Part shown: positions 1-64,000 of the stretch, in pieces
How positions within the stretch are numbered: position 1 is the first letter of the stretch
Layout: every line of letters begins with the position of its first letter
The notes under the pieces: model-generated
Seen by the model: only the letters and a program-made list of their open reading frames with translations
Told to the model about the DNA's origin: nothing
Databases searched by the model: none
Assembly: GCA_944386985.1 (NCBI GenBank)
Contig: CALXDD010000003.1
Location: 62,001 to 126,000, forward strand
Source: an uncultured Oscillospiraceae bacterium
GTDB taxonomy: Bacteria; Bacillota; Clostridia; Oscillospirales; Oscillospiraceae
Direction of reading: 5' to 3'
Length of the DNA stretch: 64,000 nucleotides
Position numbers and translations under genes: made by a program

Positions 1-596
1 GAGAAGTGGCCTCCGCCCTGGCCGCTGCTGCCGTCTTCCGGGGCTGCCGGGAGCGGGAGGAGATGACCAGGGAGGCCATGGAGGAGGTCTTTCAGAAGGC
101 CAATGAGGCGGTACTGGAGGGACAGAAGACTCCCGGTCAGGAGGAGATGCGGACCACCGCTGTGGCGTTGGATCTCCGGGGGGGCCGGGCGGTGTGGGGC
201 CACGCTGGAGACTCCCGGCTCTACCGTTTCTCCAGCGGGGGACTGGCCTTTGTCACCGGAGACCACTCGGTGACCTACAAAAAATTCCTGGCGGGGGAGA
301 TCTCTGCCATGGACGTCTACCACGACGACGACCGCTCCAGCCTTCTCCGGGTGCTGGGAAAGCCGGGGGCCAGAGGGGATACCGGAGCCGCCGAGCTTCA
401 AAGCGGCGACGCTTTCCTCCTCTGTACCGACGGTTTCTGGGAGTATGTGTACCAGGAGGAGATGCTGGCGGACTGGCTGAAATCCACCACGCCGGAGCAG
501 TGGGTGGAGCTGATGCTGCTGCGCCACATTCGCCGTACCCCGCCGGGAAATGATAACTTCTCTGTGATCGCTGTGTTTGCGGAGGAGGAGTTATGA
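1..596 (+). CDS. PP2C-family Ser/Thr protein phosphatase, 3' part
   Basis: This is the C-terminal part of a cytosolic metal-dependent phosphatase that removes phosphate from Ser/Thr residues. The reading frame is open at the window edge (first full codon at base 3). The segment begins in the PP2C stretch around EVASALA, so the catalytic N-terminus with the first metal aspartates lies upstream. Visible PP2C motifs are GHAGDSRLYRF (Gly-Asp loop), the TGDHS stretch, LLCTDGFWEYV (metal Asp) and the terminal DNFSVIAV. The stop overlaps the start of the VWA-FHA gene by 4 bases (ATGA), implying translational coupling. An FHA domain in the partner suggests a phospho-Thr signalling locus whose kinase would lie upstream; that is inference. 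Confidence 0.85.
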   Translation, partial: EVASALAAAAVFRGCREREEMTREAMEEVFQKANEAVLEGQKTPGQEEMRTTAVALDLRGGRAVWGHAGDSRLYRFSSGGLAFVTGDHSVTYKKFLAGEISAMDVYHDDDRSSLLRVLGKPGARGDTGAAELQSGDAFLLCTDGFWEYVYQEEMLADWLKSTTPEQWVELMLLRHIRRTPPGNDNFSVIAVFAEEEL

Positions 597-2065
597 GAAG
601 ACTGCTGTATCTGCTGGCCGCGGCAGTGGTGCTGCCTCTGCTGGGGACCACTGCCATGGCCGCCGCCCAGGCGGAGCTGGTGCGGGCTTTTGTGTATGAT
701 CAGACCCTCACTGCCTATGTGGCCATTACCGGCACAGACCAGCCGGTCACCAAGGCGGAGGCGAAAATCGGCGGTCAGTCCTTCCCGGCTTCTCAGGCCA
801 TGGAGACGGTCCGCCAGGCGGGGGCGCCGGTGACTTATCTTCTGCTGGTGGACTGCTCCACCTCCATGCCCGCCTATGCCGAAGAGGTAGCCGCCTTTGC
901 CGGAACTCTGGGGTCGGGGGGCGGGGAGAACACCCGCTTCACCCTGGCTACCTTTGGCGAGGAGTTTGTCGTGGCTGCGGAGGACCTGACAGCTGCGGAG
1001 CTGCCCCAGGCCATGGCAGATCTCAGCTACGAGGCCCGGGGTACCCGCCTCCAAAGCGGTATTCAGGGGGCGCTGGATTATTTTGAGTCTATCCCTCGCC
1101 AGGGGGGCGAGCTTCGCAGTATGGTAGTTCTCACCGACGCGGTGGAGTACGACTCCACCGGGGAGGCCACCTATGACGAAACCCTGCAGAGGGTGGAGGA
1201 TTCCGATGTGATGGTCCATGCCCTGGGCTTTGGCTTTGACGAGGCTTCTCTGGAGAGCCTTTTCTCCCTGGTGGAGGCCAGCGGCGGCAGCTGCTGGCAG
1301 GCAGGGAGTCAGGCAGAGGCCGCCCAAGCGGCGGAGGCTCTGGCGGAGGAGACAGGGAACCTCTTTGTCACTGGCTTCTCTCTGGGGACCTACCAGACCG
1401 AGGGCGGGGAGACGGAGGTGTCCATTACCTTTGCTTCCAACGGAGAGCTGATGGCCAAGGCGGAGCGCCGGGTGGTCTTTCCTGCTATGGAAGGAGAGGC
1501 CCCGGTGAAAGAGGGGCTGCCTTCCGCCGAGACTCCGGTTCAAACACAGGAAGCCGCGTCCTCTTCCGGAAGCGAGGCGGCGACGGCGGAGGATGATGGT
1601 CTTGGATGGCTTCCTTTGGCCGCAGTCGGTGCTTTTTTGGTGATCGTTGTGATCGTGGGAGCGGCGACGGCCGCGAACCGGCGTAAGCGCCGCCGTGCCG
1701 CCTCGCTCCAGGGGGCTGCTGCACCGCCTTCATCTCCGCCCGTACCACCGGGACCGGTGGAAGCCAACGGCATCTTTCTTCGACTGGAGGTGCTGACGGG
1801 ACAGCTCGCCAGCGGGAGGACGGAATTCTCTCTTACCGATCAGCTGATGGTGGGCCGGGATGCCCTGTGTGATATTGTCTTCGACAGCCAGACCATCTCC
1901 CGGCGGCACGCCCGGGTTTTTGCAGCCAACGGGGCGGTATATATAGAGGACCTGGGTTCTCAGAATGGTACCGCCGTCAACGGGACGCCCATCCATATGG
2001 CCAACATCCTCCGCAGCGGGGACGAGATCGCCATGGGGGATGTCCGCTTCCGGCTGAAGTTCTGA
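593..2065 (+). CDS. Membrane protein with extracytoplasmic VWA and cytosolic FHA domain
   Basis: This 490-residue protein starts with a signal or anchor segment (residues 1-23). A von Willebrand factor A domain follows at about residues 80-235, with the MIDAS signature D87-x-S89-x-S91. A Glu/Ser-rich linker leads to a membrane helix near residues 338-360, a basic stop-transfer patch, and a C-terminal FHA domain (about 395-490) with GRD, SRRHA and SQNGTAVNG. FHA domains bind phosphothreonine, so the cytosolic end probably senses kinase activity while the VWA part binds ligand or protein outside. The start is set by GGAGGAG just before the ATG. It overlaps the upstream phosphatase gene by 4 bases. 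The ligand is unknown. Confidence 0.85.
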   Translation: MRRLLYLLAAAVVLPLLGTTAMAAAQAELVRAFVYDQTLTAYVAITGTDQPVTKAEAKIGGQSFPASQAMETVRQAGAPVTYLLLVDCSTSMPAYAEEVAAFAGTLGSGGGENTRFTLATFGEEFVVAAEDLTAAELPQAMADLSYEARGTRLQSGIQGALDYFESIPRQGGELRSMVVLTDAVEYDSTGEATYDETLQRVEDSDVMVHALGFGFDEASLESLFSLVEASGGSCWQAGSQAEAAQAAEALAEETGNLFVTGFSLGTYQTEGGETEVSITFASNGELMAKAERRVVFPAMEGEAPVKEGLPSAETPVQTQEAASSSGSEAATAEDDGLGWLPLAAVGAFLVIVVIVGAATAANRRKRRRAASLQGAAAPPSSPPVPPGPVEANGIFLRLEVLTGQLASGRTEFSLTDQLMVGRDALCDIVFDSQTISRRHARVFAANGAVYIEDLGSQNGTAVNGTPIHMANILRSGDEIAMGDVRFRLKF

Positions 2066-2155
2066 GCGGAAGATAAGGCGTGGTTGTTTTGGACAAAAAA
2101 GTTCTGCTGCATTTCATCGCACACCATTAAAATCAAAAAATAAGAGAGTCACCAG

Positions 2156-2192
2156 CAAAAAAGAGCCCAGTCCGGTAAAACGGACTGGGCTC
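2156..2192 (-). terminator. Intrinsic terminator of the minus-strand block
   Basis: A perfect 12-bp stem (2163-2174 with 2181-2192) with a 6-base loop. Read on the minus strand it is followed by a run of Ts (bases 2157-2162 are C then A residues on the plus strand). It lies just past the SLC13-type transporter gene and closes that transcript. On the plus strand there is no good T-run. Confidence 0.75.
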
Positions 2193-2252
2193 TCATTCGT
2201 TGTATCAGCTGAGTGTGATGGAGTTTGACAGAAGATCCCGGGCGGAATGTGA

Positions 2253-3689
2253 TTACAGGACGGTGTTGCCCAAAGGATAGAGAATGGCCATGCAGACCAG
2301 GAATGTGAGGAAAATCATCAGCAGATTCCACTTTAATGTATTCTTTACCGTAATGTGCTGGGGGCCAAAGAAAAGAGGAGCGGTTACGGCAGCGGAAGGC
2401 ACCAGAGAGGCAAAATTTGCAACCAAACAGATGATCACAGATATACTCACCAGGCTTACGCTGCTTCCGCTGATGGCAGGAATCACCAAGCCGAAGAAGA
2501 GCAGCATGGATACAACATTGGAGACGAAATTCGTCATAACAAGACACAAAAGAACGCCGATTCCCACCAGGACCGCAGGAGAGAGGGCGGATGTCATGGG
2601 GGCAAGCACATTGCTGAGCGCAAGGGAAATGCCGGTATCGGCAGAACTGACAGCGCTTCCCAGTACGACAACGGCCCCGATGAAAATCAGGAGCGTCATG
2701 GGCGCCGCTGTGGCAAGCTCGGAAAATTTGGCAATAGGTTTTCCGTCCACACGAATGATACAGAGAAGGCAGACGGCCAAAATTGCCGGGACGGTGTTTC
2801 CCCAAGCCTTCAGTGCGGTGGCCACGCCGGCCGGCAGAGCCGACGAGAATACTTCCGGGACGATCCACAGGAGTACGACCAGAATAAAAATACAGACGGA
2901 CAGAATACCTTTGCGATCCAGCGGGATTTTTTGGGCCCGGGCCGCATCCAGGTCATAGTTCTTATATTTGGATGCTTCCGGCTTCCAGATGACACAGATG
3001 ACCAGCAAAAGCAGCAGATACATGATCAAGGCAAAGGGCAGTCCCAGCGTCAGCCACTGCGTGTAGGAGATCGAGATGCCGGAAGCGGCCGCGGTGCCGA
3101 TCATAATAAGGGGAACGGCATGGCAGATCGGGGTTGCTGCATTGGTAATGTTGCTGATCCAGAAAATTCCAATAATCAGAGCGGTATAAAAGGGATCGCC
3201 TTTTTTGTAGCCGATTTCATCACAGATTTCAACAGCGAGCGTGATAAAAATAATTCCCAGCGTGGCACATTCCAGCACCAGACCCAGCAGTGTGGCGGCC
3301 AGAAAAAACATTGCCATAAAGGCGTAAGGGCGGTTCCGGACAATATTCCGAGTCAAGAACCAGTGAGCGATTTTTCGTATGACGCCGGTGTCGGACAGAA
3401 CCTTGTTCAAGGCCATGCAGGTGATCACGATGATCACGGTGGAACTGCCCATGGATGCCGCATAGGTGTCGGTGGCGGACAAAACGCCGGTCATGATTAC
3501 AGCGGCCAGGGCCAGGAGACTGACCCAATCAGTTCCCACGGTCAGCCACAGGTAAAGAATCGGCAGCAAAACAGCTAAGACGCTGACACCGACCTCTGTG
3601 AGGCCATTGGCGGCGGGAACAAAAAGTTTGACGCAGAAAAAGAGAATGAGCGCGATGATGAAATGCTTGTAGTTTTTCCAGAAGTTCAT
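2253..3689 (-). CDS. SLC13/DASS-type anion (carboxylate) transporter
   Basis: This polytopic membrane protein of 478 residues is almost entirely hydrophobic, with about 11-12 predicted segments. It fits the divalent anion:Na+ symporter/ArsB-like superfamily. Two related hairpin regions carry SNITNAATPI near the middle and TNFVSNVVSMLL near the C-terminus, resembling the SNT/SNV substrate motifs of SLC13 proteins. I chose the ATG at 3689 because GGAGGGATAGCT sits directly upstream; a start 8 codons earlier lacks a ribosome site. It is the last gene of the minus-strand methyltransferase/CobW block. Carboxylate, sulfate or a metal-oxyanion are possible substrates and the sequence does not decide between them. 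Confidence 0.75.
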   Translation of the reverse strand: MNFWKNYKHFIIALILFFCVKLFVPAANGLTEVGVSVLAVLLPILYLWLTVGTDWVSLLALAAVIMTGVLSATDTYAASMGSSTVIIVITCMALNKVLSDTGVIRKIAHWFLTRNIVRNRPYAFMAMFFLAATLLGLVLECATLGIIFITLAVEICDEIGYKKGDPFYTALIIGIFWISNITNAATPICHAVPLIMIGTAAASGISISYTQWLTLGLPFALIMYLLLLLVICVIWKPEASKYKNYDLDAARAQKIPLDRKGILSVCIFILVVLLWIVPEVFSSALPAGVATALKAWGNTVPAILAVCLLCIIRVDGKPIAKFSELATAAPMTLLIFIGAVVVLGSAVSSADTGISLALSNVLAPMTSALSPAVLVGIGVLLCLVMTNFVSNVVSMLLFFGLVIPAISGSSVSLVSISVIICLVANFASLVPSAAVTAPLFFGPQHITVKNTLKWNLLMIFLTFLVCMAILYPLGNTVL

Positions 3690-3723
3690 AGCTATCCCTC
3701 CATTGCCCATCAATGTAATTGCA

Positions 3724-4314
3724 TTATGGGATCAGGTCTGCGAATGTTTCCTGAAGAATATTACGGAGTGCTTCACATTCCACACCAAATACAATAAAAA
3801 CACAGTCGCTGTGGCAGACGGTGTGGGGGGACAGCCACTGCTTGTCGGCGGTTTCGCCGTCGGTAATGGAAATACGGCAGCGGCAGGTGTCCGGTTCTAC
3901 GATCCCTTTGATGTGGCCGATAAAGCCGCCCATTTCAAGGACCCGGTCTGAAACGGCGCGCATTCGGCGTTCCACCTCTGCCACGGCGGCTTCATAAGCA
4001 AGCGTTACCTGAATACGGGCGGAGCCAACAATGGCTGGGGCGTGGGAAGTTACACAGATCGGCTCCTCGGGGGCATGATCGTGGTGATGTTCGTGATCGT
4101 GGTCGTGTTCGTGCCCGTGCTCATGCCCATATTCGTGCTCGTGCCCATGCCCGTGCTCATGCTCGTGTCCGTGGTCATGGTGGTGTTCATGGTTGTGGCA
4201 GCTGCAGTGGGGATCATTGCAGGGGACATCGTGGGGATGGGGAGCTACACCGCTGTGCAGCGGTTCCTCCCGGGCTCCGGCGGCGTTCTTCCGGTCTTTC
4301 TCTTGGCTGTCCAT
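3724..4314 (-). CDS. His-rich metal-binding protein coupled to CobW GTPase
   Basis: This 196-residue soluble protein has an N-terminal CxDPHCSCH-like cluster. It is followed by about 50 residues made mostly of His, Asp, Glu and Gly (about residues 36-85), a clear metal-binding tract. The C-terminal 100 residues (from ICVTSHAPAIVG on) are an ordinary folded-looking domain with three more Cys. The ATG follows the stop of the CobW GTPase gene by one base, and its Shine-Dalgarno AAGGAGG lies inside the end of that gene, so the two are translationally coupled. Because CobW proteins normally carry a His-rich linker and a C-terminal domain on one chain, this looks like the split-off second half of a CobW chaperone. 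Zinc is the likeliest metal, by inference. Confidence 0.7.
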   Translation of the reverse strand: MDSQEKDRKNAAGAREEPLHSGVAPHPHDVPCNDPHCSCHNHEHHHDHGHEHEHGHGHEHEYGHEHGHEHDHDHEHHHDHAPEEPICVTSHAPAIVGSARIQVTLAYEAAVAEVERRMRAVSDRVLEMGGFIGHIKGIVEPDTCRCRISITDGETADKQWLSPHTVCHSDCVFIVFGVECEALRNILQETFADLIP

Positions 4315-4315
4315 T

Positions 4316-4933
4316 TTATGACACCTCCTTCGAAAATACCTGGTTCCAGATCTGTTCAGGAATTCCCTTTACTGCGGATACATGGAAAATGGGGGCATCT
4401 GTATTGTAATTGCGGATGGAGGCGTCCACTGCCTGCAGAATATCCTCTGTGACCAGATCGGACTTGTTGACCAGAACAGCGCTGGCCCCCTCCAGCTGCT
4501 CCCTGGAGAATTCAGCCAGCTGCTCCACATGCTGCATTCGCTGCCACCGCTTGGCGTCCACCAGGCAGGTAATACTGCAGGAAATTTCCGGAACAGATTC
4601 CTCCAACGTCTTTTTCACATTATTGGGATACGCCATGCCGGTTGTCTCCAAAATGATCCACTCCGGCGAATAGCGGGAGAGCAGCGCGTGAACGTTCATA
4701 ACCAATTCGCCGGCCATCGTGCAGCAGACGCAGCCGGAGAACATAGTCTCCACATTGCAGCCTGTATTGGATAGGGTGCGGTCATCAATGCTGATGCTGC
4801 CGATCTCATTTTCCAGGATAATTACCTGGGACTGGGAGGCAGGCTTGTCACCGACCAAATACTTTGCCAGCTGCAGGATCACACTGGTTTTTCCTGAGCC
4901 AAGAAAACCGCCAATAATCAACAGCTTTGTCAT
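4316..4933 (-). CDS. CobW/COG0523-family GTPase (metallochaperone), G domain only
   Basis: A cytosolic P-loop GTPase of 205 residues. Visible motifs are Walker A GGFLGSGKTS (residues 8-17), ENEIG (switch region), the family hallmark CVCC (CxCC metal site), and NKSD (G4, guanine specificity). COG0523 proteins use GTP hydrolysis to hand zinc, cobalt or other metals to client enzymes. Typical members are 300-400 residues; this one ends after the G domain, and the usual His-rich/C-terminal part is supplied by the next gene. It sits directly downstream of the zinc-site methyltransferase gene, which is therefore a plausible client. The client and metal are inferred, not shown. Confidence 0.85.
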   Translation of the reverse strand: MTKLLIIGGFLGSGKTSVILQLAKYLVGDKPASQSQVIILENEIGSISIDDRTLSNTGCNVETMFSGCVCCTMAGELVMNVHALLSRYSPEWIILETTGMAYPNNVKKTLEESVPEISCSITCLVDAKRWQRMQHVEQLAEFSREQLEGASAVLVNKSDLVTEDILQAVDASIRNYNTDAPIFHVSAVKGIPEQIWNQVFSKEVS

Positions 4934-5009
4934 TGTGTTCCCCTCTCTTTATTACCGCGGGCGGCTATGGCATGCAGTGCGCCACAGCCGCCCGGCACTT
5001 GTGATGAAG

Positions 5010-6086
5010 CTACCGGTTATAATAGCCTCTGGTATACCAATAGATTTCTTCGCCCATCCAGCCGTTGATTCGTGCGATGTCCTCATCGCCGGGAATTCCA
5101 AGCGCACCGGCGCGGCCCATGTAACCGCCGTCCGGCGCATAGGTGTCAACGCACTGGCGGACCATGCTTCGAATTTCCTCCTCGTCCACATTCGGCCAGG
5201 AGACGGGGGGGGTCCAATCCCAGCAGCCCGCCAGAACCAGATTGCGCCCATACTTCTTCTTGGCGGCGAGAAGATCATTTCCGGTCTGTGCCGGATCGGT
5301 CACCCGCACGCCGAGAGAGACCATGTCGTCAAAGAAAGTTTCGCACTTTCCGCAGTTGTGGAATTGGACCGGAATACCCTTCTCCGTGAAGGGCTTTGAC
5401 AGCCGCTTGTAAATGGGAAGGAGGAATTTCCGGTACATCTCCAGAGAGATGAAGGGCCTCTGGGCGCTGGCGGTATCGTCCAGCAGATAGACGCAGTCCA
5501 TCGTGTAGTGCTCAGCGGCGGCCGCACATATCGGATAATAGAGATCTGCCATATAATTAAGGATTTCCTCACAGATCTCCGGTTCCTCCACCAGAGCGAT
5601 GAAGGTGTTTTCAAACCCCATGAACGCCACCAGCTGCTGGAAGGGCATCAGGCCGATGACACCCATGGCGGCCGACTGCCGGTGGTCGATCCCAGAGGCT
5701 TCCCAGTCCTTCTTGGCCAAAAAGTCCCAGTCCAGACGCTCAGGCATGGGGGGCGCCTTGATGTAGTCGTGCCAGTGCTCGATGTCGTCAAGATCCAGAA
5801 TGTAGTTGTTGGGCTCAGGGATACAGCCGAAGCCTGTGGACTCATTGGCAACGTATTTGACGCCCCAGATGTCGTAGCGGCCGTTGGGAGCCGGCGTCAG
5901 ATGCGTTTCATCAAACAGGGAGGGGCCGACGATCCTTATGGTTGCTTCCCCGTTATAGCCGGTGAAGCCCATGTTGTGCAGGGGAACACTCTCGGGGAGT
6001 TCCCCTTTCAGTACCCGAAGGAAATTATCTTTTGGCGTCAGCTTGAGGCTTTCCAAAATTCTCCGGCGCTCTTGCTCAGAATACAT
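5010..6086 (-). CDS. Uroporphyrinogen decarboxylase-like (MtaA/MtbA-type) methyltransferase
   Basis: A 358-residue TIM-barrel protein of the URO-D superfamily. It carries His243-x-Cys245 (in QFHNCG) and Cys288 (in LAGCWDW), the HxC...C zinc ligand pattern of methylcobamide:thiol methyltransferases such as MtaA. True heme-pathway HemE lacks this site. I start at the ATG at 6086 because AAGGAGAACGTAT precedes it; the frame's earlier ATG at 6104 has no ribosome site. Neighbours are a GPH-type carrier, a CobW GTPase and a His-rich protein, with no hem genes. No corrinoid protein or substrate-specific methyltransferase I is present here, so the methyl donor and acceptor are unknown. Confidence 0.75.
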   Translation of the reverse strand: MYSEQERRRILESLKLTPKDNFLRVLKGELPESVPLHNMGFTGYNGEATIRIVGPSLFDETHLTPAPNGRYDIWGVKYVANESTGFGCIPEPNNYILDLDDIEHWHDYIKAPPMPERLDWDFLAKKDWEASGIDHRQSAAMGVIGLMPFQQLVAFMGFENTFIALVEEPEICEEILNYMADLYYPICAAAAEHYTMDCVYLLDDTASAQRPFISLEMYRKFLLPIYKRLSKPFTEKGIPVQFHNCGKCETFFDDMVSLGVRVTDPAQTGNDLLAAKKKYGRNLVLAGCWDWTPPVSWPNVDEEEIRSMVRQCVDTYAPDGGYMGRAGALGIPGDEDIARINGWMGEEIYWYTRGYYNR

Positions 6087-6152
6087 ATACGTTCTCCTTT
6101 CCATAAATCCTGTAGTGGGTGGTATGCAATAGTGAATGGTATGCAGATGGAC

Positions 6153-7559
6153 TCAGCTCTCTTTTCTTGCGGCGATTTCCTTTGCGTAGCCATCCACAGA
6201 CTCCTGTGTCAGGCGATAGAGGAATGTGACAAGAAGCAGAGCGGCAATAAACAAGCCGAGGGGGATCAGAGCGTAGGCGTTGGTCAGGGCACGGCGGATG
6301 GTGTCGGTAATGGGGGCGGATGCGACATACCCTGCGGCGTTCAGTACGGCGGGAATCAAAATTCCGACGACAGTAAGGGCGACTTTTACAGGAACACCGG
6401 TCAGCCCCATGATTGTACCGGTGCAATTGATGCCGGTTTTCCACTCCGAGTAGACCGCACAGTTGGAGTAGAAGGTGATGATACCCGGGGTAGCCAGCGC
6501 AAGAGCGAACTGCACGATGACCATAGAAACGGTGAACATCAGCGCATTGCTGGCAATTGCGAAATACCAGGCGCCGAAAACTGCGACGGTACAGACGAGA
6601 AGGCCAACCTGTACGATTCGTTTGATGGGAATCTTCTTTGCGATGACGTTGGCCAGAAGAGAGGCGACAACGCCGGCAAAGTTGGTGATCGTCAGATAGA
6701 ATGCGTACATATCCGCTCTGCCAAGGCTCATTTCAAAGAGATATACTGCCATGTAGGAGAAGATAAAGAGGGATAGCTGGGTGCAGGAATTGATGAGTAG
6801 GACCCACAGGATCTGAATATTGGAACGAATGGCTGTGATGATCTGCCGGAAAGTAATGCGATTGGCCTTCTTGGCCTGCGCAGTGTGCTGCTGTGCAGAG
6901 GCTTCCAATTCCGCACGGGTGGGTTCGTATCCCTTGGTCATGGCAAAATGCAGCCAGTAGCCGGGGATGGTCAGCGCCCCCATGAGCGTTGCGGCGCCGG
7001 CATAGCCGATCACCGGATTGGAAAACAGGCCGATCAGGAATACGGCAATATAGGAAACCACGATGCCGCAAACCTTGTTCCAGGCGTTGCGCATGCCGGA
7101 GAGATGGGAGCGCTCCTGCTCCGTAGAGGCACATACGCCGATCAGAGAGACATTTGCGCACCAGGCAAGATTGAAGAATACAATGTAAATTCCAAAGCAG
7201 ATGCAGGTGGCGACGACGGCGGTGACAGCGCTGAAGCCAAAGGTGTACAGGGTAGGAGCAAACCACTGAAAAGCGTGGGAAATCACGATCAGGGGCGCCA
7301 TGACAAGAATCATTGTGCGGTAACGTCCATATTTGCCCGGCCGCATCGCGTCGATAATAGCGCCCCAACAGAACGCCATGATAAAATCGAACACGTTGAT
7401 GACGGTGTTCATGACACCAACAGCCTCCAGAGGGAGTGCAATAATGGTTGTCAGAAAGTACGTCCAATAATAGGTTTTGAAGCTGACGGACAGGGAGTAC
7501 ATGAAATCGCCAACACCAAACCATGTTTTTAATGTCTTACTTAGTGGTTTCTTACTCAC
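6153..7559 (-). CDS. GPH-family MFS cation symporter
   Basis: A 468-residue 12-segment carrier. The N-terminal pattern (FGVGDFMYSLSVSF, then WGAIIDAMRPGKYGRYR between helices 2 and 3) matches the glycoside-pentoside-hexuronide:cation symporter family, the MelB-like branch of MFS. Translation begins at a GTG preceded by GGAGGAGAAAAA. It is the first gene of the minus-strand block and diverges from the PucR-type regulator across the AT-rich spacer, so it probably imports the compound processed by the methyltransferase-like enzyme. The family moves sugars, glycosides and some sulfonates or sulfated compounds; the substrate here cannot be read from sequence. Confidence 0.8.
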   Translation of the reverse strand: MSKKPLSKTLKTWFGVGDFMYSLSVSFKTYYWTYFLTTIIALPLEAVGVMNTVINVFDFIMAFCWGAIIDAMRPGKYGRYRTMILVMAPLIVISHAFQWFAPTLYTFGFSAVTAVVATCICFGIYIVFFNLAWCANVSLIGVCASTEQERSHLSGMRNAWNKVCGIVVSYIAVFLIGLFSNPVIGYAGAATLMGALTIPGYWLHFAMTKGYEPTRAELEASAQQHTAQAKKANRITFRQIITAIRSNIQILWVLLINSCTQLSLFIFSYMAVYLFEMSLGRADMYAFYLTITNFAGVVASLLANVIAKKIPIKRIVQVGLLVCTVAVFGAWYFAIASNALMFTVSMVIVQFALALATPGIITFYSNCAVYSEWKTGINCTGTIMGLTGVPVKVALTVVGILIPAVLNAAGYVASAPITDTIRRALTNAYALIPLGLFIAALLLVTFLYRLTQESVDGYAKEIAARKES

Positions 7560-8033
7560 TTTTTCTCCTCCATTCTTTCAATTCGATCGGGGCTTTCATG
7601 TTAAAATTCTACAATGATCATCTCCTTCCATTTGAGACGGTGTTCCGCGGAGTTCATGAAATTTTGTGGAATATTTTGTTTGAAAAATATTCTTGAAAAA
7701 TAAGTGAACAAAAATCACAAACACATTGAAAGAAATATTATCTTGAACTCAAAGAAGAATTATGGTAATATTATGGCATAAGTTTTGCGTTTTTGTTGAA
7801 TATTGGATTATAATGTCATATTAAACTGTATTTGCGGAAAATGCATCTGAAATTATTCCCGAAGTTTTTGCAACGAAAATATGAATTTTTTATTATGAAT
7901 TTTTCACAATGACGGAAGTCGGAAGTTGTCGAAAATTTCTGCTTGCCCGGCGAGAAAAAGACGGATTGTAAAAAATTTTGCCCGCAGTCAATTTGCGATT
8001 ATTATTTTTTTACAAAGCAAAGGAGGTATGTAT
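7560..8033. promoter_or_regulatory. AT-rich divergent regulatory region
   Basis: This 474-base spacer between the MFS gene (minus) and the PucR-type gene (plus) has no gene. It is far more AT-rich than the rest of the window, especially 7670-7900, with many short A and T tracts. It must hold the promoters of both transcripts and presumably the regulator's operators. One TGTCGAA heptamer (7927-7933) resembles a Spo0A box, but a single short match in AT-rich DNA is not convincing. I could not define a confident -35/-10 pair. Confidence 0.5.
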
Positions 8034-9593
8034 ATGCAGCTGCCGCTCTATTTGTTTTTGGAAGAGCTGCATCAGACTTGCCGGAATATTGCAGGCGCGT
8101 TTGATGATGAGGATGCACTGTGCGGGGGAATTCGTCTGTACGCAGATGGGATGGATTATGAGGAGTGCGTCTTGTATGTGCTTCAGGAAAATCAGGTGGG
8201 GAGTTACTTCCCGTTCAGCAAGAACTGCGGTTTTCGGCCGCCGGCGATCATTTTCTGCGAGGATGCCGTGGACCAGATTCAGATTAAAAATACTGTGATT
8301 TGCAGTGGAGGGGAAGGGTTTTCCCATGTTTTCAACCGGCTTCAGAAGCTGCGGGATCGGTGCAATGCGCTGGACTTGGCGTTGACAGAGTGCAACGGCC
8401 GCCATGCACCCTACCGTGAATATCTGGAACTGTGCTATCCTTTCATCCAGAATCCCATGATCCTCTACGATCACGACTATATCATCATCTCGGATTCCAG
8501 AGGGCTCCACCCGCTGCCGGATGATACGGATTGGATCAATCTGACAACGGCAGGGTATTGGATTCCGGAAGTGCGGACTACGGCCCTCTTTGATATGGGA
8601 GCCCGGAAATACCCAAGCAATCAGGCGTATTACTATGATTCCAATCGCTTTTTCCACAACTTTGCCCTAATGAATCTTCGGGAAGACGGCGTCTTCTTTT
8701 CTACGATCTGCGTTCATGAAATCTTTACGCCGCTGACGAAATCCCATCTGTTTTTTATCAATCAATTGGGATGGAAGCTGCTGCCGCGATTCCGGGAAGA
8801 GGTCACGCAGATGCTTCAGGCCAAGGATATGTTCGACCGCTTTCTGCAGTCTATGCTGCTGAAAAACACATACAGTGAGGAGTTTATCGCGTCACGGCTG
8901 CAGCTCATGGGATGGGAGTTCTCCAGCAAATACTTTGTCTTCGGGTTTGCAGATACCAGTGATGTTCTGCAGAGCACATATTTTCCAAAGCGGATGCAGA
9001 ATATCTTCCATAATTGCCGCACAGTTCCGGTTGAGGATCTGCAGGTGACGGTCGTACATGTCCAGGACAGCATTCATATGAAGGACTTCCCGGCGCTGAT
9101 TGCCATTATCCGGGACTCTGTGGTAAAGTGCGGCGTCAGCAGCATGCTGAATTCTTTCTCTGAAATTACCATGGGATATCAGCAGGTTCGCGCGGCAATT
9201 GAGCTGGGCAGTCAGATTGCGCCGACCGCCTGGATCTATGAGTATGAGAAATATGCGATTGACTATATCGTGAAATTCGCCATGCAGAATTCGCCGTTGT
9301 CGATGCTGTGCCATTCTGCTGTGCTGCAGCTCATGCACGAGGATCAGGAGAATGGGACATGCTATTTGGATACGCTTGCCACCTATTTGACCTGTGAGAA
9401 GAATATAGGGAAGATCGCGGAACAGTTGTTTATTCACCGCAATACCCTGATGTATCGTTTGGAAAAGATTCGGGCGCTGACCGGAATTGATTATGATGAT
9501 ACGGAGGAGATGGAGCATGTGCTGCTCTCTATTCGTATTTTGCGGCTGCATCAAAAAAAGATTTTTACCCGGCAGAAATTTACGGATCAATAA
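8034..9593 (+). CDS. PucR/CdaR-type transcriptional regulator
   Basis: A 519-residue cytosolic regulator. The last 70 residues (LDTLATYLTCEKNIGKIAEQ onward, including LFIHRNTLMYRLEKI) form the HTH_30 domain typical of PucR/CdaR regulators. The central part, about 290-420, resembles the degenerate GGDEF-like region of that family. The N-terminal 270 residues are a sensor region with no domain I recognise. I chose the ATG at 8034, 7 bases after AGGAGG at 8021-8026; the frame runs 36 codons further upstream without a ribosome site. Divergent placement makes it the likely activator of the MFS/methyltransferase/CobW block. PucR proteins usually respond to the pathway substrate. Confidence 0.8.
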   Translation: MQLPLYLFLEELHQTCRNIAGAFDDEDALCGGIRLYADGMDYEECVLYVLQENQVGSYFPFSKNCGFRPPAIIFCEDAVDQIQIKNTVICSGGEGFSHVFNRLQKLRDRCNALDLALTECNGRHAPYREYLELCYPFIQNPMILYDHDYIIISDSRGLHPLPDDTDWINLTTAGYWIPEVRTTALFDMGARKYPSNQAYYYDSNRFFHNFALMNLREDGVFFSTICVHEIFTPLTKSHLFFINQLGWKLLPRFREEVTQMLQAKDMFDRFLQSMLLKNTYSEEFIASRLQLMGWEFSSKYFVFGFADTSDVLQSTYFPKRMQNIFHNCRTVPVEDLQVTVVHVQDSIHMKDFPALIAIIRDSVVKCGVSSMLNSFSEITMGYQQVRAAIELGSQIAPTAWIYEYEKYAIDYIVKFAMQNSPLSMLCHSAVLQLMHEDQENGTCYLDTLATYLTCEKNIGKIAEQLFIHRNTLMYRLEKIRALTGIDYDDTEEMEHVLLSIRILRLHQKKIFTRQKFTDQ

Positions 9594-9605
9594 AGGAGGA
9601 GCCAT

Positions 9606-9977
9606 ATGAAAAAGGAATCTCATCAGCAGCCTCATACCAGCGAAGCGAAAAATGAGGGGGCGCAGTGGCGGAGCATCAATGGAGACAATCAAAGCGGCAT
9701 TCTTGTTCCGGAGAAATTTTCGTTTCGGGAATTTATTCGGGACAGAAAGGTCAGAATGAGCTTTGTGGTAGCCCTGCTGGGAATTGTTCTGGCGGGATCA
9801 GCGTTGTATGTTTCTGCTGGGACCATACGAAATATGCTGTGCATTTTAGGCGCGTGTCTTACCTTGGGCGCGGTGGGACAAATTACAGGGTATATCAATA
9901 AGCGTACGGCCTATGAGATAATCATGCGGGAAAACAAGGGAGAGCATACGTCCGGAAAAGAGGGCGGGGAAAAGTAG
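9606..9977 (+). CDS. Small two-helix membrane protein, unknown function
   Basis: A 123-residue protein with a polar N-terminus of about 45 residues. Two hydrophobic segments follow (about 51-68 and 74-93), then a charged C-terminal tail rich in Lys, Glu and Gly. The start is supported by AAAGGAGGA a few bases upstream, and it begins 12 bases after the PucR-type gene, so the two are co-transcribed. No family recognised. By position it could be a membrane partner of the regulator or of the divergent transporter. Confidence 0.65.
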   Translation: MKKESHQQPHTSEAKNEGAQWRSINGDNQSGILVPEKFSFREFIRDRKVRMSFVVALLGIVLAGSALYVSAGTIRNMLCILGACLTLGAVGQITGYINKRTAYEIIMRENKGEHTSGKEGGEK

Positions 9978-10091
9978 GGCGGTATAGAAGAAGCATGATC
10001 GCTTTTTCTTGAAAATGTCCGGAGGATTCTGCGCTGACCTTCGCCCGCACCGCCGGAAGTTCATTTTCTGATATGCTGCAATAGCGGGAAA

Positions 10092-10167
10092 TAAAAAACG
10101 GCGGTTTCCGCAAAAACCGCCGCAAAAGAATATCCGCCGTCCGGGCATCCCCGGACGGCGGATATTC
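10092..10167. terminator. Tandem hairpins between convergent genes
   Basis: Two perfect hairpins lie back to back: 10099-10107 with 10114-10122 (9 bp), and 10128-10145 with 10150-10167 (18 bp, 4-base loop). On the minus strand the first is followed by TTTTTT (10093-10098), making a terminator for the reductase-fusion gene. The long one, followed on the plus strand by a weak T-rich stretch, can end the PucR-side transcript. Confidence 0.7.
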
Positions 10168-10198
10168 ATCATGCCGTTTTATTCTGTTGAAGGTCCGA

Positions 10199-12766
10199 TC
10201 AGCAGGTGGCGCCGCCAACCACATTCTTCTTCATGACGGTCTCCTTGTCCACCTTGCCGTGGAGGAGCTTATCCTCCACATAGTCAAAGCCAAGGCGCTC
10301 GATGGTGTCGGCGAAGCGCTCGCCGGAGATACCCTCGTCGCGGAAGAAGAGGATGGCCTTCTCCGCCAGCGCCAGAACTTCCTCCTCGCTGGTAATGATC
10401 TGGCGGAGCGCACGGCCCTCGGCCACCTTCTTGCCCCAGCGGCCGCCGATATACACCTTGTAGCCGTAGGTACCCTCCTCAATGGCGCCGAAGGGACATT
10501 TGCCTACGCAGCGTCCGCAGTGGTTGCAGGCCTCGGGATCGATGACCACCTTGCCGTCGGCCATCTTCGCCACATGGATGGGGCAGTTCTTCTCCACCTG
10601 GCAGACCTTGCAGCCCCTGCACTTGCTGAGATCCACCTGGGGAATCCGCTGGCCTACGATGCCCAGATCGTTGAGGTTGGGCTTGACGCAGTTGTTGGGG
10701 CAGCCGCCCACGGCGATTTTGAACTTGTGGGGCAGAGACACATCGTGGTAGCCCACATAGTAGAGGTCGTGGAGCTTCTGGCTGAGAGCGAAGGTATCGC
10801 ACAGGCCGTACTGGCAGGTGGTACCCTTACAGGAGACCACGGGGCGGACCTTGGAGCCGGTGCCGCCGGTCTCCAGACCGGCCTGGCTGAGGAATTCCAT
10901 CACGTCCTCCAGATTGTCATAGGGTACGCACTGGATCTCCAGAGTCAGACGGGTGGTCATGGTCACCTCGCCGGAGCCGAAGCGCTCGGCGGCCTCCGCC
11001 ACCACACGCTGCTCCTCTGCGGTGATCTTGCCGTTGCGGGTGATGACCCGGACGTTAAAGCGGTCGGGGAAACGCTTGTCCTGGAGGCATCCAAGACCCT
11101 TCACCCGCTTGATCTCTTCAGCGGACAGCCTGCCGCCGGGGGCGGTGACCTTCACAATGTTGAAGGTTGCGCCGCCTTCCAATACACGGGTGTTGGTGTA
11201 GCCGTAGGACTTCAGGCGGTTTTGGAGGAAGTAACCCCGCTTGCCTTTGACACACACCAGCAGCAGCTTCTCATCCTTGCCGAGACCCTCCACAGGGCCG
11301 GTGACCTTGCTGAGGTTCACCCAGGTCGCACCGTGGATTTTAGCCTCGGGCTGAGCGTCGATGACCCGGTAGCCCTTGGCGGCGCCGGCGGCGTACTCAG
11401 CGGGAGTGAAGGTCTCAAAGGCGCCGGAGAGTTTGTTCTCCAGCACATAGCAGGCCTGGACGAAGGGGTGGATGGCGGTGGAGAAGGGAGGCGCATAGGC
11501 GTAGTCCAGAGTGTCGAACTCCTCCACCCGCATGCCCTTGGTGATGCCGGTAACGGCGATGTCCACCATCTTGTCTACCGCGCCGGCGCCCAGCACCTGG
11601 ATGCCCAGCAGCTTGTGGGAGGTCTTGTCGGCGATGAGCTTGACAAAGAAGGAGGCGGCGTCCTCATAGTAGGCAGGCTTATCCTCCAGGGAGCAGACCA
11701 TGGTGATGGGATCATAGCCGGCATCCTTGGCCTGGGCTTCGGTGAGACCGGTGCGGCCGGCGTTGAGGGTGGGCAGCAGCTTCACCACGCCGGTGCCCAG
11801 GCATCCGCCGTAGGGGGTGGGGGTGCCGGTGATGGTCTTGGCCAGGCACCGGGCAGTCAGGTTGGCGGTGGAGCCCATGGCGGACCACTGGGGCTTACCG
11901 GTGATGGCGTTCTTCACCATGGCGCAGTCGCCGGCGGCATAGATATCGGGGAGGCTGGTGCGCATGTACTCATCCACCACAATGGTGCCCTTGAACATCT
12001 CTATGCCGGTGTCCGCCAGGAAAGCGGTGGCGGGACGGACGCCGATGGCCAGCACCACCACGTCGGCGGGCAGAGAGCCGTTGGAGGTGACGATGCCGGT
12101 GGCCTTGTCGGCGCCGGAGATGGCGGAAATGGAGGTGGAGGTCAGCACACGCATGCCGCTCTGACGCAGCTGGCGGCGGGCATAGTCGGCCATCTCGGGA
12201 TCGAAGGCATTGGGCATGATCTGGGGCATGGCGTCGATGACGGTGACCTGGAGGCCCTTGGCCTGCAGGTTCTCGGCGATCTCCAGACCGATGAAGCCGG
12301 CGCCCACCACGGCGGCCCGGCGGCAGTTGTTGGCTTCCACATACTCCCGGAGGCCCACCGCGTCGTCAGGGGTGCGCATGCAGAACACACCGGGCAGATC
12401 GGTACCGGTCATCTTCGGCACAAAGGGCACAGCGCCGGTGGCGATGATGAGCTTGTCGTAACTCTCGGTGACCTCCTGGCCGTTCTTCACGGCGCGGACC
12501 GTCTTGGCGGCGCTGTCCACCGCAGTGACCTCACAGCCGGTGACCACTTCCACACCGGTGAGACCGGTGTACTTCTCCGGGCTGTTGACGATCAGGGTAT
12601 CACGGCTCTCGATCATGCCGCCCACATAGTAGGGCAGACCGCAGCCGGCGTAAGAGATGTCCTCGCTCTTGGTCAGGATCTTCACCTGGGCGCTCTGGTC
12701 CTGCCGCCGGATTTTCGCCGCGGCCTTGGTCCCAGCGGCCACGCCGCCAATCACCAGTACTTTCAT
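10199..12766 (-). CDS. CoA-disulfide reductase/rhodanese/siroheme reductase/ferredoxin fusion
   Basis: An 855-residue multidomain redox protein. Residues 1 to about 450 are an FAD/NAD(P) pyridine-nucleotide disulfide reductase with VIGGVAAG, the single active-site Cys42 in YAGCGLPYY (as in CoA-disulfide reductases), a second GxGxxG at VVGAGFIGLE and the FAD motif YAAGDCA. A rhodanese domain follows (about 460-550) with active Cys in LLVCVKGKRGY. The C-terminal third has a sulfite/nitrite-reductase-like siroheme/Fe4S4 signature (CKGTTCQYGLC and GGCPNNC) and two ferredoxin clusters (CRGCKVCQVEKNCP and CNHCGRCVGKCP). The start follows GAGGAGG. A role in sulfane-sulfur, polysulfide or sulfite reduction fits all four parts, but the exact reaction is inferred. 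A divergent LysR gene is the likely regulator. Confidence 0.85.
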   Translation of the reverse strand: MKVLVIGGVAAGTKAAAKIRRQDQSAQVKILTKSEDISYAGCGLPYYVGGMIESRDTLIVNSPEKYTGLTGVEVVTGCEVTAVDSAAKTVRAVKNGQEVTESYDKLIIATGAVPFVPKMTGTDLPGVFCMRTPDDAVGLREYVEANNCRRAAVVGAGFIGLEIAENLQAKGLQVTVIDAMPQIMPNAFDPEMADYARRQLRQSGMRVLTSTSISAISGADKATGIVTSNGSLPADVVVLAIGVRPATAFLADTGIEMFKGTIVVDEYMRTSLPDIYAAGDCAMVKNAITGKPQWSAMGSTANLTARCLAKTITGTPTPYGGCLGTGVVKLLPTLNAGRTGLTEAQAKDAGYDPITMVCSLEDKPAYYEDAASFFVKLIADKTSHKLLGIQVLGAGAVDKMVDIAVTGITKGMRVEEFDTLDYAYAPPFSTAIHPFVQACYVLENKLSGAFETFTPAEYAAGAAKGYRVIDAQPEAKIHGATWVNLSKVTGPVEGLGKDEKLLLVCVKGKRGYFLQNRLKSYGYTNTRVLEGGATFNIVKVTAPGGRLSAEEIKRVKGLGCLQDKRFPDRFNVRVITRNGKITAEEQRVVAEAAERFGSGEVTMTTRLTLEIQCVPYDNLEDVMEFLSQAGLETGGTGSKVRPVVSCKGTTCQYGLCDTFALSQKLHDLYYVGYHDVSLPHKFKIAVGGCPNNCVKPNLNDLGIVGQRIPQVDLSKCRGCKVCQVEKNCPIHVAKMADGKVVIDPEACNHCGRCVGKCPFGAIEEGTYGYKVYIGGRWGKKVAEGRALRQIITSEEEVLALAEKAILFFRDEGISGERFADTIERLGFDYVEDKLLHGKVDKETVMKKNVVGGATC

Positions 12767-12898
12767 AAACCATCCTCCTCAAAATCAAACACCATTTTTT
12801 GGTGTCCTTTCTTGCTTTTAGTATACCATTGGAGTACAATAAAATAAAGTTTTAAAAGCTTATACTTTGATCATTTTTTCTTATAGGAGGTTCCAGCC
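12767..12898. promoter_or_regulatory. Divergent promoter region, reductase fusion / LysR
   Basis: This 132-base spacer between divergent genes is AT-rich at 12780-12880. A TATACT hexamer on the minus strand (revcomp of 12820-12825) could be the -10 of the reductase gene. The overlapping GTATACCATTGGAGTAC region has the loose dyad T-N11-A character of LysR sites. No precise operator can be defined. Confidence 0.4.
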
Positions 12899-13777
12899 AT
12901 GGTGGACTACCGCATCCGCACCTTTTTGGCCCTTTACGAGGTGCTGAACTACCGCCGCACCGCCGAACAGCTGCGTCTGAGCCAGCCGGCGGTGAGCCAG
13001 CAGATCCACGCGTTGGAGAGCGAGTACGGCTGCCGCCTCTTTGTCTACGACGGCAAGCGCCTGCACCGTACGCCCCAGGCGGACCGGGTGGCGGAGTACG
13101 CCCGCTCGGCGCTGTACAACGACCAGCAGCTGCGCCAGGAACTGGCGGCCCCCGCTGTGCGGGAGATCCGCATGGGGGCCACCAAGACCATCGGGGAGTT
13201 TGTGCTGGCGGGACCTCTCAGCCGCTATGTGCGGGAGAGCCTGGACAACGTGACCATCGAGGTGGACAATACGGAGGTACTGCTTCACCAGCTGGAGCAC
13301 GAGGCGTTGGACTTCGCCTTCATCGAGGGGGCCTTCGACAAGAGTCGATACGGCTACTGCCTCTACCAGAAGGCTCCCTTTGTGGGGATGTGCCGTCCGG
13401 ACCACCCCTGTGCGGGAAAGACGGTGACCCTCCAGGAACTGAAGGGGGAGAGTGTGATCCTCCGGGAGAAGGGCTCCGGTACCCGGGGTATCTTGGAGAA
13501 GGCCCTGGCGGAGTACGGCTTTGACGTGGGGATCTTCTCCAGGGTGGTCTGCGTCAGCAACTTCTCTCTGCTCCTCCGCTTCGTCAGCGAGGGCGGCGGC
13601 ATCACCTTTGCCTACGCCCCGGTGGCGGAGGGGAGGGAGGACATTGCCCATTTCCATCTGAACTGCCTGAGAGAGGAGCGGGAGTTCCACATTGTTTACC
13701 TCAAGGGCACCCGGGTCTTCCCTCTGATTCGGGAGGTGTTGGGGGAGGATGCCCCGGCATTGGGGGAATCCCACTGA
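12899..13777 (+). CDS. LysR-family transcriptional regulator
   Basis: A 292-residue DNA-binding regulator. The N-terminal winged HTH (residues 1-62) has the LysR pattern: FLALYEVLNYRRTAEQLRLS then QPAVSQQIHALESEYGCRLF. The remaining residues form the periplasmic-binding-protein-like effector domain. The ATG is preceded by TAGGAGG at 8-base spacing. It is divergent from the CoA-disulfide-reductase fusion, the classic LysR arrangement, so it probably controls that gene and itself. The effector is unknown; a sulfur or thiol signal would fit the target. Confidence 0.85.
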   Translation: MVDYRIRTFLALYEVLNYRRTAEQLRLSQPAVSQQIHALESEYGCRLFVYDGKRLHRTPQADRVAEYARSALYNDQQLRQELAAPAVREIRMGATKTIGEFVLAGPLSRYVRESLDNVTIEVDNTEVLLHQLEHEALDFAFIEGAFDKSRYGYCLYQKAPFVGMCRPDHPCAGKTVTLQELKGESVILREKGSGTRGILEKALAEYGFDVGIFSRVVCVSNFSLLLRFVSEGGGITFAYAPVAEGREDIAHFHLNCLREEREFHIVYLKGTRVFPLIREVLGEDAPALGESH

Positions 13778-13796
13778 AGAAAACGGAGGCTTCGGT

Positions 13797-14525
13797 TTAC
13801 GGGGTCTCCGTTTTCTGTACTCTTCGCTGGTGCAGCTCTTTAAGCCCCTCCACTGTGTCGCACACCGGCTTCCACTCGCAGGCCCGGCAGTCCATGGACA
13901 CATCGTCCAGCATGTGGTTAAGAGTTCTCGTCACTGCCGACACCCGGTCGGCCAGTGCGTCCAGCTGGCGATAGGGGGCCTCCGGGAGGGTAATGAACCA
14001 CACCTGGGCCGCCAGCACATGGCGGTTGGCGTGGAGGCGGCGCAGCAACAGGGCCCCCACGTTGGCAAAGCTCAATCCCTGGCGCAAGGCCTTCCGGGAT
14101 ACCCGCACCTGCTCCCGGTTGTTGAGGGCGGAGGCCCGGACCATGTAGCCCTCCGGGGCCACCTGGAAGCGCTGGGCCTCCAGGGTGCGGATCAGATTGT
14201 AGGCAGCCTGGTCCCCCGCGGCGTAGATGTCGTCGGTACGCAGCACTGTGATCCGGGCAAAGGCACAGTCCTCCCGGATCTCCCGAAGGTCCCGGCCCCA
14301 GAGGAATACCCCGTCCTCCGCCGCCAGCTGGGGATCCTGGGTGACGGCGGTGAAGCTGACGGAGGGGAAGGACCCCTCTCCCAGCTCATAGGCGGTGTCC
14401 CGGCGCAGCAGCAGCTGGTTGGGGTCCCCCTCCCGGGCGGGGCGGCCGGTGGGAAGGGGACGGCAGGGAAAGGGGGAGAGCAGATCTTTGGCCTCGCCGA
14501 TGAGGCCGTCAAACAGCCCGGTCAC
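13797..14525 (-). CDS. Conserved hypothetical with C-terminal CX2CX5C motif
   Basis: A 242-residue protein, probably cytosolic, with no membrane segment. Its only clear motif is near the C-terminus: CRACEWKPVC, a C-x2-C-x5-C pattern suited to an Fe-S cluster or zinc. It begins with GTG overlapping the stop of the 52-residue upstream gene (GTGA). It is the last gene of the CooC/2-hydroxyacyl-CoA dehydratase-type operon. I have a vague memory of similar proteins being labelled as relatives of the CO dehydrogenase/acetyl-CoA synthase beta subunit, which would match the CooC-like neighbour, but nothing in the sequence proves it. Function unknown. Confidence 0.6.
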   Translation of the reverse strand: MTGLFDGLIGEAKDLLSPFPCRPLPTGRPAREGDPNQLLLRRDTAYELGEGSFPSVSFTAVTQDPQLAAEDGVFLWGRDLREIREDCAFARITVLRTDDIYAAGDQAAYNLIRTLEAQRFQVAPEGYMVRASALNNREQVRVSRKALRQGLSFANVGALLLRRLHANRHVLAAQVWFITLPEAPYRQLDALADRVSAVTRTLNHMLDDVSMDCRACEWKPVCDTVEGLKELHQRRVQKTETP

Positions 14526-14680
14526 AGCTTTTCTTCCCGGGGGTGTTGGTCGTGGTAGGCCATCAGCTTGTTGTAGATGACCTCCACCAGCTTCATGTCG
14601 GCGTTGGTGATGTACACCACAAAGGTCAGGGAGAAAAAGGCCCCAGCCGCCGCCAGCAAAATCAGAACTATCCGCTTCAT
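14522..14680 (-). CDS. 52-residue single-span membrane peptide
   Basis: A short gene read directly from the minus strand. The ATG at 14680 is preceded by AAAAGGAGTGAGACC. The product begins MKRIVLILLAAAGAFFSLTF, a basic start and one hydrophobic helix, followed by an amphipathic region (ADMKLVEVIYNKLMAYH) and a charged end (QHPREEKL). The TGA stop at 14522-14524 overlaps the GTG of the next gene. The spacing (4 bases after the activase gene) and strong ribosome site support translation. It may tether operon products to the membrane or be a small subunit; unknown. Confidence 0.65.
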   Translation of the reverse strand: MKRIVLILLAAAGAFFSLTFVVYITNADMKLVEVIYNKLMAYHDQHPREEKL

Positions 14681-14684
14681 GGTC

Positions 14685-15482
14685 TCACTCCTTTTCCAGG
14701 CCCTTCTGCCGGGCGTATTCCGCCGCCCCCAGGGCGCCCATCAGCTGGGGATCGGTCTTCAGGTCAATGACCTTGATCCGCAGCACCTGCTCGATGGCCT
14801 TCTTGAGACCAAGATTTTTGGCGCAGCCGCCAGTGAGGGTGATGGAGTCGGTGGCGCCGGCCTTCTTGGCCATGACGAAGCACCGCTTGGCCACGGCGTT
14901 CTGGATGCCGGCGGCAATCTCGTCCATGGGCTTGCCCTCACCCACCAGAGTGATGACCTCACTCTCGGCAAAGACCGTGCACTGAGCGGTGATGGGGATC
15001 ACATTCTTGGCCGTGAGGGACAGCCGGGAGAACTCCTCTAAACTCATCTCAAAGGCGTTGGCCATGGCTTCAAAGAACCGGCCTGTCCCGGCGGCACATT
15101 TGTCATTCATGGCAAAGTTTTTCACGGTGCCGTCAGTGTCGATGGCGATGCCCTTCACATCCTGGCCGCCGATGTCGATGATGGCCTTAATGGAGGGGTC
15201 CGTCACATGGACGCCCATGGCGTGGCAGGAGATCTCCGAGATGTTCTCGTCCGCCGAGGGCACCTTGTTGCGGCCGTAGCCGGTACCGATGAGGTAGCTG
15301 AGGCCCTGGGGGTTCTCCAGCCCCGCCACCTTCTCGCAGCACAGCCGCAAAGCCTCCGCCGAGCTCTTCTCAGCGTTGATCCTGCTGCGGATGGTCACGT
15401 CGCTGACTATTTTACCCGCCTCATCCAAAATCACGCATTTGGTGTAGGTGGACCCTACGTCGCACCCGCCGAAATATTTCAT
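14685..15482 (-). CDS. 2-hydroxyacyl-CoA dehydratase/benzoyl-CoA reductase activase (BadF/HgdC family)
   Basis: A 265-residue ASKHA-fold ATPase. The N-terminal GCDVGSTYTKCVILD and central IIDIGGQDVKGI are phosphate-binding loops of the family. Cys129 (NDKCAAGTGRF) and Cys168 (TAQCTVFAESEV) are the two residues that bridge the single [4Fe-4S] cluster between two subunits in HgdC. Such activases couple ATP hydrolysis to one-electron injection into a partner dehydratase or reductase. The start at 15482 follows GAGGAGGAGCGGGT; an upstream in-frame GTG would overlap the previous gene. Its partners are the two large subunits encoded immediately upstream. Confidence 0.88.
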   Translation of the reverse strand: MKYFGGCDVGSTYTKCVILDEAGKIVSDVTIRSRINAEKSSAEALRLCCEKVAGLENPQGLSYLIGTGYGRNKVPSADENISEISCHAMGVHVTDPSIKAIIDIGGQDVKGIAIDTDGTVKNFAMNDKCAAGTGRFFEAMANAFEMSLEEFSRLSLTAKNVIPITAQCTVFAESEVITLVGEGKPMDEIAAGIQNAVAKRCFVMAKKAGATDSITLTGGCAKNLGLKKAIEQVLRIKVIDLKTDPQLMGALGAAEYARQKGLEKE

Positions 15483-15496
15483 ACCCGCTCCTCCTC

Positions 15497-17059
15497 TCAC
15501 CACGTCAGATCGTCGTCATAGTCCACCAGAGTGGGGTCCAGGGGCTCCGCCCGGAACACAGTGGTCATATACCGGTTTACCCGGTCCCGCATGGCCTTTC
15601 GGGACACAGTGCGGGGGTCCATCAGGTCGTGCTCCACCCAGATGAGGTGGATGCCCCGCTCCCGGGCCTGATCCTCAAAGAGGCCCTGGAGTCCGGCGAA
15701 GTTCTTGCAGGAGACGTGGTTGTACATAAAGACGATGTTGGCGTTGAACTTCTCGCACATCTTCCAGCACTCGTCCAGGGCGTTGATGTAGCCGCCGTTG
15801 GAGTGGGAGCGCATGGTCATCCGCTCATAGCCCTTGGCCATGTCCACCAGCACCTTCTCCTTGTCGTGCTCGTCGTAGAAGTGGTGGGAAAGCATGCACT
15901 CCATGTCCACCAGGGTCTTGATGCCCCAGCAGTTTTCCGCCCAGTAGGTGAAGTTGGAGTAGTAGTGGGCGGGGCAGGACCAGACGATGGCCCGGTACCG
16001 GGCCTTGTTGTCGTGGGCCTTGTCGTACTCGTAGCCCTTCTGCATAAGACGGCAGGTCTTGGCGTCCAGCTTGCTCATCCGGGGGTCCAGGGCGCTGGCG
16101 ATCTGCATCTCATACTCCCGGTGGAGGGCCAGGGCGGCCCCGCAGATCTGGGGGTAGGGGGTGCAGTTCACATCCCACTTTTCCAGCATGTACTTGGTCT
16201 CCTTGTTGTATCGCTTCACGCCCTTGAAGAAGGCGTCCCAGTCGAACTTCACGCCGAACTGCTTCTCGATGAACTCCACGGCCCCCCACAGATTCTTCAC
16301 CGCGTAGGTCTGGGCCTCCTCCTCCAAAAAGCGCTGGGGCGGAGCGATGGTGTAGGTGGGGAGCTTGAAGTAGCGCTGGGAGTACATATTGGTGGCTACG
16401 GAGCCGTCGCAGGGCATGGAGCTTCCAATGTAGGCCGCGCCAATGCGGGGGTAGTCGTCCACCACACAGCAGCCCGCCTCGGCGGCCGGCAGGGGACACA
16501 CGTCCGGGGCCAGGCCGAAGTGCTCCACTGCGTCGATGTAAAACATATTGGCCTGCTGGTCCACCTCTCCGGCGATGAAGATGGGGACCATCTGAATGAG
16601 GATGCCCTTGAGAGTGGGGAAGCCGTTCATGATTTGAATGGGCATCATCTCATCGAAGATGACGGTCTTCTCCCGGAGCTTGGCTGCCCGCTTGGAGTGG
16701 GGGTTCAGGTTTTCGTCCCGCTCCAGGATCTCCTTGATCATCCGGGCGGAGTTCTGCAGCACGGCATAAAACTGCATATGGGTGTACCGCAGCTCATAAC
16801 CCCTCAGGCCGATGGTGTGCCGGTCCACAAAGGCGGGGGTGGTGAGATAAGAGGCCATCCACCGGTACCGCTTGAGGGATTTGAGCATCTGGGGCATCAC
16901 CGGAGCCAGGGTGCCGCCCAGCAGCCCCAGCAGCTTCAGCCACCGGTAGTAGTCGTACATGGTGTCCTTGAAGCCCTTCCACTCCCGCCGCTTGGTGCAG
17001 CGGTGGGCGCCGTCATAGAGGTTGCCGAGGCCTTTTCCTGTCTTGGGATTGTACGCCAT
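15497..17059 (-). CDS. 2-hydroxyacyl-CoA dehydratase-family subunit, large
   Basis: A 520-residue cytosolic protein of the HgdA/B-BcrB/C-DCCP family. The order of Cys sites (VCPLP, AEAGCC, SSMPCDGS, VWSCPAHYY, HVSCKNFAG) and the C-terminal half fit the two-domain Fe-S-binding fold; the family uses three Cys per [4Fe-4S] cluster. At 520 residues it is longer than usual (380-480). The ATG lies on the last base of the upstream subunit gene's stop, so translation is coupled. Electrons would come from the adjacent activase. Substrate unknown: no CoA-transferase or 2-hydroxyacid dehydrogenase is nearby, which argues against ordinary amino-acid fermentation. Confidence 0.8.
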   Translation of the reverse strand: MAYNPKTGKGLGNLYDGAHRCTKRREWKGFKDTMYDYYRWLKLLGLLGGTLAPVMPQMLKSLKRYRWMASYLTTPAFVDRHTIGLRGYELRYTHMQFYAVLQNSARMIKEILERDENLNPHSKRAAKLREKTVIFDEMMPIQIMNGFPTLKGILIQMVPIFIAGEVDQQANMFYIDAVEHFGLAPDVCPLPAAEAGCCVVDDYPRIGAAYIGSSMPCDGSVATNMYSQRYFKLPTYTIAPPQRFLEEEAQTYAVKNLWGAVEFIEKQFGVKFDWDAFFKGVKRYNKETKYMLEKWDVNCTPYPQICGAALALHREYEMQIASALDPRMSKLDAKTCRLMQKGYEYDKAHDNKARYRAIVWSCPAHYYSNFTYWAENCWGIKTLVDMECMLSHHFYDEHDKEKVLVDMAKGYERMTMRSHSNGGYINALDECWKMCEKFNANIVFMYNHVSCKNFAGLQGLFEDQARERGIHLIWVEHDLMDPRTVSRKAMRDRVNRYMTTVFRAEPLDPTLVDYDDDLTW

Positions 17060-18273
17060 TATCGTCCCTCCTCCCGCGCTGCGCGCTTTGCCTTGATTCG
17101 CTTGATCTCCAGACTCTCCACAAAGGCCTGGACCCGGGTGCGCAGCTGGCCGCTGGTGCGGGACATATAGGGCCGGTCCACGGAGAGGGTGGGGATGTGG
17201 TACTCGTCCTGCATGATGTGGCTGGCCAGCGCCCGCTCATAGGACCAGTAGGTGCAGAACTTGATCTGCTCGTAGATGACGCCGTCGGCGTGGTAATCCC
17301 GGCACAGCTGCGCTGCGGTGTCCAGCCGCTTTTGAATCTTGTGGGGCTCCACATGGCGCACGCACAGGGTGGTGCGGAGGTAGTCCCGGACCACCTGCTT
17401 CACCGCGTCCTCCTCGTCGTTCAGAAGGATCTCCTGGCGGCCGGGGATGCTGCCGTAGCAGAACCGGTCCGCTACCACCAGAGCGCCGCTGTCCTCGATG
17501 AGGGAGATGAGCTCCGGGTCGTCGATCTCCGAGCCAACCACCACCACCTTGGCCCGAAACCGCTTTTTCTTGTCCGGCTCCCGGGTTTTCAGCTCCTCTG
17601 CCGTCTCCCGCAGTTTGTCCAAAATCAGGTCCTTGGGGCAGGCGTAGGTGGCCAGTGTCAGCACATGGAACTCATAGCCGGTGATGGTGGGATTGTCCAG
17701 CTTCCGGTATTCTCCGATTTCTCCGATAAGGCGGCACACCTCGTTGTGCCGCTCCACCGCCCTTCGGACGGCGGCGTCGGAGACGTCGATGCCGTAGTTT
17801 TCCTGGAGGGGCTTCAGCACCTTCCGAGTAACCTGCTCGGTGACGTGGTCTACCGCGTCCTCATTGTCGTGACAGGGGGAGTCCAGGTTGCACCAGAAAA
17901 AGCCCTTCTTCTCCTTGTCCGCCACATCCAGCAGCTCCATGTTCTCCATGCTCCGGTTCATACACTCGCACACGTCCACCCCGGCCATGGCGTCCAGAAA
18001 CTTGTAGCCGCCCTCCAGGCCACGCTCCAAAAGGGCCCGGGCGTACTCGCAGGTGGCGTTGGACATGTAGTAGGTGGCGATGTCCATGGAGCCGGTGCGG
18101 GGGGCCCGCAGCCGTACCGAGAAGCAGCCGTCTAAATTCAGCAGCACCTCCGGCATGTGGTAGCAGGTGTACCCCAGGGCCAGACGGCCCTCAGCCTGGG
18201 CCTTTCGGACCAGCTCATTGTTGGCCTCTGTCAGCAGGTTTTCAAAGTAGTACAGATGCTTGAGATCTTTCAC
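17059..18273 (-). CDS. 2-hydroxyacyl-CoA dehydratase-family subunit, small
   Basis: A 404-residue homologue of the neighbouring large subunit and of HgdB/BcrB. Family features are the early LALGYTCYHMPEVLL stretch (a Cys near residue 37), the VDVCECMNRSMEN segment, VVVGSEIDDPELISLIEDSG at the second Rossmann-like domain, and the late YEQIKFCTYWSYE Cys. It begins with GTG after an AGAGGTGAGAAG region. One base is shared with the large-subunit start. The two subunits probably form a heterodimer carrying Fe-S clusters and a substrate site. Whether it acts on a CoA ester or, like double-cubane proteins, on a small molecule is open. Confidence 0.78.
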   Translation of the reverse strand: MKDLKHLYYFENLLTEANNELVRKAQAEGRLALGYTCYHMPEVLLNLDGCFSVRLRAPRTGSMDIATYYMSNATCEYARALLERGLEGGYKFLDAMAGVDVCECMNRSMENMELLDVADKEKKGFFWCNLDSPCHDNEDAVDHVTEQVTRKVLKPLQENYGIDVSDAAVRRAVERHNEVCRLIGEIGEYRKLDNPTITGYEFHVLTLATYACPKDLILDKLRETAEELKTREPDKKKRFRAKVVVVGSEIDDPELISLIEDSGALVVADRFCYGSIPGRQEILLNDEEDAVKQVVRDYLRTTLCVRHVEPHKIQKRLDTAAQLCRDYHADGVIYEQIKFCTYWSYERALASHIMQDEYHIPTLSVDRPYMSRTSGQLRTRVQAFVESLEIKRIKAKRAAREEGR

Positions 18274-18333
18274 CTTCTCACCTCTTTCTCCTCACACAGT
18301 TCGAATCTTTCTTCTGCTCATTGTAATGCATAC

Positions 18334-19095
18334 CTATTCGATTCCAAGGGACTGAAGGGCATCCCGGATCCCCCGGGCCAGGATGCCGTCCTCCGGCAGC
18401 TCCAGCACGCTGCGGCCCTGGACGTCGGCCAGTGCCAAGGCCGGGTCGTCGGGGATGGTGCAGAGAAGGGGGATATCCCCCAGCTGGAGATACTGCCGCA
18501 GAGACTCGTCGTTCATGCGGTTGATGATGGCGCCGCAGCGGCGGTACATGGTCAGCTCGTCGGCCACCTTTTTGACGGTTTGAATCACTTGGGTGCCCTT
18601 GCGGCTGGGGTCGCTGACCAAAATCAGGTGGGTGACCTTCTCCATCACCCGGCGGTTGATCTGTTCCACGCCCGCCTCGCCGTCGATGACCACATAGTCG
18701 AACCCGTCGGCCCAGGCGCTGATGACCTGGCGGAGGTAAGTATTGACGCTGCAGTAGCACCCGGCGGCCTCCGGCCGCCCGATGGCAAGGAAGGCGAAGC
18801 CCTCCTCCTCAGCGATGGCGTCCAGCAGTCGGTAGCGGCTCTCACCTAAAAGCTCAATGGCCCGGCGCTTCTCACGGTCGCCCTCCCCGGCGCTGGCGAT
18901 CTCCTTGCGGATGTCGTCCACTGTCAAATGGACCGACACCCCGAGGCTGGTCTCCAGCCCCACGGCGGGGTCGGCGTCGATGGCTAAGATGCGGCTGCTT
19001 GGGTGGGCACGCATGAGATAGGCCACAATGGCGGCGGCGATGGAGGTTTTGCCCACGCCCCCCTTGCCCGCCACGGCGATGATACAGGGTGCCAT
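18334..19095 (-). CDS. CooC-like P-loop ATPase (nickel insertion type)
   Basis: A 253-residue SIMIBI/MinD-type ATPase with deviant Walker A AVAGKGGVGKTS (residues 7-18), LAIDADPAVGLE, and FDYVVIDGEAGVE (Walker B region). The motif GCYC puts Cys113 and Cys115 in the CxC arrangement that in CooC binds Ni or Zn at the dimer interface during CO dehydrogenase maturation. No CODH catalytic gene is visible in this window. Its position upstream of the dehydratase-type subunits suggests it matures or reactivates that enzyme. The start follows GGAGGGGGGAT. It could instead serve a CODH elsewhere in the genome. Confidence 0.8.
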   Translation of the reverse strand: MAPCIIAVAGKGGVGKTSIAAAIVAYLMRAHPSSRILAIDADPAVGLETSLGVSVHLTVDDIRKEIASAGEGDREKRRAIELLGESRYRLLDAIAEEEGFAFLAIGRPEAAGCYCSVNTYLRQVISAWADGFDYVVIDGEAGVEQINRRVMEKVTHLILVSDPSRKGTQVIQTVKKVADELTMYRRCGAIINRMNDESLRQYLQLGDIPLLCTIPDDPALALADVQGRSVLELPEDGILARGIRDALQSLGIE

Positions 19096-19110
19096 ATCCC
19101 CCCTCCTTCC

Positions 19111-19740
19111 CTAAATCCGCCCCTCGAAAGCCCGGACGAACAGCTCACATAGATGCTCCATTCTGGTGCGGCCGTCCAGGTCGCAGTCGGTGGAGCCCAG
19201 GACCTGGCGCTGCATGGCCCCCAAGATGGCGTCGTAGGCGTTGTAGTAGATCTCCTTTACATCCACCTCCCGGCTGACGGTGCCGTCGGCCAGTCCCAGA
19301 CGGATGGCCTGAACCAGAGGGCTGTCGGAGTCCTCAAACCGCCCCGGCGGCCGGGAGCGGATGGCCACGGTAACCCCGGCGTTGTAGAGGGCCGTCTCCG
19401 CATTGAGAATGTAGCGGACGTACTCCGGGTGTTCCACATATAAGGTAGAGTAGAACCGCAGCATCAGGCGGATGCGCTGAATGCCTGTAAGGGCCTGATC
19501 GAGCTGACTGCTCAACAGGTTGTTGACTTGGGAAGAGATGCGCTGCCAGAAGAGAAAGGTGGTGGCCAGAATCAGCTGGGAACGGGTCTCAAAATACCGG
19601 TATATCGACCGCTCCGTGATTCCTGCCGCCCGGGCGATGTCCTTGATGGAGGTCTGTTCCACCCCCCGGCGGATGAAAAGGGACAGGGCTTTTTCCGTGG
19701 TCAGCTGTTTGTTCTGCTCCCGCAGGGCTGCCTGTGGCAT
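19111..19740 (-). CDS. TetR-family regulator
   Basis: A 209-residue regulator. The N-terminal HTH (ALSLFIRRGVEQTSIKDIAR, then AAGITERSIYRYFETRSQ) is a standard TetR DNA-binding domain at residues 17-62. The rest is the helical ligand-binding and dimerisation domain. It is the promoter-proximal gene of the minus-strand CooC/dehydratase operon, 15 bases before the ATPase gene. A perfect palindrome lies 36 bases before its start and is the probable operator. The effector is unknown. Confidence 0.85.
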   Translation of the reverse strand: MPQAALREQNKQLTTEKALSLFIRRGVEQTSIKDIARAAGITERSIYRYFETRSQLILATTFLFWQRISSQVNNLLSSQLDQALTGIQRIRLMLRFYSTLYVEHPEYVRYILNAETALYNAGVTVAIRSRPPGRFEDSDSPLVQAIRLGLADGTVSREVDVKEIYYNAYDAILGAMQRQVLGSTDCDLDGRTRMEHLCELFVRAFEGRI

Positions 19741-19775
19741 GGGGGAACCCCCTTTCCTGTATAAGATATCAAAAG

Positions 19776-19796
19776 ATTGTCAGAGATACTGACAAT
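19776..19796. promoter_or_regulatory. Candidate TetR operator palindrome
   Basis: A perfect inverted repeat: ATTGTCAG at 19776-19783 and CTGACAAT at 19789-19796 with a 5-base spacer. It lies 36 bases upstream of the TetR gene start, in the position of an autoregulatory operator. Its 21-base length and odd spacer suit a TetR dimer. Confidence 0.6.
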
Positions 19797-19917
19797 TTCA
19801 CTATACCATGTTTTTGACTATTTTCAACAGAAAAATTTAAAAAACGGTAAGAATATTTGTAAACCTTACATGGCGGTGGAAAGAAGTGGCAGAAAAATTT
19901 GCGGAAAAAGGAAAAGA

Positions 19918-19964
19918 AATATCCCCCCGGGAGGCTTGCAGAGAGGGAGGGGAACTGGTATGTT
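19918..19964 (+). promoter_or_regulatory. Promoter of the SAM methyltransferase gene with shared upstream element
   Basis: The element AAATATCCCCCCG (19918-19930) is followed 3 bases later by GGCTTGC. A -35-like TTGCAG (19936-19941), a 17-base spacer and TATGTT (19959-19964) give a sigma-A-type promoter. The same layout recurs at 20848-20896, before the ABC importer, with 20 of the first 23 bases identical. Confidence 0.6.
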
Positions 19965-20011
19965 AATACCATCACAATGATGTCCCGGAAGGGGACGGGA
20001 AGGACACGCCC

Positions 20012-20761
20012 ATGGATCTCGCAATTCGCAACAGAGCATATTGGACAGAGCGGGCCCCCTCCTACACGGAGGCCGTGGCCACCAACGTGGCCAACGGAGG
20101 TCGGCAGCTGTGGTGGGACATTTTAGCCGCCAACCTGCCCAAGGGGGAGCATTTGAAGATCCTCGACGTGGGCACCGGCCCGGGCTTCTTTGCCATTTTG
20201 CTGACGGAGATGGGCCACGAGGTGACGGCGGTGGACTACACCCCTGCCATGCTGGAGGAGGCGAAGCATAACGCGGGTCCTCTGGCGGACCGGATCACCT
20301 TCCTGCAGATGGACGCCCAGGCCCTGACCTTCCCCGACCACAGTTTTGACGCCATCGTCAGCCGGAACCTCACCTGGAACCTGCCCCACCCGGAGGAGGC
20401 CTACCTCCAGTGGTACCGGGTGTTGAAGAAGGGCGGGCGGATGATCAATTTTGACGCCGACTGGTACGGCTACCTCTTTGACGAGAGCAAACGCGTGGCG
20501 GTCCAGCGGGACCGCGGCAACGTCCAGGAGGCGGGCTGCACCGACTACAACGCCTACGAGAAGGCCAGCGAGATGGAGGAGATCTCCCTGCAGCTGCCCA
20601 TGGGGCGGTACGACCGGCCCCGCTGGGATGTGGACACCCTCCACCGCTGCGGCTTCCGGGAGATCTTTACCGACACGGAGGTGTGGAAGATCACCTGGGA
20701 CAACGAGGAGAAGGTGAACTTCGCCGCTACCCCCGGCTTTATGATCTGTGCGGACAAATGA
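20012..20761 (+). CDS. Class I SAM-dependent methyltransferase
   Basis: A 249-residue cytosolic methyltransferase with the Rossmann-fold SAM motifs: ILDVGTGPGFFAILL (motif I), EVTAVDYTPAMLEEA (motif II acidic residue), FLQMDAQALTF and FDAIVSRNLTWNL (motif IV). The substrate domain is not diagnostic. It is a single-gene transcript with its own terminator, yet its promoter closely matches that of the nickel/peptide-type ABC importer that follows. The two are therefore probably co-regulated, perhaps for making or modifying the ligand that the importer takes up. The substrate is unknown. Confidence 0.8.
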   Translation: MDLAIRNRAYWTERAPSYTEAVATNVANGGRQLWWDILAANLPKGEHLKILDVGTGPGFFAILLTEMGHEVTAVDYTPAMLEEAKHNAGPLADRITFLQMDAQALTFPDHSFDAIVSRNLTWNLPHPEEAYLQWYRVLKKGGRMINFDADWYGYLFDESKRVAVQRDRGNVQEAGCTDYNAYEKASEMEEISLQLPMGRYDRPRWDVDTLHRCGFREIFTDTEVWKITWDNEEKVNFAATPGFMICADK

Positions 20762-20772
20762 CAAGGACGCGG

Positions 20773-20820
20773 CGGGACGTCCCTCCCCGGGGGATCCGGG
20801 AAGGGGACGTCCCGTTTTTT
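20773..20820 (+). terminator. Intrinsic terminator after the methyltransferase gene
   Basis: An 11-bp stem (20773-20783 with 20804-20814) with a 20-base loop, followed by TTTTTT. Confidence 0.75.
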
Positions 20821-20847
20821 GGGTAGAATTTTGATCGAATGATGGAA

Positions 20848-20896
20848 AAAATATCCCCCCGTCCGGCTTGCGAAGGCATGGAACCTGCGTTATCCT
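20848..20896 (+). promoter_or_regulatory. Promoter of the ABC importer operon with shared upstream element
   Basis: AAATATCCCCCCG at 20848-20860, then GGCTTGC. The -35-like TTGCGA is at 20868-20873, the spacer is 17 bases and TATCCT is at 20891-20896. The transcript would carry a leader of about 100 bases before the first permease gene. The near-copy at 19918 suggests one regulator for both units. Confidence 0.6.
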
Positions 20897-20936
20897 GTGT
20901 GCATATCAGGGCTTCATGACGACAGTTCTCAGCAGG

Positions 20937-20968
20937 GCGGCGCCTGTCATAGGGGTGACAGGCGCCGC
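20937..20968 (+). promoter_or_regulatory. Leader hairpin upstream of the ABC importer
   Basis: A perfect 13-bp stem (20937-20949 with 20956-20968) and a 6-base loop, lying inside the untranslated leader between the promoter and the permease start. Only three Ts follow, so it is a weak terminator at best. It may act in attenuation or protect the transcript. Confidence 0.45.
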
Positions 20969-21003
20969 TTTGTGCGGGGAGGGAAAGGAGGAGTTTTCCC
21001 CAC

Positions 21004-21945
21004 ATGCGCCGCTATATTCTGCACCGGCTGGTGCAGCTGATCCCCATTCTTTTGGGCATTACTCTTTTGACTTTTGCCATGATGCGTCTGGCCTCCGGCG
21101 ATGCGGTGGAGGCTATGTACGAAAATCTGGGCACCAGCGTCTCCCAGGACATCATTGACGCCAAGCGGGCGGAGTTGGGGCTGGACAAGCCCTTTTTCGT
21201 CCAGTATTTCACCTGGCTGTGGGGGGTGGTCCGGGGGGATATGGGTACCTCCTATATCTCCGGGCAGCGGGTGTTTGAGACCTTTGTCTCCAAGCTGCCC
21301 AACACCATTCTCCTGACCGTATCCTCCATTCTGCTGACGGTGGCGGTGTCCATCCCCTTAGGCGTCCTCTCCGCCGTGCGCCACAACCGGGCGGCGGACT
21401 ATGTGATCCGCTTTCTCAGCTTCATCGGAAACTCCCTGCCCAATTTCTTCGTGTCCCTCCTTCTCCTGCTGGTGTTCGCGGTGAAGCTGGAGTGGCTGCC
21501 GGTAATCAGCACCGGCGGGGGGCTGACGGGCCTTCTGCTGCCCACCCTTACTTTGACCATCGCCATGGCCGCCAAATACACCCGACAGGTCCGCTCCACG
21601 GTGCTGGAGGAGCTGGGGAAGGAGTATGTGGCGGGGGCCAGGGCCCGAGGGGTGCGGGAGTCGGTGATTTTGTACGCCAGTGTGCTGAAGGCATCCATGC
21701 TCACCATCCTCACTCTGCTGGCGCTCTCCATCGGAAGCCTTCTGGGGGGCACCGCCATTGTGGAGTCCATCTTCCTCTTCGACGGGGTGGGCAAGCTGGC
21801 GGTGGACGCCATCACCATGCGGGACTACCCCATGATCCAGGCCTACGTCATGTGGATGGCCATCATCTATGTGCTGGTAAACCTCTGTACAGACCTTCTG
21901 TACCGGCGGCTGGACCCCCGGGTCCGGCTGGGAGAGGAGGGGTAG
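21004..21945 (+). CDS. Nickel/peptide ABC importer permease (NikB/DppB type)
   Basis: A 313-residue inner-membrane permease with six predicted helices, beginning MRRYILHRLVQLIPILLGIT as in DppB/NikB/OppB proteins. The cytoplasmic EAA loop is visible as YVAGARARGVRESVILYASV. It is the first gene of a five-gene operon for a peptide/opine/nickel-class (PepT) importer. AAAGGAGGAG lies upstream of the ATG. The second permease starts 4 bases after its stop. Confidence 0.85.
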   Translation: MRRYILHRLVQLIPILLGITLLTFAMMRLASGDAVEAMYENLGTSVSQDIIDAKRAELGLDKPFFVQYFTWLWGVVRGDMGTSYISGQRVFETFVSKLPNTILLTVSSILLTVAVSIPLGVLSAVRHNRAADYVIRFLSFIGNSLPNFFVSLLLLLVFAVKLEWLPVISTGGGLTGLLLPTLTLTIAMAAKYTRQVRSTVLEELGKEYVAGARARGVRESVILYASVLKASMLTILTLLALSIGSLLGGTAIVESIFLFDGVGKLAVDAITMRDYPMIQAYVMWMAIIYVLVNLCTDLLYRRLDPRVRLGEEG

Positions 21946-21948
21946 GCC

Positions 21949-22797
21949 ATGGAACAGAAACGACGCCGCCCACTGAGAGGTGTGACACTCCGGCTGGCTC
22001 TCTGCGCTCTGCTCACCGGCCTCATTCTTCTGGTGGCTGTCTTTGCGCCTCTCCTTACTCCCTATGATCCCTATGCCCAGGATATGTCCGCCGCCCTCCA
22101 GGCCCCCTCGGCGGCCCACCTTTTGGGGACGGATACCTACGGCCGGGACGTGCTGTCCCGGGTCATTATGGGGGCACGGACCAGTGTCTTCTCCTCCCTG
22201 GCCCTGGTGGCTATTATCTGCGTGGGAGGGAGCTTTTTGGGGGTGCTCTGCGGCTGGCTGGGCGGGAAGGTGGACACGGTGGTCATGCGCCTCAGCGACC
22301 TCTTCCTGGCTTTTCCCGGCATGGTGTTCGCCATCGCCGTGGCAGGGCTCATCGGCGGCGGCATGGTCAACGCGGTCATCGCCCTGGCCGCCATTTCCTG
22401 GCCCAAGTACACCCGTCTGGCCCGGGGACAGACTCTGGCGGTAAAGTCCGCCCCCTATATCACAGCGGCGGTGATGGCCAACAACACCCCCTTGCAGATC
22501 ATCTTCCGCCACATTCTGCCCAATATCGCCGGCCCCCTTCTGGTCACCGCCGCTCTGGACATCGGGACCATGATGATGGAGCTGGCGGGGCTGTCCTTCC
22601 TCAACTTAGGCGCCCAACCCCCCACAGCGGAGTGGGGCTCCATGATGAGCAAGGGCCGCAGTATGATCCAGACCTCCCCCTGGGTGGTGCTGGGTCCCGG
22701 TTTCGCCATTTTCCTCACGGTGCTGGTGTTCAATTTTTTAGGAGATACCCTCAGGGACTACCTGGACCCCAAGCGCCGGGGAGTACGTTCAGAATAG
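21949..22797 (+). CDS. Nickel/peptide ABC importer permease (NikC/DppC type)
   Basis: A 282-residue partner permease. An N-terminal helix (about 16-36) is followed by the DppC-type TYGRDVLSRVIMGARTS region and five more segments. The EAA-like loop reads VKSAPYITAAVMANNTPLQI. It would form the membrane channel with the preceding permease and receive ligand from the lipoprotein encoded next. Confidence 0.85.
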   Translation: MEQKRRRPLRGVTLRLALCALLTGLILLVAVFAPLLTPYDPYAQDMSAALQAPSAAHLLGTDTYGRDVLSRVIMGARTSVFSSLALVAIICVGGSFLGVLCGWLGGKVDTVVMRLSDLFLAFPGMVFAIAVAGLIGGGMVNAVIALAAISWPKYTRLARGQTLAVKSAPYITAAVMANNTPLQIIFRHILPNIAGPLLVTAALDIGTMMMELAGLSFLNLGAQPPTAEWGSMMSKGRSMIQTSPWVVLGPGFAIFLTVLVFNFLGDTLRDYLDPKRRGVRSE

Positions 22798-22807
22798 GAG
22801 ACAACCC

Positions 22808-24361
22808 ATGAAAAAAAGACTGACTGCACTTTTGTGCCTGCTGGCCATGCTGCTGCCGATGCTCACCGCCTGCGGCGGCAAGGAGACGGAGACGGGGGAC
22901 AACGGAGAGAAGGTATTTCGCTACGGCACCACCGCCTACGGTCCCGCCATGAGCAATGCGGGCCTCAATCCCCACGACAACTATTCCGGCTGGTCCTGCG
23001 TCCGCTACGGGGTGGGGGAGACCCTCTTCCGCTTCACGGAGACCATGGAGCTGGAGCCCTGGCTGGCCGCGGGCTATGAGTGGCTGGACGACGTGACGGT
23101 GCGCATCGATCTGCGCCAGGGAATTACCTTCTCCAGCGGCCGCAGCCTGGACGGCCAGGCGGTGAGGGAGTGCCTGGAGGATCTTATCGCCGTCCATGAC
23201 CGGGCGCCGGGGGATCTGAAGATCCAATCCATAGCGGCGGAGGAGAACGCGGTGGTCATCACCTGCAGCGAGCCCAACCCCGCCCTTCTCAACTACCTCA
23301 GCGACCCCTACGGCGCCATCATCGACATGGATTACGGTGTTACGGAGGATCGGAATGTGGCGGGCACCGGCCCCTTTGTGGCCTATGAAATTGCCGACGA
23401 CCATGTGTATCTGAAGAAAAACCCCGATTACTGGGGCGGCGAGGTGAAGCTGGACCGGGTGGAGGTCACCGCCATCACCGATGGAGACACCCTGACCATG
23501 GCGCTTCAGTCCGGCCAGATTGACGCGGTCCAGGGCCTGCCCTACGCAAGCCTCCCACTCTTTACCGACAACCCCAGCTATACCATCAGCTCTGCCGACA
23601 CCTCCCGGGTTTTCTTTGGGGCCTTCAACTATGAGACCCCCGCCCTGCAGGATCTCCGGGTGCGGCAGGCCATCGCCATGGCCATCGACAAGGAGAGCTT
23701 CACCGAGACCCTCTTAAACGGCAACGGCACCCCCGCCGTGGGTCCCTTCCCGGGGAATTTCTCCTTTGGAAGCGGTGCAGTGACCGCACCGGGCTACGAC
23801 CCGGAGGAGGCAAAAGCTCTGCTGGCCCAGGCGGGCTGGACGGATACTGACGGAGACGGCTATGTGGACAAGGACGGCGAGATGCTAACCATCCGCTGGC
23901 TCACCTACCCCGGGCGGATGGAACTGCCCCTGCTGGCAGAGGCGGCCCAGGCCACCCTTAAGGACATCGGCGTGAAAGTGGAGGTGAACTCCACTGCCAA
24001 CAGCGCCGATATTCTGGAAAGCGGGGCGTGGGACGTGTACGTCAGCGCCTTTGTGGCGGCCCCCACCGGCGACGGCGCCTACTTCTTTACCACCCACTGC
24101 CTGGCCGACTCCGCCAAGAACCGGGGCGGTTATTATAATGAAGAGTTGGAGGCGCTGGCGGCGCAGCTGCGGGGGACCTTTGAAACGGAGCAGCGGTCGG
24201 AATTGGCGGCGGAAATGAGTCAGATCATTCTGGATGACTGCGGTTTCTTCTTCGCCTCCTATCTGAAGATGAACTTTGTGATGAAAAGCGGCGTCACTGG
24301 CTTCACCGCCCACCCTTCAGACTACTACGAGATCACGGCCCAGCTGGATATGACCATGTAA
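22808..24361 (+). CDS. Nickel/peptide-type ABC substrate-binding lipoprotein
   Basis: A 517-residue SBP_bac_5 (family 5) binding protein. A type II signal peptide ends in LTAC with lipidated Cys22. The mature N-terminus contains GLNPHDNYSGWSCVRYGVGE. LNPH at this point recalls nickel- and metallophore-binding NikA relatives, although E. coli NikA differs in the following residues. The family fold continues with ITFSSGRSLDGQAVRECLED and LQDLRVRQAIAMAIDKESFT. Lipid anchoring outside the membrane fits a monoderm cell. A nickel or metal-chelate ligand is my preferred reading, with oligopeptides the alternative. Confidence 0.8.
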   Translation: MKKRLTALLCLLAMLLPMLTACGGKETETGDNGEKVFRYGTTAYGPAMSNAGLNPHDNYSGWSCVRYGVGETLFRFTETMELEPWLAAGYEWLDDVTVRIDLRQGITFSSGRSLDGQAVRECLEDLIAVHDRAPGDLKIQSIAAEENAVVITCSEPNPALLNYLSDPYGAIIDMDYGVTEDRNVAGTGPFVAYEIADDHVYLKKNPDYWGGEVKLDRVEVTAITDGDTLTMALQSGQIDAVQGLPYASLPLFTDNPSYTISSADTSRVFFGAFNYETPALQDLRVRQAIAMAIDKESFTETLLNGNGTPAVGPFPGNFSFGSGAVTAPGYDPEEAKALLAQAGWTDTDGDGYVDKDGEMLTIRWLTYPGRMELPLLAEAAQATLKDIGVKVEVNSTANSADILESGAWDVYVSAFVAAPTGDGAYFFTTHCLADSAKNRGGYYNEELEALAAQLRGTFETEQRSELAAEMSQIILDDCGFFFASYLKMNFVMKSGVTGFTAHPSDYYEITAQLDMTM

Positions 24362-24382
24362 GGGCCGGAGAGGAGAAATCAA

Positions 24383-25162
24383 ATGGTACAGCCTCTGCTG
24401 GAATTTTCCCATACGGAGATCCGCTACGGCAGCCGCACAGCGGTGGAGGACCTGAGTCTCACCGTGTCCCCGGGGGAGATCCTGGGCATTGTGGGGGAGT
24501 CCGGCAGCGGCAAGAGCACGGTGGTGAAGGCGGCCATGGGTCTTCTGGGGCCGGAGGGCGCCGTTACCGGCGGGAAAATCCTCTTCCGGGGACAGGATCT
24601 CTCCGCCCTCACCCCGGAGCAGATGCGGCGGCTTCGGGGAAGGGAGATGGGGATGGTGTTTCAAAACTGCACTGCCGCCCTGTGCCCCATCCGTACCGTC
24701 TGGGAGCAGCTGCGGGAGTCAGTGGGCCGGGAGCTGCCCAAAAAGGAGATCCGCAGCCGGGCGCTGGAGCTGATGGAGCGGGTCCACCTCACCGACGGGG
24801 AGCGGGTGCTTCAGAGCTACCCCTTTGAACTCAGCGGCGGCATGAACCAGCGGGTGGGCATTGTCATGGCTATGCTGCGCCGCCCTGACCTGCTGTTGGC
24901 CGACGAGCCCACCAGTGCCCTGGACGTGACGGTACAAAAGCAGGTGGTGGAGGAGATGCTGGGCCTCCGGGAGGTCTACGGTACCGCCATCGTCCTGGTG
25001 ACCCACAACATCGGCGTGGTGGAGCGGATGGCGGACCGGGTGGCGGTGATGCACCGGGGCCGCCTGGTGGAGTGGGGGGACCGGGAACAGGTTCTCCGCT
25101 CGCCCAAGGCGGAGTATACCCGGGCGCTGATTGCCGCGGTGCCTCGGCTGAGGAGGGCGTGA
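24383..25162 (+). CDS. ABC importer ATPase (NikD/DppD type)
   Basis: A 259-residue ATPase with Walker A GESGSGKST, Q-loop FQNC, signature LSGGMNQR, Walker B LLLADEPTSALD and switch His in LVTHN. It energises the importer together with the ATPase encoded immediately downstream; their genes overlap by one base (TGATG). It lacks the longer C-terminal oligopeptide-binding ATPase extension, as expected for the shorter Nik-type pair. Confidence 0.88.
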   Translation: MVQPLLEFSHTEIRYGSRTAVEDLSLTVSPGEILGIVGESGSGKSTVVKAAMGLLGPEGAVTGGKILFRGQDLSALTPEQMRRLRGREMGMVFQNCTAALCPIRTVWEQLRESVGRELPKKEIRSRALELMERVHLTDGERVLQSYPFELSGGMNQRVGIVMAMLRRPDLLLADEPTSALDVTVQKQVVEEMLGLREVYGTAIVLVTHNIGVVERMADRVAVMHRGRLVEWGDREQVLRSPKAEYTRALIAAVPRLRRA

Positions 25163-25917
25163 TGGCAGAGCTTTTGGAGGTGCGGCAGGTGAGCCGCAGG
25201 TTTTACAAGGGGCGCAGCCTCGTCACCGCCGTCAACGGCGTCAGCTTTTCTCTTGGCAGGGGGGAGGTACTGGGGATCGTGGGGGAGTCCGGCAGCGGCA
25301 AAACCACCCTCATCAAGATGGTGACCCGCCTTTTGGAGGCGGATGAGGGGGAAATTTTGCTGGAGGGGGAGGACATCACCCGAGCCGCCGGGGCAGGGCT
25401 TCGGAAGGCCCGGCGGCAGATGCAGCTGGTGTTCCAGACGCCCCAGGACTCCTTTGATCCCCGCCAGACACTGGGGCGGGGGATTTTGGAGGGCATGGTG
25501 AACAACGGCGTTCCCCGCCGGGAGGCAGAGAGGCGGCTGCCGGAGCTTCTCCGGCAGTGCGGCCTTTCCCCGGACTACGCCCGCCGCTACCCCTACCAGG
25601 TCAGCGGCGGCGAGTGCCAGCGGGCGGCCATCGCCCGGGCTGTGGCCGTGGAGCCGGCGCTCCTTATCTGCGATGAGGCCACCAGCGCGCTGGACGTGAC
25701 GGTCCAGGCCCAGGTGATGGCCCTTCTGGAGCAGCTTCGCCGGGAGCGGGGCATGGCCATTTTGTTTATCTGCCACGACCTGGCCCTAGTGCAGCAGTTC
25801 TGCCATCGGGTGCTGGTCCTCCACCGGGGCAAAGTGGTGGAGGAGGGGACGCCGGATCAGGTGATTCTCCACCCCAAATCGGACTATACCCGGACTCTGG
25901 TAGATGCCGCTTTGTAA
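25162..25917 (+). CDS. ABC importer ATPase (NikE/DppF type)
   Basis: A 251-residue second ATPase: Walker A GESGSGKTT, Q-loop FQTPQDSFDPR, signature VSGGECQR, Walker B LLICDEATSALD, switch ICHDL. The start is the ATG of TGATG at the end of the previous gene, with GAGGAGGG upstream; the open frame extends earlier but inside the preceding gene. It completes the operon, which ends at a strong terminator. Confidence 0.88.
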   Translation: MAELLEVRQVSRRFYKGRSLVTAVNGVSFSLGRGEVLGIVGESGSGKTTLIKMVTRLLEADEGEILLEGEDITRAAGAGLRKARRQMQLVFQTPQDSFDPRQTLGRGILEGMVNNGVPRREAERRLPELLRQCGLSPDYARRYPYQVSGGECQRAAIARAVAVEPALLICDEATSALDVTVQAQVMALLEQLRRERGMAILFICHDLALVQQFCHRVLVLHRGKVVEEGTPDQVILHPKSDYTRTLVDAAL

Positions 25918-25931
25918 AACTATAGGAAAAG

Positions 25932-25966
25932 TACCCGCTGGAAGGCCCTTGCCAGCGGGTATTTTT
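25932..25966 (+). terminator. Terminator of the ABC importer operon
   Basis: A 10-bp stem (25932-25941 with 25952-25961) and TTTTT right after it. It lies 15 bases beyond the last ATPase gene. Confidence 0.8.
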
Positions 25967-25972
25967 GTCGAA
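25966..25972 (+). promoter_or_regulatory. Single candidate Spo0A box
   Basis: TGTCGAA embedded in TTTTTGTCGAAAAA, an extended match to the 0A-box consensus, about 107 bases before the BMP-fusion gene. It overlaps the T-run of the preceding terminator, so chance is possible. Confidence 0.3.
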
Positions 25973-26079
25973 AAATGGGCAGAGATAGGGATTGATTTTC
26001 CAGGCTGGGCATGATACCCTCAGGGAAAGAATTGCTATAGACGATGCATGTGTATGGTGCGCCGGAGAGGAGAGCCGAT

Positions 26080-27951
26080 ATGAATAGCATAGAATTTGAA
26101 GAATATCACAAGGCCCTCAAACAGGGACAAAAGGATGTGAAGGCGGCGCTGTCCAGAGGAGAAAGCCAGTGGCTGCGGGTACTGCCGGAGGATCAGGACG
26201 CACTGGCGGTACGGCGGGAGAGCCTGGGGATTGTGGAGATCCCAATCGAGCTGCTGGACGGCACCTGCAACCAGCTGCGCCGGGATGCTTTTTCTCCCGG
26301 CTTCTATCCTATTTTGCAGGAGGGAAGCGAATTTTCCCAGAAGTGGGCTGCCCTGTGCGCCTCCCACTTAGAGGAGGGAATTCGGGACCCCATCAAGGCG
26401 GTGGAGTATCTCCACCACTTCTATGTGGTGGAGGGCCACAAGCGGGTCAGCGTGCTGAAGTATTTTGGGGCCATCACGGTGCCCGGCGTGGTTACCCGGC
26501 TGATTCCCAAGTATTCCGACGATCCGGAAGTAGTGGCCTACTATGAGTTCCTGGACTACTACCACATGACCGGCCTCCATTTCCCGGTGTTCCGCAAGCC
26601 CGGGGAGTATGCGGAGCTGCTGGAGATCATCGGCCGCACCAGCCGGGAGGCCTGGAGCGCTGAGGAGATCTACAATTTCCGCTCCCTGTACTTTATGTTT
26701 CGAAACGCCTATTTTCGGCAGAGCGGCCAGCGGGAGGATCTTTCGGAGTCCTTTTTGGTGTATCTGAAGATTTTCGGCTACCGGGATTCCATGAGCAAAA
26801 TGTCCACTCAGATTGCCCAGGAGCTTGGAAAGATCCACCAGGAGATCCGCAACCGTACCGACAACGCCGGAACCGCCCTGGTGCTGGATGACAGCGGCAA
26901 AAAGCCCCTCATCACCCTGCCCACCTCCGGCAAGCTCTGTGCCGCCTTTATCCATGGGGGCCTGGCCAGATCCTCCAGCTGGGTTTATTCCCATGAGTAC
27001 GGCCGCTTTACCATGGAGAACAACATGAACGGACAGGTACAGACGATGTCCTATGAGAACGTCCTCACTGATGAGGAGGCGGAGAAGGCCATCGAGGACG
27101 CTGTGGCCAAGGGGGCGGATGTGATTTTCACCACCACTCCCAAGCTCCTTCTGGTCAGTGTGAAGGAGGCGGTGCTTCACCCGGAGGTGAAAATCCTCAA
27201 CTGCTCGTTGAACACGACGTATCCCTCCGTGCGGACCTACTATCCCCGACTCTATGAGGCCAAATTCATCAAAGGGGCCATCGCCGGTACTCTGACGCCG
27301 GACGGCCGCATCGGCTATGTGGCGGATTACCCCACCTACGGCAATATTGCAGGCATCAACGCCTTTGCGCAGGGGGCAAAAATGGTCAACGCCAACGCCA
27401 AAATTTTTCTGGAGTGGTCCCAGTTGGAAAAGGGCGGAGGGGAGGACCGGCTGCGGGAGCAGGGAATCATCTATATCGATGCGCTGGACCGGCTCTCCGC
27501 CAACATCGGCGCCCAGCTCCCCGGCTCCCACAGCCTGGCCCTGGCCATGTGCCGGTGGGGGAATTTCTATCAGAGTATCGTCCAACGAATTATCGAAGGG
27601 ACCTGGAAAAACGATATGCGGGGCAGCAGCGCCATCAATTACTGGTGGGGGATGAACCAGGGAGTGGTGGATGTGCTGTGCTCCCGCAGTCTCTCCACCG
27701 GCGCCAGACGGCTGGTGAGCGTTTTGAAGGACGCCATCCGGGCCGGGCGCCTGGACCCCTTTTACGGTGTGCTGCTGGATCAGCAGGGCCATGTGGCCCA
27801 TGGGGACGACGCCCCTCTGTCCGCTGACCAGATTCTCACCATGAACTGGTTGTCCGACCGGGTGGTGGGCCGGATTCCGGATTACGAAGAACTGACGGAG
27901 CGGGGAAAGATTTTGACGAAGCTCCAGGGTGTGGAGAAGAAGGAGGCGTAA
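26080..27951 (+). CDS. Cytosolic ParB-like/BMP (PnrA-type) fusion protein
   Basis: A 623-residue protein with no signal peptide or lipobox. Residues about 85-150 include HHFYVVEGHKRVSVLKYFG, which reads like the ParB/sulfiredoxin-type nucleotide-binding fold (v-v-x-GHxRvxaxkxlG). From about residue 275 (KLCAAFIHGGLARSSS) to about 590 it resembles the basic membrane protein/PnrA purine-nucleoside-binding family, including GRIGYVADYPTYGNIAGINA. Such binding domains are usually lipoproteins outside the cell; here the domain stays inside, so it may be a nucleoside sensor. The start at 26080 follows GGAGAGGAGAGCCGAT. It is co-transcribed with a phosphoesterase and a YbjQ gene. Confidence 0.7.
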   Translation: MNSIEFEEYHKALKQGQKDVKAALSRGESQWLRVLPEDQDALAVRRESLGIVEIPIELLDGTCNQLRRDAFSPGFYPILQEGSEFSQKWAALCASHLEEGIRDPIKAVEYLHHFYVVEGHKRVSVLKYFGAITVPGVVTRLIPKYSDDPEVVAYYEFLDYYHMTGLHFPVFRKPGEYAELLEIIGRTSREAWSAEEIYNFRSLYFMFRNAYFRQSGQREDLSESFLVYLKIFGYRDSMSKMSTQIAQELGKIHQEIRNRTDNAGTALVLDDSGKKPLITLPTSGKLCAAFIHGGLARSSSWVYSHEYGRFTMENNMNGQVQTMSYENVLTDEEAEKAIEDAVAKGADVIFTTTPKLLLVSVKEAVLHPEVKILNCSLNTTYPSVRTYYPRLYEAKFIKGAIAGTLTPDGRIGYVADYPTYGNIAGINAFAQGAKMVNANAKIFLEWSQLEKGGGEDRLREQGIIYIDALDRLSANIGAQLPGSHSLALAMCRWGNFYQSIVQRIIEGTWKNDMRGSSAINYWWGMNQGVVDVLCSRSLSTGARRLVSVLKDAIRAGRLDPFYGVLLDQQGHVAHGDDAPLSADQILTMNWLSDRVVGRIPDYEELTERGKILTKLQGVEKKEA

Positions 27952-27952
27952 A

Positions 27953-28543
27953 GTGCGGATCTTGACAGTGTCGGACTACGAGTGCCCGGGATTGTGGGAC
28001 TACTTTACGCCTGAGAAGCTGAGCGGGATTGAATTGATCCTCTCCTGCGGAGATCTGAAACCACAGTATCTCTCCTTTCTGGCCACCTTTGCCCACTGCC
28101 CGGTGCTCTATGTCCATGGCAACCACGATGATCGCTACAAGCGGGAGCCGCCGCTCGGCTGTATCTGTGTGGATGGACAGCTCTATGAGTATCAGGGAGT
28201 AAGAATTTTGGGCCTGGGAGGATCTATGCGGTATTCCCGCGGAGAGCATCAGTATACGGAGCAGCAAATGGCCTGGCGGGCGAGAAAGCTGGCGCCCCAG
28301 CTTTTCTGGAAAAAGGGGTTTGATATTCTCCTCACCCACGCTCCGGGCCGGGATATGGTGCCCTGTGACGACCTTGCGCATATGGGCTTTGAGACCTTTA
28401 ATCGCTTGCTGGACAAGCACCACCCCGCACTTTTTGTACACGGGCATACCCATCTGAACTACGGTCGTCAGATCCCGCGGGAGAACCAGTACGGCAGCAC
28501 CCGGGTGGTCAACGCCTATGAGCGTTATATATTGGACCTGTAA
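27953..28543 (+). CDS. Calcineurin-like metallophosphoesterase
   Basis: A 196-residue cytosolic phosphoesterase. Dimetal-site motifs: LSCGDLKP (GD), VHGNHDD (GNHD), LLTHAPG and VHGHTH (GHxH). The first motif, usually DxH, is VSDYECP here, so the His is replaced; that weakens one metal ligand. GTG start at 27953, 6 bases after GGAGG and 1 base after the BMP-fusion stop. Substrate unknown; the neighbouring nucleoside-binding-like protein hints at a nucleotide. Confidence 0.75.
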
Positions 28544-28587
28544 CCCTATGCATCCCGGTTTCAGCCGGAGAAAGAGAGGAAAAGACG

Positions 28588-28908
28588 ATGATTGTGACCA
28601 CAACGCCTTCGGTGGAGGGAAAGCGGATCGTGTCGTATCAGGGAATTGTGTTTGGAGAGGTGATCTCCGGCGTCAATGTGCTGAAGGATTTTACCGCGGG
28701 GCTGAGCAACTTCTTCGGCGGCCGCTCTGCCACCTATGAGGAGGAACTGATGGAGGCCCGGGAGACAGCGCTTCGGGAACTGGAGCAGCGGGCCTCTGAA
28801 GTAGGGGCCAATGCCGTGGTGGGTGTGGACATTGACTACGAGGTGCTGGGCGCCAACAACGGGATGCTGATGGTTACGGCCAGCGGTACCGCCGTGGTAG
28901 TGGACTGA
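28588..28908 (+). CDS. YbjQ/UPF0145-family protein
   Basis: A 106-residue small protein of the YbjQ family: the start [20 protein letters not shown], the GEVISGVN segment, the acidic helix and the [20 protein letters not shown] core are typical. YbjQ proteins form pentameric rings and are sometimes called heavy-metal-binding, but no function is settled. It ends the operon with the BMP fusion and the phosphoesterase and is followed by a terminator. Confidence 0.85.
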
Positions 28909-28920
28909 AGTGAACAGCAG

Positions 28921-28954
28921 AAAAACCGGGGATATGGCAGCATATCCCCGGTTT
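28921..28954 (+). terminator. Intrinsic terminator after the YbjQ gene
   Basis: A perfect 14-bp stem (28921-28934 with 28941-28954), loop of 6, ending in TTTT with a further T-run 5 bases later (28960-28965). Confidence 0.8.
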
Positions 28955-29159
28955 TCCAATTTTTTCACGGTTTGAAAAAACTCCCCTGCGTTTCGCTGCC
29001 TTTTCGGTCTGTTTTCGAGACTGGTATCCGCTCCCTTTCCAAAGTCCCCTTTTTTTGCAGCGGTCTGCCGCCGCTTTTTTTGACGGAAACAGGAGACAGT
29101 AAAGAGTGCCGCCGAGAGAGACAGAACGCGGCCATGTTTTGAGAGGGGGGATTGAATGG

Positions 29160-30221
29160 ATGAAAAGACAAAAACAACACAAACCATGGAGGACCCGCGC
29201 CGGAGCGCTGCTGCTGGGACTGGCAATGTTTTCCAGTATGGGCGGCGTGGCGCGGGGCGCCTCAGGAGCCGGTGAGGGTAGTATGCCCAAAACATTGATT
29301 CCCATTGGCCACACCGTCGGAATCAAGCTGTTTTCCGAGGGCGTGCTGGTAGTGGGCCTGTCCGAACTGGAGACAAACAAAGGAACCGCGGCCCCTGCCA
29401 AGGACTGCGGGCTGAAGGTGGGCGACTTTATTCTGGAGGCCGACGGCAAAGAGGTGGAGAGTACGGAGCACTTTCAGAGCCTGATGGCAGCCGCAGGAGG
29501 CGAAGAAACCTGCCTGACTGTCAAACGAAACGGGAAGACCATGGAGCTGGAGGTATCCGGCGTCCAGTGCAGTGACGGCGCCTGGCGTCTTGGCGCCTGG
29601 GTCCGGGACAGTCTGGCGGGCATCGGTACCATGACCTTCTATGATCCGGAAAGCGGCGTCTTTGCCACTCTGGGTCACGGCATCAACGATGTGGATACCG
29701 GCCAGCTGATGACCCTGGACGTGGGTTCCATCATGGGTTCCACAGTGAAAGCGGTGCAGAAAGGCGTATCCGGTCAGCCTGGGGAACTGCGGGGCGATTT
29801 TGACATGAGCGGTGATTTAGGCGATCTCTATGCCAATACCGCCTGCGGTGTATTTGGTACAATGGACAGCTGTCCTATGGCGGCCAACAGCAAGGCAATA
29901 GAAGTGGCCCGGCCCGATCAGGTGCGCAAGGGCAGTGCGGAGATCCTGGCCAACATCAGCGGCGACCAAGTGGAGCGCTATCAGGTGGAGATCACCAAGA
30001 TCTGCAGCGGGTCCGGCGATACCCAGAATTTTATTATTAAAGTAACGGACCCGAAGCTGTTGGAGGCAACCGGCGGTATTGTGCAGGGAATGTCCGGGTC
30101 GCCGGTGATCCAGGACGGCAGATTGATTGGAGCGGTGACGCACGTCATGGTGGACGACCCAACCAGCGGATATGGTATATTTATTGAAAACATGTTGAAC
30201 GCTGCCGGACTGTCCGGCTAA
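29160..30221 (+). CDS. spoIVB: SpoIVB sporulation serine peptidase
   Basis: A 353-residue secreted/anchored peptidase that in sporulating Bacillota is made in the forespore and triggers pro-sigma-K processing. After an N-terminal membrane segment (about 12-34) comes a PDZ domain (about 70-140, with KDCGLKVGDFILEADGKEVE). The catalytic domain has His in GHGINDVDTG and Ser in GIVQGMSGSPVIQDG, the S55-peptidase motifs. It is shorter than the B. subtilis protein (about 426 residues), mostly before the PDZ domain. The start at 29160 follows GAGAGGGGGGATTGA. Placement directly before spo0A is the canonical arrangement. Confidence 0.92.
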   Translation: MKRQKQHKPWRTRAGALLLGLAMFSSMGGVARGASGAGEGSMPKTLIPIGHTVGIKLFSEGVLVVGLSELETNKGTAAPAKDCGLKVGDFILEADGKEVESTEHFQSLMAAAGGEETCLTVKRNGKTMELEVSGVQCSDGAWRLGAWVRDSLAGIGTMTFYDPESGVFATLGHGINDVDTGQLMTLDVGSIMGSTVKAVQKGVSGQPGELRGDFDMSGDLGDLYANTACGVFGTMDSCPMAANSKAIEVARPDQVRKGSAEILANISGDQVERYQVEITKICSGSGDTQNFIIKVTDPKLLEATGGIVQGMSGSPVIQDGRLIGAVTHVMVDDPTSGYGIFIENMLNAAGLSG

Positions 30222-30234
30222 CGAGCCCATTCCG

Positions 30235-30271
30235 CGCGCGCTGACAAAAAACTGTGTCAGCGCGCGTTTTT
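30235..30271 (+). terminator. Terminator between spoIVB and spo0A
   Basis: A perfect 12-bp GC-rich stem (30235-30246 with 30255-30266) followed by TTTTT. It separates the spoIVB transcript from the spo0A promoter. Confidence 0.85.
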
Positions 30272-30294
30272 CTACTCTTTTCGGCACGACCACA

Positions 30295-30331
30295 TTCGAC
30301 AAAAATGGAAAATATTGGATATTTTGTCGAA
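30295..30331. promoter_or_regulatory. Inverted pair of Spo0A boxes in the spo0A promoter
   Basis: TTCGACA at 30295-30301 and TGTCGAA at 30325-30331 are two perfect copies of the 0A box (consensus TGNCGAA) in opposite orientation, 30 bases apart centre to centre. A 6-of-7 match (TTCGACT) follows at 30366-30372. They lie 170-205 bases upstream of the spo0A start, consistent with autoregulation. Confidence 0.7.
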
Positions 30332-30500
30332 TATTTGTGGATGATTTTCCATTCTTCCTGCGTGATTCGACTTGAAAATCCTGTCCCATTATGCTAATTT
30401 ATTGGTAAGGTCAAATGAAGCTTCAAGAATTCGTCTAAACAACCTCTTAACAGGGGAAGACGGGCCAAATATGTGATTTTTGGAAAAGGAATGTGGAAAA

Positions 30501-31256
30501 ATGGAGAATCGGATAAAAGTCATCATAGCGGATGGGAACGAGGAGTACCGGAGCCTGCTGACGGAAGCTGTGGAGGAGTCGGGAGAGTTCCAGGTAGTGG
30601 GCCAGGCCGGCGACGGACAGACAGCGGTGGAGCTGGCCCGGCAGACCGGGGCGGAGCTGATGCTGCTGGAGCTGGTTTTGCCGGGACTGGACGGCCTGGG
30701 CGTGCTCTCCAAGCTCAAGGAGATGGACAATGCGCCCCAGGTGATCGCCATGTCCGCCTTCTGCAGCCAGCAGACAGTGGCCATGGCGGGGATGCTGGGC
30801 GCCGCCTATTTCATGGCAAAGCCCTGTGATGAAAGCGCCCTGCTGGAGCGGATGCGGGCGGTGGTTTCCCTGACGGAGGAGGAACAGGAGGATCACGCCC
30901 CGGGGCTTGAGAGCCTGGTGACCTCTATCATCCACGAGGTGGGGGTCCCGGCGCACATCAAGGGGTATCAATATGTGCGCGAGGCCATTATGATCGCCGT
31001 GGAGGATATGGAGGTCATCAACTCGGTGACGAAGGTGCTCTACCCCGAGGTGGCCAAGCGGTATGGTACGACTCCGTCCCGGGTGGAACGGGCGATCCGC
31101 CACGCCATTGAAGTGGCCTGGGACCGGGGCGATCTGGAGACGCTGCAGCGGTTCTTTGGCTACACTGTCTCCAATGCCAAGGGAAAACCCACCAATTCAG
31201 AATTTATCGCTATGATTTCCGACCGAATCCGGCTGCAGCTGAAGGTCAAGCGCTGA
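30501..31256 (+). CDS. spo0A: Spo0A, sporulation master regulator with altered receiver
   Basis: A 251-residue response regulator. The C-terminal Spo0A-specific DNA-binding domain (about 145-251: [20 protein letters not shown], then [20 protein letters not shown]) is well conserved. In the receiver, the acidic pair normally Asp-Asp is Asp11-Gly12 (IIADGNEE). The phosphoacceptor Asp (B. subtilis D56, in LVLDIIMPHLDG) is Glu57 ([11 protein letters not shown]). The conserved Lys (AKPCD) remains. Codons read GGG and GAG, so this is not a translation artefact. Glu can mimic aspartyl phosphate, so the protein may be constitutively active or phosphorylation-independent; that is inference. I start at the ATG at 30501, 10 bases after AAAAGGA. 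It is preceded by spoIVB and 0A boxes, so it is the canonical locus. Confidence 0.92.
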
Positions 31257-31290
31257 CGGCTATCCCAAAGTGAAAAGAGAAGAGAAAGAG

Positions 31291-31336
31291 AAAAAAGGAC
31301 TGCCGCGGAAAGAGGGTTCCGCGGCGGTCCTTTTTT
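31291..31336. terminator. Bidirectional terminator between spo0A and gerQ
   Basis: A 14-bp stem with one G-T pair (31297-31310 with 31317-31330), preceded by AAAAAA and followed by TTTTTT, so it works on both strands for the convergent genes. Confidence 0.85.
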
Positions 31337-31341
31337 GCCGT

Positions 31342-31731
31342 CTACCGGTTCCGCCAGGGTCTGGGTTTGGGGGCGGGATGAAACTCCACAAATTTCAGGG
31401 AGTACAGATCCCCGGAGACATACCGGTCCCGGTCGGGCTGGTAGAGGACGATGTAGTCGTTGCCCACGGTGTGTAGGATGCCCTGCCACACCACGGAGCC
31501 CTGGCTGCCGATGAGGAAGGTAGCCACCACAAAGCTGCCGAGGTTGCGCATGAGAAGGCTCTTGATGGAGCCCTGGAAGGCCTCGGCGTTGGTCATGGGA
31601 TTTTCCGTGGCCTCCGGCGAGAGGGGGTTGGTCATATCCAGTCCGCCGGAGGACACGGGGACGGTCTGCCCCGTGAGGGGAAGCCCCTCGCCCTGTTCCT
31701 GGGCGGACAAAATGCCGAATTCCTGGATCAT
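31342..31731 (-). CDS. gerQ: Spore coat protein GerQ
   Basis: A 129-residue protein with a low-complexity N-terminus. The conserved C-terminal core (about 63-115, NLGSFVVATFLIGSQGSVVW through GNDYIVLYQPDRDRYVSGDL) aligns by eye with the GerQ core (xxGKxxTIYxTF...W...FxGxIxxAGRDHIIISDP). GerQ sits in the inner spore coat and is needed for CwlJ localisation. The cwlJ-type gene lies immediately upstream in the same operon, which strongly supports the call. The start follows GGAAGGAGTATTGACCC. Confidence 0.8.
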   Translation of the reverse strand: MIQEFGILSAQEQGEGLPLTGQTVPVSSGGLDMTNPLSPEATENPMTNAEAFQGSIKSLLMRNLGSFVVATFLIGSQGSVVWQGILHTVGNDYIVLYQPDRDRYVSGDLYSLKFVEFHPAPKPRPWRNR

Positions 31732-31756
31732 GGGTCAATACTCCTTCCAAAATTGC

Positions 31757-32197
31757 TCAGGTTTGATAATAGGCGTTGGTGGGATTATAGAAGCAGTGGT
31801 CCCCGATGCGGATATACCAGTATCCTACATCGGAGGGAAACCGGGAGCGGCAGTTGGGGCCGAAGGGGTTGTAGAACCACAGGGCGTCGGCCACCTCCGG
31901 CAGCCGTCCGCCGGCGATGGCCCAGTCGGCGATCTCATAGTGGATGGCCTCCGGGCGCATGTTGTAGATGTTTTGGGGGTTGTAGGCCCCGTTTTCTGTT
32001 TCACTGGCGCAGACGAACTGGTAGGGCTGAAAAATGATGTTGCGGATGCTGCCCTGGCCCACCCGGGCGTACTCGCCGCCCTTGGCGTTGACGCGGTTCA
32101 TCACCACGGTGGCCACCGCCCGCATCCCGCGGTCGCCCTCGCCGCCTGCCTCACATTGGATGAGCCTCGCAAGAAGCTCGCGGTCAGAATAAGCCAT
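31757..32197 (-). CDS. cwlJ: Spore cortex-lytic hydrolase CwlJ (SleB/CwlJ family)
   Basis: A 146-residue hydrolase consisting only of the SleB/CwlJ catalytic domain, as in CwlJ; there is no signal peptide or binding domain. The catalytic-region motif LLARLIQCEAGGEGDRGMRA holds the likely catalytic Glu16. VATVVMNRV and the C-terminal WFYNPFGPNC and GDHCFYNP complete the family pattern. CwlJ depolymerises spore cortex peptidoglycan during Ca-dipicolinate-triggered germination. It is paired with gerQ 25 bases downstream. The ATG is preceded by CAGGAGTGTGAGAATCT. Confidence 0.88.
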   Translation of the reverse strand: MAYSDRELLARLIQCEAGGEGDRGMRAVATVVMNRVNAKGGEYARVGQGSIRNIIFQPYQFVCASETENGAYNPQNIYNMRPEAIHYEIADWAIAGGRLPEVADALWFYNPFGPNCRSRFPSDVGYWYIRIGDHCFYNPTNAYYQT

Positions 32198-32325
32198 AGA
32201 TTCTCACACTCCTGCTCGCTTCATTGTATGCCGGCAGCGGAGATTGGTGCTGGACAATCGGGGCAGGGTGTGGTATGCTGAAGCGCGAATAAAATCTGCC
32301 GAATGAGAAAGGAGTATGGGGAAAT

Positions 32326-32577
32326 ATGACCTATACATTTCGTCCCCGGGGGGTCTGCTCCCGGGAGATGCACATTGAGCTGGAGGACGGCGTCATCAAG
32401 TCCCTGGAGGTCATCGGCGGCTGCAGCGGCAATCTCCAGGGGATTTCCCGCCTGGTGGAGGGCATGCCGGCGGAGGAGGCCATCCGTCGGCTGAAGGGCA
32501 TCCGCTGCGGGTTCAAGGATACCTCCTGTCCCGATCAGCTGTCCATCGCGCTGACCGAGGCGCTGAAAAAAGCCTGA
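32326..32577 (+). CDS. TSCPD-domain small protein (TIGR03905 type)
   Basis: An 83-residue protein with the C-terminal signature DTSCPDQLS and upstream CSREMHIELEDGVIKSLEV and GGCSGNLQGIS. The family is widespread in anaerobes and related to the C-terminal domain of some ribonucleotide reductases. The four conserved Cys suggest metal binding. Function unknown. Single-gene transcript with its own terminator. Confidence 0.85.
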   Translation: MTYTFRPRGVCSREMHIELEDGVIKSLEVIGGCSGNLQGISRLVEGMPAEEAIRRLKGIRCGFKDTSCPDQLSIALTEALKKA

Positions 32578-32583
32578 CAGACA

Positions 32584-32633
32584 AAGCAAGACAGGACCAC
32601 CCCTATGATGGGGGCCCTGTCTTGCTTACTTTT
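32584..32633 (+). terminator. Terminator after the TSCPD gene
   Basis: A perfect 12-bp stem (32584-32595 with 32616-32627), then ACTTTTTA. A second small palindrome (TGGGGGAT and ATCCCCCA, 32651-32670) lies just beyond. Confidence 0.7.
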
Positions 32634-32710
32634 TATAGATTGTTGGCAGGTGGGGGATTCGTATCCCCCAGACATCCTTGTTTCAGAGGAGATTGCCGGC
32701 GGTAAAGCCG

Positions 32711-33220
32711 TCATTCCTGCGCTCCCAGGCTGCCGGGCGTCTCAGTCAAGTCCAGCCCGTACGCCCCGATCTCCACTGAGCCGTCCTTCAGAGAGAGGAA
32801 GGGGGAGAACTCCACCGTTTTCCCCTCATAGGTCAGGGAGATGGAGGCGTCGGCGAAAATGTCGCTGACATTGCACTGGAGAAGAAAAGGTCCGCAGTCC
32901 GGGTCCTCATAAAGGAGGATTTTTTCAGCGGTTTCCAGATCGTTGCGGTACAGCTGCAGCTGCATGCCGTCGTAGCGGGGAATCACCAGATAGTAGTCTC
33001 CGGCGGAGAGATAATGGGTGGGCAGCTGGTCGCTGTCCAGATACCGTTCCGCATAGAACGCCAGATCCTCCGTCTCCTGGTAGCCCAGGTACGCCGCTGC
33101 GTAATACTGTCCCTCGGCAAAGGGGATGGCGTCCTGTTTGTTGTCTGCGGTTTCCGAGGCACATCCGGCCGGCAGCAGGCAGACCAGAAGCAGCAGTGCC
33201 CAACAGACGTATTTTTTCAT
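32711..33220 (-). CDS. Putative lipoprotein
   Basis: A 169-residue protein with a type II signal peptide (MKKYVCWALLLLVCLLPAGC; lipobox PAGC with Cys20). The mature part is acidic and rich in aromatic residues, with a mostly beta-strand look. No family recognised. It is a single gene; the operon downstream of it on the same strand is not continuous. Surface-exposed by inference. Confidence 0.7.
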   Translation of the reverse strand: MKKYVCWALLLLVCLLPAGCASETADNKQDAIPFAEGQYYAAAYLGYQETEDLAFYAERYLDSDQLPTHYLSAGDYYLVIPRYDGMQLQLYRNDLETAEKILLYEDPDCGPFLLQCNVSDIFADASISLTYEGKTVEFSPFLSLKDGSVEIGAYGLDLTETPGSLGAQE

Positions 33221-33320
33221 AGCAAGATTTCACGCTCCTTCCTTTGCGGAGCCTTATTGTATCAGAAAAGGCGGCGGCCCGCAAGGAGGATTTCGGATTG
33301 GAAAAAATGGGAAGAAACAG

Positions 33321-34532
33321 TCAGCGGCACACCACAGGAAGCCGGTGTCCCAGCCCGGCAAGAAACTCGTTGGTGAGGATGCCGCACTTTTGGGCGACCT
33401 CCTCCGCCCGGATCTCCCTGCCGCCGTCCTCGCCAATGAGGGTCACCGTGTCCCCAGCCACTGCCTGTGGGACGGCGGTTACATCCACCAGCAGCTGGTC
33501 CATGCACATCCGCCCCACCATGGGGCAACGGCGTCCGGAGAGGAGCACCTCCCCGCCCCGCTGGGTGAGACAGGCGGGGAGACCGTCGGCGTAGCCAATG
33601 GTCACCACCGCCAGCCGGGTGTCCCGCGCCGCCTGAAAGGCAAGGCCATAGCCTGCCCGTTCTCCGGCGGAGATGGTCCGCACCGAGGCCGCCCGGGCCC
33701 GGAGGGACAGCACCGGCCGGAGGGGCAGAGGACAGGGGACGCAGCCGGGGCTGCTTTGAACGCCGTAGAGGGCGATGCCCGCCCGGGCGTAGGCAGAGCC
33801 GGGCCGGGGCGGCAGGGTCCAGATCCCGGCGCTGGCCTGGAGGTGGACGGCTCCCGGGTTCAGTCCGGCGTTCCGGATGCATTGGACCGCATCCTCAAAC
33901 AGAGCCAATTGGCGTCGGGCAAAGGCAGCGTCCCGGGGAATTGGACTGTCCGCGGTGCAAAGGTGGGAGAATACCCCCTCCACCTGGAGATGAGGCAGGT
34001 GGAAGAGGGTCAGGAGGGCCTCCTTATCCTCCGCCGGAATGCCCAGCCGGTGCATCCCGGTGTCTAAGGCCAGGTGGACCCGGAGAGGAATGCGCTGGGC
34101 GGAGAGTGCCTCACCGTGGGAGAGATCCGCCACCGCCTGTTGGAGACGAAAGTGTTGGAGAAGGGGGACCTCCTCCGGCGGGGTATAGCCCAGAATCAGG
34201 ATGGTTCCCCGGACGCCGCGGCGTCGAAGGGCGATCCCCTCGGAGAGACAGGCCACGGCAAAGGCATCCACTCCTTCCCGCTGGAGGGCCAGGGACAGGG
34301 GAACCGCACCGTGTCCGTAGGCGTCTGCCTTTACCACCGCCATCAGACGGCACCCGGCGGGGAGAGCGTTCTGGAGGACCTGGGCGTTGTGACAGGCGGC
34401 ATCCAGATTTGTTTCCCGCCAGGCCCGGCCGGTGGGGGAGACGCGCAGACCCTCCAAGGGCCGGGGGAGGCGGCGGAGGGCGGAGAAGAGGGAGAGGGAA
34501 GAATGTCGGGCGGGAAGGAGCGCTTCTGTCAT
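33321..34532 (-). CDS. vanT: Alanine/serine racemase of the vanG-type cluster (VanT-like)
   Basis: A 403-residue PLP-dependent racemase. The PLP-Lys motif is AVVKADAYGHGA; the second catalytic Tyr is within ERAGYGLAF, and IGYADGLPA and MVGRMCMDQ are further family sites. About 37 extra residues precede the usual start (RAWRETNLDAACHN). In vanC/E/G-type operons VanT supplies D-serine and carries an N-terminal multi-helix membrane domain; that domain is absent here, so this is only the catalytic half. The ATG overlaps the vanXY stop by 4 bases. It could be an ordinary alanine racemase recruited to the operon; context favours D-Ser supply. Confidence 0.75.
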   Translation of the reverse strand: MTEALLPARHSSLSLFSALRRLPRPLEGLRVSPTGRAWRETNLDAACHNAQVLQNALPAGCRLMAVVKADAYGHGAVPLSLALQREGVDAFAVACLSEGIALRRRGVRGTILILGYTPPEEVPLLQHFRLQQAVADLSHGEALSAQRIPLRVHLALDTGMHRLGIPAEDKEALLTLFHLPHLQVEGVFSHLCTADSPIPRDAAFARRQLALFEDAVQCIRNAGLNPGAVHLQASAGIWTLPPRPGSAYARAGIALYGVQSSPGCVPCPLPLRPVLSLRARAASVRTISAGERAGYGLAFQAARDTRLAVVTIGYADGLPACLTQRGGEVLLSGRRCPMVGRMCMDQLLVDVTAVPQAVAGDTVTLIGEDGGREIRAEEVAQKCGILTNEFLAGLGHRLPVVCR

Positions 34533-35272
34533 GCGGGGTCCCCCCAGACGGTGAGGAAGAACCCATTCTGGTTGTCCCCGGAGATCTGCCAGCAGCCCTT
34601 GGGGATCTCCAGCTCCACCGCCTCCCCCGGGCAGGGGAGATAGGAGACGGTGACGGACCGGCCATTTGCCAGATGGAGGGTCCGGGGCTGCTCCTGGACA
34701 AAGGGGCGGTATTCCTCCAGACAGAGGTCATGCTCCTCCATCAGCGTGGCGTGGGGGGCGCCGACGTAGCGGAAATGCCAGGGCTCCTCGCTGATACCGG
34801 TGAGGGCCTCCTTTTCCCGCCGGTACCGCTGAAGAAAGCCGTAGCGGGCGGCGCAGCGGCGGAACTCACCGCACACCCCGCTGGAGGGAAAATTGGGGCG
34901 GATGAAGTCGATGACGGGGGCGGCCTTCCCAAGATCGATGGCCAGCCCCGTCTGGTGCTCGCTGCAGCCCGGCAGGGCCACATACTGCCGGGTGAAGGCG
35001 GGGCCTTCCTTTTCCATGGTATCGTCCCAGATGGCCTGCTGCTCCCGCTGGCTGCGCCAGCCGGAGACGGGGACAATCCGCCCCCGGCCCCCCACCGCCT
35101 GGATGCAAGCCGAAAGCAGTCCGGCGGTCCGGCGCTCCAGGAGGATCTGGGGAAACCGGTCGTCGGCGGGGACCAGGCCTTCCGGTTCAGGTCCCTGGAG
35201 GGGATGACGGGCATTGACGAGAACCAGGGGGCCGTTATGGATCTGGCGGCGGTGCAAAGTCAGCGTGCCCAT
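34529..35272 (-). CDS. vanXY: D,D-peptidase VanXY/VanY type
   Basis: A 247-residue zinc D,D-peptidase of the M15B family. SEHQTGLAIDLG gives the SxHxxGxAxD zinc motif and EPWHFRYVG the second His with the catalytic Glu. The preceding PVSGWRSQREQQAIW is the VanY/VanXY substrate region. No signal peptide or anchor, so it is cytosolic as VanXY proteins are. It would remove precursors ending in D-Ala so that only D-Ser-ended wall precursors remain. It overlaps the ligase gene by 13 bases and the racemase gene by 4. Confidence 0.85.
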   Translation of the reverse strand: MGTLTLHRRQIHNGPLVLVNARHPLQGPEPEGLVPADDRFPQILLERRTAGLLSACIQAVGGRGRIVPVSGWRSQREQQAIWDDTMEKEGPAFTRQYVALPGCSEHQTGLAIDLGKAAPVIDFIRPNFPSSGVCGEFRRCAARYGFLQRYRREKEALTGISEEPWHFRYVGAPHATLMEEHDLCLEEYRPFVQEQPRTLHLANGRSVTVSYLPCPGEAVELEIPKGCWQISGDNQNGFFLTVWGDPA

Positions 35273-36306
35273 TGTGACACCCCCGTTTCCAAAATCCGGT
35301 CAATGAGCTGGGGGAAGGAGAGGCCGATGCCCGCCATCATACTGGGGTAGCGGCTGTGAGGGGTGAAGCCGGGTATGGTGTTTACCTCGTTGAAGAGGAT
35401 ACGGCCCTCCGGTGTCAGAAAGAAGTCTACCCTGGCAAAGACCTGGCAGTCCAGGGCCCGGAAGAGCACCTTAGCAGTCTCCTGAATCTCCCGGGCCTTC
35501 TCCGGGGCGATCCGGGCGGGACAGTGGATGGAGGAGGTCTTCAGGGTGTACTTTTCCTCAAAGTCGAAGAACCCCTGACTCAGCGCGATCTCGTCCACCA
35601 GTCCCACCGTCAGCGTCTCCCGGCCCAGCACGGCGCAGCCCACCTCGAAGCCGGATACCGCCTCCTCCAGCAAGATCTCCCGGTCGTTGGCGAAGGCCAG
35701 CTCCACTGCCGCTTTCAGTTCCTCAGACTTCTCCACCCGGGTGACGCCGAAGGAGGAGCCGGAGCGGACGGGCTTGACGAAAAGGGGATAGCCCAGGGAC
35801 TCCCCGGCGGCGGCCATGTCCGAAAGGGGAGCGCCCCGGCGGAAGAGAGTGCTGCGGGGCACCGGGATGCCCGCCAGGGCGGCCAGCTTGTGGGCCCGGT
35901 CCTTGTCCATGCACAGAGCACTGGAGAGAGCGCCGCAGCCGATAATGGGGACCCCCGCCAGCTCCAAAAGGCCCTGGACGGTGCCGTCCTCCCCATTTTT
36001 GCCGTGGAGCACCGGGAAGGCGGCGTCAAAGGAGAGGCGGCGGTCAGAGCCGTCCAGCAGCAAAAGATGGCTGCGTCCCCGGTCCAGGCTCAGGGTGCAG
36101 GGAGTGCAGCGGTCCTGGCACCAGGTGCCGTTCTCCAGCCGGGAGAGGGGACCGTCGTAGAAAAGCCACTTGCCGTCCCGGGTGATCCCCACCAGCAGAG
36201 GAGTGTGCCGATTGGTGTCCATGTGGGTGAGGATGCCGTAGGCGGACTGGAGAGACACGCCGTACTCCGTGGAGCAGCCGCCGAACAACACCAAAATCTG
36301 TTTCAT
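35260..36306 (-). CDS. vanG: D-alanine-D-serine ligase, VanG type
   Basis: A 348-residue ATP-grasp ligase. ILVLFGGCSTEYGVSL is the N-terminal signature; HGKNGEDGTVQGLLELAG and FVKPVRSGSSFGV are nucleotide-binding parts, and FNEVNTIPGFTPHSRYPSM is the C-terminal Mg site. The omega-loop region reads DFEEKYTLKTSSIHCPA, which is the VanC/E/G style rather than that of Ddl or VanA. Products would be D-Ala-D-Ser wall precursors with reduced glycopeptide binding. The start follows AGGAGGTCTTTTCT. Upstream vanR/vanS and downstream vanXY and racemase confirm the cluster type. Confidence 0.85.
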   Translation of the reverse strand: MKQILVLFGGCSTEYGVSLQSAYGILTHMDTNRHTPLLVGITRDGKWLFYDGPLSRLENGTWCQDRCTPCTLSLDRGRSHLLLLDGSDRRLSFDAAFPVLHGKNGEDGTVQGLLELAGVPIIGCGALSSALCMDKDRAHKLAALAGIPVPRSTLFRRGAPLSDMAAAGESLGYPLFVKPVRSGSSFGVTRVEKSEELKAAVELAFANDREILLEEAVSGFEVGCAVLGRETLTVGLVDEIALSQGFFDFEEKYTLKTSSIHCPARIAPEKAREIQETAKVLFRALDCQVFARVDFFLTPEGRILFNEVNTIPGFTPHSRYPSMMAGIGLSFPQLIDRILETGVSQWAR

Positions 36307-36329
36307 AGAAAAGACCTCCTGAAAAGGCG

Positions 36330-36376
36330 AATGCGCCCTGTTTTGCTGTAAAAATCATAGCAAAACAGGGCGCATT
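36330..36376. promoter_or_regulatory. Strong hairpin between vanS and vanG
   Basis: A perfect 18-bp stem (36330-36347 with 36359-36376), loop of 11. It lies only 24 bases before the vanG start, so there is no room for a promoter between them. On the minus strand only a short T-run follows (TTTT), so it may be a partial terminator or attenuator setting vanG expression. Confidence 0.6.
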
Positions 36377-36425
36377 TTGTTTTCGCTTTCTCTTTCGCCT
36401 TTCCTGAGAAAGTCTTGGGAAAATC

Positions 36426-37520
36426 TTACGAATTTCTTGCGGCGGGCAGCGTAACAGTAAAGATGATCTGCTCCTCGGCGCTTCGGGCGGTGATGGTGCC
36501 GCCGTGGGCCTCCACGATTTCCTTGGCAATGGCGAGACCAAGGCCTGCGTTGCCGGTGCCGGTGCTCCGGGAGGTGTCCAGACGGAAAAACTGCTCGAAC
36601 ATCCGTGAGAGTTTCTCCGGAGGGATGGTCCGGCCGGCGTTTTGGAAGGTGAGGACGATCGTCTGGCCCTGCCGCCGGCCCTCCACCTGAATGGCGGTGC
36701 CGGGGTAGCCGTAGTGGAGGGCGTTGTTGAGGAGGTTGTCGAAGACCCGGGCCATTTTATCCGCGTCGCATATTGCGGTGAGATCATCGGCTAAGGCCAG
36801 GGCACAGGACATGTCCTTTTGCTGCAGCACCGGGGCAAACTCACTGCACATCTGCTCCAGCATCCGCTTGAGATCCACTGTCCGGCACTCCAGCTCCAGA
36901 TGGGTCAGGCTGAAGCGGGTGATGTCGAAAAATTCATTCACCAAATCCTCCAGCCGCTCCGCCTTCTCCAGTGCCACCCCGGTGTACCGGGCCCGGAGCT
37001 GAGGGGAGAGCTGGGGCTCATCCCGCAGAAGAGTGAGATAGCCGATGACGCTGGTGAGAGGCGTTTTCAGATCGTGGGCCAGATAGACCACCAGGTCGTT
37101 TTTTCGCTGCTCCGCGTCCCGGGCCGCCCGGGCGTTCCGAAGAGCCTGTTCCCGCACCAGGTTCAGCTGATCCTCCGCCTGCTCCATTCCCTCCGGCAGG
37201 TGGATAGGCTCCTCGCCGGGGTGGGCCAGTTTCTCCGCCCCCTCCAGCAGCAGTGCCAGATTTTCCACTGGTCTTGCGATAAAGAAATAGCTGATGACCA
37301 GCCAACCCGCCAGCACCACTGCGGCTCCTACAAAAAAGAGGTTTTGCTCCACCCAATTCAAAAGCCGATAGAGAAAGGTGTCGTACCAGGTGATGGAGGC
37401 GCAGATGACGATACAGACCAGGGCGATGAGGACCACCGCCACCGCCCATCCGAAAAGGGACAAAAGATAGCTGCCCCACACCTGCAGAGCGGTCTGCCGC
37501 TCCCGGCGGGGACGTCTCAT
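36426..37520 (-). CDS. vanS: VanS-type sensor histidine kinase
   Basis: A 364-residue membrane kinase with two helices (about 20-43 and 63-82) enclosing a short outside loop, then a HAMP-like linker. The HisKA box is VVYLAHDLKTPLTSVIGYL with the phospho-His, identical in style to VanS. The ATPase N box is NLLNNALHYG and the G box GLGLAIAKEIVEAHGG. It would detect glycopeptide or wall stress and phosphorylate VanR. I start at ATG 37520, 10 bases past the vanR stop; an in-frame TTG at 37538 is an alternative. Confidence 0.85.
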   Translation of the reverse strand: MRRPRRERQTALQVWGSYLLSLFGWAVAVVLIALVCIVICASITWYDTFLYRLLNWVEQNLFFVGAAVVLAGWLVISYFFIARPVENLALLLEGAEKLAHPGEEPIHLPEGMEQAEDQLNLVREQALRNARAARDAEQRKNDLVVYLAHDLKTPLTSVIGYLTLLRDEPQLSPQLRARYTGVALEKAERLEDLVNEFFDITRFSLTHLELECRTVDLKRMLEQMCSEFAPVLQQKDMSCALALADDLTAICDADKMARVFDNLLNNALHYGYPGTAIQVEGRRQGQTIVLTFQNAGRTIPPEKLSRMFEQFFRLDTSRSTGTGNAGLGLAIAKEIVEAHGGTITARSAEEQIIFTVTLPAARNS

Positions 37521-37530
37521 TCCAGTCGGA

Positions 37531-38223
37531 TTACGCAATGGTATACCCCACCCCCCATACAGTTTTGATGAACTTGGGCTTCCGGCTGGGCTCGTGCATT
37601 TTCTCCCGCAGCCGGGCGATGTGGCTCATAACGGTATTGTTGCTGTCCATGTACCGCTCCCCCCACACCGCCTCGAACAGCTCCTCGCTGGACACCACCT
37701 GACCCTGGCGGCTGCAGAGGTGCCACAGGATAGAAAACTCCAGGGGAGTGAGAGAGAGTTCCTCCCCAAAAAGGACGCACTTGTGGGTGGCCTTGGAGAT
37801 CTGCAGGCCCCGGATGTCGTATTCCTCCAGGGCCTCCGGCTGGTGCTGGGGGTTGTAACGGGTGTAACGCCGCAGCTGAGTCTTCACCCGGGCCACCAAC
37901 TCCAGGGGATTGAAGGGTTTGGTGATGTAGTCGTCGGCCCCAAGGGTCAGTCCGGTGATCTTGTCCATATCCTCCACCTTGGCTGTCAGCATCAAAATAG
38001 GAAAGAGGTGGCGCTCCCGGATCTTCTGGCAGAGGGTGAAGCCGTCCAGGTCCGGCAGCATTACATCCAGAATGGCCAGATCCAGGGGCTGGTGTTCCAC
38101 GCAGGTCAGGGCCTCGGCAGCGGTGCCGAAGACATGGACGGTGTACCCCTCATTTTTCAGATAGACTGCCACCAGATTGGCAATGGCCTCTTCATCATCT
38201 ACAATTAATATATCTGTGCTCAT
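37531..38223 (-). CDS. vanR: VanR-type response regulator (OmpR family)
   Basis: A 230-residue regulator: receiver with DILIVDDEEAIANL, phospho-Asp in LAILDVMLPDLDGF and Lys in DDYITKPFNPLE; winged-helix DNA-binding domain from about residue 130 (LTPLEFSILWHLCSRQGQVV). The start at 38223 has GGAGCGCGGT upstream. It is the first gene of the van cluster and presumably activates vanG-vanXY-vanT with VanS. Confidence 0.85.
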   Translation of the reverse strand: MSTDILIVDDEEAIANLVAVYLKNEGYTVHVFGTAAEALTCVEHQPLDLAILDVMLPDLDGFTLCQKIRERHLFPILMLTAKVEDMDKITGLTLGADDYITKPFNPLELVARVKTQLRRYTRYNPQHQPEALEEYDIRGLQISKATHKCVLFGEELSLTPLEFSILWHLCSRQGQVVSSEELFEAVWGERYMDSNNTVMSHIARLREKMHEPSRKPKFIKTVWGVGYTIA

Positions 38224-38235
38224 ACCGCGCTCCAT

Positions 38236-38724
38236 AAGATGAATCTTGGGATTTGTCCGGCATCAATATAGCATAGATTCCGGCAGATTTCCACTCCGTT
38301 TTCAGCTTCGGATTTTCAGATAGGAGAGGATTATCACGACATCAAGCCGCTGAAGCGTATGGGAAGAAGCCGGTCGAGCTGGGAGTATTCTCTGAAGGAG
38401 TGAAGAATCTTCTGGTGAAGTGTCCAGGAACGGTGGATTTCTGAATATATACATTTTTTTAATATGACGGAGAAAATGGATTTATTGGTCTGCCTTTAAA
38501 AAGACATGAATTTGCCTTTTTGCGGAGAAAGGGAAAAATACCTCTCCCAAAAGGCGGCGGTGCGTGTTGGCGCGTCCTCAGGAAGAGAAGGAATGAAAAG
38601 TGGCGGGTATTTCTGAAATATGCCAAAAATATCGACTCGGTCTAAGTTTCAATAGGCGAGATACGGAGAGAGATTCTAATAATTCTATAAAATAATTTTT
38701 ATACAGTTTACCAAAAAATCCCAA
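38236..38724. other. Gene-poor AT-rich spacer
   Basis: About 490 bases between vanR and the ArsR promoter with no supported gene. It is AT-rich and contains scattered in-frame fragments ending in stops (for example a stretch at 38338-38403 open for about 20 codons), as in decayed DNA. I see no recognisable transposase remnant or RNA structure. The vanR promoter must lie near 38240-38330. Confidence 0.5.
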
Positions 38725-38753
38725 TTGACAGAGAGGGGAGAGTTGCATATAAT
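38725..38753 (+). promoter_or_regulatory. Consensus sigma-A promoter of the arsR-type gene
   Basis: TTGACA (38725-38730), 17-base spacer, TATAAT (38748-38753): a perfect match to both consensus hexamers. Such a strong promoter on a repressor gene suggests autorepression. Confidence 0.85.
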
Positions 38754-38796
38754 AGGAAGGTAAAACTGGACAAATTTGGGAGGAGTAGAGACAGAC

Positions 38797-39081
38797 ATGA
38801 CAGTGCATGAGAAAAACGCGCGCGTGTTCAAGGCATTTTGCGATCCCAATCGCCTGAAGATCCTGGACATGCTGCGAAATGGGGAACAGTGTGCGTATGC
38901 GCTGTTGGAGGTATTGAAGATCGGCCAACCCACATTGTCTCACCACATGAAGATCCTGACCGACGCGGGGATTGTCCGCGCCTGGAAGGAGGGGAAATGG
39001 ATGCATTACACCTTGGACATGGAGGGCATCCAGGATGTGCGTGATCTGCTGCAGGAGATCACATCGCCCCGGGAACAGTGA
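38797..39081 (+). CDS. ArsR/SmtB-family repressor
   Basis: A 94-residue winged-helix regulator: ARVFKAFCDPNRLKILDMLR (helix 1-2), CAYALLEVLKIGQPTLSHHM (recognition helix region), KEGKWMHYTLD (wing). There is no clear CxC metal site at the alpha3 helix (the segment is EQCAYALLEVL, with one Cys), so it may sense something other than arsenic or cadmium. The start at 38797 is placed 11 bases after GGGAGGAG. It is a monocistronic unit; its target is not obvious nearby. Confidence 0.85.
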   Translation: MTVHEKNARVFKAFCDPNRLKILDMLRNGEQCAYALLEVLKIGQPTLSHHMKILTDAGIVRAWKEGKWMHYTLDMEGIQDVRDLLQEITSPREQ

Positions 39082-39096
39082 TCTACAGAAAGGAAC

Positions 39097-39131
39097 AGGA
39101 ACTGCCGGCTTGCTTGCAAGCAGCAGTTCCT
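39097..39131 (+). terminator. Terminator after the arsR-type gene
   Basis: A 9-bp stem (39097-39105 with 39123-39131) enclosing a smaller hairpin, followed by TTCTTTA. Moderate T-run. Confidence 0.55.
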
Positions 39132-39288
39132 TTCTTTATCTGCTTTACGCGCCGTTAACATAGAAGCGCTCTTATATTTTACACAGCCGTGCTATGATAA
39201 AAACTAAGTGCGGAATCAGGATTGCGCATTGCAATAGAGGAAGATCCCCGATATAATGAAAAAAAGACAGAGCACAGGAGGGTGGGCC

Positions 39289-39969
39289 ATGATTTATCTG
39301 GTAGAGGATGACGGAAATATCCGCAAGCTGGTAGAGTACGCGCTGCGCAAGGAGGGCTTCGAGGTGGAGGGATTTGCCGCGCCGGACGCATTCTGGGCGG
39401 CCATGGAGCGGGAGCAGCCCCAGCTCCTCCTGCTGGATATCATGCTGCCCCAGGAGGACGGATTGTCCATTTTGAAGAAGATCCGGGCAGCCTCCCATAC
39501 GGCAAGGCTGCCGGTGATCCTTCTGACTGCCAAGGGCAGCGAGTACGACAAGGTCACCGGACTTGATCTGGGGGCCGACGACTATGTGTCCAAGCCCTTC
39601 GGCATGATGGAGCTCATGAGCCGGATTCGGGCGGTGCTGCGGCGGACGGAGAGCCCCAAGGAGCCGGAGGAGTACCGCTGGTGCGGCATCTATCTCTGTC
39701 CCGCCAAGCACATTGTCCAGGTGGACGGAGAGGACGTGGCGCTGACTCACAAGGAGTATGAGCTGTTGAGCCTTTTTCTCCGCAGCGGCGGCAACGTGCT
39801 GACCCGGGACGCCCTGCTGGAGACGGTGTGGGGCTACACCTTCGACGGGGAGACCCGGACGGTGGACGTCCATATCCGAAAGCTCCGGCAGAAGTTGGGG
39901 GAGGCCGGCAGCTGCATCGAGACAGTGAAGGGCGTGGGCTACAAGCTGGGGGAGCGGACCCATGTATAG
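39289..39969 (+). CDS. OmpR/PhoB-family response regulator
   Basis: A 226-residue regulator with receiver (MIYLVEDDGNIRKLVEYALR; phospho-Asp in LLLDIMLPQEDGL; Lys in DDYVSKPFG) and winged-helix domain (from about 130; LTHKEYELLSLFLRSGGNVL). The start follows CAGGAGGGTGGGCC; the frame's earlier codons lack a ribosome site. The stop overlaps the partner kinase by 8 bases. It resembles PhoB/PhoP-type regulators; no phosphate genes are nearby, so the signal is unproven. Confidence 0.85.
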   Translation: MIYLVEDDGNIRKLVEYALRKEGFEVEGFAAPDAFWAAMEREQPQLLLLDIMLPQEDGLSILKKIRAASHTARLPVILLTAKGSEYDKVTGLDLGADDYVSKPFGMMELMSRIRAVLRRTESPKEPEEYRWCGIYLCPAKHIVQVDGEDVALTHKEYELLSLFLRSGGNVLTRDALLETVWGYTFDGETRTVDVHIRKLRQKLGEAGSCIETVKGVGYKLGERTHV

Positions 39970-41659
39970 GCGGATTTTCCGCTCCATCTGTCTGGTGGCC
40001 CTGTCGGCTGTGCTTGTGGCGGCGGCCTTGATTCTGGGGGTGGTGTACCGCCATCTGAAGGACCAGTCCATTCAGAACCTCACGGAGGAGACCCGGGCGG
40101 TGGCGCGGGAACTGGAGAACTGGAACGAGGGGGACCCCGCCCCGGTGCTGCTGAGCAGCGGCAGCCGCCTGACCATCATCGCCCCGGACGGAACGGTACT
40201 CTTTGACAGCCAGCGCCCAGCGGAGGAGATGGGCAACCACGGCGACCGGGAGGAGGTGCGCCAGGCCCTGGTCACCGGGTCCGGCAGCGCTGAACGGACC
40301 TCCGCTACCACGGGGATGGGTACCTACTACTATGCGGTGCAGCTGTCAAGCGGCAACATACTGCGGATGTCTGTCACCTATCTCAATGTGGCGGCGCTGC
40401 TGGGCAGCGTGCTGGGGCCGACGGTGGCCATCGCCATCGCGGCGGTGGGCCTCTCGGCCATGCTGGCCATGGGCCTTTCCCGGGCCATTGTGGAGCCATT
40501 GAACAATTTGGATTTGGACCACCCCACAGGCAAGGGGGTCTATGAGGAGCTGCAGCCCCTTCTGCAGCGCCTGGTGCGCCAGCGGCGGACCATCAGCGAG
40601 CAGTTGGTCCAGGCCAACCAACAGAAGGAGGAGTTCCGGCTCATTACGGAGAACATGAGCGAGGGCTTTCTGGTGGTGGACAGCGCTACCCGCCTTTTGA
40701 CCTATAACGGGGCGGCGCTGCAGATGCTGGGTCTGCCCATGCCCCGGCCGGGGGACAGCGTGCTGGATCTCAACCGCACGGAGGATTTTCGACAGATGGT
40801 GGAGCGGGCCCTCGCCGGAGAGCACAGCAGCTGTACCATCCAGGATGACAGCCGCAGCTACCAGATGATGGCCAACCCCGCCACCCAGGGGGACAGCGTC
40901 ATCGGCGCGGTGATTGTGATCCTGGATGTGACGGAGCAGACCGAGCGGGAGCGGCTGCGGCGGGAGTTTACCGCCAACGTGTCCCACGAGCTGAAGACGC
41001 CTCTCACCTCCATTTCCGGTTTTGCTGAGTTGATGAAGAGCGGTACGGTGGCGGCAGCGGATGTGGTGGACTTCTCCACCACCATCTACGACGAGGCCCA
41101 GCGGCTTATTGTGCTGGTCAACGATATCATCAAGCTTTCGGAGCTGGACGAGGGGGAGCAGCGCTACGAGTGGGAAGACGTGGATCTGTACGGTCTCTCC
41201 GCCGAAATTCTGCACCGGCTGGCGCCGGCGGCGGAGCGGAACAGTGTGACGCTGCGGCTCACCGGCGGCTCCGCCTGCGCCAGGGGCGTACCCAAGATTC
41301 TGGACGAGATGATTTACAACCTCTGTGATAACGCCATCAAATACAACAAGCAGGGGGGCAGTGTGGAGGTCAGCGTGCTGCGTACTGTCTCCGGCGTGCG
41401 CCTGACGGTGCGGGATACCGGCATCGGCATCCCACTCGCTCACCAGAGCCGGGTGTTTGAGCGGTTTTACCGGGTGGACAAGAGCCACTCCAAAGAGATC
41501 GGCGGCACCGGCCTTGGCCTGTCTATCGTCAAGCACGGGGCTATGTACCATGGGGCGGAGCTGTCCCTGGAGAGTGCCGTGGATCGGGGCACCACAGTGA
41601 CGCTGTATTTCCGCAGCAAGCCCCGGGATTTTCTGGCAGCAAAGGAGCGCGAGATATGA
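39962..41659 (+). CDS. PhoR-like sensor histidine kinase with PAS domain
   Basis: A 565-residue kinase with two membrane helices (about 8-28 and 150-175) around an extracytoplasmic sensor domain of about 120 residues. A PAS domain follows (about 225-330). The HisKA box is ANVSHELKTPLTSISGFAEL, and the ATPase has NLCDNAIKYN and TGLGLSIVKHGA. This domain order is typical of Gram-positive PhoR. It pairs with the overlapping regulator gene, and its own stop overlaps the aldo-keto reductase start by 4 bases, an unexpected operon partner. Confidence 0.87.
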   Translation: MYRRIFRSICLVALSAVLVAAALILGVVYRHLKDQSIQNLTEETRAVARELENWNEGDPAPVLLSSGSRLTIIAPDGTVLFDSQRPAEEMGNHGDREEVRQALVTGSGSAERTSATTGMGTYYYAVQLSSGNILRMSVTYLNVAALLGSVLGPTVAIAIAAVGLSAMLAMGLSRAIVEPLNNLDLDHPTGKGVYEELQPLLQRLVRQRRTISEQLVQANQQKEEFRLITENMSEGFLVVDSATRLLTYNGAALQMLGLPMPRPGDSVLDLNRTEDFRQMVERALAGEHSSCTIQDDSRSYQMMANPATQGDSVIGAVIVILDVTEQTERERLRREFTANVSHELKTPLTSISGFAELMKSGTVAAADVVDFSTTIYDEAQRLIVLVNDIIKLSELDEGEQRYEWEDVDLYGLSAEILHRLAPAAERNSVTLRLTGGSACARGVPKILDEMIYNLCDNAIKYNKQGGSVEVSVLRTVSGVRLTVRDTGIGIPLAHQSRVFERFYRVDKSHSKEIGGTGLGLSIVKHGAMYHGAELSLESAVDRGTTVTLYFRSKPRDFLAAKEREI

Positions 41660-42483
41660 AGGAGTGGACTCTTTCCAACGGACTCTCTCTGCCGGCAGTG
41701 GGCTTTGGCACCTACAAGGCTGCCGGGGAGGAGGCGGTAGACGCTGCATTTGAGTCGGGATACCGCTATTTTGACACCGCCGCCTTTTACGGCAACGAGG
41801 AGGCGGTGGGCCGGGCGCTGACCAGGCAGCCCCGGGAGCAGTGGCAGGTGGCCACCAAGATCTGGAAAACGGAGTTGGGCTACGACAAGGCCTGGGCCTC
41901 CTTTGAGGGGAGTCTCCGGCGGCTGGGGACAGAGTATGTGGATGTACTGCTGATTCACTGGCCCAAAGCCGCCCCCAACGATCCGGACTGGCAGCGGCTG
42001 GACCGGGAGACCTGGCGGGCCATGGAGGAGATGCAGGCCCAGGGCCTTGCGAGGACCATCGGGGTCAGCAACTTCCTGCCTCACCACCTGGAGAATCTGA
42101 GGGTGACGGCCAATGTCCCGCCAGCCATTGACCAGATCGAGTTTCACCCCGGCTATCTCCAGGAGGAGACGCTGGACTATTGCCGGGCTCACGGTATTCA
42201 GGTCCAGGCATGGAGTCCTCTGGGGCGGATGCGGATGATGGGCCACCCGCTGCTGGTGGAGCTGGCGGAGAAGTACGGGGTTTTCCCGGCACAGATCTGT
42301 CTGCGCTTTGCCCTGGAGATGGGGGTGATGCCCCTGCCCAAGTCCTCCGATCCCAGACGGATGGCGGAGAACCTGGCGCTGTCCTCCTTCTCTTTGGAGC
42401 CTGTTGATGTGGAGCGGATCAGAGGAATGGAGGAGGCCGGCTGGTCCGGGGAACATCCGGACCGGGAGCGGGTCATGCTCTGA
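41656..42483 (+). CDS. Aldo-keto reductase
   Basis: A 275-residue NAD(P)H-dependent TIM-barrel reductase of the AKR5-like group. Catalytic tetrad: Asp and Tyr in YFDTAAFYGNE, Lys in ATKIWKTE, His in LLIHWP. The cofactor site is near LPKSSDPRRMAENL. It acts on small carbonyl compounds; the true substrate cannot be read. It is translationally coupled to the PhoR-like kinase gene and followed by a terminator. Confidence 0.88.
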   Translation: MKEWTLSNGLSLPAVGFGTYKAAGEEAVDAAFESGYRYFDTAAFYGNEEAVGRALTRQPREQWQVATKIWKTELGYDKAWASFEGSLRRLGTEYVDVLLIHWPKAAPNDPDWQRLDRETWRAMEEMQAQGLARTIGVSNFLPHHLENLRVTANVPPAIDQIEFHPGYLQEETLDYCRAHGIQVQAWSPLGRMRMMGHPLLVELAEKYGVFPAQICLRFALEMGVMPLPKSSDPRRMAENLALSSFSLEPVDVERIRGMEEAGWSGEHPDRERVML

Positions 42484-42505
42484 GCACCTTTTATTGAAAG
42501 AAAAT

Positions 42506-42547
42506 AAAGCGCCATATTTCCGGCTATCGACGGAAATATGGCGCTTT
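42506..42547 (+). terminator. Terminator after the aldo-keto reductase gene
   Basis: A perfect 17-bp stem (42506-42522 with 42531-42547), 8-base loop, beginning with AAA and ending with TTT. Confidence 0.75.
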
Positions 42548-42697
42548 GCTTTATAAACGGTACAAACCATAGCGGCTTTTTTATGGAAACATGACTGGAA
42601 AACCTTGTGTGTTCGTGGTAAAATAAAAAATTGAGCAGAATATATTGGGCCATATCGCCGGCTGCCTGCCGGCGGAGAACATAAGGAGGAACATGCT

Positions 42698-43210
42698 ATG
42701 CCTGCTGGTGAACGACGGCAGATAGAGGAACAACAGACGGAGCCGGAAGGACGACGAATGGATTGGAGAGAGGCGGAGGACCGGCTTCGACGGCGACGGA
42801 ACAGAGGGCGGCGGCTGGCTGCGGCGGCGGCACTGGTGGTGGGCGGCGCGGCGCTGCTGTTCTGGCCGGTGCGCTGGGGCGGCCATATCTATGCGGTGCT
42901 GCTGGGACTGGCGCTGCTGCTGGCGGCGTCACTGCTGGCGGGACGGATGACCGAGGACGGCGGCACTCTGGACGAGGAGGTCCGCCGGGAGCTTGCGGTG
43001 CGCCGGCAGCAATTTCGGCGCCTGGGGGACTGGCTGGTGGGCATCGGCGTGGTGCTGCTGGTCAACGGCCTTTTGATGCTGACCCTCATGCGGGAGGACG
43101 GCACCCAGTGGGCGCTTGTACTGGGGATGATCCAGGCGGGACTCGGCTGCTTTCTGTGCCTTGAAATGTGGACTACCGTCCGGGCCTATCGCTGGATGCT
43201 GCGGGACTGA
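42698..43210 (+). CDS. Hypothetical four-helix membrane protein
   Basis: A 170-residue protein. The basic, Arg-rich N-terminal region (1-38) is cytosolic. Hydrophobic segments lie at about 39-57, 62-80, 112-130 and 138-155. A polar linker between helices 2 and 3 (GGTLDEEVRRELAVRRQQFR) suggests two hairpins. No family recognised. ATAAGGAGGAACATGCT precedes the start. It stands alone, converging on the SLH gene. Confidence 0.65.
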   Translation: MPAGERRQIEEQQTEPEGRRMDWREAEDRLRRRRNRGRRLAAAAALVVGGAALLFWPVRWGGHIYAVLLGLALLLAASLLAGRMTEDGGTLDEEVRRELAVRRQQFRRLGDWLVGIGVVLLVNGLLMLTLMREDGTQWALVLGMIQAGLGCFLCLEMWTTVRAYRWMLRD

Positions 43211-43214
43211 GAAT

Positions 43215-43247
43215 AAAAAGCGGATCTGGTTTCCAGATCCGCTTTTT
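43215..43247. terminator. Bidirectional terminator
   Basis: A perfect 15-bp stem (43215-43229 with 43233-43247), flanked by A5 and T5, between convergent genes. Confidence 0.85.
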
Positions 43248-43268
43248 CTTTTAAGAAAGTATACGTTC

Positions 43269-44969
43269 TCAGCCCGCCTTCTGGTCCAGTACCGCCTGCC
43301 ACACATTGTAGTGGAGACCTTCCTCCTCATAGGTGGGGATGCTGCCCACATACCAGAGGGAGACGCCGTCGATGCCGAACATGCGTGCCAGCCGGATCTT
43401 CTCGGTGACGGACCGGGCGTCCTCATACCAGATGGTGTAGCGGGTACCGTCCTCGATGGAATAGGTGACGTAGGGGACCTTGTCCATATCGTCCCAGCCT
43501 ATCACCGCCGACTGCTGCTGCAGCCTCTTTACCAGAGTAGAGGGAGAGGGGGCGAAACGGTCGGTGCTGGCAATTTTGCCATCCTCGTCTACCTGATACC
43601 CGGAGGAGTCAATGGAGACAGCGAGGGCCGCCTTGCTCAAATCCTGAAGACCGGTGTCCGGGTCGGTGAGAGCCACCAGGGCGCCGTACACGTCGGTGAG
43701 ACCGGCGGAGGGGTTGGAATTGTCCAGAGCATCACGGCCCACATAGTAGTCAGGGATGGTGAAGTCATAGTCGTGGGCCATGAGGATCACCTTGTCCGCA
43801 ACTTCTCCGATGGCCCGATAGTCATAGCCGTCGTACCAGGTGTCGTCGGAGACGCAGACATAGAGAACCTGATCGTTCTTCATCATGCTCCGCAGCTGCT
43901 GGAGGAAGTCTACAAAGGCATCCTTTATGCCGTCCCGGTCTCTGAGTCCCTCGAAGTCGATGGTGACACCGGCATAATCCACAGCCCCCTGGGCAATGGC
44001 CTGGGCGGCCTGGGTGCGGCGCTCTTCTGTGGACAAAGCGGCGGCCAGGTCGTTGGTCTCGGTGCCGTCAGACAAGGTCAGAGAGTCGTAGGTGGAGGTA
44101 AAGAAGCTGAGATTGCAGGGAGTACCGTGTTCGGCAAAGTAGCCGGTGGCCAGCTCAAAACCATCGGGAACGGCCCAGCTGTTGTCCCCGGTCCTCTCTG
44201 TCAGCAGATAGGGAACACCGTCCTTCCCCACCTCCAGCCGGGACCAGCCGACAGATACCGCGTCCATTCCGGCGGTCAGGTCGATCTTGCTGTAGGAGGA
44301 CAGGGCGTAGAAGCCGTGAATCCAGTCGAGAGAACTGGTGAAGCGCTGGTAAGTCCGTACCAGCAGGGCCGCGGCCTGCTCCCGGGTGGCGGTGCCGTCG
44401 GGACGGAAGGTGCCGTTCCCGTTGCCCTGGAGAATGCCCAGGGTATATGCTACCAGGATATACCCGGCGTCAGCGTCGGAGTAGGACACGTCCGTGAAAG
44501 GATTCTTCTCCTGCTTTTCCACAGCGGCCTTTGCGAGGGACTGATACCCCAGGCCCCGGACCATCATCTCCGCCATCTCCCCCCGGGTGATGGGAGCGGT
44601 GGGGCGGAAGGTACCGCCGGCATCCACAGCACCATGGGTAAGAAGGGCCTCAATATAGGGGATGTAGAACTCATTGGTGCAGTCGGAGAAGGAGGAGGTG
44701 GTGACGTCCGCCGGTTCCCAGGAGAAGAAGCGGCACAGAGCCACGGCAAACTCCGACCGGGTCAGACTCTTCCCAAGTCCAAAGGTGCCGTCGGGATAGC
44801 CGGTAAAGAGACCGGCGGCGGTGGCCTGCTGGATCTCCCCGTAGGCCCAGTGGCCGGAGGGAACGTCGGAGTAGATGCCGTCGGCCATGGCGCCGGGGGC
44901 CAGACTGGCGCTCAGCGCCAGCGTCAAACAAAGGGCAATTAAAATCGAGGCAAATGAGCGGCGGGTCAT
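43269..44969 (-). CDS. SLH-domain GH18-like cell-surface hydrolase
   Basis: A 566-residue secreted protein. A signal peptide (to about residue 29, APGAMA) is followed by three S-layer homology repeats (about 35-200; YPDGTFGLGKSLTR, FRPTAPITRGEMAEMMVRGL, FRPDGTATREQAAALLV) that attach to wall polymers. The C-terminal 350 residues are GH18-like: VTIDFEGL matches the DxxDxDxE end with the catalytic Glu, and ILMAHDYDF and GVSLWYVG are barrel strands. Related proteins (YaaH, YdhD, SleL) cut spore or wall peptidoglycan. ATG at 44969 is my choice; a GTG 9 bases earlier, 6 bases after GGAGG, is equally possible. Confidence 0.82.
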   Translation of the reverse strand: MTRRSFASILIALCLTLALSASLAPGAMADGIYSDVPSGHWAYGEIQQATAAGLFTGYPDGTFGLGKSLTRSEFAVALCRFFSWEPADVTTSSFSDCTNEFYIPYIEALLTHGAVDAGGTFRPTAPITRGEMAEMMVRGLGYQSLAKAAVEKQEKNPFTDVSYSDADAGYILVAYTLGILQGNGNGTFRPDGTATREQAAALLVRTYQRFTSSLDWIHGFYALSSYSKIDLTAGMDAVSVGWSRLEVGKDGVPYLLTERTGDNSWAVPDGFELATGYFAEHGTPCNLSFFTSTYDSLTLSDGTETNDLAAALSTEERRTQAAQAIAQGAVDYAGVTIDFEGLRDRDGIKDAFVDFLQQLRSMMKNDQVLYVCVSDDTWYDGYDYRAIGEVADKVILMAHDYDFTIPDYYVGRDALDNSNPSAGLTDVYGALVALTDPDTGLQDLSKAALAVSIDSSGYQVDEDGKIASTDRFAPSPSTLVKRLQQQSAVIGWDDMDKVPYVTYSIEDGTRYTIWYEDARSVTEKIRLARMFGIDGVSLWYVGSIPTYEEEGLHYNVWQAVLDQKAG

Positions 44970-45097
44970 GAAAAACACCCCTTTCCTCCACAGGAAAATG
45001 ATTACTTTTACTATACTCCAGGGAGAAAATTATGTCAACAATTGGGCGGCGAAAACGGACAGCCGTCGGAAAAACAGAACAGCAAAATCAAGAAAAG

Positions 45098-45138
45098 CAT
45101 GAGGGAGCCTGCCGGCACATCCGGCAGGCTCCCTCATG
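45098..45138 (-). terminator. Terminator of the PfkB kinase gene
   Basis: A perfect 18-bp stem (45098-45115 with 45121-45138), 5-base loop; on the minus strand it is followed by CTTTTC. It begins only a few bases after the kinase stop. Confidence 0.7.
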
Positions 45139-45143
45139 GTTGT

Positions 45144-46106
45144 TCAGACATTCCGTCCCAGCGCGGCCAGAAGATCCGCCTCAGGGACGATGGCAGGGAT
45201 GCCGCCGCGCTTCTCCGTGGAGAGGCTGGAGGCCATGGAGGCAAAGGCGGCGATGTCCGCCAGCTCCGCCTCCGTCAACTCCTCCGGCGCTTTCCCCAGC
45301 TTCAAAAGACGGCTGACGGCGCTGCCGCCGAAGATATCCCCTGCGCCGGTAGTGTCGATGGTGTTGGTGGGGGGACAGGGGGCATGGACGGCAGCCTTGG
45401 CGTTGGCTATGTAGCAGCCCTTGGGGCCGAGAGTCACCATGGCCAGCTTCACGTCAAACTCCTCCAGCAGGCGGCGGGCGCCCTCCTCCTCGCCGCAGCC
45501 CCAGAGGAACTCCACCTCATTGTCGCTGATCTTTACCACATCCGCCTGGTGAAGGCCCCATAGGATCTGCTCTTTTGCCTCCTCCTCGCTGTTCCACAAA
45601 GGGGGGCGGAGGTTGGGATCAAAGGTGATGAGCTTGCCCCGCTCCTTGGCGTAGGCCACCGCCTTTTGGGTGGCGGTGCGTACCGGTTCCCCGGTGAGAC
45701 TGAGGGTTCCGAAGTGGAAGGCACGGCTCTCGTCAATCAGGGACAGATCCAGCTCTTCCCAGGTCAGGCAGGTGTCCGCCCCGGGCTTTCGGGCAAAGCT
45801 GAAGGACCGGTCTCCCTCCGGGGAGAAGGTGACAAAAGCCAGGGTGGTGAAAACAGACGGGTCCACCACGATGCCGCGGGTCTCAATGCCGGCATCAGTG
45901 AGGGTACGGAGCAGCAGATGGCCGAAGGCGTCGTCACCGACTTTGCCTAAAAAAGCGGTGCGCTGTCCGTAGGCGGTGAGAGCGGCCAGAAAGTTTCCCG
46001 GCGCGCCGCCGGGGTTGGCCTCCATGACAGGATATCCGGCGTCGTTGCTGCCCTTGGTGGCAAAGTCAATGAGCAGCTCGCCGATGGCGGTGATATCGTA
46101 AGGCAT
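45144..46106 (-). CDS. PfkB-family carbohydrate kinase (fructokinase-like)
   Basis: A 320-residue ribokinase-fold sugar kinase. The N-terminal substrate motif is ANPGGAPGNFLAAL, the PfkB-1 signature region is FLGKVGDDAFGHLL, and the C-terminal TIDTTGAGDIFGG provides the catalytic Asp and anion hole. The start GIGELLIDF pattern resembles fructokinases, so phosphorylation of fructose at C6 is likely, but other sugars are possible. ATG at 46106 follows AGGAGGGATTTGGG; the open frame upstream lacks a ribosome site. Monocistronic. Confidence 0.85.
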   Translation of the reverse strand: MPYDITAIGELLIDFATKGSNDAGYPVMEANPGGAPGNFLAALTAYGQRTAFLGKVGDDAFGHLLLRTLTDAGIETRGIVVDPSVFTTLAFVTFSPEGDRSFSFARKPGADTCLTWEELDLSLIDESRAFHFGTLSLTGEPVRTATQKAVAYAKERGKLITFDPNLRPPLWNSEEEAKEQILWGLHQADVVKISDNEVEFLWGCGEEEGARRLLEEFDVKLAMVTLGPKGCYIANAKAAVHAPCPPTNTIDTTGAGDIFGGSAVSRLLKLGKAPEELTEAELADIAAFASMASSLSTEKRGGIPAIVPEADLLAALGRNV

Positions 46107-46221
46107 CCCAAATCCCTCCTGTTGAATGTTGTCTCTTATTATAGGAGAAATGGCGGAAAAATGCAACGGAAAAACCGCCTTCCACCGTGGTGGAAAGCGG
46201 CTGAAGTCCTGTAAGCAGCAC

Positions 46222-46662
46222 CTATCGGAGAAGGAGGTAGAGGCGGTGAAACACATGGAGAATGGCCATCATGCACAGCATCCCGCCGGCAATGGCCCCC
46301 GCAAGGAGAAGGGTGTTCATGCCCTGGCTGCTGAAGGCCTCCCACTGGGCGCTGACGGCGTACTGCATGGTGGTATAGAGAGAGCCGCCGGGGATCAGGG
46401 GGATGGAGGCGGACACCAGAAATACCGTAGCGGGGGATTTTTTCACCCGGGCCATAATTTCGGCGTACAGGGTAAGAGCCAGGGAGGAGACAAAGAACCG
46501 GGGGACGTCCCAGGGAGTCAGCAGTCCCGCCAGGAGATAGACGCCCCAGGCCAGAAGGCCGCCCATGGCAGCGGGGAAGAGCCGGTCCCGCCGGACGTTG
46601 AAGAGCAGGGAAAAGCCCAGGGACCCGATAAAGGCGGTTACCAATTGAATTACATATGTCAT
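46222..46662 (-). CDS. Threonine/serine exporter small subunit (ThrE_2/YjjB-like)
   Basis: A 146-residue membrane protein with four helices. The central ATVFLVSASIPLIPGGSLYT loop matches the ThrE_2 (DUF3815) family. It starts 4 bases after the YjjP-like gene and together they make the two halves of a ThrE-type exporter, which moves small amino or organic acids out of the cell. Confidence 0.8.
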   Translation of the reverse strand: MTYVIQLVTAFIGSLGFSLLFNVRRDRLFPAAMGGLLAWGVYLLAGLLTPWDVPRFFVSSLALTLYAEIMARVKKSPATVFLVSASIPLIPGGSLYTTMQYAVSAQWEAFSSQGMNTLLLAGAIAGGMLCMMAILHVFHRLYLLLR

Positions 46663-46666
46663 GGCC

Positions 46667-47446
46667 TCACCCCCCGATCACCGACGCCGCCACGAAGCCG
46701 GCGGCAATGGTCATGGACAGCAGCACCGCCTCTAAAAACCGGAGCAGGCCGGAGATGGTGTCCCCATTGAAAAGGTCCCGCAGGGAGTTGGTGAGCATGA
46801 TGCCGGGAATCAGCAGCATGATGTTGCCGATATTGATTTTTTCCACCGAGTCCCCAAGACCCCACTGGACGGCCAGAAAGGACAGAAGTCCCCCAAAACC
46901 GGAGCAGAGAAGAGCGGCTAAAAAGCTGTTGAGTTCCAGCCACTTGAGTCCCGCGTCCACGCACTTGAGCAGCACGCCGATGATGGCGGAGGCGATGGCG
47001 TCCCGCCAGGAGCCGCCGAAAAAGAGGGTGAAGGAGGCGGAGACCAGAGCCCAGATGGCAAGCTGGGCAGGAAAGCTGTGACTGGGGGTGCTGCGGATGC
47101 GCTCCAGAGCGCTCTCCACTGTGGCCATGGGGGGCAGGCGTTCCGCAATGAGGCGGGACAGCTCATTCAGCCGTTCCAGCCGCCTCAGGTCAAACTGCAG
47201 TCCGGAGATCCGCCGTGTTTGTGTGACGGTGCCGAAGGCCTTGCCGGAGATGGTGACCACAATGGAGGAGGTGATGGTGAACACGTCCACCCGCTCCGCA
47301 CCATAGGCAAGGCAGACCCGGCGGATGCTGTCCTCCACCCGGCTGACCTCCGCGCCGGAGCGGAGCATCTGCTCCCCGATGGACAGAGCGTTGCTGAGAT
47401 ATTCATTGGCATAGTCCACTGCCTGCTGATCGGGATGGGGACACAT
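46667..47446 (-). CDS. Threonine/serine exporter large subunit (ThrE/YjjP-like)
   Basis: A 259-residue protein. The soluble N-terminal half contains EMLRSGAEVSRVEDS-like text (here QMLRSGAEVSRVEDSIRRV), the ThrE/DUF1212 signature. It is followed by five hydrophobic segments, including NIMLLIPGIMLTNSLRDLFN, which parallels the IPGG loop of the small subunit. ATG at 47446 is 7 bases after GGAGG; an ATG 6 bases earlier is too close to it. Confidence 0.82.
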   Translation of the reverse strand: MCPHPDQQAVDYANEYLSNALSIGEQMLRSGAEVSRVEDSIRRVCLAYGAERVDVFTITSSIVVTISGKAFGTVTQTRRISGLQFDLRRLERLNELSRLIAERLPPMATVESALERIRSTPSHSFPAQLAIWALVSASFTLFFGGSWRDAIASAIIGVLLKCVDAGLKWLELNSFLAALLCSGFGGLLSFLAVQWGLGDSVEKINIGNIMLLIPGIMLTNSLRDLFNGDTISGLLRFLEAVLLSMTIAAGFVAASVIGG

Positions 47447-47705
47447 GGCCATACCTCCTATGGATAAGCTTGGGAAGAATCCCGAGAGAGTATAGCACAG
47501 ATCCCGGCCTTTCTGCAACCGCTTTTGTTGGAAAAAACAGGGAAAATATGGGGAAATTTCCGAAAAGTTTTGTCTGGCGGTACAAAATAAAGATCTGTTC
47601 TCCGGAGGGGGACGGGAAAATTTGGAGAGCGGACGGGATTTCTCTTGCATTTTCAGAAAAATGGTGTAGGATATAGTGCAGAAAATAATGAAATGAGGCG
47701 TATTC

Positions 47706-48836
47706 ATGACAAAAGTAGACGTGATCTCCGGCTTCCTGGGCGCAGGCAAGACCACGCTGATCAAGAAACTGATTCAGGAGGCCCTCCAGGGGGAGCAGAT
47801 CGTGCTGATCGAAAACGAGTTCGGGGAGATCGGCATTGACGGCGGCTTCCTCAAGGAGGCGGGCATCCAGATCAGTGAGATGAACTCCGGCTGCATTTGC
47901 TGCTCCCTGGTGGGTGACTTCGGTAAGGCCCTGCACCAGGTGATGGAGCAGTTCCACCCTGACCGCATCCTCATCGAGCCCTCCGGCGTGGGCAAGCTGT
48001 CCGACGTGCTGAAGGCTGTGGCCGATGTGGCGGTGAAGGAGCCGGATATGGCCCTCGGCAGCGCCATTACTGTGGCCGACGGCACCAAATGCAAGGTCTA
48101 TATGAAGAACTTCGGCGAGTTCTACAACAACCAGGTAGAGAGCGCCGGCACCATCGTCCTCAGCCGCACCCAGAAGATGGATGCGGCCAAGCTGGAGGAG
48201 ACGGCGGCCCTGCTGCGGGAGAAGAACCCCAAGGCGGCCATCATCACCACTCCCTGGGACCAGCTCAGCGGAGAGCAGATCCTCTCCGCCATGGACCGGC
48301 GGGGCGAGCTGGAAGAGGAGCTTTTAGAGGAGGCCCGGCAACACGAGGAGGAGCACCACGGTCATCACGATCATGACCACGATCATCACGATCATGGGGA
48401 CCATGGCCACGAGCACCACCACGATCACGGCCCCGACTGTACCTGCGGCTGCCACGACCATGACCATGCACATCATGATCATGACCACGAGCACCACCAC
48501 GACCACGGTCCCGACTGCACCTGCGGCTGTCACGACCATGACCACCATCATCACCACCATGCCGACGAGGTCTTCACCAGTTGGGGCGTGGAGACGCCCA
48601 AGACTTTCCGGGAGGAGGAGATCCGCCATGCCCTCACGGAGCTGGACAGCGGCAAATACGGCGCGGTGCTGCGGGCCAAAGGAATTGTGCCCTGCGACGA
48701 CGGCACCTGGCTCCACTTCGACCATGTGCCGGAGGAGCAGGAGATTCGCCGGGGCGGCGCGGACTACACCGGCCGGCTGTGTGTCATCGGCTCCAAGCTG
48801 GATGAGGCGGGGCTGAAGGCCCTCTTTGGGGTGTAA
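47706..48836 (+). CDS. CobW/COG0523 GTPase with duplicated His/Cys-rich insert
   Basis: A 376-residue metallochaperone GTPase. Walker A SGFLGAGKTT (8-17), IENEFGEIG, the metal motif CICC (63-66) and LIEPSGVG are intact. The usual NKxD guanine motif is replaced by LSRTQKMD. Between the G domain and the C-terminal domain (about 290-376) lies a tract of His and Asp (about 215-287) that includes two copies of DHGPDCTCGCHDHD. It would store or transfer several metal ions. The following gene, 3 bases downstream, is a second GTPase-like protein. Metal identity is not shown; zinc is likeliest. Confidence 0.87.
   Translation: MTKVDVISGFLGAGKTTLIKKLIQEALQGEQIVLIENEFGEIGIDGGFLKEAGIQISEMNSGCICCSLVGDFGKALHQVMEQFHPDRILIEPSGVGKLSDVLKAVADVAVKEPDMALGSAITVADGTKCKVYMKNFGEFYNNQVESAGTIVLSRTQKMDAAKLEETAALLREKNPKAAIITTPWDQLSGEQILSAMDRRGELEEELLEEARQHEEEHHGHHDHDHDHHDHGDHGHEHHHDHGPDCTCGCHDHDHAHHDHDHEHHHDHGPDCTCGCHDHDHHHHHHADEVFTSWGVETPKTFREEEIRHALTELDSGKYGAVLRAKGIVPCDDGTWLHFDHVPEEQEIRRGGADYTGRLCVIGSKLDEAGLKALFGV
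48411..48544 (+). repeat. 78-base tandem repeat inside the CobW gene
   Basis: Two 56-base near-identical units (48411-48466 and 48489-48544) start 78 bases apart, encoding a duplicated EHHHDHGPDCTCGCHDHDH segment. Differences are synonymous third positions (for example GAT/GAC, GGC/GGT), so the protein sequence is under selection. Confidence 0.8.
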
Positions 48837-48839
48837 GCC

Positions 48840-49772
48840 ATGCGGGAAATTCCTGTTTATATGATTGTGGGCTTTCTGGACAGCGGAAAGACCCGTTTCA
48901 TCAACGGGGTGCTGGAGGAGGGCTTTGCCCGGGACGACCGGACCATCCTCCTCTCCTGCGAGGAGGGGGAGGAGTCCTATGAAAAGCGGGCCCTGGACAA
49001 TGTGACGGTGGTCACGGCGGAGGACCTGGAGGAGCTGACGCCCGCCTATCTCACCTCTCTGGAGAAGAAGTACAAGCCGGACCAGATTCTGGTGGAATAT
49101 AACGGCATGTGGTCCTTAGAGGAGTTCTGTACCAGGCGGCTGCCCAAGAACTGGACCCTCTACCAGATTATGTGTATGGTGGAGGCCCCCACTTTCGCTC
49201 TCTACACTCAGAACATGGGGCAGATGATGATGGAGAAGATCCGGGCGGCGGATATGATCGTCTTCAACCGCTGCACCGACGAGTTGAAGACGGCCCTCCG
49301 CAAGCGGAATCTCCGGATGGTGAACCGTCAGGCAGACATCTTTTTAGAGGCTCCAGACGGCCAGGCGGAGGACTACCGGGACGGAACCGTCTCCGCCTTC
49401 GACCGCAGCCAGAGTGTCATTGAGATCCCTGACGAGGACTTCGGCGTGTGGTATGTGGAGGTGATGGACGAGCCCTCCCTCTATAAGGACCGCACCGTGA
49501 AGTTCAAGGGTGTGGTGTGCCAGGACAAGCGGTTTGGCGGCTATTTCACCGTGGGCCGCCACGCCATGGTCTGCTGCGCCGAGGACATCACCTACCTGGG
49601 GCTGCCCTGCGAGGCGGATCACGGGGAGCAGTATGCCACCCGGGATTGGGTGGAGGTGACGGCCAAGGTGGAGGTGCGCTATTGGCCGGTGTATCACGGG
49701 GAGGGGCCCGTGCTGGTGGCGACGGAGATCCGCCGCTGCGAGAAGCCGGAGCCGGAACTGGTACAATTTTAA
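48840..49772 (+). CDS. CobW-like P-loop protein fused to a YcgQ/DUF1980-like domain
   Basis: A 310-residue protein. Walker A is VGFLDSGKTR (11-20). The CxCC motif of COG0523 is missing, and the G4 region reads VFNRCTDE. The C-terminal third (about 200-310; KFKGVVCQDKRFGGYFTVGR, then HAMVCCAEDITYLGLPC) resembles the C-terminal domain of YcgQ/TIGR03943 proteins, which pair with a permease. No such permease gene is here. It starts 3 bases after the CobW gene, so the two probably act together in metal handling. Confidence 0.7.
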   Translation: MREIPVYMIVGFLDSGKTRFINGVLEEGFARDDRTILLSCEEGEESYEKRALDNVTVVTAEDLEELTPAYLTSLEKKYKPDQILVEYNGMWSLEEFCTRRLPKNWTLYQIMCMVEAPTFALYTQNMGQMMMEKIRAADMIVFNRCTDELKTALRKRNLRMVNRQADIFLEAPDGQAEDYRDGTVSAFDRSQSVIEIPDEDFGVWYVEVMDEPSLYKDRTVKFKGVVCQDKRFGGYFTVGRHAMVCCAEDITYLGLPCEADHGEQYATRDWVEVTAKVEVRYWPVYHGEGPVLVATEIRRCEKPEPELVQF

Positions 49773-49831
49773 GAGAATGCGGGGCGGGGAGCTTTCTCCC
49801 CGCCTTTCCGCTGAAAAAGCGCCCCTTTTCT

Positions 49832-49857
49832 GGAACGATGGGGGCAATTTTCCGGTC
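49832..49857 (+). promoter_or_regulatory. Candidate ECF-type autoregulatory promoter
   Basis: GGAAC (49832-49836), 16-base gap, CGGTC (49853-49857), about 33 bases before the sigma-factor start. This resembles ECF -35 GGAAC and -10 CGTC elements. A partial hairpin (49783-49804) just upstream may end the GTPase transcript. Confidence 0.4.
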
Positions 49858-49890
49858 TTATTAGGTAGAGAGACCGAAAGGAGGCAGCCT

Positions 49891-50451
49891 ATGGATGACA
49901 AAAAGATCATCGAGCTCTATTTTGCCCGCAGTCAGGATGCTCTGCACGCGGTGAGCGAGAAATACGGCCCCTACTGCCGGGCTATCGCCTGGAACATTCT
50001 GGGCAGTGACCAGGATGCCGACGAGTGCGTCAACGACACCTGGCTGCGCTCCTGGGAGGCCATCCCGCCCCAGCGGCCCAGCCATCTGTCCGTCTTTCTG
50101 GGAAAGATTACCCGGAATTTGGCCCTGAATCGCTGGGCCGCCCATAAGGCAAAGAAGCGGGGGGCCGGAGAAGTGCCCCTCGCGCTGGTGGAGTTGGAGG
50201 AGTGTGTGGCCGGGGGAGAGGGGCCGGAGGAGGCTCTGGACGAAAAGGTCCTCACGGAGGCCATCGCCGCCTATCTCCGCACCCAGCCCATGCTGCGGCG
50301 GATGGTGTTCATCCGGCGGTACTGGTACTTCAACACAGTGCCGGTGATTGCCAGGCAGCTGTCCATGGCGGAGGGGACTGTCAAGTCCGCGCTCTACCGG
50401 ATGCGCCGGGAGCTGAAGGAATATCTGGAAAAGGAGGGGATCACGCTGTGA
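49891..50451 (+). CDS. ECF-type RNA polymerase sigma factor
   Basis: A 186-residue sigma-70-family protein of ECF size. Region 2 covers about 10-85 (GPYCRAIAWNILGSDQDADE, CVNDTWLRSWEAIPP). Region 4 covers about 120-180 (VIARQLSMAEGTVKSALYRM). The start follows AAAGGAGGCAGCCT. The next gene overlaps its stop and encodes a single-span membrane protein that is the likely anti-sigma factor. Confidence 0.85.
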   Translation: MDDKKIIELYFARSQDALHAVSEKYGPYCRAIAWNILGSDQDADECVNDTWLRSWEAIPPQRPSHLSVFLGKITRNLALNRWAAHKAKKRGAGEVPLALVELEECVAGGEGPEEALDEKVLTEAIAAYLRTQPMLRRMVFIRRYWYFNTVPVIARQLSMAEGTVKSALYRMRRELKEYLEKEGITL

Positions 50452-51215
50452 AAAGTGAAAAGCTGCTGCGGGCCATGAACGACCTGCCGGAGCATCTGAT
50501 CGCAGAGGGGAACGTCCGGCGGCATCCTCTGATCCGCATCGCCGCCGTGGCGGTGTGTCTTCTGTTGCTGGTTTCGGGCCTGTATCCCTATTTCCGGAGC
50601 CGGGGGCAGAGCGGGGACGGCATGGCGATAGGCGTCACGGTGAACGGAGCGCTCTATGAAATCCACGCCCCCGGCAGCGCCGCGGCCCGGCAGACGGGTC
50701 TGCCGGATGTTATTGGGGAGGAAATGGTAGGGCTCCAGGTGGAAACCATTGACCAGGGAGCAGTCTGCCAGTACCGGCCTGTGGAGAACCAGCGGGCGGT
50801 GTACATCCTGGAGCAGGAGAATGGCGTGCTTCGCTACCTCATTTTTACCGGCTATTACATACCCGGAGACAACGGCAACGCCCATGTGGAGGCGGACCAG
50901 ATGTTCCTGACCTACGGGGTCACCGGACCGGAGGACCTTGCCTCCGTCAGCTGGGGGGAAGAGACGGTGACGGATACGGCATTCCTTGCGGATTTCTTCC
51001 ATACCTTTACCAGTCTCTCCGGGGCCGATTGTTACGGACAGCTGGACTTTTCGGAGCAGCTGGATGACGGCAAGGGAGGGGTCGCGGTGTGGATCGAGAC
51101 GGCCAGCGGCCTGCGCTGGAGCGGGATCTACAGTGAGACCACCAGCGTGTTCTCCTGGTGCGGAAATCATTATCTGTTGGAGGAGAGCCCTCTGGCCGGA
51201 GCGGAGGCCAGCTGA
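50448..51215 (+). CDS. Putative membrane-bound anti-sigma factor
   Basis: A 255-residue protein. The short cytosolic N-terminus (about 28 residues, with LLRAMNDLPEHLI) is followed by one membrane helix (about 28-48) and a 200-residue outside domain with several Cys and many aromatic residues. It begins with GTG on the sigma-factor stop (GTGA), preceded by AAGGAGGGG. No zinc-binding HxxxCxxC motif is present in the N-terminus, so it is not a ZAS-type anti-sigma factor. The role rests on gene order. Confidence 0.65.
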   Translation: MKSEKLLRAMNDLPEHLIAEGNVRRHPLIRIAAVAVCLLLLVSGLYPYFRSRGQSGDGMAIGVTVNGALYEIHAPGSAAARQTGLPDVIGEEMVGLQVETIDQGAVCQYRPVENQRAVYILEQENGVLRYLIFTGYYIPGDNGNAHVEADQMFLTYGVTGPEDLASVSWGEETVTDTAFLADFFHTFTSLSGADCYGQLDFSEQLDDGKGGVAVWIETASGLRWSGIYSETTSVFSWCGNHYLLEESPLAGAEAS

Positions 51216-51247
51216 CAAAGGTGAGCCTATTGAGAAGCGGCACACAT

Positions 51248-51290
51248 AAAAAGATGGAGCGTTTTCGATCAGAAAGCGCTCCATCTTTTT
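51248..51290. terminator. Bidirectional terminator
   Basis: A perfect 14-bp stem (51248-51261 with 51277-51290), flanked by A5 and T5, between the convergent anti-sigma and SGNH-NodB genes. Confidence 0.85.
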
Positions 51291-51306
51291 CGTGTCTGTG
51301 AGTTGG

Positions 51307-53127
51307 TTATCCTTCAATGAGGTCCAGCAGCGCCTCGCCGCTGATCTCCTCCACATTATATCGTCCCATGCCATAGAGGCACTGGGGAAGGCCCTTGACA
51401 AGGACGTTGGTCCTTGCCTCGGTGGTGAAGGTGGCCTTCAGGCCGAGCTCACGGCAGAGGGCCTGGCTCAGGGTGGTGTAGTCCCCGTTGGGGTAGGCCA
51501 TGGCCGTTACCGGTTCCCCAACCCCCTCCAGGATCTCCGACATGGACCGCTCCATATCCGAGAGGAAGGCTGCCATGTAGTCCTCCTCCGATTCCCCCTT
51601 CAGGGGCACCGCAGAGGTGCGGGCGGGGGATTCGTCCAACTGAGCGGACTGGTGCATGTCGTAGGTGTGGCTCTGGATGGAAATGACTCCGCTCTCCGCC
51701 ATCTCCCGGGCTTCTTCATAGGAGAAGTGTGGGGTGATGGCCGTGCCGGTGTCCTTGTAGGTGTCCTTTCCCACAGACACACCAATGGTGAAAATCACCG
51801 CCTGCATATCGTATTTTTCCAGAACAGGCCAGGCGATGGTGTAGTTGCTCTCATACCCGTCGTCAAAGGTGATGAGGATGGGCTTCTCCGGCAGGGGGGT
51901 GCCCTCCTCCACATAGGCGTAGAGGTCTTCGAGGCCCACGGCGGTGTACCCGGCCTCGCTGAGGGCGGCCATCTGCTCTTCAAAGCAGGCCGCCGAGATG
52001 GTGACGCCGCCGTCCCCCTCCTCCGCAATGTGGTGGTACATGAGAACGGGAACCTCACAGGTGTAGCCGCTGTCATCGAGACCGCCTGTGCGGTTTGTAA
52101 GCGTTTTCACATGGTCTGCCGCATTCTCCGCCGTCACATAGGCTCCGAAGTCCTCCGGGATATAGACGCTGTCATCCCCGAACATCCTTGCCAGAGCCAT
52201 GTCGCCCACGGCGTTGCGGAAATGGGTGGAATCATAAAAGTACCGGGGCTCCCAGCTGACGGAACTGTAGGTGAAGTCCCAGTAGTCCGTCACCTCCGCC
52301 AGGGCGGTGTAAAAGGCCGCCAGATCCTCGTCGGTGAAGGTGTTGAGATACTCCCCGTACACCGGGGCGCAGACCACATAGAGGTCCACCCCCGCCGCTT
52401 CACACATGTCCCGGATGGCGGCCACGCTCTCCATGGTGGTTTCGATCTCCCCCATCCGGGCGGGGTAGACGGGATAGTCGGTGAATACCGGGTAGGCCTC
52501 GTAGTACCGGTCAAGATCTCCAATGTTCTCCACGTCCCGGGCCCGCTTGTCGTAGGCCCCGGTCTCCTCGTCAAAGACGTCGAAGGGCTGAGACAGCTCC
52601 GTATCCGCCGCCTTGTCCTTCAGCTTGTCCCAGGCGTAGTTGGGGTCCGCCAGCAGGTAGCCCCCGTAGAAGGTGAGGGGGTTCTCCCCGCTGACCTCCT
52701 CGTGAAGCTTCAATGTCAGCTGATCCTGGCCGGTGTCGTAGGTGACGCCGTTGTCCACATAGATATTGAGGACAATGTTGCGGACGGTACAGTTGTCCAG
52801 AAGCCACCGTACCGTCTCCTCCGCGTCCTTCATATCCACCCCGTAGGAGATGGTGTTGTAGAAGGACGCGTCTAAATACTCGTTGAGGGCCTCCACCGGG
52901 TAGGAACTGGTGGAGCTGCACCCCACCAGATAGGAGTCATACTCCTGCCAGTGCTCCTTGAGGTAGGTGGTCTTGGCCACCCGGGGGTTCAGCGTCTCGC
53001 TGAAGGAGTACCAGGTCATGTGGCCGAAGACGCCAAAGGGGTCCACCACATAGTTCACCGCCATCAGCAGCAGGGGAAGGGACAAGAGGCATCCCAAAAA
53101 CATGAATACCCATTTTTTTGACTGCAT
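51307..53127 (-). CDS. SGNH-like/NodB deacetylase fusion (membrane-anchored)
   Basis: A 606-residue protein. After an N-terminal membrane anchor (about 6-26) comes an SGNH/DltD-AlgJ-like domain: the Ser in LVGCSSTSSYPVE and the Asp-His pair in FYDSTHFRNAVGDMAL. From about residue 380 to the end is a NodB polysaccharide-deacetylase domain: ITFDDGYESN (catalytic and metal Asp), ISIQSHTYDMH (HxxxH metal His) and AMAYPNGDY. It is the last gene of the dlt-like operon. In dlt systems DltD follows DltB and acts outside; here the DltD slot is filled by a protein that may both transfer an acyl group and de-acetylate a glycan. Substrate unknown. Confidence 0.78.
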   Translation of the reverse strand: MQSKKWVFMFLGCLLSLPLLLMAVNYVVDPFGVFGHMTWYSFSETLNPRVAKTTYLKEHWQEYDSYLVGCSSTSSYPVEALNEYLDASFYNTISYGVDMKDAEETVRWLLDNCTVRNIVLNIYVDNGVTYDTGQDQLTLKLHEEVSGENPLTFYGGYLLADPNYAWDKLKDKAADTELSQPFDVFDEETGAYDKRARDVENIGDLDRYYEAYPVFTDYPVYPARMGEIETTMESVAAIRDMCEAAGVDLYVVCAPVYGEYLNTFTDEDLAAFYTALAEVTDYWDFTYSSVSWEPRYFYDSTHFRNAVGDMALARMFGDDSVYIPEDFGAYVTAENAADHVKTLTNRTGGLDDSGYTCEVPVLMYHHIAEEGDGGVTISAACFEEQMAALSEAGYTAVGLEDLYAYVEEGTPLPEKPILITFDDGYESNYTIAWPVLEKYDMQAVIFTIGVSVGKDTYKDTGTAITPHFSYEEAREMAESGVISIQSHTYDMHQSAQLDESPARTSAVPLKGESEEDYMAAFLSDMERSMSEILEGVGEPVTAMAYPNGDYTTLSQALCRELGLKATFTTEARTNVLVKGLPQCLYGMGRYNVEEISGEALLDLIEG

Positions 53128-53139
53128 CTTCCGCCCTCC

Positions 53140-54699
53140 TTAAAACTGTGCGTAGATGAACTCCGCGGCTACATAGCCCTGGCCCACGGCGCCCAGCAGC
53201 ACGATCACCAGAAGGGGTATCATCACCATGGCCCACTGGACCACAGCGCTGCGCCCCTCCATCCACTTGCGGACGTGGCCGCCCTTCTCCTGGTACCACT
53301 CCACGGCGGTGACGACCACCATGCCGAGAGCCACGACCCAGTAGTCGAAGGCGGTGAGGCCAAAGGAGAGGAGAGTGCCGTCGGTGAGGCTTTGAAGCTG
53401 GAAATCCGTCACCGTGGCCCGGATCATGGCAAGAGCCGTCAGGAGCCGGGGGGCCCGGGTCATGTACCGCCCCACAAAGACGATGAGGCTGGTACGGGCC
53501 ATCTGGAAGAAGTGCCAGGCCTTGCCGTCCCAGCGGATGGGAATGCGCTCCCGGAGTTTTACAAAGGTGGGCTCCAAGAGAAGTCCCGCGGTGATGAGGC
53601 CGCCGTTATAGAAGCCGTAGGCGATATAGCGGAAGTTGGCCCCGTGCCAGATGCCGATGACGAAGTACACCACGAAGGTGGCCATAGAGGTGGCGAAGAT
53701 CTTCCCCATGACGCCGCCGAAGTGCTTGCGGGCAAAGGAGCCCAGCTTCCGAAAGCCCTTGGACAGGGCGATGGGGTAGAACACATAGTCCCGCATCCAG
53801 GCCCCCAGAGTGATGTGCCAGCGCCGCCAGTACTCCGTGAGACTGAGGGCAAAGAGGGGGCGGCGGAAATTTTCCGCCATCTCAATGCCCAGCATCTGTC
53901 CCACGCCCCGGGTGATGTCGATGCCGCCGGAAAAGTCGCAGTAGAGCTGGATACTGTAGCCCAGCACCGCCGCTGCCATTATGGACCCGGAGTAGCCCCA
54001 CACATCGGAGAAAACGGCGTTGACCATAACGCCGATGCGCTCGGCGATGACCAGCTTCTTGAAATAGCCCCACATACACAGCTGGATGCCGTACTTCAGC
54101 TGGTCCCAGCTGAGCTTGTGTTCTCCTAAAAGCTGGGGTCCCAGCTGGTCATACCGGGCGATGGGGCCCTGGATGATCTGAGGGAAAAAGGACACAAACA
54201 GGGCATAGCGCCCCAGGTTCTCCTGGGGCGCGTATTTTCCCCGATAGCAGTCGATGACATAGCTGATGGACTGGAAGGTGAAGAAAGATACCCCCAGGGG
54301 CATCAAAAGATCCGGCGCGGGCAGGTGAAGCCCGGAGGCGTTGTTGATCACCTCGGCGGTAAAGCTCCAGTATTTGAGGATATAGAGGAGTCCGAAGTTG
54401 AGAAGGCAGGCGGCCAGCACCACCTGCTTCTTTTTCCGGTCAAAGGCGGGTTTCCTTGCCTTCCGTTCCTCTGCGGGCAGGGCCTTCAGGCGGCTGTTGA
54501 GCGCCCCCAGAAGCCGCCCCGCCAGGTAGGTGGTGCAGGTAGTGATGAGAAGATACACCACCGTCTTTCCGCCGCCCCAGAGATAGAAGGCGTAGCTGGC
54601 CAAAAGCAGCAGCACCCACTGGAATTTCCGGGGGACCAGATAGTAGAGCACCACCAGGACCCCCAGAAACACCAGAAATGTCAGGGATGTGAAGGACAT
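53140..54699 (-). CDS. MBOAT-family acyltransferase (DltB/AlgI-like)
   Basis: A 519-residue polytopic membrane protein of the MBOAT family. The region PLGVSFFTFQSISYVIDCYR, FFPQIIQGPIARY and the EYWRRWHITLGAWMRDYVFY stretch are typical of AlgI/DltB. The catalytic His is in VIGIWHGANF. It would pass an activated acyl group from the carrier protein across the membrane. Overall it reads closer to AlgI than to DltB. It lies between the carrier-protein gene (4 bases upstream) and the SGNH-NodB gene (12 bases downstream). Confidence 0.87.
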   Translation of the reverse strand: MSFTSLTFLVFLGVLVVLYYLVPRKFQWVLLLLASYAFYLWGGGKTVVYLLITTCTTYLAGRLLGALNSRLKALPAEERKARKPAFDRKKKQVVLAACLLNFGLLYILKYWSFTAEVINNASGLHLPAPDLLMPLGVSFFTFQSISYVIDCYRGKYAPQENLGRYALFVSFFPQIIQGPIARYDQLGPQLLGEHKLSWDQLKYGIQLCMWGYFKKLVIAERIGVMVNAVFSDVWGYSGSIMAAAVLGYSIQLYCDFSGGIDITRGVGQMLGIEMAENFRRPLFALSLTEYWRRWHITLGAWMRDYVFYPIALSKGFRKLGSFARKHFGGVMGKIFATSMATFVVYFVIGIWHGANFRYIAYGFYNGGLITAGLLLEPTFVKLRERIPIRWDGKAWHFFQMARTSLIVFVGRYMTRAPRLLTALAMIRATVTDFQLQSLTDGTLLSFGLTAFDYWVVALGMVVVTAVEWYQEKGGHVRKWMEGRSAVVQWAMVMIPLLVIVLLGAVGQGYVAAEFIYAQF

Positions 54700-54702
54700 A
54701 CC

Positions 54703-54927
54703 TTATGCCTGAAGCCGCTGGATCAGCGCCAGCATGGCGGCCACGGAGTTGAAGTTCTCCGGAACCAAGTCGTCTACGGAGATGGTGACGCCGTAGGTGT
54801 CCATAATGGCGGAGACAATGGTGACGATGTCCAGAGAGTCCAGAATTTCATCGTCGATCAGGGCCTCGGAACCGGCAAAATCGATGCCGGGGCAGGTCTC
54901 AGTCAAAAGCTGCAGCAATTCTTCCAT
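54703..54927 (-). CDS. Acyl/D-alanyl carrier protein (DltC-like)
   Basis: A 74-residue carrier protein. The phosphopantetheine-attachment Ser is in LDSLDIVTIVSAIMD (DSLD motif). The helical pattern is that of ACP/DltC. ATG at 54927 with AAAGGATGATTGACT upstream is preferred over the in-frame TTG 6 bases earlier. It would be charged by the adenylation enzyme two genes upstream and serve the MBOAT protein. Confidence 0.85.
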   Translation of the reverse strand: MEELLQLLTETCPGIDFAGSEALIDDEILDSLDIVTIVSAIMDTYGVTISVDDLVPENFNSVAAMLALIQRLQA

Positions 54928-54929
54928 AG

Positions 54930-55703
54930 TCAATCATCCTTTCTTATCAAAACGGCCGCGGTCCATCCGTCGGGACAAAAGCCGTTCTTCTCGTAAATGT
55001 GCCGGGGTGCGGCGTAATCCTCCCGGACCCACACCACGCTCCCTTTCTCGCCGAACCGCCGGGTAAACTCCGCCGCAAGGCTCCCGGCCAGCCCCTCCCC
55101 CCGGTGACCTGGGTCCGCCGCCAGATGGCGCAGCTCCCAGCCCTTCCGATAAGGGGCGGCACGCAGCAGGGCAATGAGCCGCCCGCCCTCGTCCCGGCGG
55201 GTAAGGACCCGGCCCCCGGCGCAGTTCGCCGCCAGCTCCTCCAAGTCCGGGAGGCAGCCGGTGCGGGGATCGAAGCACCGCTGGAGAAGGTCCATAGCCT
55301 CCTCGGCATCCACCGCCTCCGGCGGCGGCAGAGCTTCGCCGGTCTCGCTGCCCGGCCGCTGCATCCGTATCCGGGTAGACTCCCGAACAAATCCCCAGGC
55401 TTGCCAGAGGTCGGCTGCCGCCGCGGTGTCCCGGGGGCGGCGAACGATCTCCGTAACCACCTGGCTGGGCCAGGGAAGATCCGGCGGGCAGCCGGGATCG
55501 TTGATATAGTAGTACATCCGCCAGAAACCCTCCCGCCTTCGGAAGAGGAGAAGGCCTCCCGCCCAGGGATGGGCGTAGAGGGTCCCGGCGGCCATCTCCC
55601 GGCGGAGCTCCTCTCCGCTGAGGGTACAGTTTGTCAGCATGCCCGGCCGCATACAGGCGGAGATGGCTGCGCTGAGGGCCGGATAGTCAACGACCTGTCT
55701 CAT
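54930..55703 (-). CDS. GNAT-family N-acetyltransferase
   Basis: A 257-residue protein with a C-terminal GNAT domain: ELRHLAADPGHRGEGLAGSL is motif A (acetyl-CoA pyrophosphate loop, here HRGEGLA) and HIYEKNGF is motif B. The N-terminal half may be a second, degenerate GNAT fold. It overlaps the adenylation gene by 17 bases and precedes the carrier gene by 2. GNAT proteins are not part of standard dltABCD operons, so it may acetylate the amino acid, the glycan or the carrier-bound group. Confidence 0.75.
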   Translation of the reverse strand: MRQVVDYPALSAAISACMRPGMLTNCTLSGEELRREMAAGTLYAHPWAGGLLLFRRREGFWRMYYYINDPGCPPDLPWPSQVVTEIVRRPRDTAAAADLWQAWGFVRESTRIRMQRPGSETGEALPPPEAVDAEEAMDLLQRCFDPRTGCLPDLEELAANCAGGRVLTRRDEGGRLIALLRAAPYRKGWELRHLAADPGHRGEGLAGSLAAEFTRRFGEKGSVVWVREDYAAPRHIYEKNGFCPDGWTAAVLIRKDD

Positions 55704-57207
55704 GGAAATAGGCGTCCTTCAGCTTTACCCGGTCTACCTTTCCGTTGGCGTTGTGGGGCAGGGCGTCCAGCTGGCGGAATACGTTGGGCTGCATATACTT
55801 GGGTACCAGGGTTTTGAGATGGCCCAGAATGGCGGCGGCGTCCGCTTCTCCGGCATAATAGCAGACGATGGCGTCCTGGGGAGCGTCAAAGAAGCAGATG
55901 GCGTCCTTCAGCGGGGCGAAGCTGGCCAGGGCCCGCTCGATCTCCCCCAACTCAATGCGGTAGCCCATGTGCTTGATCTGGCCGTCCTGCCGGGACTGGA
56001 ATACCAGCAGCCCCTCCTCGTTTAAGAGGGCGATGTCGCCGGTGCGGTAGATCCGGTCGGGGTAGTGGGGGGTCAGGGGGTTTTGGATGAAGGAGGCGGC
56101 GGTTTTCTCCGGGTCACGGAAATAGCCGTGGGCCAGACCGGAGCCCCGGATGCAAATTTCTCCTGGGCTCCCCTGGGGCACCGGCCGCAGCTGCTCGTCC
56201 AACAAAAAGAGCTCCTTGTTGGCACAGGCGGAGCCGATGGGAATGGGCTCATAGTCCGCGAATTCCCGGTCCACCTTGTACCAGGCGGCGTCCACCGTAG
56301 TCTCCGTAGGGCCGTAGAGGTTGATATAGGCGACTTCCGGCAGGGCGGCACGCCAGATATTCAGGTCTCTTGCCAGCATGGCCTCGCCACCTGCCAGCAC
56401 GGTCCGGAGATTTTCCGGGCGGTGCTCCGCCAGCACGCCGGACGCTGCCACCAAGTGGAAAGCGGAGGTGGCCCACTGGAGGGCAGTGACCTTCTTCTGG
56501 TTGAGGCAGTCCACCAGGAGCTTGGGGAAGAGGAACAGTTTTTTAGGCAAAATCTCACAGGTGGCCCCACATTTGAGAGTCATGTAGAGGTCCTTTACCG
56601 AGCCGTCAAAGTAGAAGGGGGCTTGATTGCCCAGCACATCCATCTCGGTGAACTCCCCGGCCTCCGCCAGCCACTCCGCCAGATCCATGACGCCCCGGTG
56701 GTGGCAGACGATGCCCTTGGGCACGCCGGTGGAGCCGGAGGTGAAGATGATATACACCGGGTCCATATCCAGCACCGACGCCCGTCGCTGTGCCAGCAGC
56801 GCCGGGTCCTCCGGTTCTGTGAGGTGGGGGGTGATGGGTTCCAGGGGGTATCGGTCCCGGAGCTGAGCCGCCAGCTTCTCGTCGCCCTCGCCGTAAAGAA
56901 TCACCGGGGCCTCCAGCTGATCCAAAATAGCCTCCAGCCGCTTTCGGGGCATCTGGCCATCCAGCGGGACATAGCAGCAGCCGCACATGAGGGCAGCCAT
57001 AAAGGCGATGGGGCTGCGGACGCCCCGCTCCACCAGCACAGCGATGGGGGTGCGGTTTTCCGGAGCCCGCCGGGCCAGCCAAGTGCCAAGGCGGCGGGCC
57101 TTATCCTCTAATTCCCGGAAAGTTACGGCGCTGTGCTCGTCGGCAAAGGCCACCTTATCCGGCAGCCGCCGGGCCGTGGCCTCCAAATATTCCACAACAT
57201 TCCGCAT
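55687..57207 (-). CDS. Amino-acid adenylation enzyme (DltA-like)
   Basis: A 506-residue AMP-forming ligase, the same length as DltA. Core motifs: YIIFTSGSTGVPKG (A3), NLYGPTETTVDAAW (A5), YRTGDIALLNEEG (A7), GQIKHMGYRIELGEIE (A8) and the terminal NGKVDRVKL (A10 Lys). It would adenylate an amino acid (D-alanine if truly DltA-like) and load it on the carrier protein encoded two genes downstream. ATG at 57207 follows AAAGGAACAAAACC; the longer frame lacks a ribosome site. First intact gene of the operon. Confidence 0.85.
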   Translation of the reverse strand: MRNVVEYLEATARRLPDKVAFADEHSAVTFRELEDKARRLGTWLARRAPENRTPIAVLVERGVRSPIAFMAALMCGCCYVPLDGQMPRKRLEAILDQLEAPVILYGEGDEKLAAQLRDRYPLEPITPHLTEPEDPALLAQRRASVLDMDPVYIIFTSGSTGVPKGIVCHHRGVMDLAEWLAEAGEFTEMDVLGNQAPFYFDGSVKDLYMTLKCGATCEILPKKLFLFPKLLVDCLNQKKVTALQWATSAFHLVAASGVLAEHRPENLRTVLAGGEAMLARDLNIWRAALPEVAYINLYGPTETTVDAAWYKVDREFADYEPIPIGSACANKELFLLDEQLRPVPQGSPGEICIRGSGLAHGYFRDPEKTAASFIQNPLTPHYPDRIYRTGDIALLNEEGLLVFQSRQDGQIKHMGYRIELGEIERALASFAPLKDAICFFDAPQDAIVCYYAGEADAAAILGHLKTLVPKYMQPNVFRQLDALPHNANGKVDRVKLKDAYFHETGR

Positions 57208-57479
57208 GGTTTTGTTCCTTTCACAAAGCGGAGAGGGACTCCGCATAGAAATTCAGTTTAGTATATCACACCCGCCCCGGCATTGCAAGGCAAAAACGGC
57301 CCGGAATCGCCGTTTCTCCCCTCCTTTTAGGCCGCAACAGACAGCTGCTTGACTTTTTTTCATCTTCCGGGATATTCTCAGGGCAAGGCGAGGCAGGATG
57401 CCAATTTCAGAAAATCTCCGGCCGGCGGCTCCCTGAGCTTCCATCGACTCTCTGCTCCTTATACGCTCTTGCGGGGTGA

Positions 57480-58015
57480 TCAGGACAAGCTGCCGGACAG
57501 CAGAGCAGAGATGCGGCTGACAGCGAGCCGCACCTGGTCCGCACCGAATTCCCGGCGGTGCTCCATATAGGCGTAAAAGCCCCCCTGAATCTGGTAGGTC
57601 AGGAGAATATTGCAGGCCGCATTGTCCCGCAGTCCGGCCGCATCCGGTAGATCATGGCCTTGATCTCCCGCTCAATGCTGGTGGGCAGCACGGAAGCCTG
57701 GGAGCCGGAAAAGAGAATTTCGATGAGACTTTGCTGGGCGCAGAAGGCGTCGAACAGCTCCAGAACGAATCGCTCATGCTCCGAGGCAAATCGCTCGGGG
57801 TGGGTGATACTGCTGAGAATGCTCTGTACCACCTCCTGTTGAAGATGGTCCGAGAGGTCGTAGAGGTCGTGGTAGTGGAGGTAAAAGGTAGCTTTGCTGA
57901 TCTCCGCCAGCTCGCACAGTTCCTTGACGGTAATCCGCTCCAGGGGTTTCCGGGCACGCAGCTGCAGAAAAGCGCTGCGGATGCTCCGCCTGGTTTTCTT
58001 TTCCCGCAGATCCAT
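57480..58015 (-). pseudogene. TetR-family regulator with frameshift
   Basis: The N-terminal part (58015 down to about 57650) is a good TetR protein: RSIRSAFLQLRARKPLERIT, VKELCELAEISKATFYLHYH, DLYDLSDHLQQE. In that frame it stops at 57599 after an unnatural tail (RPDCGTMRPAIFS, 138 residues in all). A net one-base shift near 57640-57660 opens a second frame running to a TGA at 57480-57482. It reads DAAGLRDNAACNILLTYQIQ, then GGFYAYMEHRREFGADQVRL, exactly the helical C-terminus expected. So the gene is either truly broken or carries a sequencing error. Same strand as the dlt-like operon, about 270 bases upstream of it, and divergent from the glgB-like gene. Confidence 0.75.
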
Positions 58016-58157
58016 AGGCGTTCTCCTTGACAGTTTTCGTGATATGTCCAGTAGTGTACGGCGGCGCAGTATTGCAGATGGCGCCGCGAGTTCTGATTCG
58101 GTAAACTGATTATAGTAAATTATCAGACCTTCGTCAATTATCAGAGGAGTGACAAGA

Positions 58158-59930
58158 ATGGATGTGTACGGCTTTTACACCGGCCAGGTTTTCGACGCCT
58201 ATCGGGATCTGGGAGCGCACTGGACGGCGGAGGGGGTGGTGTTCCGCACCTTCGCGCCCTCCGCCCGGGAGATCCGCCTCCTTTGGCGGGACAGGGAGAT
58301 CCCCATGGCAAAGGTGTGGGACGGGAATTTTTATGAGGCGACGGTGCCGGAGGGGGAGGAGGGGGAACCCTATGCTTTCCGCATCCTGGGCCAGGATGGC
58401 CGGTGGGTAGAGCACTGTGACCCCTACGGCTTCGGCATGGAACTGCGGCCTGCCCACCGCTCCCTTCTGCGGACCCTGGGGAGTTACCGGTTCCACGACG
58501 CGGCCTGGATGCGGCGGCGGACGGACTGCGTCAGCCGTCCGTTGAATATCTATGAACTCCACTTGGGCTCCTGGAGGACGCCGGAGGAGGGAAAGTGGTA
58601 TCGCTACGACCAGCTGGCGGAGCCGCTGGCTGCGTATCTTCAGGAGAGCGGCTACAACTATGTGGAGTTTCTGCCCCTCAGCGAACACCCCTGCGACGAG
58701 AGCTGGGGGTACCAGAATACCGGGTTCTTCGCCCCCACCAGCCGCTACGGCACAGCGGATGATTTAAAAAAGCTCATTGACCAGCTTCACCAGCATCAGA
58801 TCGGGGTTATTTTAGATTTCGTTCCCGTCCACTTCGCTGTGGACGATTATGGCCTGGCCCGGTACGACGGCACCGCGCTCTACGAGTATCCTCACCGGGA
58901 TGTGGAGGTCAGCGAATGGGGGAGTCACAATTTCATGCACTCACGGGGAGAGGTCCGCAGTTTTCTCCAGTCTGCCGCCCACTACTGGCTGGAAGAGTAC
59001 CATTTTGACGGTCTTCGGATGGATGCCATCAGCCGTATCCTCTACTGGCAGGGAGACGAGCGGCGGGGAGTCAACGGCAACGGTGTGGAGTTCCTCAAGA
59101 ACATGAATCGGGGACTGAAGGAGCGGCACCCGGACTGTATTCTGGCGGCGGAGGACTCCACCAATTTCCCCAAGGTCACCGCCCCGGTGGACCAGGGGGG
59201 ACTGGGCTTTGATTACAAATGGGACCTGGGGTGGATGCACGACACGCTCTCCTACTTCCAGACGGCCCCCGCCTACCGGTCGGAGAACTACCACAAGCTG
59301 ACCTTTTCCATGATGTACTTTCCCAACGAACGGTATCTTCTGCCGCTCAGTCACGATGAGGTGGTCCACGGCAAGGCCACCATCCTCCAGAAGATGAACG
59401 GGCAATATGAGGGAAAGTTCCCTCAGGCACGGGCCATGTATCTCTATATGATGGTGCACCCGGGGAAGAAGCTGAACTTCATGGGCAATGAATTTGGACA
59501 GCTGCGGGAGTGGGATGAGAAGCGGGAGCAGGACTGGATGCTGCGGAAATACCCTGTCCACGACGGATTTTACCACTTTATGGCCCGGCTCAATCAGCTG
59601 TACCTCAAACACCCGGCCTTGTGGAAGAAGGACTATGACCCGGAGGGCTTCACCTGGCTGGACTGCCACGAGGAGGCGCAGTGTATCTATGCCATAGAGC
59701 GGACCGGCGGCGGAGAGCAGCTGGCGGCGGTGCTCCACTTTGGGGACGAGCCAAGGGAGTACGAACTGCCTTTGCCTGGGGTGAAGAAAGTGGAGACCCT
59801 GCTGGACAGCGACTGGCAGTGCTTTGGCGGCGGGACGCCGGAGGGGGAAAAGCGGTGTGCGCTCAAGAAGGGGGTTCTCCGCTGTGGACTGCCACCCTTC
59901 TCCGCTGTCCTCCTGAAACTGGAGCGGTAG
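58158..59930 (+). CDS. glgB: 1,4-alpha-glucan branching enzyme
   Basis: A 590-residue GH13 enzyme with an N-terminal CBM48-like domain (about 20-105, VVFRTFAPSAREIRLLW). The catalytic barrel has DFVPVHFA (region I), FDGLRMDAIS (nucleophile Asp), ILAAEDST (acid Glu) and LPLSHDEVVHGK (stabilising Asp). The C-terminal domain is all-beta. It makes alpha-1,6 branches in glycogen-like glucan. ATG at 58158 follows GAGGAGTGACAAGA. No other glycogen gene is next to it. It diverges from the frameshifted TetR gene. Confidence 0.9.
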   Translation: MDVYGFYTGQVFDAYRDLGAHWTAEGVVFRTFAPSAREIRLLWRDREIPMAKVWDGNFYEATVPEGEEGEPYAFRILGQDGRWVEHCDPYGFGMELRPAHRSLLRTLGSYRFHDAAWMRRRTDCVSRPLNIYELHLGSWRTPEEGKWYRYDQLAEPLAAYLQESGYNYVEFLPLSEHPCDESWGYQNTGFFAPTSRYGTADDLKKLIDQLHQHQIGVILDFVPVHFAVDDYGLARYDGTALYEYPHRDVEVSEWGSHNFMHSRGEVRSFLQSAAHYWLEEYHFDGLRMDAISRILYWQGDERRGVNGNGVEFLKNMNRGLKERHPDCILAAEDSTNFPKVTAPVDQGGLGFDYKWDLGWMHDTLSYFQTAPAYRSENYHKLTFSMMYFPNERYLLPLSHDEVVHGKATILQKMNGQYEGKFPQARAMYLYMMVHPGKKLNFMGNEFGQLREWDEKREQDWMLRKYPVHDGFYHFMARLNQLYLKHPALWKKDYDPEGFTWLDCHEEAQCIYAIERTGGGEQLAAVLHFGDEPREYELPLPGVKKVETLLDSDWQCFGGGTPEGEKRCALKKGVLRCGLPPFSAVLLKLER

Positions 59931-60054
59931 GGTGGAAGAGCGCTCAATTGCCGGAAAGGGCTCTTTTCTGTCCTCTGAAGAGGGGCGGGGGGTATTGTAC
60001 ACCATCAGGTGAGATAGGGCAGACAGTACAACGTCAGCAAGTATTCAACAGCAT

Positions 60055-60094
60055 AAGAAAAGATGCAGCGGTACTTACCGCTGCATCTTTTCTT
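60055..60094. terminator. Bidirectional terminator after glgB and adenine deaminase
   Basis: A perfect 17-bp stem (60055-60071 with 60078-60094), 6-base loop, with T-rich right arm. It ends the minus-strand deaminase transcript and can also stop plus-strand readthrough from glgB. Confidence 0.75.
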
Positions 60095-60111
60095 ATACTC
60101 GTATACCTCTA

Positions 60112-61848
60112 TTAAATATATTGTTGGGTGTTCACATCGATAATGCCTCTCGTGGTGAGCCGCAGGGTAGGGATCACCGGCAGGGCCATGAAGCTGAGAG
60201 TCATGAAGGGGTCGATGCCAGGGTTCACCCCCTGACGGAAGGCTGCCGCTTTGGCGTCCTCCAGATCCCGGTTCACATGCTCCAGGGTGTCCTCGCTCAT
60301 AATGCCGGCGATAGCCAGCACCACCTCAGCAGCGGGGGCGCCGTCCTTCCACACCACGATGCCGCCCCGACTCTGCACCACCCGGTTCACCGCATCGGCC
60401 ATGGACTGCTCGTCCGTGCCCACCACGATGATGTTGTGGGAGTCGTGGGAGATGCTGGTGGCCACCGCTCCCTCCTTCAGGCCGTAGCCCTGGAGATAGC
60501 CGATGCCGATGTGGTGGGTGTTCTTATGCCGCTCGATGACCGCCACCTTCAGGATATCCTTCTCTACGTCGATGGCCTGGGCATAGCCCTTGTCCTCGGT
60601 GAGAATCTCCCCATCCACCAGACCGATAACGCCCCGGGGCCGGGGATCTGCAAAGTCCTGGGCGGTAAGGGGCGCCACATGGAAAGTGTCCAGGGCCCGG
60701 CGGGCCAGGTTGGGATCTACCTGGGAGACCTCGAAGTCCTTCAGCTTGCCGTCGCTGTACATGAGCTCGCCCAGCTTGAAGACCTTTTCAATGTGGAAGT
60801 CCTGGAAGTTGTCAATGACCACGATGTCCGCCAGATAGCCGGGGGCGATGGCGCCCCGGTTGTTCAGAAGGAAATAACGGGCGGCGTTGAGACATGCCAC
60901 TTTCACTGCCAGAACGGGGTCCACTCCGGCCCTGATGGCGTTTTTCACCAGATAGTCGATATGCCCCTTCTCCAAAAGGTCGCTGGGGTGCTTGTCGTCG
61001 CAGCAGAACATGCACCGGTCGGCGTACTGGGGGGTGAGCAGGGGCAGCAGGGCCTCCAGATTCCGGGCGGCGGTGCCCTCCCGGATCATGATGTACTGGC
61101 CCATCTCCAGCTTCCGCAGAGCGTCCTCAAAGCTGTAGCACTCGTGGTCGGAGTAGACGCCGGAGGCCACATAGGCGTTGAGGTCGTAGCCGGTGATGCC
61201 GGGGGCGTGGCCGTCGATCTTCTTGTGGTGGGCCTGGGCCGCCACGATCTTCTCCAGCACCTGGGAGTCTCCGGCAATGTCCCCCACATAGTTCATCATC
61301 TCCGCCAGACCCTGGACCCGGGGATGCTCGTAGAAGGAGTCGATGGAGCGGTAGTCCAGCACCGCGCCGCTCTCGTCCATGGGGGTGGCGGGGACGCAGG
61401 AGGGCAGCATAAAGCGCACGTCCACCGGCAGGTCCTCGGTGGCCTGGAGCATATACTCAATGCCGTCGGTCCCCATGACATTAGCGATCTCGTGGGGGTC
61501 AGTGATCACCGTAGTAGTGCCGTGGGGCAGCACCGCCTTGGCAAACTCCTTGGGGGAGACCATGGCGCTCTCCAGGTGGATGTGGGCGTCAATAAAGCCG
61601 GGGAGCAGCAGCTTTCCGGTGAGATCCAGCTCCTCTGTCCCCTGATAGGGACAGCCGATGCCCACGATCAGCCCCTCCGCCACGGCGATGTCCCCCGTAC
61701 AGATCTGATTGGAGAACACGTTGACATAGGAGGCGTTCTTCAGCACCAAATCCGCCTTCTCCCGACCGGCAGCCACATTGACAATCCGCTGCTTTCTTGC
61801 CAGCATGCGGTTGATTTTTCCTGTGTAACTCTCCTGATGGATACCCAT
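60112..61848 (-). CDS. ade: Adenine deaminase
   Basis: A 578-residue amidohydrolase converting adenine to hypoxanthine plus ammonia in purine salvage. GFIDAHIHLESAMVSP holds the HxH metal site with the adenine-deaminase-specific LESAMVSP. Further sites are TTTVITDPHEIANV, DGHAPG, CFCCDDKHPSDLL (here MFCCDDKHP) and the C-terminal ADE domain (TSISHDSHNIIVVG). ATG at 61848 is preceded by AAGAAGGTGCCGCA. A promoter lies 36-64 bases upstream and no purine riboswitch is visible. Confidence 0.93.
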   Translation of the reverse strand: MGIHQESYTGKINRMLARKQRIVNVAAGREKADLVLKNASYVNVFSNQICTGDIAVAEGLIVGIGCPYQGTEELDLTGKLLLPGFIDAHIHLESAMVSPKEFAKAVLPHGTTTVITDPHEIANVMGTDGIEYMLQATEDLPVDVRFMLPSCVPATPMDESGAVLDYRSIDSFYEHPRVQGLAEMMNYVGDIAGDSQVLEKIVAAQAHHKKIDGHAPGITGYDLNAYVASGVYSDHECYSFEDALRKLEMGQYIMIREGTAARNLEALLPLLTPQYADRCMFCCDDKHPSDLLEKGHIDYLVKNAIRAGVDPVLAVKVACLNAARYFLLNNRGAIAPGYLADIVVIDNFQDFHIEKVFKLGELMYSDGKLKDFEVSQVDPNLARRALDTFHVAPLTAQDFADPRPRGVIGLVDGEILTEDKGYAQAIDVEKDILKVAVIERHKNTHHIGIGYLQGYGLKEGAVATSISHDSHNIIVVGTDEQSMADAVNRVVQSRGGIVVWKDGAPAAEVVLAIAGIMSEDTLEHVNRDLEDAKAAAFRQGVNPGIDPFMTLSFMALPVIPTLRLTTRGIIDVNTQQYI

Positions 61849-61883
61849 TGCGGCACCTTCTTTCTTTTTGATTGTTACCCGCC

Positions 61884-61912
61884 AGCATACCACAAAGTAG
61901 TGGAAATGTCCA
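61884..61912 (-). promoter_or_regulatory. Promoter of the adenine deaminase gene
   Basis: On the minus strand TGGACA (61907-61912), 17-base spacer, TATGCT (61884-61889). It gives a leader of roughly 30 bases, too short for a purine riboswitch. Confidence 0.6.
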
Positions 61913-62430
61913 TTCAAACCCGACGAAAATTTATAAATTCTGGTCAATATGCATATCTCCCTGCCGTTGACAGAAGGCCCGGCAGAGCGGAAAACGCGGA
62001 AGCGAGGTCCCCGGGGGCGGATGGGGAAGGGGCAATCCTATGGCGGTCCGGCAGACGGCGGCGACAGGTTTACCGTCACCTTCCCAGTGGGGGCGCAAAA
62101 CTGTCCGGACCGTTTCGCTCTGTGCCTGGTCCCCATTGCATGTACCGGCTGCCTCATTCCCTCCACCTGGTGCGCCATTATGGAACGGCTCAGGGAAAAC
62201 GACGACTGATATGGGCAAAAAGAGCCGCGGAGACCGCGCTCAGGGGCGTTTTTATAGGAAAATCGGAAGGTTTTTTCGTCGAAAACCGGGGAGAAGCCGC
62301 CATTTTGCATTTTTGTCATTCCATGAAAAAATACAAAAATTATTCGTCTCAATTTTGTCACTGTTGTTACGATTTGTAACTATTTATAAAAAAGGTTCCA
62401 CAAAAAACACGAAAAAGGTGAGTGATTTTT
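61913..62430. other. Intergenic region without a supported gene
   Basis: Between ade and the G5/3D gene. The left part (61960-62220) is GC-rich and open in two plus-strand frames (61949-62209 and 62040-62477), but neither has a ribosome site or a recognisable product. The right part (62260-62430) is strongly AT-rich and has GTTAC-GATTT-GTAAC at 62366-62380. It probably holds regulatory DNA for the downstream gene. Confidence 0.5.
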
Positions 62431-62450
62431 TGACGAAAATTGTTTCGACA
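62431..62450. promoter_or_regulatory. Pair of Spo0A-box matches upstream of the G5/3D gene
   Basis: TGACGAA (62431-62437) and, inverted, TTCGACA (62444-62450) both match the 0A-box consensus TGNCGAA. They lie 24-43 bases upstream of the -35 element, an activator position. A one-mismatch copy (CGTCGAA) occurs near 62277. Confidence 0.55.
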
Positions 62451-62473
62451 AAAAATGATATGAGCCTAAAAAC

Positions 62474-62502
62474 TTGACAAATAGGCAAAAGTACGTTATA
62501 CT
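62474..62502 (+). promoter_or_regulatory. Sigma-A promoter of the G5/3D gene
   Basis: TTGACA (62474-62479), 17-base spacer, TATACT (62497-62502). The predicted leader is about 85 bases and contains the inverted repeat GTAAC-AAAA-GTTAC (62522-62535). Confidence 0.85.
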
Positions 62503-62593
62503 CACCACAGTTTTTTGAATGGTAACAAAAGTTACAAACCCTTTGAAAAGGTATGAAACAGTTGCCGCAAAGAACCAATAGGAGGTTATCACT

Positions 62594-63625
62594 ATGCTTA
62601 CCAACAGCAATCGGGCGAGAGACTTCCGCAATAAACGCGTGTGGGCCTTTTCAGCCGCCGTCGTGCTGGCGGCACTGGCCATCCCCACATCTTCCTCTGG
62701 CTTTGTCGCCGCCGCTGATTTGAACAGCACGCAGTCCGGCATTGTTCAGATGGAGGATCTGACATCGAATGTCTATCTCGCCAACGGTGCAAAGCTGACC
62801 GCTCAGCAGGACGGAAACGAGGTTCTGCTGAAGGCTGGTCAGGAGGTCATTATTCATTATAATGGAACGGATCTGGTAGAGACCGCTCAGGACGAGACGG
62901 TTGCCATCCTGCTGGAGCGGCTGGGCATTGAGCCCGGTCCTTTGGATATGGTGGCGGTGGAGGACGCGGACAGCGCCTCTGTCCAGATCCATGTGGGATC
63001 CAATGTTGTGCTCTATGACCGGGTGGAGACGGTGACGGAAAGTCCCGTTACCTATGTGTACAACGACGTGCTCCCCACCTGGAGCGAGACCGTGCTCCAG
63101 CAGGGCAAGGACGGCGTCCACACCGAAGTCTATGAGGTGGTCTACAGCAACGGCAGGGAGGTCTCCCGCCAGCTGGTAGAGGAGACGGATACCCAGGCTA
63201 CCAAGACCGTCATTGAGAAGGGCACTCTCAGTAACTTTGCCCCCAACGACGCCGCGGTCGCCGACATCGTGAAGAACGGCGACGGCACCGGAAAGATCGT
63301 TCTGGAGAACGGTCAGGAGCTGACGTTCAACCGGACGTTGGACATGAGGGCAACCGCCTACACCACCGGCGATCCCGGTGTGGGTACCATCACCGCCTCG
63401 GGCACCACGGTCCGGGTGGGGACGGTGGCGGTGGACCGCTCCCAGATCCCCTTCGGCACCAAGATGTATGTGGTGTCCAACGACGGGGCCTACCTCTACG
63501 GCTTCTCCATTGCGGAGGATACCGGCGGAGCGATCCGGCCCAATCGGATCGATCTTTACTTTGAGACCTATGAGCAATGTATCAACTTCGGAGTGCGTAA
63601 CTGCACCGTATACATTCTCGACTGA
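62594..63625 (+). CDS. Secreted G5/3D-domain cell-wall protein (YabE/Rpf-like)
   Basis: A 343-residue exported protein. Signal peptide to about residue 41; ubiquitin-like DUF348-type region (about 60-140); a G5-like domain (about 145-225); C-terminal 3D domain (about 250-343) with TITASGTTVRVGTVAVDRSQ, IPFGTKMYV and IAEDTGGAIRPNRIDLYF carrying the conserved Asp residues. The 3D domain is the lytic-transglycosylase-like catalytic part of YabE, YocH and clostridial Rpf homologues, acting on peptidoglycan during growth or spore outgrowth. AATAGGAGGTTATCACT precedes the ATG. It has a consensus promoter with 0A boxes. Confidence 0.87.
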   Translation: MLTNSNRARDFRNKRVWAFSAAVVLAALAIPTSSSGFVAAADLNSTQSGIVQMEDLTSNVYLANGAKLTAQQDGNEVLLKAGQEVIIHYNGTDLVETAQDETVAILLERLGIEPGPLDMVAVEDADSASVQIHVGSNVVLYDRVETVTESPVTYVYNDVLPTWSETVLQQGKDGVHTEVYEVVYSNGREVSRQLVEETDTQATKTVIEKGTLSNFAPNDAAVADIVKNGDGTGKIVLENGQELTFNRTLDMRATAYTTGDPGVGTITASGTTVRVGTVAVDRSQIPFGTKMYVVSNDGAYLYGFSIAEDTGGAIRPNRIDLYFETYEQCINFGVRNCTVYILD

Positions 63626-63646
63626 ATCGAACAGAGCAGATGACTT

Positions 63647-63677
63647 GGCCCCGGGCCGCCATTGGCGGTCCGGGGCC
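63647..63677 (+). terminator. Terminator after the G5/3D gene
   Basis: A 14-bp GC-rich stem with one G-T pair (63647-63660 with 63664-63677), 3-base loop, followed by GCACCG and TTTTTT. Confidence 0.75.
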
Positions 63678-63729
63678 GCACCGTTTTTTCCTCGAATAGG
63701 GAAGTGCGATGCACCGGAAGACGAAGGAG

Positions 63730-64000
63730 TTACATCCACAGCCGAAAGACTCCGCTGTCGTGAAGCTGCTTGAAAAACAGCAGCAGCACCGGCAGAAGGA
63801 GCATCCCTCCTACACCGAAAAAGGAAAACCCTACATACATGGCCAAAAGAGCCGTCAGCGGCGGCAGCCCCGCCTGTGCCGCCATAACCCGCGGTTCCAA
63901 GAGGCTCCGCACCAGCAGAATCATGGCGTACAGCGCCAGCAGCGCCACTCCCATGGGCACGCTGTCCAGCAAAATGTGGTACAGCCCCCAGGGTACCAGC
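63730..64000 (-). CDS. AI-2E/YtvI-type permease, C-terminal part
   Basis: The last 89 or so residues of a membrane permease; the frame stays open to the window edge (LVPWGLYHILLDSVPMG at the edge side), so the gene continues beyond 64000. Two or three hydrophobic helices with the segment SLLEPRVMAAQAGLPPLTAL match the C-terminus of the AI-2E transporter/PerM family; the sporulation protein YtvI belongs here. Substrate unknown; a sporulation role is only suggested by relatives. Confidence 0.75.
   Translation of the reverse strand, partial: LVPWGLYHILLDSVPMGVALLALYAMILLVRSLLEPRVMAAQAGLPPLTALLAMYVGFSFFGVGGMLLLPVLLLFFKQLHDSGVFRLWM

Follow-up and report, generated by a model that had tools for sequence, protein, structure and literature searches.

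The Spo0A of Oscillospiraceae: a receiver without its second acidic pocket residue and with recurrent Asp/Glu exchange at the phosphoacceptor position

According to PMC11210211, phosphorylation of Spo0A is the gate through which all endospore formers enter sporulation. The 64,000-nucleotide stretch of an uncultured Oscillospiraceae genome analysed in this work (the window) encodes a Spo0A with Glu at the phosphoacceptor position, which raises the question of how such a protein could be controlled and whether it is an exception within its family.

The spo0A locus and its receiver pocket

Positions 30501-31256 of the window, read on the forward strand, translate into a 251-aa Spo0A. The locus has the following features:

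29106..30221, + strand: spoIVB, which precedes spo0A; its true start is perhaps further downstream (TIGR02860, 374 bits)
30501..31256, + strand: spo0A, encoding 251 aa with a receiver and a Spo0A_C DNA-binding domain; the sole Spo0A found in the genome
30519..30854, + strand: receiver domain, residues 7-118, a pseudo-receiver by residue content (PF00072 match, AF2 pLDDT and residue comparison)
30918..31229, + strand: Spo0A_C DNA-binding domain, strongly conserved (PF08769, 156.9 bits)

Both the Spo0A_C domain (Pfam, residues 140-243) and the NCBI equivalog model TIGR02875 (spore_0_A; 285.4 bits against a cut-off of 200) place the protein in Spo0A. Its AlphaFold model has a mean pLDDT of 89 and a pTM of 0.54, with block-mean pLDDT values of 91-98 across residues 11-120, and the structures nearest to the model include the Spo0A receivers 1qmp and 5wq0 and the DNA-binding domains 1fc3 and 1lq1. 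When the whole genome (2.99 Mb, 83 contigs, 95.5% complete) was searched with PF08769 for a second Spo0A, the gene adjoining spoIVB gave the one match, a point judged for linkage in this genome only; each of 11 genomes of the genus likewise has one PF08769 match at E <= 1e-60. The first-pass annotation, made from the window alone, had taken the gene for the canonical spoIVB-linked Spo0A and not a paralogue, and these results agree with it; the second canonical copy that it had named as a refuting find was not found in this genome. Activation by phosphorylation at a conserved Asp, by contrast, does not describe the window protein, in which residue 57 is Glu. The sequence thus identifies an orthologue of Spo0A to which the known activation mechanism is not transferable as such.

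Elsewhere in the window, the reverse strand at 33321-38235 carries Pfam matches for an alanine racemase, a VanY carboxypeptidase, a D-Ala ligase and a HisKA/HATPase sensor, together with a VanR-type regulator (NF033117, 389.6 bits, cut-off 350), in the gene order of a van-type cell-wall cluster.

The pocket of the window protein was compared with that of its family, by which we mean Oscillospiraceae as read in this analysis. The positions of interest are identified through the residue numbering of B. subtilis Spo0A and CheY:

30531..30533, + strand: Asp11 (DD1), kept; Asp in 119/124 family rows
30534..30536, + strand: Gly12 (DD2), pocket Asp lost, codon GGG; acidic in 0/124 family rows
30540..30542, + strand: Glu14, possible substitute carboxylate; acidic in 114/124 family rows
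30669..30671, + strand: Glu57 in place of the phosphoacceptor Asp, codon GAG; family Asp 102, Glu 21, Gly 1 of 124
30753..30755, + strand: Ser85 (Thr/Ser switch position), kept; Ser or Thr in 120/124 family rows
30819..30821, + strand: Lys107 (conserved pocket Lys), kept; Lys 122, Arg 2 of 124 family rows
30825..30827, + strand: Cys109 (K+2), KPC in place of KPF; Cys in 108/124 family rows

Loci for comparison were drawn from 60 near relatives, 11 genomes of the genus and 140 family genomes, a Spo0A being matched at E <= 1e-60 in 116 of the 140; the best 80 of 590 named loci were added. The alignment of 235 loci held 125 family orthologues, that is 124 distinct sequences, since L183 and L186 (both from G085) are identical as aligned and were counted once; a fragment from G158 was left out. 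Nine second or lower-scoring Spo0A-like rows (L206-L208 and L210-L215) were excluded from the 124; DD2 is acidic in two of them, L212 and L215, and non-acidic in the remaining seven, one of which, L208, carries Glu57. L212 (G012:C8:47604-48353) is an additional, distant Spo0A-like gene that retains the acidic pocket and has Asp as its acceptor; the main Spo0A of that genome has Glu, and L212 could be acquired or a contamination. Weaker Spo0A_C matches only were obtained in the family genomes G018, G079, G138 and G142, several as two or three pieces on separate contigs.

Both residues reported by the first-pass annotation, Glu57 at the phosphoacceptor and Gly12 in the acidic pocket, were borne out. 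DD2 binds the metal directly in ordinary receivers (PMC12632262), and by the residue criterion of Bourret et al. (2025), a PF00072 domain without key residues among the five catalytic ones, the window receiver counts as a pseudo-receiver, as DD2 and the acceptor Asp are both absent; that it takes part in no phosphotransfer is a prediction. We considered Gly12 as a lineage-specific change and rejected it, since position 12 is non-acidic in every family row (Ala 51, Ser 24, Pro 16, Gly 12, Thr 11 and others 10). None of the 124 family Spo0As keeps all five catalytic residues. Among the best 80 of the 590 named loci, DD2 is acidic in 39, a group defined by that residue, and all 39 carry the five catalytic residues with no Glu acceptor (0/39); the acceptor in the other 41, some of which come from the same genomes as family rows, is Asp in 32 and Glu in nine. 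From the 23 genomes of other families of the order, 20 Spo0As were included (all but those of G040, G046 and G053); eight of the 20 have all five catalytic residues and the others lack at least one, with Asn as the acceptor in four cases, Glu in two and Ser in one. The loss of the pocket is therefore complete across the sampled family and patchy across the order. As to whether both replacements are clade-wide, as had been proposed for checking, the non-acidic DD2 is (124/124), whereas Glu57 (21/124) is not and recurs.

Other pocket positions differ between the family and the DD2-acidic group of 39 among the best 80 of 590 named loci. The K+2 residue is Cys in 108/124 and Phe in 4/124 of the family versus Phe in 37/39 of that group; residue 60 is Leu in 118/124 versus Met in 38/39; Phe at T+2 is found in 112/124 versus 6/39, Pro at D+4 in 61/124 versus 39/39, and Ala or Gly at T+1 in 68/124 versus 39/39. 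Arg17 is present in 93/124 family rows. Positions K+2, T+1 and D+4 are among those reported as shifted in pseudo-receivers (PMC12632262). Judged by its residues, the family pocket is remodelled, not eroded.

The remodelling is confined to Spo0A within this genome, as far as its sequence tells. Among 38 other REC matches, the acidic pair is kept in 35 of the 37 with a visible DD region and the acceptor Asp in 36 of 38, the exceptions being L263 and the sub-threshold L274. A general decay of two-component systems in the genome was accordingly rejected, nearly all other receivers being canonical. L263 (G000:C26:5483-5815, - strand) is a degenerate receiver with the pair EG and an Ala acceptor, and it adjoins an intact response regulator and a kinase. 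Among three Glu57 siblings, dN/dS is 0.10-0.20 for the Spo0A receiver and 0.012-0.026 for the DNA-binding domain, values which indicate that the receiver is under purifying selection.

Recurrent exchange of Asp and Glu at position 57

On an IQ-TREE tree made with columns 12 and 57 masked, the fewest Asp/Glu changes that account for the family are 13, with Asp at the root, and 40 bootstrap FastTrees gave 13-16; the IQ-TREE tree is weak in places (63/133 inner branches open), so that the exact number is soft. Well-placed changes include L011 (Glu) beside L010 (Asp) with a support of 100, L124 beside L019 (94) and L118 beside L114 (91), and both residues occur within single genera in the pairs G009/G003, G030/G149 and G157/G069 (Asp first). 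The only non-acidic replacement in the family is Gly57 in row L201. Of about 14 changes at this site, 13 are thus to the other acid. Single-base change from an Asp codon yields Glu in 14-25% of amino-acid changes (kappa 4-1), under which (kappa 1-4) the probability of 13/14 is at most 1.6e-7 and that of 8/9 at most 1.1e-4. Acceptors in aspartate-less receivers have been reported as Glu 26%, Asn 16%, Ser 15%, Gly 11% and Ala 9% (PMC4395418), and with 26% as the expectation for Glu the same outcomes have probabilities of 2.6e-7 and 1.5e-4. The pattern at position 57 is, on this sequence comparison, more than chance: since replacements are almost always Glu, against both the mutational and the aspartate-less-receiver expectation, the site is held to a carboxylate. 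Glu57 is of less interest by itself than as one instance among many exchanges of Asp and Glu in a family that has lost the canonical pocket.

0A-box-like sites and an orphan kinase-like family

Two exact TTGTCGAA sites, which resemble the 0A-box consensus, lie upstream of spo0A:

30295..30302, - strand: 0A-box-like TTGTCGAA, exact match
30324..30331, + strand: 0A-box-like TTGTCGAA, exact match, inverted to the first

The two sites recur at unchanged positions in G004 and G006. The window holds seven TTGTCGAA sites against 1.19 expected, a number reached in 0/100 shuffles. The remaining exact sites are at 7926, 13334, 25965, 36736 and 62444, that at 25965 being about 70 bp ahead of an ORF at 26044. 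In every one of the 11 genus members, at least one TGTCGAA lies 167-222 bp ahead of spo0A; among loci with sufficient upstream sequence, the raw counts within 400 bp are 68/96 for loci with a non-acidic DD2 (the window locus entering twice) and 21/39 for those with an acidic one. Binding of the window Spo0A to 0A boxes is predicted from its conserved domain, and the excess of TTGTCGAA is an indirect indication.

The genome has 33 HATPase_c matches, three of them without a response regulator on their own contig: a MutL-like protein on C35, a GyrB-like protein on C8 and a kinase-like protein, P0002, on C11. A fourth HATPase protein (HATPase_c_2, 153 aa) is on C20, 3.8 kb from a response regulator. 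The kinase-like protein is located as follows:

G000:C11:1501-2325, - strand: P0002 (L266), 275 aa as kept, founder of a kinase-like family; outside the window

Its gene lies between a GAPDH gene and a tRNA methyltransferase-family (mnmA-like) gene, and it is an orphan in that C11 has no PF00072 match, the contig end being about 1.5 kb off. HATPase_c was matched in P0002 and HisKA was not found by Pfam. The acceptor column was placed with the kinase H-box motif; P0002 reads AAQLRCSL where ordinary kinases of the same alignment read SHELRTPL, and the acceptor His is replaced by Ala.

Relatives were sought with P0002 itself, with a profile A2 and with a profile A3 built from the region that precedes the ATPase domain. 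By the A2 score alone, ordinary kinases and the family could not be told apart; A3 discriminated better, most members scoring at least 66 bits and ordinary kinases at most 60, and the weaker A3 members of G044, G046 and G123 were accepted for their absent His and their tail. Across 65 loci, one taken from each genome, 63 have a residue other than His in the acceptor column, and the two His-bearing members (L350 and L351) belong to one genus whose Spo0As have Glu57; His was present in all 11 rows of the ordinary kinase control (10 genes, as L329 equals L365). In the N box, 61/65 members retain the second Asn. Longer members have, by eye, a PAS-like N-terminus, and the C-terminal tail is conserved and of ELSDxL type: ELSD occurs within the last 60 residues in 24/65 members and in a looser form in 38/65, with related tails in most others by eye; L327 and L357 are cut short.

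Counted by coverage (46 members to residue 260 or beyond with P0002, 17 more to 340 or beyond with A2 and 14 more with A3), the family is present in 77 of 80 Spo0A-bearing family genomes, with partial members in G035 and G021 and 19 of the 77 not read residue by residue; no member was found in the Spo0A-bearing G009 (of the same genus as the window), G029 and G094. A full Spo0A match was absent from 24 family genomes; 20 of these were checked and 16 lacked a Spo0A_C match, and four of the 16 (G080, G098, G114 and G135) have a member. The co-occurrence with Spo0A (77/80 versus 4/16) has a Fisher value of 1.2e-9, which becomes 2.4e-5 for genomes at least 85% complete (66/68 versus 2/7) and 1.9e-8 when members not read residue by residue are excluded (58/61 versus 4/16), all three uncorrected for relatedness. 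Among the 23 order-level genomes of other families, G037 and G044 have a member and G046 a weak one; none was seen in the eight with a five-residue Spo0A, and sensitivity in this order-level set was limited.

TGTCGAA occurs between -300 and +90 of the longest start in 26/65 member loci, where 100 dinucleotide shuffles gave 2.86 on average and 8 at most; it was found in 0/29 response-regulator genes of the genome, 0/11 ordinary kinase rows and 9/164 window tiles of 390 bp. Some of these upstream sites are common by descent among near relatives (L282-L284). In the genome of the window, the site upstream of P0002 stands immediately ahead of a TATAAT-like element. Because of the co-occurrence and the upstream 0A-box-like sites, the P0002 family is likely to be part of the Spo0A network, and it may bind Spo0A. 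The first-pass annotation had proposed a check for covariation with orphan kinases; the covariation seen here is with an orphan kinase-like family, most members of which lack the acceptor His.

Control of a pocket-less Spo0A and comparison with known systems

We consider it fairly probable, from the residue comparisons, that Spo0A is a pseudo-receiver throughout the family, not set by ordinary phosphotransfer, and that it is controlled by its amount, by a partner or by both. The receiver would keep its fold, the first acidic residue, the pocket Ser/Thr and Lys and a carboxylate at 57, with the metal-binding DD2 Asp gone. The carboxylate at 57 may act as a structural, charge-bearing element in place of a phosphate acceptor, probably pairing with Lys107 and the side chain at 85; if it is structural, Asp and Glu would be nearly interchangeable and Glu could have been fixed many times. 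Canonical Asp phosphorylation is impossible at 57 of the window protein. Spo0A activity could then be set by amount, through autoregulation via the two upstream 0A-box-like sites, and/or by a partner protein, for which the P0002 family is the best candidate. It is conceivable, though unlikely enough to be put forward only tentatively, that entry into sporulation in Oscillospiraceae runs through a "dead" pair, in which an orphan, largely His-less ATPase of the P0002 family switches the Spo0A pseudo-receiver by binding instead of by phosphate and Spo0A controls the gene of its partner. As a description of activation, phosphorylation of a conserved Asp does not apply to the window protein, and for the family as a whole it is doubtful.

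The near-universal Lys107 and Ser/Thr85, as a phosphorylatable site needs, and the Asp that is still in the majority at 57 (102/124) count against a pseudo-receiver, as does the conserved acid at 14, which could rebuild the metal site. These residues fit a pocket in which the metal acid has moved from 12 to Glu14, the Asp57 species being phosphorylated by orphan or cross-talking kinases and Glu57 being secondary; Glu or Asp at 14 in 114/124 of the family, against Glu in 11/39 DD2-acidic rows (best 80 of 590), adds to this. We nevertheless regard such a rebuilt pocket as improbable, since the Glu57 rows share the background of the Asp57 rows (Glu14 in 21/21 and Cys109 in 19/21), as if phosphorylation were irrelevant to both, Glu has been swapped in repeatedly, even between species of one genus, and the sole orphan kinase-like protein found in the genome is without an acceptor His. 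A constitutively active Spo0A, with Glu57 as a phosphomimic and sporulation controlled only by Spo0A expression or stability, is a little easier to entertain and still unlikely: Glu is the commonest replacement of the acceptor in receivers (26%, PMC4395418) and mimics phosphorylation in many regulators (PMC12632262), and the 0A-box-like sites upstream of spo0A would suit control of expression, but Glu and Asp alternate within a genus while spore genes are retained at similar rates, and the D-to-E change in Spo0A has been reported as insufficient for activation on its own (PMC4395418, citing Green 1991). Between the two ideas of the first-pass annotation, the pseudo-receiver gated by something else is thus the better one; Glu as a lineage-defining "always on" switch is unlikely alone, because there are at least about 13 recurrent Asp/Glu changes, differing within one genus.

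Loss of sporulation with a drifting Spo0A is very unlikely. Spore genes were sought in 80 family genomes: all 21 Glu57 genomes, the single Gly57 genome and 58 Asp57 genomes, the distinct Asp57 rows numbering 102. Lack of a SASP match in 4/21 and of SpoIVA in 2/21 Glu57 genomes would be in keeping with decay, as would the Gly57 genome, which has SpoIVA and no SASP match, and the record of Oscillibacter valericigenes as non-sporulating despite spo0A (PMC3558957). Nevertheless, SpoIVA was found in 19/21 Glu57 versus 56/58 Asp57 genomes and SASP in 17/21 versus 52/58, rates that are not clearly different (Fisher 0.29 and 0.44 for the SpoIVA and SASP comparisons), and purifying selection, an intact DNA-binding domain and replacements that are nearly all Glu argue against drift. 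That the residues reflect an assembly or sequencing error, or that a second canonical Spo0A is hidden, is barely credible. The genome is a draft, and the Glu57 genome G012 does carry L212 beside its main gene; against this, PF08769 matched once here and once at E <= 1e-60 in each of the 11 genus genomes, and a base-call error is unlikely because Gly12 and Glu57 recur in the separately assembled genomes of two other species of the genus, G006 (94% identical) and G004 (92%).

A family of gut bacteria has a Spo0A without the pocket and yet keeps its spore genes, so that the gate of sporulation may have been rebuilt without canonical phosphorylation. The control of pseudo-receivers has been termed a mystery (PMC12632262); the natural Asp/Glu pairs within a genus offer a means to test it, and the P0002 family is named here as a candidate partner. 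No prior report of such a Spo0A in Oscillospiraceae or Ruminococcaceae was found among the open-access matches listed, and the available parts of PMC6136694 and PMC7924749 contain nothing on these Spo0A residues. A review reports that the phosphorelay is absent in Ruminococcaceae (PMC11210211).

With the Spo0A of B. subtilis and C. difficile, the window protein shares a receiver joined to Spo0A_C, adjacency to spoIVB and upstream 0A-box-like sites; it differs from them in having no DD2 Asp, a Glu acceptor and KPC for KPF. P0002 resembles the orphan histidine kinases of sporulation (PMC11210211) in being an orphan in its own genome and in having an HATPase domain, and its family is unlike them in that 63/65 members lack the acceptor His. 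CmrT of Clostridioides difficile is also an atypical response regulator in a clostridial species, but it is not a Spo0A: it belongs to the OmpR family, and its operon also encodes a kinase and a normal regulator (PMC12632262, PMC12548384). With bacterial pseudo-receivers and aspartate-less receivers (PMC12632262, PMC4395418), the window protein has in common a non-acidic DD2, a Glu acceptor and altered D+4, T+1 and K+2 positions. Spo0A is not mentioned in PMC12632262 and appears twice in PMC4395418, for a mutant study. What sets the present case apart from these pseudo-receivers is that the protein is the master regulator of sporulation throughout a family.
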